Below are positions 1 through 35,829 of a stretch of DNA of 35,829 bases, in pieces; the stretch's first letter is position 1, and the number at the start of each line of letters is the position of its first letter. Made by a program: the position numbers and the translations under genes. The notes under the pieces were generated by a model. It ran no database searches. It was given only the letters and a program-made list of their open reading frames with translations, and was not told the DNA's origin. This stretch comes from Synergistaceae bacterium (GTDB taxonomy: Bacteria; Synergistota; Synergistia; Synergistales; Synergistaceae): the NCBI GenBank assembly GCA_031269245.1, contig JAISZL010000060.1, positions 1 to 35,829 of the forward strand, written 5' to 3'.

Positions 1-1
1 T

Positions 2-199
2 GAGAGTTTCTTCGCCAACCTGAAAAAAGAGGCGGTACACTGGGCACATTTCAAGACCAGAGAGCAGGCCCGCCAAGCTATGTTCGCCTACATCAACGGT
101 TTTTACAACACCCGGCGAGCCCAAAAACGCCTGGGCTATCTTAGCCCGCTGGAGTGGTTGAAGAATTGGTATCGTAGTAGTACAAATCTGGCTGCTTAA
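2..199 (+). pseudogene. IS3-family transposase (OrfB), 3' end only
   Basis: The window opens inside a reading frame that encodes the last 65 residues of an IS3-family DDE transposase (integrase core, rve). The segment starting ESFFANLKKE carries the final catalytic Glu with the typical following FFANLKKE, then HF..REQA...YI.GFYN..R.....GYLSP.EW, the usual C-terminal signature of IS3/IS150-type OrfB. The stop is TAA at 197-199. The N-terminal part lies outside the window, so I cannot tell whether the element is intact. It would catalyse transposition of its own IS and has no link to the metabolic genes next to it. Confidence 0.9.
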
Positions 200-202
200 C
201 TT

Positions 203-230
203 TCTGTCCGAAAAAGTGTTGACGACCCTA
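203..230 (+). mobile_element. Right terminal inverted repeat of the IS3-family element
   Basis: Directly after the transposase stop comes a segment containing GTCCGAAAAAGTGTTGACG, typical of IS3-family ends, finishing around GACCCTA. The outer boundary is inferred from family habit because the left end is not visible. A 15-bp inverted copy of AAGTGTTGACGACCC (214-228) recurs at 35517-35531. Confidence 0.6.
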
Positions 231-455
231 AATTCGTTTATTAGCCGCTCTATTCCAGCCAATTTAACTCCTGTTGAATCTCTTGCCTCTCCATCACCCA
301 TATACTGACATCCCCCTTTTCTGCCAATATATCACCACGCAATAAATCAGTAAATACAAAAAATTTATATCTAAACTCCATTCGAATGGGAGCTATGGCG
401 CCAAGATCGTTTGCGAGTATAATAAATAAAGTATCGGCCAAGGAGGTTTCGTCAG
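231..455. other. AT-rich spacer between IS end and aldo/keto reductase gene
   Basis: This stretch is much more AT-rich than the genes around it. The minus strand is open for 63 codons (441 to 250), but its start has no Shine-Dalgarno sequence and overlaps the ribosome binding site of the aldo/keto reductase gene. I recognise no family in it. It may be a remnant of DNA brought in with, or cut by, the IS element. Confidence 0.4.
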
Positions 456-1607
456 ATGGACAAGATCAGATTCAAGGACACGGACGACTACATCTCGATG
501 CTGGGCTTCGGGTGCATGAGGCTCCCCGTGGACAGCGCGGGCGAGATCGATCGGGCTGCGGGGTTCGACATGGTGGACCACGCCATCGCCAACGGGGTCA
601 ACTACTTCGACACGGCTTACGTCTATCACGGCGGCAAGTCCGAGCTGTTCATGGGCGAGGCGCTGGAACGCCACCCGAGGGACAGTTTTTTCCTCGCATC
701 GAAGATGCCGGTGTGGCTCGTAAACGACGAGGGCGACGTGACGCGATACTTCGAGGAGCAGTTGACGAAATGCCGGGTCGATCACTTCGACTACTACCTC
801 GTCCACGCGTTGAACAGCGAGAGGTTCGAGACCGCGAAACGCTGCCGGATATACGAAATATTGCTGGAGGAGCGGCGCAGAGGCAGGCTGCGCCACCTCG
901 GCTTCTCGTTTCACGACACGCCCGGCGTGCTGGAGGACATCGCCGCGGCCTACGACTGGGAGTTCGCCCAGATCCAGCTAAACTACCTCGACTGGGAGGT
1001 GCAGGACGCGAAGAGGCAGCATCGGATACTGCTCGACGCGTCGATACCGATCATCGTGATGGAACCGGTGAGGGGCGGGACCTTAGCCTCGCTCCGCGAG
1101 CGGTCGGCGGAAATATTCAAGGAGGCGAACCCGGACGAGACGCCCGCATCGTGGGCCATGCGGTTCGCCGGGTCGCTGCCGGGGATCATGACGATACTCA
1201 GCGGAATGTCGTCCATGCCGCAACTGCTGGACAACATCAGGACAATGAGCGGTTTCAAGCCCCTTGACGACGGAGAGCGCGCGACGATAGCGCGCGCTCT
1301 CGAAGCCTACAGGCTCGCGGCGAACATTCCCTGCACCAACTGCCGCTACTGCGTGAGCTGTCCGATGGACGTCGACATCCCGCAAAATATAGCGATATAC
1401 AACAACTACCTCTCGAAGAGGGACGACAACGAGGCACTAGCCAACATGCTCTTCGAGCTGGAGTACACCTTGGTCGGCGGGAAACATGGCGCCGGGTTGT
1501 GCGCCGACTGCAGGGAGTGCCTCCAGAAGTGCCCGCAGAGAATAGCTATACCGGATTGGATGGAGGCCATAGCGGGACTGGACAAAAAGCTGAAGGCGGC
1601 CGGCTGA
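456..1607 (+). CDS. Aldo/keto reductase with C-terminal [4Fe-4S] ferredoxin-like domain
   Basis: The protein is 383 residues and cytosolic. Residues 1-270 form an aldo/keto reductase barrel; the likely catalytic tetrad is D52, Y57, K83 and H117. Residues 290-365 hold two cysteine groups, C293-x2-C296-x2-C299-x2-C302 and C349-x2-C352-x2-C355-x3-C359, in a ferredoxin-like arrangement. This is the anaerobe-type 'putative oxidoreductase of the aldo/keto reductase family' that probably passes electrons between NAD(P)H or ferredoxin and a carbonyl substrate; the substrate is unknown. The start is ATG at 456, preceded by AAGGAGG about ten bases upstream. It stands alone between an IS remnant and an oppositely oriented CorA gene, so it is probably transcribed by itself. 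Confidence 0.9.
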   Translation: MDKIRFKDTDDYISMLGFGCMRLPVDSAGEIDRAAGFDMVDHAIANGVNYFDTAYVYHGGKSELFMGEALERHPRDSFFLASKMPVWLVNDEGDVTRYFEEQLTKCRVDHFDYYLVHALNSERFETAKRCRIYEILLEERRRGRLRHLGFSFHDTPGVLEDIAAAYDWEFAQIQLNYLDWEVQDAKRQHRILLDASIPIIVMEPVRGGTLASLRERSAEIFKEANPDETPASWAMRFAGSLPGIMTILSGMSSMPQLLDNIRTMSGFKPLDDGERATIARALEAYRLAANIPCTNCRYCVSCPMDVDIPQNIAIYNNYLSKRDDNEALANMLFELEYTLVGGKHGAGLCADCRECLQKCPQRIAIPDWMEAIAGLDKKLKAAG

Positions 1608-1622
1608 GGAGCCCCCCTTGTT

Positions 1623-2573
1623 TTAAAACATCTTCTTCTTCCACAGGAGCACGGTGACGGCTATCGTAAGCGTCACCGCGACGTAGAGGGCGTAGACGAA
1701 GCCATAGGGGTTCCCCTGCCACGGAACAGTCACGTTCATGCCGAAGAAGCTCGCGATCATGGTCGGTATGGACATGGCTATGGTGACGGACGTGAGGAAC
1801 TTCATGACTATGTTGAGGTTGTTCGATATCACGGAGGCAAAGGCGTCCATCATGCTCGCCAGGACCTCGCCGTGCATCTGGACCATCTCTATCGCCTGGT
1901 CGAACTCGACCCTCACGTCCTCCAGCAACTCCTCGTCCTCCTCGCGGAGCTTCACGAGGTGATGCGCGCCAGGGTTCTGGAACATCCTCATTAGCCTGTC
2001 CACCACGGACCTGTCCGAGCGGAGCGAGACGGTGAAGTACGTCAGGGCCTTCTGAAGGTCCAGGAGGAGGAACAGCTCCTTGTTCTTCATCGACCGGCGC
2101 AGGTCACGCTCAATCTCGTCCGTGCGCCTGTTCATCAGCCGCAGGTCCTTCAGGAAGAGGACGGCGCTCTTGTAGAGTATCTGGAGCAGAAAGCGCGTGC
2201 GCTTCCTGGTGTCGAAAAAGAGGTGATGCAGGTTGTCGAAGTCCTCCAGGACCTCGTTCTCCTCGAGGCAGACGGTCGAGACGTAATCGGGCGATATTAT
2301 TATGCCAAGCGGCACCGTGTCGTAGCCGAACGACGACCCGTCGTCGCACTTCGGGACGTTCGTTATTATGAGTATATGGTCATCCTCCATCTCTATGCGC
2401 GAGGACTCCTCCATGTCGAGCGCGGCCCGGAGGAAGTCGAGGGGGGCGTCCGTTATCTCCGACACGATGCGGAGCTCCGACGCGGACGGCCTCACCAGGT
2501 TGAACCACGCTCCAGGCCCGACACCCTCCCCCATCTGCATGTCTATCTCCTTCAATCCATCCGAACGCGTCAT
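1623..2573 (-). CDS. corA: CorA-family divalent metal ion transporter
   Basis: The predicted protein is 316 residues. A soluble N-terminal domain with long helices (rich in Asp, Glu, Arg and Leu) is followed by two C-terminal membrane segments. The CorA signature GMN is present in SFFGMNVTVPW at the end of the first membrane helix, which lines the pore. CorA pentamers move Mg2+ (also Co2+ or Ni2+) across the inner membrane. The open frame extends 33 codons further upstream, but I chose ATG at 2573 because the upstream part does not look like CorA. A TTG five codons earlier with GAGGGG about 11 bases before it is an alternative start. The loop after GMN (NVTVPW) differs slightly from the classic GMNVP. 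It is convergent with the aldo/keto reductase gene. Confidence 0.88.
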   Translation of the reverse strand: MTRSDGLKEIDMQMGEGVGPGAWFNLVRPSASELRIVSEITDAPLDFLRAALDMEESSRIEMEDDHILIITNVPKCDDGSSFGYDTVPLGIIISPDYVSTVCLEENEVLEDFDNLHHLFFDTRKRTRFLLQILYKSAVLFLKDLRLMNRRTDEIERDLRRSMKNKELFLLLDLQKALTYFTVSLRSDRSVVDRLMRMFQNPGAHHLVKLREEDEELLEDVRVEFDQAIEMVQMHGEVLASMMDAFASVISNNLNIVMKFLTSVTIAMSIPTMIASFFGMNVTVPWQGNPYGFVYALYVAVTLTIAVTVLLWKKKMF

Positions 2574-2762
2574 GTTTATCTTAAGCAAATCGTTCAATAC
2601 CCCTCTTCGGTATGTTTGGTAAACACTAACCCATTCGATTGTACAGGCAACCAGTGGAAAACGAAACCCCAAATGGACGCGAGAAATGCCGATTCACCGC
2701 AGGCGGCCCGAACCGCACTCACGCTCGGGCCGACGCTCCGCCGGTCAACCCGCGGCTGCGTC

Positions 2763-2863
2763 ATACCAAGTTGATTTCAATCGGGCGTTAATGGCAAGCC
2801 TTGTAGCGCGCAGACACTGCCTTAAAATCTCTTAACTTTAGGCCTTTGATTTCAAATTGGTAT
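2763..2863. repeat. 101-bp MITE-like element, copy 1
   Basis: The element begins ATACCAAGTTGATTTCAA and ends TTTGATTTCAAATTGGTAT, so its ends are imperfect inverted repeats with tips ATACCAA/TTGGTAT. It is exactly as long as a second element at 21802-21902. Their best-conserved ends match over 28 bases with one difference (A versus G), when copy 1 is read on the minus strand. It encodes no protein. The iorB stop codon (2838-2840) lies inside it. The lack of a transposase and the shared length and tips suggest a non-autonomous transposable element. Confidence 0.7.
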
Positions 2864-3491
2864 CAGCCCCTTCGAACCGCGCCGCGCCGGCCTTGAACGC
2901 GCGAACGTTGAGGTCGAGCAGCTTGGGCGGGACCAAGTCCGCCAGAACGCCCTCCCAGTCGATGCCGCCGAGCCCCATCCCCTGAATGAGCGCGCCCAGC
3001 AGGACCACGTTCTGCGCCTTAACGTCGCCGAGACCGCTCGCTATCCGCCCGGCATCGAACTCGATCATGTTGGGGACCTCCGCCTTCAGCATCTCTATGA
3101 CGCCGGCGGGGTACGCTGCCTCTCCCGTCAGAACGGAGAGTGGATGGATCTCGTAGTCGTTCACCACGAGCGCCCCTCCGAGTCTCAGGTAACCCAGCCA
3201 CCTGACGGCCTCCGCCTTCTCGAACGCGACCAGGATATCCGCCTCGCGCTCGTTGATTATCGGGGAGTAGACCTTCGGCCCGAACTTGACGTGCGTCGTG
3301 ACGCTGCCGCCGCGCTGGGACATCCCGTGGATCTCCGACATCTTGACGTCGTGCCCCGCTCTCATCAACCCCTCCGATAAAATCTTGGAGGCGAGTATGG
3401 TGCCCTGCCCTCCGACCCCGACCAGCAGGATGCTCTTGGTCCCGCCGGCCGCGCCGAGGCGATTTTCGGATTTGACGGCTCCGTCAGTCAT
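2838..3491 (-). CDS. iorB: Indolepyruvate:ferredoxin oxidoreductase, beta subunit
   Basis: The protein is 217 residues and belongs to the gamma-domain family of 2-oxoacid:ferredoxin oxidoreductases. The N-terminal GVGGQGTILASKIL motif and the SEIHGMSQRGGSV motif are diagnostic of IorB. With IorA it oxidatively decarboxylates aryl pyruvates (from Trp, Tyr and Phe) to aryl-acetyl-CoA and reduces ferredoxin in the cytosol. The start is ATG at 3491, preceded by AAGGTGG nine bases upstream. It overlaps the iorA stop by 8 bases, so the two are translationally coupled. A GTG at 3500 is an alternative start. The last seven codons (TNLKSKA) and the stop lie inside a 101-bp repeat, so the native C-terminus was probably altered by the insertion. 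Confidence 0.93.
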   Translation of the reverse strand: MTDGAVKSENRLGAAGGTKSILLVGVGGQGTILASKILSEGLMRAGHDVKMSEIHGMSQRGGSVTTHVKFGPKVYSPIINEREADILVAFEKAEAVRWLGYLRLGGALVVNDYEIHPLSVLTGEAAYPAGVIEMLKAEVPNMIEFDAGRIASGLGDVKAQNVVLLGALIQGMGLGGIDWEGVLADLVPPKLLDLNVRAFKAGAARFEGADTNLKSKA

Positions 3492-5286
3492 TGAACTCAC
3501 CCACCTTGGATATGGCGTTCTTAGGGCAGACCTGCGCGCAAATCGCGCAGCCGTTGCACATCATCCGGGCTATCTCTACCGCGCCCTCCCGCAGGGATAT
3601 GGCCGGGCACCCCACCTTTAAACACACCTTGCACTTAACGCACAGGTCCCCGTCGACCTGGCAGCTCACGTTCTCCCGCCCGCGCGTGACGTCCTTTATC
3701 AGGGCGCAGGGCCGTGTGGTGATTATCACGTATATGTCTCCCGCGTCATATGCCTCGCGCACCGCCTCGCGCACCCGTGTCAGGTCGTAGGGGTCAACGA
3801 GTCTCACGTTCTCCCGCCTCACGCCGCAGGCGACGCAGAGTGCCTCCAAGTCTATCCGGCATGTCGGCTCCCCCGCTATGGTGCGGCCCGTGCCCGGGTT
3901 GTCCTGGTGCCCCGTCATAGCGGTCGTCCTGTTGTCCATGATGAAGAGCGCCATGCCGCTCTTGTTCACCACGGCGTCGATCAGGCCGGTCACGCCCGAG
4001 TGGAAGAAGGTGGAGTCACCGATCACGCCGAACACCTTTTTCACGGCGCTTCCGTCGCCTCTCGCGGCCCCAGGCATCGAGAAGACCTTGCTGAAGCCGA
4101 TGCCGGCCGACACGCCAGCCCCCATGCAGATCACCGAGTCGGCGACGCCGAGCGGCGGCATGACCCCAAGCGTGTAGCAGCCGATATCGCTGCTCACCAC
4201 GACGTCCTTGTACTTGGCGATCTCGTAAAAAATACCCCTGTGCGAGCAGCCGGGACACAGCACCGGAGGACGGGGCGGCGGCGGCGCGTCCACGCCGTAG
4301 GCGCGCTCTTCGCCAGCGCCCAGAAGCGCGCGCTTCACGATGCCGGAGTTGAGCTCGTCCACCGCGGGAATGGCCGACTTGCCGACGCAACTTATGCCCA
4401 GCTGCCTGACAAAGCTCTCGATATACGGCTCGTTCTCCTCCACCACGTAAAGCGTCTCCACCTCCGATGCGAATTTTTTTATCGTCTCGTCCGGCAGCGG
4501 GTGCGTGAAGCCGAGCTTCAGGAACGACACGGATCCCCCGAGCTCGGCGAAAGCCTCGCGCGCGTGCTGATACGAGATGCCACTCGTTATCACCCCTATT
4601 TTGCGCACTGACCCCCACTCCACCCAGTTGTAGGGACAGTCGTTCGAGAACTTGCGCAGGCGTCTCTCCCTCTCCTCCAGAAAATAGCGCCTGCGCTTCG
4701 CGGAGGCCGGCGCCATAACCGTCTTCCCAGGGTCTTTAACGTAGGGCTTTATAGGCACCTCGACGCGCGCCCCTGTTTCGACTACGCTCTTGCTATGGCA
4801 GATCCTCGTCGTGACGCGGAAGAGCAACGGGGCGTCGAAGCGCTCCGATATCCCGAAGGCATCCCTCATAAAATCGAGGCACTCCTGGCTGTCCGACGGC
4901 TCCATCATCGGCAGCTTGGCGTGCGGCGCGTACCAGCGGTTGTCCTGCTCGTTCTGCGAGCTGAAGAGCCCGGGGTCGTCCGCGGTTATGACGACGAATC
5001 CGCCGTTCGATCCGATATATGACATGGTAAAAAGCGGGTCCGCCGCCACGTTCAAGCCTACGTGCTTCATGGCGGCCATTGACCGAGCCCCCGCCAGCGA
5101 CGCGCCGGCAGCCACCTCGACAGCCACCTTCTCGTTCGTGGACCACTCGGACTTTATCTCCGCATACCGCGAAACGTTCTCCAGTATCTCCGACGACGGC
5201 GTGCCCGGATACGCCGCGGCGACGTGACAGCCAGCCTCCCACGCGCCGCGGGCGATGGCCTCGTTGCCCGTCATTATCTCCTTCAT
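3484..5286 (-). CDS. iorA: Indolepyruvate:ferredoxin oxidoreductase, alpha subunit
   Basis: The protein is 600 residues, the normal family length. The N-terminal pyrimidine-binding domain of the thiamine diphosphate site starts MTGNEAIARGAWEAGC, followed by AAYPGTPSSEI. The diphosphate-binding domain has CPGCSHRG, then DIGCYTLG and a GDSTF...NR metal-binding stretch. The C-terminus carries two [4Fe-4S] cysteine groups: C549, C552, C555, C560 and C577, C580, C583, C587. It forms the catalytic partner of IorB in ferredoxin-dependent oxidation of aromatic 2-oxo acids. The start is ATG at 5286 with AGGAGGAG six bases upstream; the frame is also open from a TTG two codons earlier. It is the first gene of an iorA-iorB operon on the minus strand. 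Confidence 0.95.
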   Translation of the reverse strand: MKEIMTGNEAIARGAWEAGCHVAAAYPGTPSSEILENVSRYAEIKSEWSTNEKVAVEVAAGASLAGARSMAAMKHVGLNVAADPLFTMSYIGSNGGFVVITADDPGLFSSQNEQDNRWYAPHAKLPMMEPSDSQECLDFMRDAFGISERFDAPLLFRVTTRICHSKSVVETGARVEVPIKPYVKDPGKTVMAPASAKRRRYFLEERERRLRKFSNDCPYNWVEWGSVRKIGVITSGISYQHAREAFAELGGSVSFLKLGFTHPLPDETIKKFASEVETLYVVEENEPYIESFVRQLGISCVGKSAIPAVDELNSGIVKRALLGAGEERAYGVDAPPPPRPPVLCPGCSHRGIFYEIAKYKDVVVSSDIGCYTLGVMPPLGVADSVICMGAGVSAGIGFSKVFSMPGAARGDGSAVKKVFGVIGDSTFFHSGVTGLIDAVVNKSGMALFIMDNRTTAMTGHQDNPGTGRTIAGEPTCRIDLEALCVACGVRRENVRLVDPYDLTRVREAVREAYDAGDIYVIITTRPCALIKDVTRGRENVSCQVDGDLCVKCKVCLKVGCPAISLREGAVEIARMMCNGCAICAQVCPKNAISKVGEFND

Positions 5287-5504
5287 GCGCAACTCCTCCT
5301 GGGTGCAAGAAATTTTTCAACGTTCGAAAAAATACCGAGGGACTCAAAGATTATACATGAGGCAGGCGCCCAACGCCCCGCCAAACAAAAAATCTCAGGC
5401 CCTTTTCAGGAAAAGTCGATTCGGTGAAAAATTATGAGGAGAGTGCGGGGAGCTTGCTTCCTGATGGAGCTGTACGACGACGGACCGTGAGCTCCGCCCA
5501 CGCC
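5287..5504. promoter_or_regulatory. iorAB upstream region with candidate -10 box
   Basis: No gene is seen here. On the minus strand a perfect TATAAT lies at 5355-5350, about 65 bases before the iorA start, and is the best -10 candidate. I see no convincing -35 box 16-18 bases further upstream. Confidence 0.35.
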
Positions 5505-5596
5505 CGCAAGGGGACTCAAGTCCCCTTGATTCCTCGATCGGGGAGTCCAGAGGAGCTGAACGCCTCTGGCGGAGCGCGGGACAGAGCCCCGCGCTC
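5505..5596. repeat. Palindrome-chain intergenic repeat, copy 1
   Basis: Three GC-rich palindromes follow one another: GGGGACTCAAGTCCCC (5510-5525), one with arms CCAGAGG/CCTCTGG (5547-5569), and one with arms GAGCGCGGG/CCCGCGCTC (5572-5596). A block at 30768-30883 has the same order of units and shares words such as GTCCAG and AGTCCCCT. It abuts the stop codon of the YfcC gene and may form its 3' end structure. Confidence 0.6.
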
Positions 5597-5599
5597 TCG

Positions 5600-7093
5600 T
5601 CATCCGGCAACCGACATGACCGCCACTATCACGAGGTTGATGGCCAGCAGGATCGCGAGCAGCTTGCCCACGAACCGCAGCCACCTGTCGTAGGACACGT
5701 GCCCGAGCGCCAACGCCCCCATGACGACCGCGTAAGTCGGCGTGGCCAGGTTCACTATCCCGGCGGCGCTCTGATAGATGGTGACCATCACGTGCGCCGG
5801 CACACCGCAGAGGACGGACAGCGGAGCCATGATCGGGATCGTCGCCGACGCCAGCCCGGAGGTGGACGGTATGAGGAACGTCATAGGAATGTAGAACAGG
5901 AACGACAGGACGGCGAACACCGGCTTCGGAAGCCCAGCGAGCCCGACCTCGCCCCAGTGCAGAACTGTCGCCGTGAGCTGGCCGTCGTTCATTATGACCT
6001 GAATCCCCCGCGCAAGCCCCACTACAAAGGCGACTCCGACGAGATCCTTCGCGCCCTCGACCACCGCCTCCGCTATGTCGTATTCCTTCATGCCACCCAC
6101 CTTGCCTATGACAATCGACATGATCAGGAAGAGCATCGTTATCTCCTGGAAGTACCAGTCGCCGAAGGGAATCATCCCGCGCCCGAGCAGGTCCCCTAAC
6201 ACGGGGATCCCTCGCAGGGACTCCGTCGTGCTCTCGAAGACCGTGAAGTTCTCATTTATCGCCGTCCACGGTATCAGGGAGCTGACCATGATCACGAATG
6301 TGATCCCGAAGAGCCACAGAACGCGCCTCTGCACCGAAGTCACGGCGGAGACGTCTCTCTTGGCCCTGCTGAAGAACTTGATATCGTCGTCCCACACGTC
6401 GGCCGCGACCGAAGCGCTCCTATCGGCCTGAATGCGCACCGCGTAGCGATAGACGTAGGCGATCGAAATCGCGAGCGACACCACGAATATAAGCGCCCTC
6501 CAACCGATGCCAACCCCCGGAGATATGCCAGCGCTCTGCGACGCTATGCCGGTCGCGAACGGGTTGATGGTCGAGCCGAGGCAGCCGGCGCCCGCGCCCA
6601 GAAGTATCACGGCAACCGCCGTTATGGTGTCGAAACCGGCGCTCAGCATCATCGGGACCAGCAGAGGGTAAAAAGCTATGGTCTCCTCCGACATGCCATA
6701 CGAGGTCCCGCCGAGGGCGAATATCACCATCAGGATCGGTATGAGGCGCTTTTCCCTGCCGCCCGAGCCGGTTATCATCGACGCTATCCCGGCATCGATG
6801 GCCCCGGTGCGAGTCACCACTCCGAGAAATCCGCCGAAGATCATTATGAAGAACGAGACCTCGATGGCCCCCGGAGTGGAATCGGTCCCGAGCATCCCGC
6901 GCACCGGGGACATGAACACCTCCCACGCCCCCTGGCGGGTGCTCTCCACCTGGCGGTAAGTCCCCGCCACGTACTGCCCCTCATCCGTGACCTCGTACTG
7001 CCCCGCTGGGATAAACCAAGTGCCCGCTGCCACCGCTATGATGATGAGGAAAAGTATCGAGTATGATGATGGCATTTTAAATTTCCCGCTCAC
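5600..7093 (-). CDS. YfcC-family membrane carrier (amino acid or dicarboxylate transporter)
   Basis: This is a 497-residue integral membrane protein with roughly 12 hydrophobic helices. The N-terminal PSSYSILFLIIIAVAAGTWF and the following IPAGQYEV are typical of the YfcC/DcuC-like family, whose members include basic amino acid antiporters and C4-dicarboxylate carriers. A conserved GGTSYGMSEETIAFYPL stretch (around residue 150) and GAGAGCLGSTINPFATGIAS (around 190) match the family's re-entrant regions. I chose GTG at 7093 because GAGGGGAG lies eight bases before it; the open frame extends 20 codons further with no ribosome binding site. The substrate cannot be read from sequence, but an amino acid or its keto acid would fit the fermentation genes nearby. 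Confidence 0.85.
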   Translation of the reverse strand: MSGKFKMPSSYSILFLIIIAVAAGTWFIPAGQYEVTDEGQYVAGTYRQVESTRQGAWEVFMSPVRGMLGTDSTPGAIEVSFFIMIFGGFLGVVTRTGAIDAGIASMITGSGGREKRLIPILMVIFALGGTSYGMSEETIAFYPLLVPMMLSAGFDTITAVAVILLGAGAGCLGSTINPFATGIASQSAGISPGVGIGWRALIFVVSLAISIAYVYRYAVRIQADRSASVAADVWDDDIKFFSRAKRDVSAVTSVQRRVLWLFGITFVIMVSSLIPWTAINENFTVFESTTESLRGIPVLGDLLGRGMIPFGDWYFQEITMLFLIMSIVIGKVGGMKEYDIAEAVVEGAKDLVGVAFVVGLARGIQVIMNDGQLTATVLHWGEVGLAGLPKPVFAVLSFLFYIPMTFLIPSTSGLASATIPIMAPLSVLCGVPAHVMVTIYQSAAGIVNLATPTYAVVMGALALGHVSYDRWLRFVGKLLAILLAINLVIVAVMSVAG

Positions 7094-7135
7094 GATTTCA
7101 GCTCCCCTCTCTAATAAAAAATCTAACGTTTCACT

Positions 7136-7163
7136 ACTATAAAACCTTGACACAAAATATCAA
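7136..7163 (-). promoter_or_regulatory. Candidate promoter of the YfcC carrier gene
   Basis: Read on the minus strand, TTGATA (7163-7158) and TATAGT (7141-7136) are separated by 16 bases, about 45 bases upstream of the GTG start. The region is AT-rich compared with the genes around it. Confidence 0.45.
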
Positions 7164-7426
7164 TGGGAAAAGGCTCAGCGAGGGGGAAAAGGGGTAAAAA
7201 ACAGTATAAGATGACAATAATCCTGTCAAATTGCGTGAAAACGCGACGCGCATGGCTCGTATCGGGCGGGTTCTTTGCGCTCCGGGCGGCATCCTCCGCC
7301 ATCTGAAAAGATAAAGATTCAAACACAGTCGAAACCAGCTTCATAAAATGTTTGAATATCGTTCCGGCCATTTAATCAGCGCTCCCCGAAAGACCGAAAC
7401 CGCGGATTCGGCCCGCGCTAAAAGTT
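7164..7426. other. Non-coding spacer upstream of the YfcC gene
   Basis: The open frames here are short, lack ribosome binding sites and resemble no family. Apart from the promoter at its left edge and a hairpin to its right, I see nothing recognisable in it. Confidence 0.4.
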
Positions 7427-7461
7427 CAGGGGGACCGCCCTATAATGGGACTGCCCCCCTG
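7427..7461 (-). terminator. Hairpin downstream of the metalloregulator gene
   Basis: Arms CAGGGGG (7427-7433) and CCCCCTG (7455-7461) pair perfectly, with CCC/GGG inside. On the minus strand the hairpin follows the regulator stop by about 30 bases, and AACTTTTAGC comes after it. The T tract is short, so termination is plausible but not strong. Confidence 0.4.
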
Positions 7462-7492
7462 CCCGCCGAAGCGCGAAACGCGGCGCGGCCGG

Positions 7493-8164
7493 TTACGGCT
7501 GGTAGAGCCATATTGCCGACGCCTCGCTGATGCCGAACTTTATCTCCATGCCGTTCATCTCGAACACGAAGGATGCCCCGTTGGCACCGCTCGTTTTTTT
7601 AATGCCAGAGATCTCCACGCCCGGTATGAACCCCGCGGCGGAGAGCCGCTTGCGCAGCTCGTACTGAGCCGTGACGCGCGCGATGATGCCGCCTGACCCG
7701 TCCGGCATCAGGCAGAGCGGTATGGGTAGATCGTGCGGCGAGTCCAGCTTCGCCAAGAGCTCCTCCAGCCACGCCTCCTTGTTGCGCTCGGCCATGGAGA
7801 TGGCGTCCGTGAAGGCGGCTAGCCTGCGCTCCGTGGCCTCGTCTATCTCGTGCTCCATGACGCACGCCACGTTCTGCGCCCTGTCCCTCGTGAAGCCCAG
7901 GATACGCACGAAAAAGTCTGTCAAAAACTCGTGTCTCCTGTAGACGGCAAGAGCCTTGCCCCGCCCGTCGCTCGTCAAAATGACATCACCATAGCGCTCG
8001 TGCTCCAGGAAACCGTCGCTCTTCATCCTCTTCAGGGCAGCGGTTATGGTGGCCTTAGTGACGCCCAGGTTCTTCGCCATCCGCGTAACGGTGGCGATCT
8101 CACCGGACATCTCTATTTCCAATATAGCCTCAAGATAGTCCTCGACCCTCGCAGTTAGATTCAT
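7493..8164 (-). CDS. DtxR/MntR-family metal-dependent transcriptional regulator
   Basis: The protein is 223 residues. Residues 1-65 form the winged helix-turn-helix (YLEAI..IEMSGEIATVTRMAKNLGVTKATIT). The middle dimerisation and metal-binding domain carries the typical E/H cluster (RRHEFLTDFF, then CVMEHEIDEATERRLAAF). The C-terminal 70 residues form the SH3/FeoA-like domain (LSAAGFIPGVEISG). Such proteins bind Mn2+ or Fe2+ and then repress metal uptake genes. The start is ATG at 8164, with GGAGAAG just upstream, rather than the first start of the open frame. No metal transporter sits beside it; the CorA gene at 1623 is the nearest. The target genes are unknown. Confidence 0.9.
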   Translation of the reverse strand: MNLTARVEDYLEAILEIEMSGEIATVTRMAKNLGVTKATITAALKRMKSDGFLEHERYGDVILTSDGRGKALAVYRRHEFLTDFFVRILGFTRDRAQNVACVMEHEIDEATERRLAAFTDAISMAERNKEAWLEELLAKLDSPHDLPIPLCLMPDGSGGIIARVTAQYELRKRLSAAGFIPGVEISGIKKTSGANGASFVFEMNGMEIKFGISEASAIWLYQP

Positions 8165-8252
8165 ATCTTCTCCTATTGAGATGCGATCCCGCGGCAATGG
8201 ATGACACCGGACAAATTAGACGAACATGCCGCTCCGCTCACTAAGTGTATCC

Positions 8253-9365
8253 TTAATCGTCAGATTGTGTCAAGCGCGCGAAAAATATCTTGTCCACGTA
8301 TTCGGAGGTCGCGGCCGCCAGCATCGCCGGGTAGAGCGGGCGGAACGCGATGGTGTCCCCTGGCCTGTACCCCCCTTCGTGGTGCCGCAGGGAATCCGCG
8401 TCCGTGACGTCCACTATCAGATGGTCGCTCGACGCGGTCACGATGTGGACGTCGTCCCTCAGCGGCTCGATCCTGTCGACGTTCACGTCCTGGCGGCCGA
8501 TCCCCAGGAGCGCGCGTTTCCTCACGCCTCTGTCGATGAAGACCGGCCTCTCCCCGAACGACTGCATTCCTATCTCGCCGCTCGGCACGCTCGGTTTGTG
8601 CTTGCATTCGACCACCTCCGCCACTATAGTCACGGCGCCGCGCTCCAGGTATGGTATCTCACGGTCAAACGCCGTATCCATACCGAGCAGCGCGCCCTCG
8701 CATACGCGCAGTTGGTTGACCTGGCGCGGCGCGTTCCCCTCCTCCACAACCTTGAGGCAACACGTGCCGCCGGCGCTGACCACCGGCAACTCGCAGTCCA
8801 GCGAGTCCTGGAGCATGTCCCTGTACGACACGAGCCTCTCCAGGTTCTCGCGTGACGGCAGGAGACCAGACGCGCATGCGAAATTCGCTGCCACCCCGAC
8901 GATCCTGACCCCTCCCCTCAGGCCGGCGAAGTACTCGGAGGCGTGAGGCAGCTCCCTCGGCCAAAAGCCCTCGCGCAGGTCTCCGACGTCGATCATCAGG
9001 AGGACCTCGCGCGTCAGGCCCGCGCTCGCGCATATCTCATCCAAGCGCCTGACGGTCTCCGGCTCCGACTGCAGGGACACGTCGCAGACGCAAGACACGT
9101 CCTCGAGCTCCGAGGGCATCGCTATCCTCATGAGCTGGCGCGGCGCGGCGAGACCGGACTCCTGGATCTTCCGCAGGTTGCGCAGCCTGCTGTCGGCCAC
9201 GCCCTTGAAGCCCCCTTCGCTGTAGAGGACGGCGAGCCTAGAATCACCCGCGAGGCCCTTGGTCACGCCCCAAACGTCGATCCCCGCGCTCCCGCACATG
9301 TCCGCGATGACGCGCACGTTGTTCAGCACCTTGTCCCTGTCTATCAGCATGACGGGGTATCTCAT
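8253..9365 (-). CDS. Alanine/ornithine racemase-type PLP enzyme
   Basis: The protein is 370 residues with an N-terminal alanine-racemase-like barrel. K36 in VWGVTKGLAGD is the expected PLP lysine, matching the VxKGxxG motif of ornithine racemase (Orr) and related family members. The segment GVRIVGVAANFACASG and the phosphate-binding SAGGTCCLKV follow. A small C-terminal beta domain ends the protein. It probably interconverts L- and D-forms of an amino acid such as ornithine, as used in fermentative ornithine or lysine degradation; the exact substrate is not visible. The start is ATG at 9365. It is the last gene of a three-gene minus-strand run with two membrane proteins, and no other ornithine-pathway gene is in the window. 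Confidence 0.82.
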   Translation of the reverse strand: MRYPVMLIDRDKVLNNVRVIADMCGSAGIDVWGVTKGLAGDSRLAVLYSEGGFKGVADSRLRNLRKIQESGLAAPRQLMRIAMPSELEDVSCVCDVSLQSEPETVRRLDEICASAGLTREVLLMIDVGDLREGFWPRELPHASEYFAGLRGGVRIVGVAANFACASGLLPSRENLERLVSYRDMLQDSLDCELPVVSAGGTCCLKVVEEGNAPRQVNQLRVCEGALLGMDTAFDREIPYLERGAVTIVAEVVECKHKPSVPSGEIGMQSFGERPVFIDRGVRKRALLGIGRQDVNVDRIEPLRDDVHIVTASSDHLIVDVTDADSLRHHEGGYRPGDTIAFRPLYPAMLAAATSEYVDKIFFARLTQSDD

Positions 9366-9395
9366 GAGTCCAGCCGCCCTTCGCGAATCCCTAAG

Positions 9396-9596
9396 TCAGA
9401 GCTTGATGGCCGCCATAACCACCACTTGCGCCGCGAACACTATGATCGTGATGCTCAGGCAGAGCACCCGCCAGTCGTAGCGTATATCCCTGCGCATCCC
9501 CGCTCCGCGTATCACAGCGGCGGAGATCGCCCCGGACAGGAGGGATACGACGGCGATTTTAAGCGCCTCCAGCGCCACGCCAGCATCGATCGTCAT
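9396..9596 (-). CDS. Small membrane protein, 66 residues
   Basis: The protein has two hydrophobic segments, ALEAL..AVVSLLSGAISAAVI (about residues 8-27) and RVLCLSITIIVFAAQVVVMA (about 44-63), joined by a basic loop, so it probably forms a helical hairpin in the inner membrane. I do not recognise a family. The ATG at 9596 is five bases after the stop of the 288-residue membrane protein and 30 bases before the racemase start on the same strand, which argues for a real co-transcribed gene. A GGCGGGGG stretch before the start can serve as ribosome binding site. Confidence 0.65.
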   Translation of the reverse strand: MTIDAGVALEALKIAVVSLLSGAISAAVIRGAGMRRDIRYDWRVLCLSITIIVFAAQVVVMAAIKL

Positions 9597-9601
9597 GAGG
9601 A

Positions 9602-10468
9602 TCAGCCCCCGCCTCCGGCGGCCTCCACGGCAGCCTCCATCCTCAACGTCCCGCTGTTCATGTCGTCGGGCCCGCTGTACGACCTCCTGACCAGCTCGTT
9701 GCCCGCGCTCATCCACACTTTTTTGACGTACTCCCCCTCCGGCGTCAGGACGCCCTGCGACGCGTGAAACGCCCCGTTCGAAAGGAGCCTGAACGCGATG
9801 CTTCCCACCGCGTTCAGCACTATCTGATCGTGCGCCAATCCCTGCGTCTTAACCAGCTTCCTCATCAGCTCCTCGTTCCTCAGATAGGCGTATACCGGCT
9901 GCCACAGAACCTCCATCGCGCTGCTCGCGCCGTGCCGGCCCCTGATCATGTTCATGAACTCGCCGAGCGCCGCGAGGCACAGCGTGGAGTCGTCCAGCTC
10001 GACCGTTATGTCGGAGGCATCACCCTCCGGCTGAGGCATGGAGACTATCATGTAAGCCGCCGCGTAAGAGAGTGCCGCCCACACCGCCTCAGCCAACAGC
10101 ATGAAGACGGCGTACATGGACGCGAGCGGAGCCGAGCCCGTCACCATTCGGTACGGCGTGACGAAGAAAAGCGATGCGGTGGCGTAGTGGAAAGCCGACC
10201 CAAAGAGCGCTCCCCCGCCGTAAAGAGGCTCGCCGGACACCAAAAAACGAACGATCATCGCGGGCAGCAGGTTGACGACCGCCGCGCACATATAAACGAG
10301 CAATTGAACGGAGAGCATCGGCACGGACAGATCCGCGGCGTTGAACCCCGTCCCAGCGGATTTCAGATTCAGTTGGTGCAGCACATACGCCAAGAGGGCA
10401 CACAAAGACGACTCCAGCGCGAAAATCAAAGAGCGTTTAAGGTGCGCATTGTAAGGCAACGAAGTCAT
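9602..10468 (-). CDS. Uncharacterised membrane protein, 288 residues
   Basis: The first 150 residues hold about four or five hydrophobic helices (for example SLIFALESSLCALLAYVL, MLSVQLLVYMCAAVVNLL and AVFMLLAEAVWAALSYAAAY). Residues 160-288 are soluble and acidic, beginning after SMPQPEGDASDITVEL, with no motif that I know. The protein is probably an inner membrane protein with a cytosolic tail. The start is ATG at 10468. It is the first gene of a tight cluster with a 66-residue membrane protein and the PLP racemase, so a role in handling the racemase substrate or product is possible but unproven. Confidence 0.7.
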   Translation of the reverse strand: MTSLPYNAHLKRSLIFALESSLCALLAYVLHQLNLKSAGTGFNAADLSVPMLSVQLLVYMCAAVVNLLPAMIVRFLVSGEPLYGGGALFGSAFHYATASLFFVTPYRMVTGSAPLASMYAVFMLLAEAVWAALSYAAAYMIVSMPQPEGDASDITVELDDSTLCLAALGEFMNMIRGRHGASSAMEVLWQPVYAYLRNEELMRKLVKTQGLAHDQIVLNAVGSIAFRLLSNGAFHASQGVLTPEGEYVKKVWMSAGNELVRRSYSGPDDMNSGTLRMEAAVEAAGGGG

Positions 10469-10670
10469 ACCTCATCTTACCAAATATTATAAAAAAAATA
10501 AACGCCATTTGAAATTTTCCCAGCGCCTGCGATATCAAAAATGAGAGACCTCATTCGAGTTCAGCGCTACTATACCACAAATCACCTCTCGAGGCGGCGG
10601 AAAAATTTTTTGCGTTTTATGTTAGAATACGGGTATTAAGCGAAATAAAAACGTTATGGGGGAATGAGCG

Positions 10671-11123
10671 ATGGCAATGCCGATGCAGATAAGCCTTGAA
10701 GAGGTCATCACTATGCTGCTCTCGAGGGTGGAGTCTCTCTCGATGAACGACGAGAACAACAAGACGCGATTTAACATAGCGCTGAGGGTCCTCTATAAGA
10801 AGGGGCTGATCTCCGACCAGGAGATCAAGGACTCCGTCCGCGAGGAGCACCGGATGCTGAAGGAGCTGGGCATGATCCAGGAGGAGCCGGGCAGCGAGGT
10901 CGTGGACGCCGTGACGGACAACATCCTCCAGTGGGCGCGGGGCGACGTGCCAGCGATAAAGCGCGCGATGGACGAGTACGAGAAGAAGATCAAGGAGTAC
11001 GCGCGCGAGGAGGCGCGGAAGTCATCCCTCACCGTGGCCTCCCCGGAGGTGCTGCACCAGCTCGACAGGCTGTCGCCGCCCCCAGGCTCCGGCAGCCGTG
11101 GGGGGAGCAAGCTGATAATCTAG
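10671..11123 (+). CDS. Conserved-looking hypothetical protein, 150 residues
   Basis: The protein is small, charged and helix-rich, with no membrane segment or signal peptide. Helices include ISLEEVITMLLSRVESL and a likely coiled coil around KRAMDEYEKKIKEYAREEAR. The last 20 residues are Pro/Gly/Ser-rich and probably disordered. I do not recognise a family. The start is ATG at 10671, with a GGGGGAA stretch upstream; a second ATG two codons later is possible. The CapD-like gene follows 27 bases after its stop on the same strand, so they may share a transcript. Confidence 0.7.
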   Translation: MAMPMQISLEEVITMLLSRVESLSMNDENNKTRFNIALRVLYKKGLISDQEIKDSVREEHRMLKELGMIQEEPGSEVVDAVTDNILQWARGDVPAIKRAMDEYEKKIKEYAREEARKSSLTVASPEVLHQLDRLSPPPGSGSRGGSKLII

Positions 11124-11150
11124 CGGCTCTTGGCTTCGGGGGATGCCGCG

Positions 11151-12986
11151 TTGAGGGGAAAATTCGCCGGTCTCTGGCTCAGGATGGCGTCGCGCAACAG
11201 GCACGTCTTAGCCGTCGATCTGTTGCTGCTGGCCGCGGCGGTCTACACGGGCTTCGCGCTGCGACTCACGCTCATGGTGTCCCCGCCGTATAGAGGGGAG
11301 ATGCTGCGCATGGCGGCGGTCTACCCCGCGTGCGTGACGTTTATGCTGTGGCTCATGGGGATATACAGGGTCCACTGGCCGCAGGCGAGCGTGGAGGAGT
11401 ACGCGCGCCTTACGAGGGCTTACGTCTTCGGGAGCGCGCTCTTTTTGTGCGTCAACCTCTTCTCGAGCTTCCTCCGCATACCGAGGACGTCCTTAGCGAT
11501 AACGCTGTTCGCCGGGCTGATATTCATCGGGGCGGCGCGCGCGTCGTGGCGGTTGGCGGAGTTCTCCGTCCCGCCCGGCGACGCGCCCGGCGCCAGGCGG
11601 AAGAACGCGATAATAATCGGCGCCGGCGAGGCCGGCGCTTTTATCGCCCGCGACCTTCAGCGGCGGGGCTCTGACCTCTCGACGGTCGGCTTTATCGACG
11701 ACGACCCTAGGAAACAGGGCAGGGCGATAGCCGGTCTGCCGGTGCTCGGCGGCGACAACGAACTCGTCAGGATAGCCGCCAGGAAGGACGTGAAGGTGGC
11801 GCTGATCGCCATTCCCTCGGCCGGCGGCGCCAAGGTGAGGAAGTATCTCGACGCGCTGGCCGGTCTCAGCATCGACGTCCGGGTGCTCCCCAGCATGAGG
11901 GAGCTCGCGGGCGGCATGATAGAGGCCGGCAGGATGAGGCCGGTGGAGCTCCAGGACCTGCTGCGGCGCGAGCCGATCCACCTGGACGAGGCACAGATCG
12001 AGACGGCCATCTCGGGCAAGAGGGTATTGGTGACCGGAGCCGGCGGGTCCATCGGCAGCGAGATCTGCGTCCAGATAGCGGCCCACTCCCCCTCCGAGCT
12101 GATAGCCCTGGGGCACGGCGAGCAGTCCATATACTGCCTGCTCGCCAAGCTGAACGAGTCCGGAGTGTCCATCCCCTGCCGCCCGATAATCGCGGACATC
12201 GCCGACGCGCGCGCCGTCGAGGACGCTTTCGAGAGGCACCAGCCCGACCTGGTGTTCCACGCGGCGGCGCACAAGCACGTGCCGCTGATGGAGGAGAACC
12301 CGCGCGAGGCACTGAGGGTGAACGCGCTCGGCACGTGGACGGCGGCCGACGCTGCCGGCAGGCTCGGAGCCGAGAGGTTCGTCATGATATCGACGGACAA
12401 GGCTGTCCACCCGTCGAGCGTGATGGGAGCCACAAAGCGCATAGCGGAGCGATTGCTGCGCAACGCGCAGGAGTCGCACCCCGGCACGAGGTTCATAGCC
12501 GTCAGGTTCGGCAACGTCCTGGGCAGCAGGGGAAGCGTCGTCCCCCTCTTCGAGAGGCAGATAGCGCGCGGCGGCCCCGTCACCGTCACGCACCCGGACA
12601 TGCGCAGGTACTTCATGCTGATACCGGAGGCCGTCAGCCTGGTGCTGCAAGCCGCAACGATGGGATGCGGCGGCGAGCTCTACGTGCTGGACATGGGAGA
12701 GCCGGTCAACATCGCGGAGATGGCGGAGATGCTGATACGGCTCCACGGCCATGAGCCGCACGCCGACATCGGGATAGAGTTCACCGGAGTCAGGCCCGGG
12801 GAGAAGCTGTTCGAGGAGCTGTTCTACGACCCCGCTCACGTCGACAGGACGAGCCACGACAAGATTTTCCTCTCCGCGCTCAATCGCGAAAAGGAGAACC
12901 TGATACGCGACGTTGAGGGCATCTTAGGCGCTCGCCTCGGCGATGCCGCACTCCGCGACGCGATATTCTCCCTGGCCAGGGGGTAA
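11151..12986 (+). CDS. Membrane-bound nucleotide-sugar 4,6-dehydratase/epimerase (CapD/PglF/FlaA1-like)
   Basis: The protein is about 611 residues. Four N-terminal hydrophobic segments (first 130 residues) are followed by a CoA-binding-like Rossmann domain (IIIGAGEAGAFIARDL) and a C-terminal extended SDR domain starting VLVTGAGGSIGSEI. The active-site region is ISTDKAVHPSSVMGATKR, where Met takes the place of the usual SDR Tyr, as in PglF-type UDP-HexNAc 4,6-dehydratases. The motif GVRPGEKLFEEL is also typical. These enzymes start synthesis of bacillosamine-like or other deoxy sugars for capsule, O-antigen or flagellin glycans. I placed the start at TTG 11151, after GGGGGAT; TTG 11130 or ATG 11184 are alternatives. 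No glycosyltransferases are adjacent. Confidence 0.9.
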   Translation: MRGKFAGLWLRMASRNRHVLAVDLLLLAAAVYTGFALRLTLMVSPPYRGEMLRMAAVYPACVTFMLWLMGIYRVHWPQASVEEYARLTRAYVFGSALFLCVNLFSSFLRIPRTSLAITLFAGLIFIGAARASWRLAEFSVPPGDAPGARRKNAIIIGAGEAGAFIARDLQRRGSDLSTVGFIDDDPRKQGRAIAGLPVLGGDNELVRIAARKDVKVALIAIPSAGGAKVRKYLDALAGLSIDVRVLPSMRELAGGMIEAGRMRPVELQDLLRREPIHLDEAQIETAISGKRVLVTGAGGSIGSEICVQIAAHSPSELIALGHGEQSIYCLLAKLNESGVSIPCRPIIADIADARAVEDAFERHQPDLVFHAAAHKHVPLMEENPREALRVNALGTWTAADAAGRLGAERFVMISTDKAVHPSSVMGATKRIAERLLRNAQESHPGTRFIAVRFGNVLGSRGSVVPLFERQIARGGPVTVTHPDMRRYFMLIPEAVSLVLQAATMGCGGELYVLDMGEPVNIAEMAEMLIRLHGHEPHADIGIEFTGVRPGEKLFEELFYDPAHVDRTSHDKIFLSALNREKENLIRDVEGILGARLGDAALRDAIFSLARG

Positions 12987-13063
12987 CGCGGCCCGCCGCG
13001 CAATGACCGCTGAGGACAGCCGCATTGGATCTCCGCCGTGGCTGTCGGACGTTTCGAATTTTT

Positions 13064-13080
13064 GGAGCCTTTGAGGCTCC
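13064..13080. other. Short perfect hairpin between convergent genes
   Basis: GGAGCC, a five-base loop and GGCTCC sit between the CapD-like gene and the convergent trans-sulfuration gene. Neither strand has a T tract after the stem, so it is not a classic intrinsic terminator, though its position suggests a 3' end role. Confidence 0.4.
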
Positions 13081-13084
13081 GGGG

Positions 13085-14239
13085 TCATCTGAGCGATGAT
13101 TTGAACGCGAGCTCCAGATCCTCCTCGATGTCCTCCAGACCCTCGACGCCTATGGCGAGCCTCACCAACCTCTCCGATATGCCCATCTCCGCCCTCATCT
13201 CCGGGGGTATAGACGCGTGCGACATGGTGGCGGGGTGACACGCCATGGACTCGATGGAACCCAGGCTCTCCGCCGGGGTTATCACGCGCAGCGCGGAGAA
13301 AAACGTCTTAATGTCGTATTTCTCGTTCAGGTCAAACGACAGCAGGGCGCCGGACCCGCTCGCCTGCTTTGACTGAAGCGAGTGACCAGGGTCGCTCTCC
13401 AGCCCCGGATAATACACCCTGTCCGCGCCGTTGTGCCGCTCGAGCCAGCGGGCCACGGAGAGCGCGCCCTCCGTCTCGCGGTCCATCCTGAGCGCGAGCG
13501 TCTTGATCCCCCGTATCAACAGATACGAGTCGAACGGCGAGAGGACTCCGCCGGTTGACTTCTGGATCGCCAGAAACCGTTCGGCGAGCTGGTCACTGTT
13601 CATCACGACCAGCCCCGAGAGGACGTCATTGTGCCCGGACAGATATTTCGTGGCGCTGTGCACGACTATGTCAGCGCCGAGCGTGAGAGGGCGCTGGAAA
13701 TACGGGGTGAGAAACGTGTTGTCGGCGATCACCAGAGCGCCGTTGCGATGAGCTATCCTGGACACCTCCGCTATGTCGGAGACGCGCATCAGGGGGTTCG
13801 TCGGCGTCTCGAGCAGCACCGCCTTGGTGCGGTCGGCGAACGCCCTCTCGAATGCGGTAAGGTCCCCCGTGTCCGCGACGCGCCAGGAGACGCCGAAACT
13901 CTTGAGATGGGAGTCCAGCAGACGAAACGTCCCGCCGTACAGGTCCTTCGGGATGAGGATCTCGTCACCCGATTCGAAGAGGAAGAAGAGCGCGGTGATG
14001 GCGGCCATCCCCGACGAAAACGCGAACCCGTGCCGCCCCTCCTCCATCACCGCTATCTGCCTCTCGAGCGCCCGCCTGGTCGGGTTCACCGAGCGGCTGT
14101 AGTCGTATGGCGGCTCAACCCCGAGCTCTCCCTGCCGATACGTCGTGGTCTGATATATCGGGACGGTGAGGGAACCGCTAAGGTCGTCGCCGCAGCGGGC
14201 ACCATGCACCAGCAATGTCTCGAATTTTTCCTTTGTCAT
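13085..14239 (-). CDS. Trans-sulfuration PLP enzyme (cystathionine gamma-synthase/lyase family)
   Basis: The protein is 384 residues, the usual length of the Cys/Met metabolism PLP family. The PLP lysine is K198 in VVHSATKYLSGHND. Other family marks are YSRSVNPTRRALE, FSSGMAAI, LIPKDLYGGT, ETPTNPL, IADNTFLTPYFQRPL and the C-terminal SLGSIESMACHPATMSHASIP. It could be cystathionine gamma-lyase, gamma-synthase, beta-lyase or methionine gamma-lyase; the sequence alone does not settle this. The start is ATG at 14239. A strong promoter lies about 260 bases upstream, leaving a long leader with a possible upstream ORF. Confidence 0.9.
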   Translation of the reverse strand: MTKEKFETLLVHGARCGDDLSGSLTVPIYQTTTYRQGELGVEPPYDYSRSVNPTRRALERQIAVMEEGRHGFAFSSGMAAITALFFLFESGDEILIPKDLYGGTFRLLDSHLKSFGVSWRVADTGDLTAFERAFADRTKAVLLETPTNPLMRVSDIAEVSRIAHRNGALVIADNTFLTPYFQRPLTLGADIVVHSATKYLSGHNDVLSGLVVMNSDQLAERFLAIQKSTGGVLSPFDSYLLIRGIKTLALRMDRETEGALSVARWLERHNGADRVYYPGLESDPGHSLQSKQASGSGALLSFDLNEKYDIKTFFSALRVITPAESLGSIESMACHPATMSHASIPPEMRAEMGISERLVRLAIGVEGLEDIEEDLELAFKSSLR

Positions 14240-14245
14240 ATCGAT

Positions 14246-14461
14246 TCACCCGCCAACCGTATAAAATTTTTTCAACGCGCGCATACGCAAGGCCCAAACG
14301 CACAGATGCCGCGCCCCTCTTGTCGTTCGTTGAAAATCGAAGATAAAGATCCGTCCCGCCGCGCAAGGCGGACATTCGCCGCTCAAGAGGAGAGACAAGG
14401 CATTCGAAGGGTCGAAAAAGGCTGGCGATAACGAGAGATACGACGAGGCCGCATGAGCCAT
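14246..14461 (-). CDS. Possible upstream ORF in the trans-sulfuration gene leader
   Basis: A 71-codon frame begins ATG at 14461 and stops TGA at 14248-14246, six bases before the trans-sulfuration gene start. AAAGGAG lies just three bases before this ATG, which is closer than ideal. The product contains ECPPC and HLCVW, so it has three Cys. It matches no family that I know. Its place wholly inside the leader, and its stop next to the main start, suggest a leader peptide or translational coupling, but chance is possible in GC-rich DNA. Confidence 0.3.
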   Translation of the reverse strand: MAHAASSYLSLSPAFFDPSNALSLLLSGECPPCAAGRIFIFDFQRTTRGARHLCVWALRMRALKKFYTVGG

Positions 14462-14497
14462 TGACTCCTTTACCCTATCATTCAAATATGATTGATC

Positions 14498-14526
14498 ATT
14501 CTATACACGCCGGCAGATATTGTCAA
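14498..14526 (-). promoter_or_regulatory. Strong sigma70-type promoter of the trans-sulfuration gene
   Basis: On the minus strand a perfect TTGACA (14526-14521) and TAGAAT (14503-14498) are separated by exactly 17 bases. The promoter faces the trans-sulfuration gene and predicts a leader of about 250 nucleotides. Confidence 0.7.
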
Positions 14527-14545
14527 CATGTCGGATTTTCCCTCA

Positions 14546-14585
14546 AACCGCGGACAAGACCTCGGGGCAGAGCCTGCGGTCTTGA
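14546..14585. repeat. 40-bp direct repeat, copy 1
   Basis: This segment is identical to 16395-16434 at 39 of 40 positions (A versus T at 14554/16403), in the same orientation. It contains a hairpin with arms CAAGACC and GGTCTTG around GGGGCAGAGCC. The two copies flank the MATE gene. Confidence 0.85.
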
Positions 14586-14621
14586 TCCCCGGCTTTGGCA
14601 GTTAGAGAGATAGACAAGAAA

Positions 14622-14834
14622 TTATAAACGCTTGCGGTGCAAAGCCTCAGGAAAGATACCGTCTGACGCGGAGATCGTCCGCGTGCCGTCGATAAGGTAG
14701 TACGGCGAAGCGCCCTTCGTCTCGCGCATGAACGCGGCGCAGGCCACGCGGTTTTTGCCCACAGTATTGAGAAGGCCCGTGACAGAAGCAGGCGACAGCG
14801 CGAGATGCGGGTGCGCCTTCGACATCCATCTCAC
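14622..14834 (-). pseudogene. Fragment of an IS1634/IS4-like transposase
   Basis: The 70-codon frame contains LSPASVTGLLNTVGKNR, then a stretch ending YYLIDGTRTISASDG. This resembles the N-terminal half of IS1634-type DDE transposases (a helical LSPxSVSxLLxxVG segment, then yDxTxIxSxS around the first catalytic Asp). The frame stops soon after, and the rest of the transposase is absent. I read it as a decayed insertion-sequence remnant. The assignment is from pattern memory only. Confidence 0.5.
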
Positions 14835-14912
14835 TCAGGCGTTTTTGGGGCGCGGACCGCGGATCTAGGGGGCAAGGAGTCCCCGAAACCCGGATCCGCG
14901 CCCTTTTTTTTG
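14835..14912 (+). terminator. Long hairpin with T tract next to the transposase fragment
   Basis: GGGGCGCGGACC near 14838 can pair with GGATCCGCGCCC near 14892, and eight T follow on the plus strand. As an intrinsic terminator it would act on plus-strand transcription, yet the genes on both sides are on the minus strand. It may be part of the inserted element. Confidence 0.4.
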
Positions 14913-14957
14913 CGGCGCGAGCCAACCTCTCCCGTGCGTTGGGGAGGGCCGGTGAGG

Positions 14958-16283
14958 TCATTGTGGGGCGGCGGAGCGTTTTGACGCGTCCCAGCGCTTC
15001 ATCATCATGAAGAGTGCCAACGCGATTCCCGTGCATATCAGCTCCGAGACCGTAGGCGACAGCCATATCCCCGCAGCCCCGAACGCGCGCGGCATCGCGT
15101 GCAGCGTGACGGCTATCACGACGATTCCCCTGGCGGCCGAGAGCGCCACCCCGTAGGCCGGCCTCTCCACCGAAGAGAAATAGGATGCCAGCGTGACGTT
15201 GACTCCCACGAATATGAAGGATATCGCGTAAATCCTGAAGGCGCGGACCGTAGTGGAGTGGAGCGCCGCATCGTCAGCCGGGTCGATAAAGAGGGAGACG
15301 AACTCGCCGGTCAACATCTCCAAGCAGGCGAACCAGCCAACCCCGCAGACCACCGACGTCAAGATCGCGAGCTTGAGCAGCCGCCCGCACCGCGCGGAGT
15401 CGCCCCTGCCGTGGTGGAAGCTCGCCAGGGGGACCATCCCCTGGGCCACTCCGCTCACGGTCATGACCACGAGGGTCGCGGCGTAGGCCATGACGGTGTA
15501 GCCCGCGACACCACCCTCTCCGATGACGTCTATGATAGCGTTGTTGAAGAGGAATATCGCGGCGCCGACCGAGAGTTCCGTGACGAAATCGCCCATGCCG
15601 AGAGCGACGCCTCTTATCATGCACGACGGATCCGGCTTGAACTTGACGAACCCGAGCTTGGTCCGCCCCCACATGAAGTGGATAAAGAGCAGAAAGACGG
15701 AGAGCGCTTGCGCGATGCCGGTGGCGAGCGCCGCGCCCCTGACGCCCCAGCCGAACTTCATGACGAAGAGGTAGTCCAGCGCTACGTTGGATGCCCCGGC
15801 AACGGCTACCGACGCTGCGGCGAGTTTTGGATGCCCGTCGGCGCGCGCCATGACCTCCATGAAGTAGGCCATGACGAAGAACGCGCTGAAGGGTAATATC
15901 GCCCCGAGATAGCCCTCGACGTCCGGCATGAGGCTCTCCGTGGCGCCGAGCGCGGAGAATATCCGTCGCGCGAAGAACAGGGACGCCAGCGTCAGAACCA
16001 GGGAGAGGGAGAGCAGCGTGACGATGTTCGTCATGAACGCGTCCCGCGCCCGCGCGCTCTCCCCCCTGCCGAGGTATATCGAGACCACCGTGCTGACGCC
16101 CGCCGAGCAGAGCATCGACACGCCGAACAGGAAGTTGATGTACGGCATGGAGATATTGACGGCCGCGAGCGCCATCGGCCCCGCGGCGCGGGACACGAAA
16201 AACCCGTCCGCCATCGTGTAGAACGAGTAGAGCCACATCGCCACGACCGACGGTATGGCGTATCCGAAAAATTTTTTGCCCAT
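14958..16283 (-). CDS. MATE-family multidrug/Na+ antiporter
   Basis: The protein is 441 residues with about 12 membrane helices and the MatE domain twice. The N-terminal GYAIPSVVAMWLYSFYTMAD and FFVSRAAGPMALAAVNIS are typical MATE sequence (P in helix 1, then D/GFFVS.). A second MatE half begins near MIRGVALGMGDFVTELS. MATE pumps export cationic drugs or metabolites in exchange for Na+ or H+. The start is ATG at 16283 with GGGAGG upstream. It is divergent from a MerR-type regulator whose likely operator lies in its promoter, so drug-induced expression is expected. The cargo is unknown. Confidence 0.92.
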   Translation of the reverse strand: MGKKFFGYAIPSVVAMWLYSFYTMADGFFVSRAAGPMALAAVNISMPYINFLFGVSMLCSAGVSTVVSIYLGRGESARARDAFMTNIVTLLSLSLVLTLASLFFARRIFSALGATESLMPDVEGYLGAILPFSAFFVMAYFMEVMARADGHPKLAAASVAVAGASNVALDYLFVMKFGWGVRGAALATGIAQALSVFLLFIHFMWGRTKLGFVKFKPDPSCMIRGVALGMGDFVTELSVGAAIFLFNNAIIDVIGEGGVAGYTVMAYAATLVVMTVSGVAQGMVPLASFHHGRGDSARCGRLLKLAILTSVVCGVGWFACLEMLTGEFVSLFIDPADDAALHSTTVRAFRIYAISFIFVGVNVTLASYFSSVERPAYGVALSAARGIVVIAVTLHAMPRAFGAAGIWLSPTVSELICTGIALALFMMMKRWDASKRSAAPQ

Positions 16284-16343
16284 AACGCTCGCCTCCCGGC
16301 TCGCTTGAATGTTGTTTTGGCCGATTTAATCGGCTCTTTCTTA

Positions 16344-16374
16344 ATTCTAAAGATTGGTATAATACCAATGTCAA
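16344..16374 (-). promoter_or_regulatory. MerR-type promoter/operator of the MATE gene
   Basis: On the minus strand TTGACA (16374-16369) and TAGAAT (16349-16344) are separated by 19 bases. Between them is a perfect 17-bp palindrome, ATTGGTATAATACCAAT (16353-16369). A 19-bp spacer holding a dyad is the hallmark of promoters activated by MerR-family proteins through DNA twisting. The divergent regulator gene at 16454 is the obvious partner. Confidence 0.82.
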
Positions 16375-16394
16375 GCGTTTTTTTACAACTCGCG

Positions 16395-16434
16395 AACCGC
16401 GGTCAAGACCTCGGGGCAGAGCCTGCGGTCTTGA
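16395..16434. repeat. 40-bp direct repeat, copy 2
   Basis: Same orientation and 39/40 identical to 14546-14585. It sits between the MerR-type promoter and the regulator start. Its arms CAAGACC and GGTCTTG form a hairpin that would be in the 5' leader of the regulator transcript. Confidence 0.85.
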
Positions 16435-16453
16435 CTCTGAGCGGCCGGAGAGG

Positions 16454-17299
16454 GTGAGGACTATCAGTGACTACTACAGGATAAAGGACATATCGCGGCT
16501 CTATGGCATTGGCCCCGACTCGCTCAGGTACTACGAGGAGATAGGCATACTGACGCCGCGTAGGGGAGACAACGGCTACAGGCTTTACGGGATGGGGGAC
16601 ATATACAAGCTGAACGTGATAAAGGACCTGAGGCAGCTAGGATTTTCCATGTCGCGGATAAAGGGGTATCTCGACAACAAGAGGCTGGATAACACGCTGG
16701 CGCTCCTTCGGGAGGAGGAGTCGATCATCTCGGCGGAGATGATGGGTTTGGCCGCGAGGGAGCGTTCTATACGCGCGCGCGTATCGGAGCTCGCCTCATA
16801 CGAAGCGGCCGATACGCGCGCGGTCCGCGTCGTCGAGTGCCCGGAGAGGCCATGCGTCCGCATGGAGGCCGACTGCGTCCGCGACGAGGAGATAGACCTG
16901 GCCATGACGAGGCTGCACAGGAGATTCGACTACAAGGTGTACTCCATGAGCGGCTGCACGATAGGCGCGTCCCAGCGGGTTAGCGACGTCCGCGGCGGTA
17001 TACGCGGGCTCTTTCGCTCGGTGTTCTTCATAGTGGGTACGGGCGAGATCGAACCGGACTTCTCGATCCCTGGAGGGAGCTACCTGTCGCTGCACTACAG
17101 GGGAGGTTACGGACAGAGCCCCGCGATGATAGACGAGCTGCTCTCCTACGCCGACTCGAAGGGCCGCTGCACGCGCGGCGACATACTGGAGCTCTACAAG
17201 ATAGACATCCACGAGACGAACGATGCGGACGAGTTCCTGACGGAGCTTCAGGTCATGGTTGGCCCGCCGCCTCACGAACGGCGCCGTCGCGGCCGATAA
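16454..17299 (+). CDS. MerR-family regulator with GyrI-like effector domain
   Basis: The protein is 281 residues. Residues 7-75 form the MerR winged helix-turn-helix (IKDISRLYGIGPDSLRYYEE, then GILTPRRGDNGYRLY). A coiled-coil dimerisation helix follows (LALLREEESIISAEMMGLAARERSIRARV is split over residues 82-110). The C-terminal part (about 125-275) resembles the GyrI-like/BmrR drug-binding domain. Such proteins bind a cationic drug and activate an efflux gene. The start is GTG at 16454 with GGAG close upstream. It is divergent from the MATE gene and likely binds the dyad at 16353-16369, also controlling its own transcription. Confidence 0.88.
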   Translation: MRTISDYYRIKDISRLYGIGPDSLRYYEEIGILTPRRGDNGYRLYGMGDIYKLNVIKDLRQLGFSMSRIKGYLDNKRLDNTLALLREEESIISAEMMGLAARERSIRARVSELASYEAADTRAVRVVECPERPCVRMEADCVRDEEIDLAMTRLHRRFDYKVYSMSGCTIGASQRVSDVRGGIRGLFRSVFFIVGTGEIEPDFSIPGGSYLSLHYRGGYGQSPAMIDELLSYADSKGRCTRGDILELYKIDIHETNDADEFLTELQVMVGPPPHERRRRGR

Positions 17300-17404
17300 A
17301 TAAAAAAACGACTGGAAATATCGGTATGGCGGAGCCGGCGCGAGTGCCGCGGTTTTTCGCGTCTTCGCGTGATTTCGCAAGGCCGGGAGGAGGGGGTGAC
17401 TGCG

Positions 17405-18118
17405 ATGAAGATAGATGACGTGCACAGGTGCCCGTACTGCGGGTATATGTATCAGACCGCGCTGGGGCAGAACGTGTTCTCCAACATGTTCTCGGAGCCC
17501 GGCGGAAGCGTCGCGGTCCACTCCGTGATATTCGTCTGTCCGCACATAGCGTGCGGGAAGCCCGAGGTGGCGGTGGAGGCCGGCGCGGTCCATGCGTCGA
17601 TGAAGGGGAAGGCGGACGCGGACCGTCAGAAGATCGTGTGCGATTTGCCCGGCAGTTTCTTCTCGGAGAGGCTCCTGCCGAACGACTCTGGAGGGAAGCC
17701 CGAGTTCAAGGCGGACTCCGTGCCGGATGCGGTCTTCAGGGACTACGACGAGGCGTGCAGGCTGCTGAAGGCGAGCCCGTCGGCGTCCGCGACCTATGCG
17801 CGCAGGTGCCTTCAGAACATGGTGAGGAAGAAGTTCAAGCTCAAGCCCGGAAAGTTCCAGAACGAGATAAAGATCCTCTCCAACATGGCCGGGCAGGTGA
17901 GGCAGGAGGTCATCGACGCGTTGGAGCGCGTGCGCAAGATAGGCAAGTTCAAGGCGATGCCGGAGGACGACGTCAGGATCATAGGTGAGGTGACGTACAT
18001 GGAGGCCCGCCAGATAATAGAGATAATAGAGGTGATACTGTTCGACTGGTTCCTCGCGCCGGCGGAGCGGGACAAAAAGACCGGGTCGCTGAAGGCCAAG
18101 CTCGGCGGCGGCGCCTGA
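17405..18118 (+). CDS. DUF4145-domain protein with N-terminal zinc ribbon-like motif
   Basis: The protein is 237 residues and cytosolic. Near the N-terminus CPYCG and, about 45 residues later, CPHIACGK look like a split zinc ribbon. Residues 110-225 fit DUF4145 (YARRCLQNMVRKKFKL ... IGKFKAMPEDD ... FDWFLAPAERDKK). DUF4145 proteins occur in restriction, defence and other contexts, with no settled function. The start is ATG at 17405 after GGAGGAGGGGG. The first ChrA-type gene begins seven bases after its stop, so they are likely co-transcribed; the functional tie is not obvious. Confidence 0.8.
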   Translation: MKIDDVHRCPYCGYMYQTALGQNVFSNMFSEPGGSVAVHSVIFVCPHIACGKPEVAVEAGAVHASMKGKADADRQKIVCDLPGSFFSERLLPNDSGGKPEFKADSVPDAVFRDYDEACRLLKASPSASATYARRCLQNMVRKKFKLKPGKFQNEIKILSNMAGQVRQEVIDALERVRKIGKFKAMPEDDVRIIGEVTYMEARQIIEIIEVILFDWFLAPAERDKKTGSLKAKLGGGA

Positions 18119-18125
18119 CGCCAGG

Positions 18126-18710
18126 ATGTCCATGTTCAATAAACTGAACACGCTGAATAAGCGATTTAAGCCCTCCGATCCGTTTGAGACGTTCGCGGTC
18201 TTTTTCAAGATAGGCGCGCTCACGTTCGGCGGTGGGTACGCGATGCTGCCCCTCCTTCAGAGGGACATAGTGCAACGTCTGGGCTGGGCGACCGACGAGG
18301 AGGTTCTGGACTACTACGCCATAAGCCAGAGTCTGCCGGGGATAGTCGCGGCCAATACCGCGATGCTCATAGGCTACGGGAGGGGGAAGATACCCGGGCT
18401 CGCCGCCGCGGTCTTAGGTATAGCGCTCCCGTCGCTCTTGATAATCCTGGCGATAGCCATGTTCATCGAGAACTTCCTGTACATCGAGTCGGTCGGCCAC
18501 GCGTTCAACGGCATAAGGGCGGCGGTGGCGGCCCTCGTAGCGGGCACGGCGGTTAAGATGCTCGAGGGGTGCGTGAGGGATTCGGCCAGCGCGGCCATCT
18601 TCCTCACGGCTTTGGCCGCCTTCGCCTTCATGGACGTCTACCCCGCGATACCGGTCGTCGCTGGCGCGCTCGCCGGCGCCGCGCTAAAAGGGAGGGGTGG
18701 GAGTCTGTGA
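18126..18710 (+). CDS. Chromate transporter (ChrA) family, half-size subunit A
   Basis: The protein is 194 residues, the length of one ChrA (CHR) domain. The family motif FFKIGALTFGGGYAMLPLL is at about residues 26-44, followed by the SQSLPGIVAANTAMLIGY stretch. Short-chain CHR proteins occur in pairs encoded by adjacent genes with opposite membrane topology and together make a functional transporter. The start is ATG at 18126; ATG two codons later is also possible. The reading frame overlaps the next gene by the GTGA of its stop. Despite the name, many homologues have not been shown to move chromate. Confidence 0.9.
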   Translation: MSMFNKLNTLNKRFKPSDPFETFAVFFKIGALTFGGGYAMLPLLQRDIVQRLGWATDEEVLDYYAISQSLPGIVAANTAMLIGYGRGKIPGLAAAVLGIALPSLLIILAIAMFIENFLYIESVGHAFNGIRAAVAALVAGTAVKMLEGCVRDSASAAIFLTALAAFAFMDVYPAIPVVAGALAGAALKGRGGSL

Positions 18711-19273
18711 CGGTCTACCTCGCGCTCGTATGGGAGTTTCTGAAGGTGGGGCTCTTCTCCGTCGGAGGCGGGCTGGCGACGCTGCCCTTCCTCTACCGTT
18801 TGGCCGACAGATACCCGTGGTTCGACCGAGGGACACTGATTGGCATGATAGCGATTTCCGAGTCCACCCCCGGCCCGATGGGCATCAACATGGCCACCTA
18901 CGCGGGGTACGCGGCGGGCGGCGCGCTGGGCGGGGTGTTGGCGACGGTCTCGCTCCTCGCGCCGTCGGTCTTGATATTGGCGTTCGTCGTCAAGATATTG
19001 GGCCGCTTCAGGGAAAGCCATCTCGTGAAGGCCGCGTTTTACGGCGTGAGGCCGGCTGTGGCGGCTCTCATCGCGTCGGCCGCTGTCGGTATAGTCAGGA
19101 TAACACTGATCGACGTGCCTCGCCTCGCCCGGACCGGGTCCGTCGCGGAGTCGCTCAACTACAGGCAGATCCTGCTCTTCTGCGCCATTTATTATCTGAT
19201 GAGGAGGTACGACAAGCACCCAGCCTGTTACATAGCGGGCGCCGCGTTGGCGGGCGCAGTCCTGGGGCTGTGA
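18707..19273 (+). CDS. Chromate transporter (ChrA) family, half-size subunit B
   Basis: The protein is 188 residues. The CHR motif appears as FLKVGLFSVGGGLATLPFL, followed by ISESTPGPMGINMATYAGY, both standard for the second partner of the pair. The start is GTG at 18707, overlapping the TGA of the first half gene (GTGA), with GGAGGGG about nine bases upstream. The two subunits are thus translationally coupled and probably form a heterodimer in the inner membrane exporting an anion such as chromate, or an unknown one. It converges with the M48 peptidase gene, and only three bases separate the two stops. Confidence 0.9.
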   Translation: MTVYLALVWEFLKVGLFSVGGGLATLPFLYRLADRYPWFDRGTLIGMIAISESTPGPMGINMATYAGYAAGGALGGVLATVSLLAPSVLILAFVVKILGRFRESHLVKAAFYGVRPAVAALIASAAVGIVRITLIDVPRLARTGSVAESLNYRQILLFCAIYYLMRRYDKHPACYIAGAALAGAVLGL

Positions 19274-19276
19274 GCG

Positions 19277-20437
19277 TTATTTATAGTAGTCGGCCATGGG
19301 GTGTGAGTTCCTGGCGCGCGAGAGCGCGCGATGGATCCCCTCCCTCAGGTTGTCGAGGGATTCTGAGCCCTCGGGCAGCTCGCTCCTCCTGACCACGCTT
19401 CTGCCCTTTATCAAAAACGACTCGTCCCCTCCTGATTGGCCTGAAACGCCGACCCTCACGTCGAACGGTATCGTCTCGAGCTGGAGGACGTCCCACAGCG
19501 CGGAGCAGACGCGCGAGAAGAGCGCCCTTGCGGGCGCGTCGTCCCTGCCTCGCCACGCCGGTTCGCCGTCGATCAGGAGCACGAGGTCGCCGGAGCGGGC
19601 TTCGACGGAGGGGCGCAGGTTTCCCAGGGCGTATTTTCTGTTGACCGGTATGCCGTGATCCTCCATGTAAGCGTGCGCGGCCTCGATCCTGTCGTCTATC
19701 TCGGGATGGGTCTGGTATATGCCGGGGTCGACGTATGCGCGCTTCATGCGCTCCATCTTCAGCCGCTCCTGCAGCGTCAGCATCCCCACAGGGTTGTAAC
19801 CGGCGCGCGCCAGTGCGTCGATCCCATGCGCGTCGGCCTCGCATTCGATGTCGATGCTGTAATCACCCATCACCGCGACCTGAAGCGCGCTCGCGGCCAT
19901 CATAGCCGCGCCCTCCCCCCTGGACGCTATGACCGCCGCCAGGGCTAAGAGCGTCATTTTATTGTTGCGCGCGGCCTGTATCATGACATGCTTCCTGTCG
20001 GCGTGAACCATCTCGTGGGCTATGACCCCCGCCAGCTCCAGGTCCGTCCGGACGAAATCCAGCATCCCCCTAGTGACGTATACCTTGCCTCCAGCGAGCG
20101 CGAACGCGTTTACGACGTCAGCGTCGAGTATCCGAACGTCGTAGGGGAGGTTTCGCTCCATGAGCGGGGCAAGGCGGTTCACTATCATCTCGACCTTCGC
20201 CTGACGAGCGGGGTCCGCTATGACGGCCCATCTTTTTTCTATCTCGGCGCTGACCTTTTCACTGAGCTTTATCTCCTGATGCGTGGCGTCGGAGGACAGA
20301 GCGGCGGGGGCGCAACACGCCGCCCCCGCCCCGCCCAACGTCAAAATCACGGCCCCGAGGAGTGCGCCTTTGCGCAGCGGCGCCGCCACTGCCGCGAAAA
20401 ATTTTTGAAGGGCGCGATGCTCCCAGTACTCGGTCAA
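19277..20437 (-). CDS. M48-family metallopeptidase, exported
   Basis: The protein is 386 residues when started at TTG 20437. The zinc site is HEMVH at residues 141-145, with the third ligand probably E200 in ECEADAHG; this is the M48 (HtpX/BepA/LoiP-like) pattern. A hydrophobic segment at about 24-42 (GALLGAVILTLGGAGA) looks like a signal peptide, so the enzyme acts in the periplasm or at the membrane in quality control of envelope proteins. A GTG at 20389 would give a shorter, more ordinary signal peptide but has no clear ribosome binding site. It follows the flgN-like gene by 36 bases on the same strand. Confidence 0.88.
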   Translation of the reverse strand: MTEYWEHRALQKFFAAVAAPLRKGALLGAVILTLGGAGAACCAPAALSSDATHQEIKLSEKVSAEIEKRWAVIADPARQAKVEMIVNRLAPLMERNLPYDVRILDADVVNAFALAGGKVYVTRGMLDFVRTDLELAGVIAHEMVHADRKHVMIQAARNNKMTLLALAAVIASRGEGAAMMAASALQVAVMGDYSIDIECEADAHGIDALARAGYNPVGMLTLQERLKMERMKRAYVDPGIYQTHPEIDDRIEAAHAYMEDHGIPVNRKYALGNLRPSVEARSGDLVLLIDGEPAWRGRDDAPARALFSRVCSALWDVLQLETIPFDVRVGVSGQSGGDESFLIKGRSVVRRSELPEGSESLDNLREGIHRALSRARNSHPMADYYK

Positions 20438-20473
20438 ATCTTCAGGACCTGACTTCCCGTGCCGCCGGTTCGC

Positions 20474-20938
20474 CTAATAGGTCGACGCAATCCCCTGGGA
20501 ATAGCCTTTCATGGCAACCCTGCCGCGCCCCATTTTAAGCAGCGTTTTGCGCATCTCGGCCAGGTTTTCCTCCAGGGACGCGCGGATCATGCCCTCCCGG
20601 TCGAGCAGCTTTTGGCCGAGATCCTTGATCTCGTTCAGCTGCGCTACTATCTGATTGTAGCCGTTCTCCCCGATGCGATCCGAAAGCGAGTTCCAGAACG
20701 CCGGGCCCTCCCTTCCCCCCGAAAGTCCCAATGATTCTGAAATCTCGTTCCATCGCTCCAGCAGGATCTCCTGACGCGATATCACGGATTGCTTTTGCCG
20801 CAGGATTTCGAGCAGCCCCTCCATGTCGGATGCCCGCACCCTGTACTCCTCGACGTCCACGAGGGCGCTGAGAGATTTGTAAAGGTTGAGCTCCTCCTCC
20901 ACAAGCGTGTTCACAGTTTCAAAAAACTCAGTAGGCAA
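20474..20938 (-). CDS. FlgN-like flagellar export chaperone
   Basis: The protein is 154 residues, nearly all helical, with heptad-like repeats. The N-terminal FFETVNTLVEEELNLYKSLSAL and a following segment with ILRQKQSVISRQEILLERW match the FlgN family, which guards the hook-associated proteins FlgK and FlgL before export. The start is TTG at 20938, inside the end of fliS, with GGAGGG seven bases upstream; the genes overlap by 11 bases. No ATG is suitably placed. Position right after fliS supports the flagellar assignment, since FlgN sequences are poorly conserved. Confidence 0.75.
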   Translation of the reverse strand: MPTEFFETVNTLVEEELNLYKSLSALVDVEEYRVRASDMEGLLEILRQKQSVISRQEILLERWNEISESLGLSGGREGPAFWNSLSDRIGENGYNQIVAQLNEIKDLGQKLLDREGMIRASLEENLAEMRKTLLKMGRGRVAMKGYSQGIASTY

Positions 20939-21380
20939 AGTTAGTCCCTCCCGCCTGCTGGACGACCGCAGCAGTTTTCTTCCCTTTCGTCTCGCTCTTG
21001 AGTTTAGCTATAGCCTCCACCCACGTCGCCTTCAACTCCTCCATCATAAGGCGCACCACCTTGACCATCTCCGCGTCCTTCTTCACGTTGGCATCGACGA
21101 GCTGATAGTACATGTAGTCGTAAAGCCTCATCAACGCGGCTGCGATTTCACCTCCCTGTTCGAGGTTCAGCGTGATCATGAGCTCTCGCACGACTGACTG
21201 AGCCCTTTGAAGCTGAGAGTTGATCTGTTCGACGTCGTTCGCCTCGATGGCCTTCTCGGCCGTCCTGCACGATCTGATGCCGATGTCGTAAGTTATTATA
21301 AGCAGCTGCTCCTTAGACGCCATTTGAATCTGGTTGACCCTGTAGGTGTCCTGAGCCTGCTGCGCAAAATGTTCATCCAT
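20928..21380 (-). CDS. fliS: Flagellar export chaperone FliS
   Basis: The protein is 150 residues, slightly longer than most FliS. The N-terminal QAQDTYRVNQIQMASKEQLL and IITYDIGIRSCRTAEKAIE are diagnostic; the helical remainder (RAQSVVRELMITLNLEQGGEIA, split here for length at ELMI) and LMRLYDYMYYQLVDAN are also typical. FliS binds the C-terminus of flagellin and prevents early polymerisation in the cytosol. The last 20 residues are a low-complexity tail. The start is ATG at 21380. FliD, the usual upstream neighbour, is not in the window; the gene before it is tRNA-Pro. An exact GCCGATAA box lies 64 bases upstream. Confidence 0.92.
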   Translation of the reverse strand: MDEHFAQQAQDTYRVNQIQMASKEQLLIITYDIGIRSCRTAEKAIEANDVEQINSQLQRAQSVVRELMITLNLEQGGEIAAALMRLYDYMYYQLVDANVKKDAEMVKVVRLMMEELKATWVEAIAKLKSETKGKKTAAVVQQAGGTNFAY

Positions 21381-21443
21381 TCAGGCCTGCCCCCATATAG
21401 TAGCATTTAGCCGGTCCACCGACGAGTTGCTGACCGTATTAAA

Positions 21444-21451
21444 TTATCGGC
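21444..21451 (-). promoter_or_regulatory. Sigma28-type -10 box upstream of fliS
   Basis: The minus strand reads GCCGATAA here, identical to the flagellar sigma28 (FliA) -10 consensus, 64 bases before the fliS start. The expected TAAA-like -35 is only weakly matched (TTAATTTG). The octamer alone could occur once by chance in a window this size. Confidence 0.4.
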
Positions 21452-21606
21452 CGTCGCGCGGTCTCAAATTAATGGAACCGCCGATGCTCAATTGAAGCCA
21501 AATTTGTATGTATCCACGCCGCGCGGGACATGAGTTTTTTGCGCTCTGTGGATTGGATATCCGAAGGGGCCTCGCTGATGGGATTTATCTATCACGCGAA
21601 AAAAGA

Positions 21607-21684
21607 TGGTCGGGATGAGAGGATTCGAACCTCCGACCACCTGCACCCCATGCAGGTACGCTAGCCAGACTGCGCTACATCCCG
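21607..21684 (-). tRNA. tRNA-Pro (anticodon GGG)
   Basis: The minus strand folds as a cloverleaf. The acceptor stem pairs CGGGATG (21684-21678) with CATCCCG (21617-21611), the anticodon stem is CCTGC/GCAGG with loop ATGGGGT, and the T arm contains GGTTCGAATCC. Anticodon GGG reads proline codons CCC and CCU. The discriminator A and the CCA end are encoded, giving 78 nucleotides. A T-rich tract follows the 3' end. Confidence 0.95.
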
Positions 21685-21696
21685 AACTTCTGGCGT

Positions 21697-21725
21697 ATTG
21701 TACCGTTCTTTCCCGAGTTGGTCAA
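21697..21725 (-). promoter_or_regulatory. Promoter of tRNA-Pro
   Basis: On the minus strand TTGACC (21725-21720) and TACAAT (21702-21697) are separated by 17 bases, with the tRNA 5' end 12 bases beyond the -10 box. The arrangement fits a sigma70 promoter starting very near the mature tRNA. Confidence 0.75.
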
Positions 21726-21753
21726 GGACAGGCGCGCGAAAAAATCCTCCCCC

Positions 21754-21789
21754 AAAAACCGCCCCCGGGTTATCGGCCGGGGGCGGTCC
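21754..21789 (-). terminator. Intrinsic terminator of the PFOR transcript
   Basis: On the minus strand CCGCCCCCGG and CCGGGGGCGG form a strong stem around a short loop, followed by TTTTTGG. It lies 128 bases after the PFOR stop, beyond the 101-bp repeat, so the repeat is part of the PFOR 3' untranslated region. Confidence 0.85.
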
Positions 21790-21801
21790 TTTGAGAGTAG
21801 C

Positions 21802-21902
21802 ATACCAATTTGAAATCAAAGACCTAAAGGGCGAAGCGTTAAAACAGGTTTGATCAACCATTCAGCCTTGTCAAAAACAGCTTGTTGATCGCGAATTGGT
21901 AT
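21802..21902. repeat. 101-bp MITE-like element, copy 2
   Basis: The element begins ATACCAATTTGAAATCAAAG and ends CGCGAATTGGTAT, so its tips ATACCAATT/AATTGGTAT are perfect inverted repeats of nine bases. An inner pair, GATCAAC and GTTGATC, can extend the fold. It has the same length as copy 1 (2763-2863) and shares one end over 28 bases with one difference, but the middle is quite different. It sits between the PFOR stop and its terminator, and contains no gene. Confidence 0.72.
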
Positions 21903-21916
21903 CAGTCCCTATATAT

Positions 21917-24900
21917 TCACTCCGCCGAGTAGTCCATCGCGGCCAAGTGCTGGTAGTAACGCCACTTGAGCTTCAGCTCGCGCTCCTCCTCGCGCAACAG
22001 TGCGGCGGCTTCCTCCGGGTTGCTCTTCTGAAGTGCCTTGTAGCGGACTTCGTTGTAGATATAGTCGCCGAGCGGGAGCGTCGGCGCCTTGCTGTCGATC
22101 GCGAGCGGGTTCTTCCCCTGGGCGGTCAGCGCCGGGTTGTAGCGCATGAGTATCCAGTGGCCGGAGTCTACGGCCTTCTTCTGTTGCTCCAAGCCCTTGT
22201 GCATCTCGATGCCGTGCGCGATGCAGTGGCTGTAGGCGATGATTATCGACGGGCCGTCGTAGGCCTCGGCCTCCAGGAACGTCTTGACGGTGTGAGAGTC
22301 GTTGGCGCCCATTGCCACTCGTCCCACGTACACGGTGCCATACGCCATCGCCATCAGCGCCAGGTCCTTCTTGCCCTGGCGCTTGCCGCCGGCGGCGAAC
22401 TTCGCTATCGCGCCGCGCGGCGTCGACTTCGACATCTGTCCGCCGGTGTTGGAATAGACCTCCGTGTCCAGCACCAATATGTTGACGTTGCGCTCGCTGG
22501 CCAGGACGTGGTCCAGGCCGCCGTAGCCTATGTCGTATGCCCATCCGTCGCCGCCGATGATCCACACGCTCTTCTTGACCAGCGCGTCCGCCACGGTGAG
22601 AAACTCCGCCGCGTCGGGTGTCTCCATCCACGACAGTTTCTCCTTGAGCAACTCGACCCTGTCGCGCTGCTCGCGGATCTCCCTCTCGGTGCTCTGCGGC
22701 GCCTCGATGAGCTGACGCGCGAAATCGCGCCCGATCTCGTCCTCCAGCTTGCGGAGCAGTTCGGCGGCGAACTCGCGATGCTTGTCCAGCGTGAGGCGGT
22801 ACCCCATGCCGAACTCCGCGTTGTCCTCGAAGAGCGAGTTGCTCCACGCCGGGCCGCGTCCGTCGTCGTTGAGGGTCCACGGCGTCGTCGGCAGGTTGCC
22901 GCCGTAGATGGAGCTGCAACCCGTCGCGTTCGCTATGAGCGTTCTATCCCCGAAAAGGCTGGAGAGCAGCTTTAGGTACGGCGTCTCGCCGCAGCCGCCA
23001 CAGGCGCCGGAGAACTCGAAGAGCGGGCGCAGGAGCTGCACGTCCTTCACCGTCTGGTGGTTGAGCAGGTTGCGGTCAACGTCCGGTATGCCCAGGAAGA
23101 AGTTCCAGTTGTCCCTCTCGCTCTCCCTTAGCGGCATCTGCTCCGACATGTTGATGGCTTTTCTGTCCGCCTGCGCCTTGTTCTTCGCCGGGCAGTTGTA
23201 CACGCACAGCCCGCAACCGATGCAGTCCTCCGGCGCCGCCTGGACCGTGTACTTCATCCCCGCGAAGTTCTTCCAGTTCGCGTCCTTGCTCTTGAAGGCC
23301 GGAGGCGCTTCCTTCAGAAGCTCCCCGTCGTACACCTTTGCACGGATCGCGGCGTGAGGGCAGACCAGCGCGCACTTGCCGCACTGGATGCACGTGCCGG
23401 GGTCCCACACGGGGATGTCGATCGCGACGTTGCGCTTCTCGTACCGCGTCGTGCCCGTCGGGTAAGAGCCGTCGTCCGGCATCGCGGACACCGGGAGGGA
23501 GTCCCCCTCATTGACCATCATCGGCGCCAGCACGCGGCGCACGAACTCGGGCGAGTCGGCGGCGACCGCTCCGCGGGCGGCCTCGGGGGACGGCGCGGCC
23601 TCCGGTATCCTGACCTCGAACAGGTTGGCCAGCGTCGAGTCCACGGCGTCGATGTTCTGCTTGACCACGTCGTCGCCCTTGCGGCCGTAGGTCTTCTTGA
23701 TGGACTTCTTTATCGCGCCGATGGCCTCGTCCTTAGGGAGCACCCCGCTGATGGCGAAGAAGCACGTCTGCATGATGGTGTTGATGCGCCCGCCCATGCC
23801 GGTCTCCTTGGCGATGGCGACGGCGTCTATCGTGTAGAGCTTTATCCTCTTGTCCATAATCTGCCGCTGGACCTTGGGAGGCAGATTGTCCCACACCGAG
23901 TCCCTGCCGTGGGGGCTGTTCAGGAGGAACGTGGAGCCCTCCATCGCGTTCTTGAGCATGTCGTAGCGCTCCAGGAACGAGAACTGGTGGCACGCTATGA
24001 AGTTGGCCTTGTTGATGAAGTACGACGCGTATATCGGGTTGGGCCCGAAGCGCAGGTGGCTCGTCGTTATGCCGCCCGATTTCTTGGAGTCGTACTCGAA
24101 GTAGCCCTGGGCGAAGAAATCCGTGTCCTCGCCTATTATCTTGATGGAGTTCTTGTTCGCCCCAACGGTGCCGTCAGCGCCCAGGCCGTAGAAGAGGCAG
24201 CGGACGCACTTCGGGTCCTCGGTCGTGAAGTTGGGGTCGTACCGCAGGCTGCTGAACGAGACGTCGTCGTCGATGCCCACGGTGAAGCGATTTTTCGGCT
24301 CGAGCCGGAACAGCTCGTCGTACACCGCCTTGACCATCGCCGGGGTGAAGTCCTTCGAGGAGAGGCCGTAGCGCCCGCCTATTATCGTTATGTCCGGGCG
24401 GGACGAGAGCGAGTGGACGACGTCCATGTACAGGGGCTCACCCGGCGCGGCGGGGTCCTTGCAACGGTCCAGGACGGCCACGGAGCGCACGGTCGACGGC
24501 AGCGAGTTGAGGAACGCGCCGATGTCGAACGGGCGGTAGAGCCGCACGATCAGGAGGCCTACTTTATCGCCCCCGGCGACCATGTGCTCCGCGGCCTCGC
24601 GGGCTACACAGGCGCCGCTGCCCATCATTATTATGGCGCGCTCCGCGTCCGGGGCGCCGAAATAGTCGAAGAGCCGGTATTTGCGCCCCAGACGGGCGGC
24701 GAACCGGTCCATCGCCCGCTGCGTGATGTTGGGCATATCCTCGAAGTACGGGGTGCAGGCCTCGCGCGACTGGAAGAACGTGTCGGGATTCTGCGCGGTG
24801 CCGCGGAGCTCTGGGCAGTCGGGAGTGAGCCCGCGCGATCTGTGTTCGCGGACGAGCTCCGGGTCGATCAGGGCTCTCATGTCATCGTAGGGTATGACCT

Positions 24901-25453
24901 CGACCTTCATCACCTCGTGGCTCGTTCTGAATCCGTCGAAGAAGTGAAGGATGGGGACCCTGCCCTCCAGCGCCGCCATCTGAGAAATGAGCGCCATGTC
25001 CATTACCTCCTGGACCGAGCTGGAGCATAGCATCGCCCAGCCAGCGGAGCGGGTGGCCATGACGTCGGAGTGGTCGCCGAAGATCGAGAGCGCGTGGGTT
25101 GCCACCGTGCGGGCCGAGACGTGCATGACGGTGCTGGTCAGCTCGCCCGCTATCTTGAACATATTGGGTATCATCAGGAGTAGCCCCTGAGACGCCGTGA
25201 ACGTCGTGCCCAAGGCCCCGGTCTGAAGCGCTCCGTGATACGCCCCGCTCGCGCCCGCCTCGCTCTGCATCTCGACCACGCAGGGGACGGTCCCCCAGAT
25301 GTTTGGGCGCCCCTCAGAACTCCACTGGTCGGCCCATTCCCCCATGTTGGAGGAAGGCGTTATCGGGTATATCGCTATTACCTCGTTCGTTGCGTGGGCG
25401 ACGTAAGCTGCCGCTTCATTGCCGTCCAGAGTTACCTTGGACCCTGTTGACAT
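21917..25453 (-). CDS. nifJ: Pyruvate:ferredoxin (flavodoxin) oxidoreductase, single-chain
   Basis: The protein is 1178 residues, the normal length of homodimeric PFOR. Domain order is normal: N-terminal pyrimidine domain (VTLDGNEAAAYVAHATNEV, AIYPITPSSNMGEWAD), gamma domain (FYGLGADGTVGANKNSIKII), a two-cluster ferredoxin domain (CIQCGKCALVCPH and CIGCGLCVYNCP), then the thiamine diphosphate domain (GACGGCGETPYLKLL, GGDGWAYDIGYGGLDH, DTEVYSNTGGQ). It oxidises pyruvate and CoA to acetyl-CoA and CO2, passing electrons to ferredoxin in the cytosol, and is central to anaerobic fermentation. I chose ATG at 25453 after GGGGGAAA; ATG 25471 with AAGGA further up is an alternative. Confidence 0.96.
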   Translation of the reverse strand: MSTGSKVTLDGNEAAAYVAHATNEVIAIYPITPSSNMGEWADQWSSEGRPNIWGTVPCVVEMQSEAGASGAYHGALQTGALGTTFTASQGLLLMIPNMFKIAGELTSTVMHVSARTVATHALSIFGDHSDVMATRSAGWAMLCSSSVQEVMDMALISQMAALEGRVPILHFFDGFRTSHEVMKVEVIPYDDMRALIDPELVREHRSRGLTPDCPELRGTAQNPDTFFQSREACTPYFEDMPNITQRAMDRFAARLGRKYRLFDYFGAPDAERAIIMMGSGACVAREAAEHMVAGGDKVGLLIVRLYRPFDIGAFLNSLPSTVRSVAVLDRCKDPAAPGEPLYMDVVHSLSSRPDITIIGGRYGLSSKDFTPAMVKAVYDELFRLEPKNRFTVGIDDDVSFSSLRYDPNFTTEDPKCVRCLFYGLGADGTVGANKNSIKIIGEDTDFFAQGYFEYDSKKSGGITTSHLRFGPNPIYASYFINKANFIACHQFSFLERYDMLKNAMEGSTFLLNSPHGRDSVWDNLPPKVQRQIMDKRIKLYTIDAVAIAKETGMGGRINTIMQTCFFAISGVLPKDEAIGAIKKSIKKTYGRKGDDVVKQNIDAVDSTLANLFEVRIPEAAPSPEAARGAVAADSPEFVRRVLAPMMVNEGDSLPVSAMPDDGSYPTGTTRYEKRNVAIDIPVWDPGTCIQCGKCALVCPHAAIRAKVYDGELLKEAPPAFKSKDANWKNFAGMKYTVQAAPEDCIGCGLCVYNCPAKNKAQADRKAINMSEQMPLRESERDNWNFFLGIPDVDRNLLNHQTVKDVQLLRPLFEFSGACGGCGETPYLKLLSSLFGDRTLIANATGCSSIYGGNLPTTPWTLNDDGRGPAWSNSLFEDNAEFGMGYRLTLDKHREFAAELLRKLEDEIGRDFARQLIEAPQSTEREIREQRDRVELLKEKLSWMETPDAAEFLTVADALVKKSVWIIGGDGWAYDIGYGGLDHVLASERNVNILVLDTEVYSNTGGQMSKSTPRGAIAKFAAGGKRQGKKDLALMAMAYGTVYVGRVAMGANDSHTVKTFLEAEAYDGPSIIIAYSHCIAHGIEMHKGLEQQKKAVDSGHWILMRYNPALTAQGKNPLAIDSKAPTLPLGDYIYNEVRYKALQKSNPEEAAALLREEERELKLKWRYYQHLAAMDYSAE

Positions 25454-25513
25454 GACTTCATTTCCCCCCATACAGTTCGATGTCCTTGCTTGTTATAAAG
25501 ACCCCCGGTTATT

Positions 25514-25533
25514 AAAAACAGCTTTTTGCTGTC
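25514..25533 (-). terminator. Weak terminator or attenuator before PFOR
   Basis: The minus strand reads ACAGC-AAAAA-GCTG followed by TTTTT, a short stem with a good T tract. It lies between the small unknown gene and the PFOR start, about 60 bases before the latter, so it may end the first transcript or attenuate read-through. Confidence 0.4.
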
Positions 25534-25639
25534 ACGGCTGTCCTCCTAATTTTGCGGCAAGCTAATATTAACATATTAGACACTCGGCAATGAATCGGTC
25601 TTTTCCTAAAAACCACGGCGGGAGAGCCTCATTAATGCG

Positions 25640-25951
25640 TCACCACCAGACGATGGGAGGGGCGGGGTCGTCCGGCGTGACGGTTATGATGGCTTGCTCC
25701 ATCTGCGCGTGCTGGATCGCGGTGTAGCATTCGTCGAGCATCTTCACCCGTCTTCGCATCTCGACGAGGTAGTCGTCCACAGCCGAAAAGAACGTCTTCA
25801 TCGACGTGACGGGCCTGTCCAGCTCGCCGATCAGGCACGCGAGGAGCTTCTCGTCGAGATAGCACTCCTTCGCCAAATCCGCGAACGACAGCGGGCTGGA
25901 GCTGACGAGCGAGTCATTTAGCTTTTTCATGATATCTATAGTGATGATCAT
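25640..25951 (-). CDS. Uncharacterised small protein, 103 residues
   Basis: The protein is small, probably helical and soluble, with ECYLDEKLLACLIGELDRP, then a segment ending in VDDYLVEMRRRVKML. The C-terminus is Pro- and Trp-rich (DDPAPPIVWW). I recognise no family. The ATG at 25951 has GGAGGT about ten bases upstream, which supports translation. It lies upstream of PFOR on the same strand with a 186-base gap containing a terminator-like hairpin, so the two are probably only loosely linked. Confidence 0.6.
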   Translation of the reverse strand: MIITIDIMKKLNDSLVSSSPLSFADLAKECYLDEKLLACLIGELDRPVTSMKTFFSAVDDYLVEMRRRVKMLDECYTAIQHAQMEQAIITVTPDDPAPPIVWW

Positions 25952-26354
25952 TCAGTTGGAACCTCCAGGCAACGCAACGGCCACTGCCGCTGAACGCGGA
26001 CCTGCCTCCGACGCGGAGCTCCCTCAGCCGGATGGCTGGCGTCAGCGCGCTTCAAATCCTTACACCAACTGGATCCGTGGCGGCAATTAAGCCCTTTCAT
26101 CGTCACAGATTTATTATAGCAACTGCCATACGCTATTGCTAAGTATGTTATACCAAAAACGCCGATTTCGTATCAGTTTGGAAACCTTATTATGAAACTC
26201 AATATTCATTGATTGTAGCGTATATTTGTGATTTGCGCGACGGGTCACGCCGATGCGGTTTAGATTCGCCCCCAGATATTTTGCCCCAATAAATCGAGTT
26301 TCCTATAGAATGTGAGCGATGAAACTAAATTATTTGCGAGGAGGGGGTATTCAG
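25952..26354. promoter_or_regulatory. Divergent intergenic region with candidate UPF0182 promoter
   Basis: No gene is seen. The left third is GC-rich and the rest AT-rich. On the plus strand TTGCCC (26281-26286) and TATAGA (26304-26309) are separated by 17 bases, about 45 bases before the UPF0182 start. I see no riboswitch or repeat here. Confidence 0.45.
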
Positions 26355-29300
26355 GTGGATTTGAGGGATATTTTAAAGAGTCTCGCAGGCGGTGGGGAGA
26401 GACGGTGGACAAAGGGCACGGGTGACAATTTTTCTGACGGCCATGACGGCTATGGGTACGGGCGCGAAGAGGGGCCATCCACGCGCCTGCCGAGGGCGCA
26501 CAGAATTTTTTTGACTTTGGCGCTCTCGCTGTTCCTCTTCTTCATGGGGTTTGGATGGTTTGCCGTCTTCTACACGGATTTGCTCTGGTTCGAGTCGCAG
26601 GGCCTGGGCTCAGTGCTGTGGTCGAGGTTTTTTTATCAGGCCGCGATGTTCGTCGCGGCCGCTGGCCTCTCGTTCGCCGCCTACGCGTCGAACTGGGTCA
26701 GGGCGCTGTCGTCGGGAATTCGGGAGTACAGGTCGGTCACAGGCGAGCCGGAGCCCGCGTGGATGCGCGTGCCGCTCGTGTGGGCCGCGGCGGGCGTCCT
26801 TGCGCTCATTAACGGATTCGCGAACATGTCTGGCTGGTCCGTGGCGATGCAGTTCCTGCGCAGGGCGCCGTTCGGCGAGACGGACGCGATATTCGGCATC
26901 GACATAGGCTTTTTCGTCTTCTCGCTCCCATTCATGAAGCTCGCGGTCAGGTGGCTCATCGGCGTCTCGGCCATCTGCCTCGTCGGCGCCCTGGCCGCGT
27001 ACCTGATGACCGGGTCCCTGCGCTACGAGCGCGGAAAAATCGCGTCGGCCAGCGGCACGGAGCTTCACCTGGCGGCGCTCGCGTCGGTATGCGTGTTTTT
27101 GTTCGGGTGCGGGCTGTGGCTTTCCAGATACGAGCTGCTCATCTCGCCGTCCGGCATCGTGCACGGTATGGGCTATGTCGACCGATATGTCCGGCTTCCG
27201 GCGCTGTCCGCGATGTCGCTTGCCGTCCTGGCATCGTCGCCGGCCGTCGCGCTCGCGGGCCTCCTCAAGCTCGGGCCGAGGCGCTGGAGGGCGCTGATGG
27301 CCGTGGCCGGGGGCGTGATAGCAGCCGGCATCTTAGTTCAGGCCCTGCTGCCGCCGATAGTACAGAAATACGTCGTCAAGCCCAACGAATACGAGCGCGA
27401 GAAGAGATTCATCGACCACCACATAAAGGCGACGAGAAGGGCGTTCTCGATCGACGGCGTCAAGACTTTCCAGATGACCCCGGCTCCGGAGGTCCGCCCG
27501 TTCGAGATGCTGACGGAGTCAGATACCGTATCGAACATCCGGCTCTGGGATTACGCGCCCCTTCTCCGCACGTACAAGCAGCTTCAGGAGATAAGGACCT
27601 ACTACGACTTCGGCGATGCCGACATAGACAGATACGATATCGGCGGCAGGAACAGGCAGGTCATGCTGTCGGTCCGCGAGCTGGACGTGTCGCAGCTTCA
27701 GAGCAGGACGTGGGTCAACGTGCACCTCGAGTTCACCCACGGCTACGGCGTCGTAATGAACCCGGTCAACGAGATGGAGGAGGGCGGGCTGCCCGTTTTC
27801 TTCATGAAGGACCTTCCGCCGAAATCAACCGTCCCCATATCTATAGAGAGGCCGCAGATTTATTACGGAGAGAAGCCCGAAACCTACGCGCTGGTGAAGA
27901 CCGACGTGAACGAGTTCGACTACCCGATGGGCGACTCGAACGTCCGCAGCTCCTACGAGGGATCCGGCGGAGCGGAGATAGGGAGCCTGTTCCGCAGACT
28001 GCTTTACGCGGCGCGCTTCCGCGACTCCGAGATATTTTTCACCGGCTCACTCCGCCCCGACAGCCGCATACTCTACAACCGCAATATAAAGGAAGCGGTC
28101 AGGACGGCCGCGCCGTACCTCATTCTGGAGGACGACGCCTATCCGGTCATAAGCGGCGGCAAGATAATATGGATACAGGACGCGTACACGGCGACCTCGC
28201 TCTACCCGTACTCGCGGCCTCTCTCAGGCCCCGGTGCCGTCCGTGCGGGGCTCGAACCGTACATCGGGGCGAACTACCTCCGCAACAGCGTCAAAATAAC
28301 GGTCGACGCCTACGACGGGATCATGAATTTCTACATAGCGGACGAGAGCGACCCCATAATCCGCTCCTGGGCCGGGATATTCCCCGCGCAGTTCAAACCC
28401 CTGGAGGGCGCTCCTCTGGACATGCGGGCGCACTTCCGGTATCCCGAGGAGTTTTTCGAGGCGCAGAGCGAGATGTACAGGGTCTATCACATGACTGACA
28501 CGAATACCTACTACAACCGCGAGGACGTGTGGATGACGACGCCGCAGGGACAGGAGCGCAGGATTCGTCCGAACTACGTGACCATGCAGCTCCTGGACGA
28601 GGAGGCGCCGGAGTTCGTCATCATCGCTCCGTTCATGCCGTATGGGCGCAACAACCTTATCGGGTGGATGGCAGGCAGGAGCGACGGGGAGCGAAACGGC
28701 GAGCTGGTGGCGTATCAGTTCCCCAAGCAGGAGCTGGTCTTCGGGCCGTCTCAGATAGAGGCGCTGATCGACCAGAACACGGAGATATCGTCACAGCTCT
28801 CCCTCTGGAGCCAGAGGGGGTCGGACGTCATACGCGGCGACCTTCTGGTCATACCGATAGGCAAGTCGCTGCTCTACGTGCAGCCCCTCTATCTCAGGGC
28901 GGAGAGGGGTGATCTGCCGGAGCTGAAGCGCGTAATACTCTCCACGGGCGGGCGGGTCGCGTGGGGAGAGACGTTCGACGCGGCCGCCGCGTCGTTGTTC
29001 GGGGACGTCCCGGCCGCCTCGGAGCTCGGTGCCGGCGGGGAGCTCCAGCCGTCCGCGTCCGCGAATTCGGGCGGAGCCTTGCGCGATTTGGCGGAAAGTG
29101 CAAGAATGCATTACGATGCCGCTATAAAGGCCAGCCAGTCCGGCGATTGGGCGCGGTACGGCGACGAGCTGGGCAAGCTGGGGGAGGCACTCGAAGAGCT
29201 TGCACGCGCGGCCGGCGGTTTTGGCCGCGGCGGCGCCGTGACGAGCCCAGGCGCGGCGCAAGAGGGGGGAGAAGCGTATGATGATGGCTCCAATCTGTAA
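26355..29300 (+). CDS. UPF0182-family integral membrane protein
   Basis: The protein is 981 residues, in the usual UPF0182 size range. The first 320 residues hold about seven membrane helices (for example IFLTLALSLFLFFMGFGWFA), including the family segment FYTDLLWFESQGLGSVLWSR. A large extracytoplasmic domain follows, with the family stretches NEYEREKRFIDHHIKATRRA, NIRLWDYAPLLRTYKQLQEI and TRTWVNVHLEFTHGYG-like sequence. The tail is Gly/Ala-rich with a helical SGDWARYGDELGKLGEALEE. No function is established for the family. I chose GTG at 26355 because GGAGGGGG precedes it by seven bases; ATG 26319 lacks a site. It overlaps the next gene by 23 bases, so the products may act together. Confidence 0.9.
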   Translation: MDLRDILKSLAGGGERRWTKGTGDNFSDGHDGYGYGREEGPSTRLPRAHRIFLTLALSLFLFFMGFGWFAVFYTDLLWFESQGLGSVLWSRFFYQAAMFVAAAGLSFAAYASNWVRALSSGIREYRSVTGEPEPAWMRVPLVWAAAGVLALINGFANMSGWSVAMQFLRRAPFGETDAIFGIDIGFFVFSLPFMKLAVRWLIGVSAICLVGALAAYLMTGSLRYERGKIASASGTELHLAALASVCVFLFGCGLWLSRYELLISPSGIVHGMGYVDRYVRLPALSAMSLAVLASSPAVALAGLLKLGPRRWRALMAVAGGVIAAGILVQALLPPIVQKYVVKPNEYEREKRFIDHHIKATRRAFSIDGVKTFQMTPAPEVRPFEMLTESDTVSNIRLWDYAPLLRTYKQLQEIRTYYDFGDADIDRYDIGGRNRQVMLSVRELDVSQLQSRTWVNVHLEFTHGYGVVMNPVNEMEEGGLPVFFMKDLPPKSTVPISIERPQIYYGEKPETYALVKTDVNEFDYPMGDSNVRSSYEGSGGAEIGSLFRRLLYAARFRDSEIFFTGSLRPDSRILYNRNIKEAVRTAAPYLILEDDAYPVISGGKIIWIQDAYTATSLYPYSRPLSGPGAVRAGLEPYIGANYLRNSVKITVDAYDGIMNFYIADESDPIIRSWAGIFPAQFKPLEGAPLDMRAHFRYPEEFFEAQSEMYRVYHMTDTNTYYNREDVWMTTPQGQERRIRPNYVTMQLLDEEAPEFVIIAPFMPYGRNNLIGWMAGRSDGERNGELVAYQFPKQELVFGPSQIEALIDQNTEISSQLSLWSQRGSDVIRGDLLVIPIGKSLLYVQPLYLRAERGDLPELKRVILSTGGRVAWGETFDAAAASLFGDVPAASELGAGGELQPSASANSGGALRDLAESARMHYDAAIKASQSGDWARYGDELGKLGEALEELARAAGGFGRGGAVTSPGAAQEGGEAYDDGSNL

Positions 29301-30732
29301 GAAAATGACTTTGGCCGCGCTCGCGGCCCTCTTGATCCTTTCGAACGCCCGGCCCGGACTGTGCGCGGACGACACGCTCATAAGCATCTCCGCCGCGCTG
29401 CCGGCGCTTCCCGTGATCTCCGGCGTGACGCAGGAGATAGTGATAAAGGTCACGGCTCCCGGCCTCGCTGAAGACCGTGCGGTCGACGTGCGCCTGAGCG
29501 CCGAATCGGGCTGGGGTATGCTGCTCATAGGGGGTGTGCCCGCGAGTTCGGGGGTGGCGAGGTGTATGCCCGGCGTCCCGGAGAGGGTGCCGTACCGATG
29601 GGCTGGCGCGGTTCCAATCGCCATGCCCGTGGTCGAGAGGATAAGGGCCGAGATACCGCTGCTTGGAGCGTCGGGCGAGGTGGATTTCCAAGTCGGCCTG
29701 GACCTGAGGATCACCGAGATAACGATGCCGGATGCCGCGGCGGCCGGAAAGTTCAACCCAATCGCCATACGCATGGGAGACGCCTTCAACCCTGACATAG
29801 ACGCCGTCACTCTGCTGGAGCGGGTTGGAGTGAAGCCGGAGGTATCCATTTCGCTGGTCGCGGATTCGGCGGCTCGCAGCGGGGCGGTTGAGATGAGTCC
29901 TGTCGCCGGAAAATTTTTTGAGGGCGAGGGGGGGACAATCTCCGACGCCGCCTATCCGGGGCAAAAGCTCGTGCCCGGCGTCCTTGCGAGGGATCCCGGC
30001 GGCAGCGCGGAGTGGCGGAGCTCCGAGGGCGGGGTTGTTGGTTTCACGCCCCCGTCCGAGGGCAAGTACCGCATCGAGGCCGCGCTTAAATCCAACGCCG
30101 GAGGGCTTCCGATAAAAATGTGGGAGTCGCCCCCGTTCGAGGTGAGCGGCGAAAGGCTGGATGTCTCCGGCCTGCCCGAATTGATATCGTCGACGATCGA
30201 GGTGATGTCCGGGGTCGACTGGAACACATCGGTGAGGGCACTGGATGAGATAAGACCGCTTCTGGACGGCGGCGAGGATAGCCTGGCCGCGGAGTCGCTG
30301 GGGGTCTACCTGCACGCCGCGTTCTCCGCGTCCCCCGTCCGTCTGTTTGGGAAGTACGCAAACGCCCTCTCCGCGACCGGGCGCGGCGCCGACAGCCTGG
30401 CCGCGTTCCTCAGGTCGCTGGCGCGGGGCTACGGCAGCTGCGGAGTGCTTCTGGTCACGAAAAGCGGTGTCGCGTCGTGGAGCGTTTCGGCGGCCGGCAG
30501 AGCTTCGACCGGCCCGGCGGCTTACGAGAATGAGCGTTACATAGCGATCCCGTTCGAGGCGGGCGGTGATTTCACGCTGCGCCTCAAGGGCTCCGGCCTT
30601 GGCGGCGCGTCCTTATGGAAGATAATTCCTCTTGGCGTGAACGCAAAAAAATACCCGGAGGGGAAGTGGGTGAAGGATGTATTCGTAAACACCCAGGAAT
30701 TGGTCCCTTCCCCGCGAAATGTAAAATTCTAA
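29278..30732 (+). CDS. Secreted protein of unknown function, 484 residues
   Basis: A signal peptide is clear: a short basic N-terminus, hydrophobic MTLAALAALLILSNA and a likely cleavage after GLCA. The mature protein is rich in beta-type segments (ISAALPALPVISGVTQEIVI, VSISLVADSAARSG) and lacks membrane helices, so it is probably periplasmic or surface exposed. It contains short Ig-like-looking stretches (GKYRIEAALKSNAGGLP), but I cannot assign a domain. The ATG at 29278 follows GGGGGGAGAAG. It overlaps the end of the UPF0182 gene by 23 bases, so it is translationally coupled and may work with the large external domain of that protein. Confidence 0.82.
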   Translation: MMMAPICKKMTLAALAALLILSNARPGLCADDTLISISAALPALPVISGVTQEIVIKVTAPGLAEDRAVDVRLSAESGWGMLLIGGVPASSGVARCMPGVPERVPYRWAGAVPIAMPVVERIRAEIPLLGASGEVDFQVGLDLRITEITMPDAAAAGKFNPIAIRMGDAFNPDIDAVTLLERVGVKPEVSISLVADSAARSGAVEMSPVAGKFFEGEGGTISDAAYPGQKLVPGVLARDPGGSAEWRSSEGGVVGFTPPSEGKYRIEAALKSNAGGLPIKMWESPPFEVSGERLDVSGLPELISSTIEVMSGVDWNTSVRALDEIRPLLDGGEDSLAAESLGVYLHAAFSASPVRLFGKYANALSATGRGADSLAAFLRSLARGYGSCGVLLVTKSGVASWSVSAAGRASTGPAAYENERYIAIPFEAGGDFTLRLKGSGLGGASLWKIIPLGVNAKKYPEGKWVKDVFVNTQELVPSPRNVKF

Positions 30733-30767
30733 CATCGGGCCTCGCGGTTCTGTCCCGAACTCCGTGA

Positions 30768-30883
30768 GGGGACCAGTCCCCTCGACCCCGTTATCATTTT
30801 TATTTTCACCCGCGGGACGAAAATAAAAATGCAAAAAGGGTCCAGGGAGCTGGCTCCCTGACGGGTGCGGACAGCGCCCGCCG
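30768..30883. repeat. Palindrome-chain intergenic repeat, copy 2
   Basis: Units in order: GGGGACCAGTCCCC (30768-30781), a 13-bp perfect inverted repeat with arms CATTTTTATTTTC and GAAAATAAAAATG (30795-30831), CAGGGAGCTGGCTCCCTG (30843-30860), and arms CGGGTGC/GCGCCCG (30862-30880). The order and shared words match the block at 5505-5596, but the AT-rich hairpin is present only here, as if inserted in the middle. Confidence 0.6.
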
Positions 30884-30888
30884 TTTTT
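30862..30888 (+). terminator. Terminator of the UPF0182/secreted-protein operon
   Basis: CGGGTGC and GCGCCCG pair (one G-T) around a five-base loop, and a TTTTT run follows three bases after the stem. It is the last unit of the palindrome chain and lies 130 bases after the stop of the secreted protein gene. Confidence 0.6.
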
Positions 30889-30917
30889 CCCCGCGGTTTC
30901 AGGTCGGACAAAAATGC

Positions 30918-30945
30918 TTGACAAATTTTCCATTAGAAATAGAAT
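30918..30945 (+). promoter_or_regulatory. Promoter of the TAXI receptor gene
   Basis: TTGACA (30918-30923) and TAGAAT (30940-30945) are separated by 16 bases. The predicted leader is about 230 nucleotides and AT-rich, and begins with the 12-bp perfect palindrome TTATCTAGATAA (30964-30975), a possible operator just after the start point. Confidence 0.65.
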
Positions 30946-31178
30946 TTAATTGCGCTATGTCAATTATCTAGATAAAAATCTTCTCGAAGTTTTGAAAATT
31001 TATTCAAAAGCCGGACTCGGTTCGGCCGTTAGTGTTTTCACTAAAGCGTTTTTTCTTTGCGGACTTATGAGAGGGGGGGATGCGGCGAGCAGCGATAAAA
31101 AGTGGGGTATCGGGCGCATTTGGGGCAGCAACGCTTAATTTTGCATGTCAACACGAAAAAAGAGGAGGAGTAATTGTT
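30946..31178 (+). other. Long leader of the TAXI receptor gene
   Basis: No convincing gene is present; a 62-codon frame beginning near 30950 lacks a ribosome binding site. Besides the palindrome TTATCTAGATAA there is AGTGTTTTCACT (31031-31042). I do not recognise a known riboswitch. AGAGGAGGAG at 31161-31170 is the ribosome binding site of the receptor gene. Confidence 0.4.
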
Positions 31179-32138
31179 ATGGTCAAGAAAAAGATGATTC
31201 TTGTTATTGCGGCGGCGGCGGCTGCCGCTATGACGTGCGGAGCGGCGTTCGCGGCGCCCGCGTTTGTGTCGATAGCGACGGGCGGGACGTCTGGCACGTA
31301 TTACCCGATAGGCGGCGCCATAGCGGCGGCGGTGAGCAAGGGCGGCGCGGTCAACGCGACGGCTGAGACCGGCAACGCGTCGGTGGCCAACATCAACCTC
31401 ATCGCGCAGGGCGAGATCGAGATCGCGATGGTGCAGAACGACATCACCTCCTGGGCGTACAACGGAGAGCTCATGTTCGAGGGCAAGCCGTTGAAGAACG
31501 TCCGCGCCATAGCGGCTCTGTATCCCGAGCACGTCCAGCTCGTTCTCTCCAAGGAGTCCGGCATAAAGGCGATAGGCGACCTGAAGGGCAAGAGGGTCGG
31601 AGTCGGGGCTCCCGGGTCGGGCGTCGAGGGCGACGTCCGCGCGATATTCCAGGTGGCTGGCATCAAGTACGACGACATGAAGGTGGACTTCCTCGACTTC
31701 GGACAGACGAGCAGCCGCTTCAAGGACAACCAGATAGACGCGGGCTTCGTCGTGGCCGGGTACCCGACCGCGGCGCTGATGGACTTGGCGACCACGAAGG
31801 ACGTGGCCCTTCTGGACTTCGACAAGGAGACGCTTGACAAGCTCGCGGCGGCTCACCCGTACTTCGTCCCGAGCGTCATCCCCGCCGGCACGTACCGCGG
31901 GATCGACACAGACACGACGACCCCGGCGGTCATGGCGATCCTCGTGACGCACGATGGCGTCGCCGAGGACGTCATCTACAACTTCACGAAGAACCTCTAT
32001 ACGAATATAGCTGACGTTCAGGGCGCACATGCCATGGCCCGCAACATCAAGCTCGAGACGGCGCTCGACGGTCTTACCGCCCCGTTGCACCCCGGCGCGG
32101 CGAAGTACTTTAAAGAGGCAGGGCTGAAGGTGGAATAA
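31179..32138 (+). CDS. TAXI-family TRAP transporter solute-binding protein
   Basis: The protein is 319 residues with a clear signal peptide (MVKKKMILVIAAAAAAAMTC, cleavage probably after AFA). The mature N-terminus has FVSIATGGTSGTYYPIGGAI, the family signature of TAXI receptors, followed by TGNASVANINLIAQGEIEIA and GAPGSGVEGDVRAIF. TAXI proteins bind dicarboxylates or amino acids such as glutamate in the periplasm and deliver them to a fused TRAP permease. ATG at 31179 is eight bases after AGAGGAGGAG; the longer open frame upstream is not needed. A strong terminator follows at once and no TRAP permease gene is in the window, so the partner must be elsewhere. Confidence 0.93.
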   Translation: MVKKKMILVIAAAAAAAMTCGAAFAAPAFVSIATGGTSGTYYPIGGAIAAAVSKGGAVNATAETGNASVANINLIAQGEIEIAMVQNDITSWAYNGELMFEGKPLKNVRAIAALYPEHVQLVLSKESGIKAIGDLKGKRVGVGAPGSGVEGDVRAIFQVAGIKYDDMKVDFLDFGQTSSRFKDNQIDAGFVVAGYPTAALMDLATTKDVALLDFDKETLDKLAAAHPYFVPSVIPAGTYRGIDTDTTTPAVMAILVTHDGVAEDVIYNFTKNLYTNIADVQGAHAMARNIKLETALDGLTAPLHPGAAKYFKEAGLKVE

Positions 32139-32177
32139 CCTGGAATAACTAACCGCCTCGCAGGCACAGGAACATAT

Positions 32178-32214
32178 CGCGGGCTCGTCCGAACAGGGAC
32201 GGGCCCGCGGTTTT
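32178..32214 (+). terminator. Terminator of the TAXI receptor gene
   Basis: A 13-bp stem (32178-32190 with 32197-32209, one G-T pair) with a six-base loop is followed by GTTTT. It lies 40 bases after the receptor stop and confirms a monocistronic transcript. It also lies after the convergent ACP gene, where it has no T tract. Confidence 0.85.
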
Positions 32215-32241
32215 GATCCTGCGGCTTTGGGGAGCGTTTCC

Positions 32242-32493
32242 TTATCTGTCCGCTATGAGGTTTTGTATTACGGCGGACAGCCCGCCGATGGTGGTAAACC
32301 CCGGGCTGGTAATGTTCTCGTCCGGTATTTCGACGTCGTACTTCCTCTCCAGAGTCACGATGAACTTGAACATGCCCACTGAGTCGATCGCCCCGGTCCT
32401 CGAATAGTCGAAGTCATCCGCCAGAGTCACCCCCTGCGGCAGTTTGCCGTTCTTTTCGATGTACCCTTTGATGAAATCGCGTATATCATCCAT
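32242..32493 (-). CDS. Acyl carrier protein-like (phosphopantetheine-binding) protein
   Basis: The protein is 83 residues, acidic and helical. The phosphopantetheine site is the Ser of TGAIDSVGMFKFI, a D-S-x pattern matching the DSL motif of ACPs with V in place of L. Helix III sequence DENITSPGFTTIGGLSAVI is also typical. It would carry acyl or aminoacyl groups as thioesters. I chose ATG at 32493 because GAGGAG lies nine bases upstream; another ATG three codons earlier overlaps that site. It follows the tandem SGNH-like gene by 55 bases on the same strand and is not next to fatty acid synthesis genes, so it is a dedicated carrier for that partner. Confidence 0.87.
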   Translation of the reverse strand: MDDIRDFIKGYIEKNGKLPQGVTLADDFDYSRTGAIDSVGMFKFIVTLERKYDVEIPDENITSPGFTTIGGLSAVIQNLIADR

Positions 32494-32548
32494 TTCCCGC
32501 ATCTCCTCGATTATAAACTCAAAAAAAACTCGAACGCTTCCGATCGCG

Positions 32549-35017
32549 TCATTTCGCGGCGGCAGCGCCTTGCAGGTGGTTTTTGACGTAGTCGAAGTAG
32601 ATCTTGAAGGCGGCGGCGCCGTATCCCCTGTGGTTGACGTGCCGCGTGTCGAAGTAAATGTTCTTGGTCTTTTGGTACAGTGCCAGCGTCTCCGTGAGAT
32701 CCACGGCATCCAGTCCGAGCTCTCTTAAATAACCCGAAAGGTAACCGAACGCCCTCCTGTCATTTTCGGTGATCGAATACCTCCGCCGCATGAAGAAAAT
32801 GGCCATATCCCCGTTTTTGATGCCGCTCGTTTTGAATCTAGGGATGACTCCTTTCTCCATAATATCGTCGTCCGTGGTGCTTCGCGCGCAAAGACCGTCG
32901 TTGACGACCCTGAACTTCTGCCTCCCCGGCTCGCCGGACGAGTAGTCATTCAAACGGGCCTGCAGTGCCCCCGCGACGGTGCCGCCATCGTCCGCGCCCA
33001 TGCCGAAAGCTATGCCGCCGCCGAAGATAAATACGGATCTGTCGAATTTTTGCGGACACCCCGGCGTGAATCTGCGGCCCGACGTTATATTGACGTGCTT
33101 CGACTTGACGTCTTTTTGCGTTATGGTGCCGTCGGGCATGATTAGCTTCCTCTCGGCGAACACGTCGTTCAGGTATTCGCGCGAAAAGCCCGTTGTGTCG
33201 TTCATCTGTATCGCGTAGTAAGTGAAGTTGGCATCGACGTTGTCCAGGGGGAACGACTTGGGCATGGCTTTGCGGTTCGCCGGTATGTCCAGCTCATCCG
33301 TGCGCGGCCAGAACACAATGCATGAGTTTGCGCCCTCCCGGGCGATGTCCCGCGACAAGCCGGGGTAGAGGAAATACTTGTCGTACACGAGGTTCACCAG
33401 GTCCTCGAATCGGATGACCTCTGTCTTTGTGTGCTTCCGGAAAATGCCTTTGATGTTGAAAATTTCCTCCCCAGGCATCGCTATTATCACGTCAGTCTGT
33501 TCCACCGCGGGGAGGTCGTCGATTTTGACGAACCTGACGCCGTGCGGGTTGCGGTAACGCGCGCCGTTGGACTCCACGGAGATCAGGTATTTGACGTCGA
33601 TCCCGCTCTCCGTCAGCTCGCCGACGAGCGACGTGATCTCCTCTTCGCACATGTCAGAGCAGCGGACCGCCGCGCTTTTGCAAGCAGACGCCTTGAAGAA
33701 CTCGCCGAGAGATCGCCCGCCGTCCCTCAACTTCTCCCATTTGGAGGCCAGTGACGTCCCGCGTTTTTCCGATGAGCCCTCCTCGCGCGTCCTCCGGTCG
33801 TCCTCGTCCAGCACGTTTTTCAGGTACTTCGTGAAAACGGCCTTAGCGAAAGCCCCGCACCCCCTATGGTTGACGTGGGTATTGTCCGTGTAGACGTTGC
33901 CGTGTGCCGCGGCCTCTTCCAATTCATGCGTGGGGTTTATGTAGTCCACGTCGTTTTTACGGAAAAGTTTGCCAATGTACTCATGAAATTTCCCGCCAAC
34001 ACGCTTTGAAAACAGGAGGTCCCCGCGCATGAACCAGAGCATGATTTTTTTGTCGCTCTCACACTTCTCCATTGCTTTGACGGCGAACGTGTCATCCATG
34101 CCCTGGACTCCGATGTAGGCCGTGTTGAACACCTTGTAGCCCCTGTCGGCTCCGTAATAGTCATTGATATATCTTTGCAGTATGCTCGCTATGGTGTATC
34201 TGTCGTCAACCCCGCTGGTGAAAGCGATGCATCCTCCATAGACATATATGCCGTAATCGCACCTGTCGGGCTGCCCCACCGTGAATCTGATTTCGTCGGC
34301 GACGTTCATATACGCCCCCCTATAATCGTTGAACGCTATGTAGCCGCCCTTATCGGCAGTCGGCGGTATTGCGCTGACCTCGGCCATGTACTCCGGCGAA
34401 TATTCGGGGATATCGGAGTACATGTCTTGGAAAAACTGCTTGTCTATCAGGTATTCCGAGCTGAAACACTCTCTTTTCAGGTACATCTCGTAGAGCGCTG
34501 GGTCTTTGAAATCAATCGGGCTTGGCCACGCTACAGAGCATAGTCTGGCGTTAACCCTCTTCGTTCCAGATGCTAACAGCCTGAACCCCATTTTTATGTT
34601 TAATATAAGATTTAACAGTCCCGGAAGCGGTATGACCTCCGCAGGGGTTCTTTTCTCTATGTCCATTTTTTTATGAATATAGTCATCGTTGGAGAGCAGC
34701 ACTACAAAATCCAAACTCACACCGGGATCGAGGTCCTCGATGAAGATGGCCTCTATCCCGCGTTCGCCGGATAGGCCGGCGTCGTCAAAATGCTTTGTGA
34801 TGACGCACCTGACCGCGATATCGTTCTGAGCCAGCTCATCCAGCAATAAGACGGCTTCCTCTGGATTTGCCCCCGGTTCATATATCGCTATCGAGTTAGG
34901 GCCTCCCCACAGGAACACGTCCGTCACGGAGACGCCGCATTCCTTCATGAACGCCCAAATATCCGCAAGGTCCTTATTCTTTTTCGATAGGGCTTCCAAC
35001 GCTTCCTGTGGATTCAT
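32549..35017 (-). CDS. Tandem SGNH-hydrolase-like protein, 822 residues
   Basis: The protein is two copies of one module. Each copy has a Rossmann-like N-terminal part (about 25-145 and 445-550), a linker with S(S/R)EYL, then an SGNH-like part: copy A YVYGGCIAFTSGVDD (258-272) to TDNTHVNHRG (377-386), copy B FIFGGGIAFGMGADD (663-677) to FDTRHVNHRG (789-798). The D-x-x-H of SGNH block V is kept in both (D378/H381, D790/H793). The usual block I GDS reads GGC in A and GGG in B, so the normal Ser nucleophile is not seen. No signal peptide or membrane helix is present, so it acts in the cytosol. Base composition is less GC-rich than its neighbours. It starts at ATG 35017 and precedes the ACP gene, suggesting acyl transfer or release on a glycan or lipid; this is inference. 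Confidence 0.75.
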   Translation of the reverse strand: MNPQEALEALSKKNKDLADIWAFMKECGVSVTDVFLWGGPNSIAIYEPGANPEEAVLLLDELAQNDIAVRCVITKHFDDAGLSGERGIEAIFIEDLDPGVSLDFVVLLSNDDYIHKKMDIEKRTPAEVIPLPGLLNLILNIKMGFRLLASGTKRVNARLCSVAWPSPIDFKDPALYEMYLKRECFSSEYLIDKQFFQDMYSDIPEYSPEYMAEVSAIPPTADKGGYIAFNDYRGAYMNVADEIRFTVGQPDRCDYGIYVYGGCIAFTSGVDDRYTIASILQRYINDYYGADRGYKVFNTAYIGVQGMDDTFAVKAMEKCESDKKIMLWFMRGDLLFSKRVGGKFHEYIGKLFRKNDVDYINPTHELEEAAAHGNVYTDNTHVNHRGCGAFAKAVFTKYLKNVLDEDDRRTREEGSSEKRGTSLASKWEKLRDGGRSLGEFFKASACKSAAVRCSDMCEEEITSLVGELTESGIDVKYLISVESNGARYRNPHGVRFVKIDDLPAVEQTDVIIAMPGEEIFNIKGIFRKHTKTEVIRFEDLVNLVYDKYFLYPGLSRDIAREGANSCIVFWPRTDELDIPANRKAMPKSFPLDNVDANFTYYAIQMNDTTGFSREYLNDVFAERKLIMPDGTITQKDVKSKHVNITSGRRFTPGCPQKFDRSVFIFGGGIAFGMGADDGGTVAGALQARLNDYSSGEPGRQKFRVVNDGLCARSTTDDDIMEKGVIPRFKTSGIKNGDMAIFFMRRRYSITENDRRAFGYLSGYLRELGLDAVDLTETLALYQKTKNIYFDTRHVNHRGYGAAAFKIYFDYVKNHLQGAAAAK

Positions 35018-35516
35018 ATGAACAACCGCCTATCTCAAAATATGAAGATTATTTTTTATTATCTCACATTTTCTTAGTTTTGCGTCGTTTTTCGCCAGCG
35101 CTCGCACCTACCAGTCAAAACTGGATTCCCAACCTCCGCTGACCCTATCACGTTTCACTGGGTCGCGCCTTGGCGCGCCCTGACATTTCTTCGTCCTGGG
35201 TAGGAGGGAAAACACGGGCAGATGTTTTGCTTTATTGCCGCCTCATTTTACGTGGGCTGATTGGAGGTGACGACTTGCCCGTGCTTTCCTCCAGTATTTG
35301 CCTGTTGGAAACGGCGCCTTGGGGTTACGCAGCCAGTCTTATCTGTTCCTGCCTTCGCCCTCTCCCAATACCAGTTCCGCCTCATATGCCTTCCCTGTTT
35401 TGAGTATCTGATAAATTTAGATACTCTCTTGACTAAGAGTCCGTCTAATATCTTTTTAACAGCAAAGACACAAACGCCAGTTTAACCATATTCAGTGATG
35501 TTTCAATGAGACGTTC
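35018..35516. other. Long region without a recognised gene
   Basis: The first 80 bases are AT-rich and may hold the promoter of the ACP/SGNH operon. Around 35160-35190 TCGCGCCTTGGCGCGCCC forms a hairpin. Open frames up to 77 codons exist on both strands, but none has a convincing start or family match. One minus-strand frame (ERLIETSLNMVKLAFVSLLL) looks like a protein C-terminus and could be a decayed gene. I cannot assign the block. Confidence 0.4.
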
Positions 35517-35531
35517 GGGTCGTCAACACTT
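35517..35531 (+). mobile_element. 15-bp inverted copy of the IS3 end
   Basis: GGGTCGTCAACACTT is the exact reverse complement of the right-end repeat at 214-228. In this orientation it would be the left end of an element extending to the right, but the sequence after it departs from the IS end and no transposase start follows, so it may be a decayed or solo end. Confidence 0.45.
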
Positions 35532-35760
35532 AATCTCTTCTTGCTGCATCTTCTCTCACCTCGTGGTTAATGTTACCACTTCCCTACCTAACTGAAACAA
35601 TTTGATAGTCATATATAAAAAAAGCTGCTTAATCATCGGCGGCAATCCGCACTTTGACAACTGAATTCAGCGACCGATGATATAATTGGCCCGATGGGGC
35701 TTTTCCGGCGAAGCAGGAGCCGGTGAGTGCAGGTCTTGACCTCTGAGGGAGGTGACGCGG
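35532..35760 (+). promoter_or_regulatory. Upstream region of the gene at the right edge
   Basis: A perfect TATAAT lies at 35681-35686. TTGACA at 35654-35659 is too far (21 bases) for a standard spacer with it; GATGAT at 35676-35681 would give 16 bases. GAGGGAGG at 35745-35752 is the ribosome binding site of the next gene. Confidence 0.4.
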
Positions 35761-35829
35761 ATGCCTAACGGCGGAAACGGCCTTCCAGGCAATAAGAAAG
35801 AGGAGCAAGGCACACTCTCCAAAGTTGTA
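35761..35829 (+). CDS. Unidentified gene, 5' end only
   Basis: ATG at 35761 is preceded by GAGGGAGG with good spacing, and the frame stays open to the edge of the window (23 codons). The visible part is Gly/Asn/Lys/Glu-rich and hydrophilic, a likely flexible N-terminus. Too little is seen to name the product. Confidence 0.55.
   Translation, partial: MPNGGNGLPGNKKEEQGTLSKVV

Follow-up and report, generated by a model that had tools for sequence, protein, structure and literature searches.

The window, a stretch of 35,829 nucleotides, corresponds to contig C98 in the 2.34-Mb assembly of an uncultured Synergistaceae-type gut bacterium. At the end of this contig, flanked by repeats, lies a gene for an 822-residue protein, which is followed 55 bases later by an open reading frame for an acyl carrier protein (ACP). 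The features discussed below are located as follows.

35013..35142, minus strand: dispersed element of about 130 bp that ends at the start codon of the SGNH-like gene, promoter-like or 5' leader-like
32549..35017, minus strand: 822-residue tandem Rossmann plus SGNH-like protein, putative Cys-SGNH acyltransferase (open reading frame, translation, A-B homology)
33782..35017, minus strand: half A (residues 1-412), putative catalytic unit (alignment, profile search)
34628..34900, minus strand: Rossmann-like part of half A (residues 40-130; secondary structure of the model)
33788..34306, minus strand: SGNH-like core of half A (residues 238-410; model, Foldseek, hhalign)
34229..34231, minus strand: Cys263 codon (GGC) at the nucleophile place, Cys in all of the 17 A or single units
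33875..33886, minus strand: block V of half A, D378-x-x-H381 (His in 16/16 and Asp in 14/16 readable units)
32549..33781, minus strand: half B (residues 413-822), degenerate unit with a putative structural or binding role (clade, loss of Cys, dN/dS)
33014..33022, minus strand: GGG (Gly666-668) instead of GDS in half B (sequence; GDS in the G003 orthologue)
32242..32493, minus strand: ACP of 83 residues with Ser38 (32380-32382) as putative 4'-phosphopantetheine site (Pfam, NCBIfam)

Each half of the 822-residue protein consists of a Rossmann-like part and an SGNH-like part. In BLASTP, halves A and B shared 26% identity over 405 columns (E=3.8e-39), and a profile built from A units alone matched the B half with 244 bits. 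The block I Ser (GDS) of the SGNH superfamily is missing from both: block I reads Y-GGC-IAF in half A and F-GGG-IAF in half B, so that Cys263 and Gly668, respectively, occupy its place. The D-x-x-H of block V, by which membership of the superfamily is also judged, is present in both halves, as DNTHVNHRG (D378, H381) in A and DTRHVNHRG (D790, H793) in B. V-x-N close to block II is conserved, and a clear GxND (block III) was not seen. The protein carries no membrane-like segment (19-residue hydropathy mean <= 1.44). The GC content of its gene is 54%, compared to 60% in the window. A preliminary description of this DNA had reported two similar halves that both contain D-x-x-H-VNHRG, the absence of the usual catalytic Ser and the lower GC content of the gene, and these observations were all reproduced here.

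Searches of the window protein with Pfam, NCBIfam and PHROGs returned nothing usable. In particular, no SGNH family of Pfam matched it, and for its relatives Lipase_GDSL_2 reached E 0.008-0.04, which is under the cut-off. A model of the whole protein was poor (pTM 0.47, mean pLDDT 72.6) and the fold search with this model was uninformative. We therefore modelled only the SGNH part of half A (residues 153-412), using an 11-row alignment, and obtained a pTM of 0.84 and a pLDDT of 79.7. Foldseek against the PDB aligned this model with the GDSL esterase 4rw0 (probability 1.00, E 2.9e-3) at moderate TM values of 0.42/0.57, with the putative esterase CgnD (E 9e-4) and also with CEX and EstA. Many other GDSL matches were found, and TesA-type thioesterases appeared further down the list. 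The SGNH-like fold that had been proposed earlier was thus supported for half A, on which the structure check was run. Since the defining Ser of SGNH is missing, we call the window protein SGNH-like and place it outside the SGNH superfamily in the strict sense. Using hhalign, the unit profile aligned over 155 columns (E 1e-12) with a protein of Vibrio sp. THAF190c in which an SGNH unit is fused to a citrate-lyase-ligase (CitC) domain; Cys263 lined up with the Ser of GSSTTYG in that protein. The Rossmann-like part showed a weak resemblance to the N-terminal domain of NeuD/PglD (hhalign probability 69, E 4.5e-5); its reading as a PglD_N/NeuD-type sugar-binding domain is weakly supported.

To describe the family we sampled Synergistota together with plasmid, phage and viral records. 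A search among relatives identified homologues in 9 of 61 genomes. Of 188 Synergistota genomes, 17 were recovered with the A-unit profile, three of them giving only weak partial matches. A scan of genome contigs yielded four loci, all of them from Synergistota. Within the phylum, the nucleophile place was occupied by Cys in all 17 readable first-half or single-unit homologues, even though block I varied around it (GGC, GPC, GHC, GTC, GDC, GNC and GAC). Block V retained its His in 16/16 and its Asp in 14/16 readable units of this type. On the contrary, none of the eight B units carried the Cys (they show G, S, D, D, G, N, T and T instead), and the block V His was kept in three of seven. With relatedness ignored, Fisher tests of A or single units versus B units gave 9e-7 for the Cys and 0.004 for the His. 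Chance is excluded as the source of the Cys pattern (17/17 vs 0/8), the missing Ser is non-random and Cys263 is a family-wide trait.

In a tree of 25 units, all B units formed one clade with support 98/98, and the duplication was therefore one old event. The dN/dS ratio was about 0.15 overall and about 0.13 in the SGNH part of B. Both halves are hence under purifying selection and, consequently, half B has a job. These data support half A as the catalytic unit and half B as a degenerate unit that is nevertheless selected, in line with the earlier suggestion that one half may be catalytic and the other structural: Cys, His and in most cases Asp are kept in A, whereas B lost the Cys and is still selected. 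The closest orthologue, from genome G003 (69% identity), is a counterpoint, since its B half contains both GDS and DxxH; this half could still work as a serine enzyme, and not every member has an inert B. Accordingly, the GGC and GGG noted earlier at block I hold for the window protein, but GGG in half B is not a feature of the family.

The second gene, said in the preliminary description to encode a dedicated ACP, indeed has the features of one. It starts with ATG, is preceded by GAGGAG as ribosome-binding site, and places Ser38 in a DSVG motif, as expected of the helix-II Ser of PP-binding proteins. It scored 20.7 bits against Pfam PP-binding (cut-off 20.8, E 4.9e-4), and several ACP models of NCBIfam matched it (best E 1.6e-8), all of them below their equivalog cut-offs. 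The ACP is under purifying selection as well (dN/dS about 0.17), and a gene of the AcpS family is present in the window genome. In G003 an ACP with 76% identity to that of the window directly follows the orthologue. A terminator-like hairpin with a T run lies between the SGNH-like and ACP genes (32533-32550) and may uncouple their expression; in the terminator scan overall, sites were only slightly above those in shuffled sequences.

Conservation of the ACP neighbour among homologues held in part. An ACP is directly adjacent in one orthologue only, that of G003, and ACP adjacency thus comprises two orthologues including the window; an ACP-like open reading frame is found in the G028 locus, but most relatives carry a CitC domain instead. 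A C-terminal PF08218 (CitC) domain is fused to the SGNH unit in 9 of the 17 homologues and encoded by the next gene in two more (11/17). In the fusions tested with Pfam, E values ranged from 1e-63 to 1e-68; the fusion of G002 is broken into two open reading frames. The CitC domains have preserved their motifs SAS/SAT-x-VR and NPFT-x-GH, the latter with DPFT in one case. CitC activates acetate with ATP and then acylates the thiol of an ACP, and in principle the CitC domains here might activate a compound that is not a carboxylate. No PF08218 domain was found in the window protein; like its G003 orthologue it lacks CitC and adjoins an ACP instead. Of the remaining four homologues, three run into or end near contig ends, and that of G022 has neither CitC nor ACP on its contig.

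CitC fusions also occur outside Synergistota, in Vibrio sp. THAF190c (L089/L091) and Deltaproteobacterium Smac51 (L090 1-2736). Read by eye, they combine Ser-type SGNH-like parts with TPR-like repeats. PLSDB lists the Smac51 fusion as hypothetical and gives no annotation at the Vibrio one.

Three relatives, in G003, G026 and G028, lie in NeuB (nonulosonate) loci. The G003 locus runs from an oxidoreductase, a CMP-sugar synthetase, a CBS-nucleotidyltransferase, NeuC, an SDR, NeuB and NeuD to an AMP-binding ligase, an oxidoreductase, an SGNH2-CitC gene on the opposite strand, the SGNH2 gene, the ACP and an FkbM methyltransferase. In G026 the SGNH gene ends the NeuB locus, at the start of which two flagellin genes are located. 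The G028 gene is flanked by NeuB genes, and FabH and the ACP-like open reading frame close the locus. A further operon, in G005, encodes an AMP-binding protein, LuxE, LuxC and a deacetylase, followed by SGNH2-CitC. This last protein (L033 3-4316) extends N-terminally beyond the unit by about 400 residues, giving a chain of at least four parts.

The window genome itself contains flagellin, NeuC, NeuB, NeuD and an AMP-ligase on another contig, C69, with proteins 70-81% identical to those of G003. Contig C69 ends 152 bases past the second oxidoreductase, and no end overlap joining C98 to C69 was found. Between NeuB and NeuD, the C69 locus (L105 3820-5553) holds a FemAB-like gene and a methyltransferase that are missing there in G003.

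Because the sister genes lie in flagellin-sugar clusters, the pair probably adds an acid group to the sugar coat of the flagellum. We consider it probable that the two proteins work in the cytoplasm as an acyl-transfer module, which would serve a flagellin-linked, sialic-acid-like nonulosonate glycan, and this glycan is the most likely substrate. The sequences show the ACP, the SGNH-like fold, the conserved Cys, His and Asp of the family, the degenerate state of B and the linkage of the genes to CitC and ACP and, in relatives, to NeuB-flagellin loci; catalysis, an acyl thioester, the acyl group and its acceptor are inferred. In the proposed sequence of events, the AcpS of the cell would add 4'-phosphopantetheine to Ser38 of the ACP. 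An adenylate-forming ligase, probably the AMP-binding enzyme of the C69 flagellin locus, would then load a carboxylic acid onto the ACP; in most relatives this activation would fall to a CitC-type domain on the same chain as the SGNH unit. Cys263 of half A, together with His381 and Asp378, would accept the acyl group as a thioester and pass it to the nonulosonate sugar, or to the nucleotide-activated form of this sugar, at a hydroxyl or an amino group. Half B, having lost its nucleophile, would hold the sugar, the ACP or a dimer. The preliminary description had envisaged an acyl-transfer, thioester-handling or sensing module for a surface glycan or lipid. The tie of acyl or thioester chemistry to a glycan was strengthened by CitC, the ACP, the AMP-ligase, LuxE/LuxC and the flagellin-nonulosonate loci; a sensing role found no support.

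The Cys-SGNH half could instead be a thioesterase that cleaves acyl-ACP or strips wrong acyl groups in an editing step, with the ACP as its substrate. Such an enzyme would likewise adjoin an ACP, and the structural matches include SGNH thioesterases of the TesA type. We nevertheless regard this as unlikely, since two large units with Rossmann parts exceed what editing needs, the CitC fusions point to charging and not to discharge, and the genes are linked to sugar-building genes. Alternatively, Cys263 could take the activated acid and hand it to the ACP, so that another enzyme would move the acyl group to the sugar. Acyl-protein synthetases use a Cys, the relatives combine CitC-type activation and the Cys on the same chain, and LuxE is encoded in the G005 operon. 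A loading enzyme is nonetheless improbable here, because the window member is without an activation domain, the flagellin locus already provides an AMP-ligase, and the usual substrates of SGNH folds are oxygen esters of carbohydrates (PMC9487903). Finally, a non-catalytic scaffold, in which Cys263 would be kept for structure, a metal or a disulfide and the halves would only bind sugar and ACP, fits the lack of a clear motif in the oxyanion-hole block III, the loss of GDS from both halves and the mean pLDDT of 72.6 of the whole-protein model, but appears very unlikely given that A units have jointly retained the Cys, the His and in most cases the Asp, and B units have lost them, which is the pattern of a catalytic triad.

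The acyl-transfer reading invites comparison with known SGNH systems, for which a 2022 review describes the nucleophile as Ser and mentions cysteine a few times, only in connection with disulfides (PMC9487903). The SGNH (GDSL) acyltransferases and esterases that act on carbohydrates (OatA, PatB, AlgX/AlgJ, TesA fold) share with the window protein the SGNH-like core, the D-x-x-H of block V and a likely acyl-enzyme chemistry on sugars. The window protein differs by a block I with Cys rather than Ser, by tandem units of which the second is degenerate, and by ACP or CitC as partners rather than MBOAT/AT3. It also has no membrane-like segment, which sets it apart from these proteins and from the extracytoplasmic SGNH acetyltransferases. 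With CitC (PF08218, TIGR00124) the family shares the C-terminal nucleotidyltransferase domain that is fused or adjacent in 11/17 homologues. Acyl handling in the fusions would fall to the SGNH unit, whereas the separate CitC of the window genome (contig C33) shows a GNAT-like motif in this position (read by eye); TIGR00124 scored 212 bits, against a cut-off of 262. The Vibrio sp. THAF190c plasmid protein is similar in that an SGNH unit is followed by CitC and its Ser in GSS aligns with Cys263, but it differs in this Ser nucleophile, its TPR-like N-terminus, its single unit and its phylum.

ACP, AMP-dependent synthetase, LuxE and LuxC co-occur, beside sugar and flagellin genes, in flagellin glycosylation islands of Enterobacteriaceae (PMC4875605) and of Aeromonas group II (PMC7874193). 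The former islands also contain FkbM methyltransferases (PMC4875605). The authors suggest there a liposugar part (PMC4875605, PMC7874193). The passages compared here name no SGNH-CitC protein; in Synergistota, to which the acyl genes described here belong, the acyl-moving enzyme may be the Cys-SGNH protein. Our literature search, of partial coverage, found no papers on Cys-SGNH proteins, on SGNH-CitC fusions or on SGNH proteins with nonulosonates. It is quite possible, though we put this forward tentatively, that the family is a new branch of the SGNH fold, a cysteine acyltransferase to which an ACP or a same-chain CitC-type adenylating domain delivers acids in the form of protein thioesters and which transfers them to nonulosonates in the cytoplasm, its old second copy having become a binding domain. 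If true, a family that is all Cys and keeps His and mostly Asp, and whose chains are fused to an ACP-acylating CitC domain or adjoin an ACP, would illustrate the way in which thioester chemistry came into the fold. A testable answer would also be at hand for the role that ACP, ligase and LuxE/LuxC play in islands for flagellin glycosylation, for which "liposugar" is at present only a guess.

The lower GC of the gene had earlier been taken to suggest transfer. The G003 orthologue is low in GC as well (53.7%). Low GC and the patchy family (17/188 genomes, three with weak partial matches) fit an accessory island, with no donor shown. A phage origin found no support, as searches of phage, plasmid and viral contigs with the window protein gave no homologue. 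Copies of the element of about 130 bp (77-85% identity) lie directly before the starts of unrelated genes in further genomes of this genus (L119 3242-3372, L120 4594-4679 and L121 4325-4452).

Further upstream, a repeat of about 85 bp (35433-35517) has about ten copies or fragments in the window genome, of which the fuller ones are 90-97% identical; several lie close to contig ends, at distances of up to a few hundred bases, and the repeat is also found in other genomes of the genus. The stretch 35647-35825 is 85% identical to an intergenic stretch of G004 (L118 9085-9261), on a contig that also carries a flagellin gene and sugar-nucleotide genes. A short open reading frame, MPNGGNGLPGNKKEEQGTLSKVV, begins near 35761 and runs off the contig.
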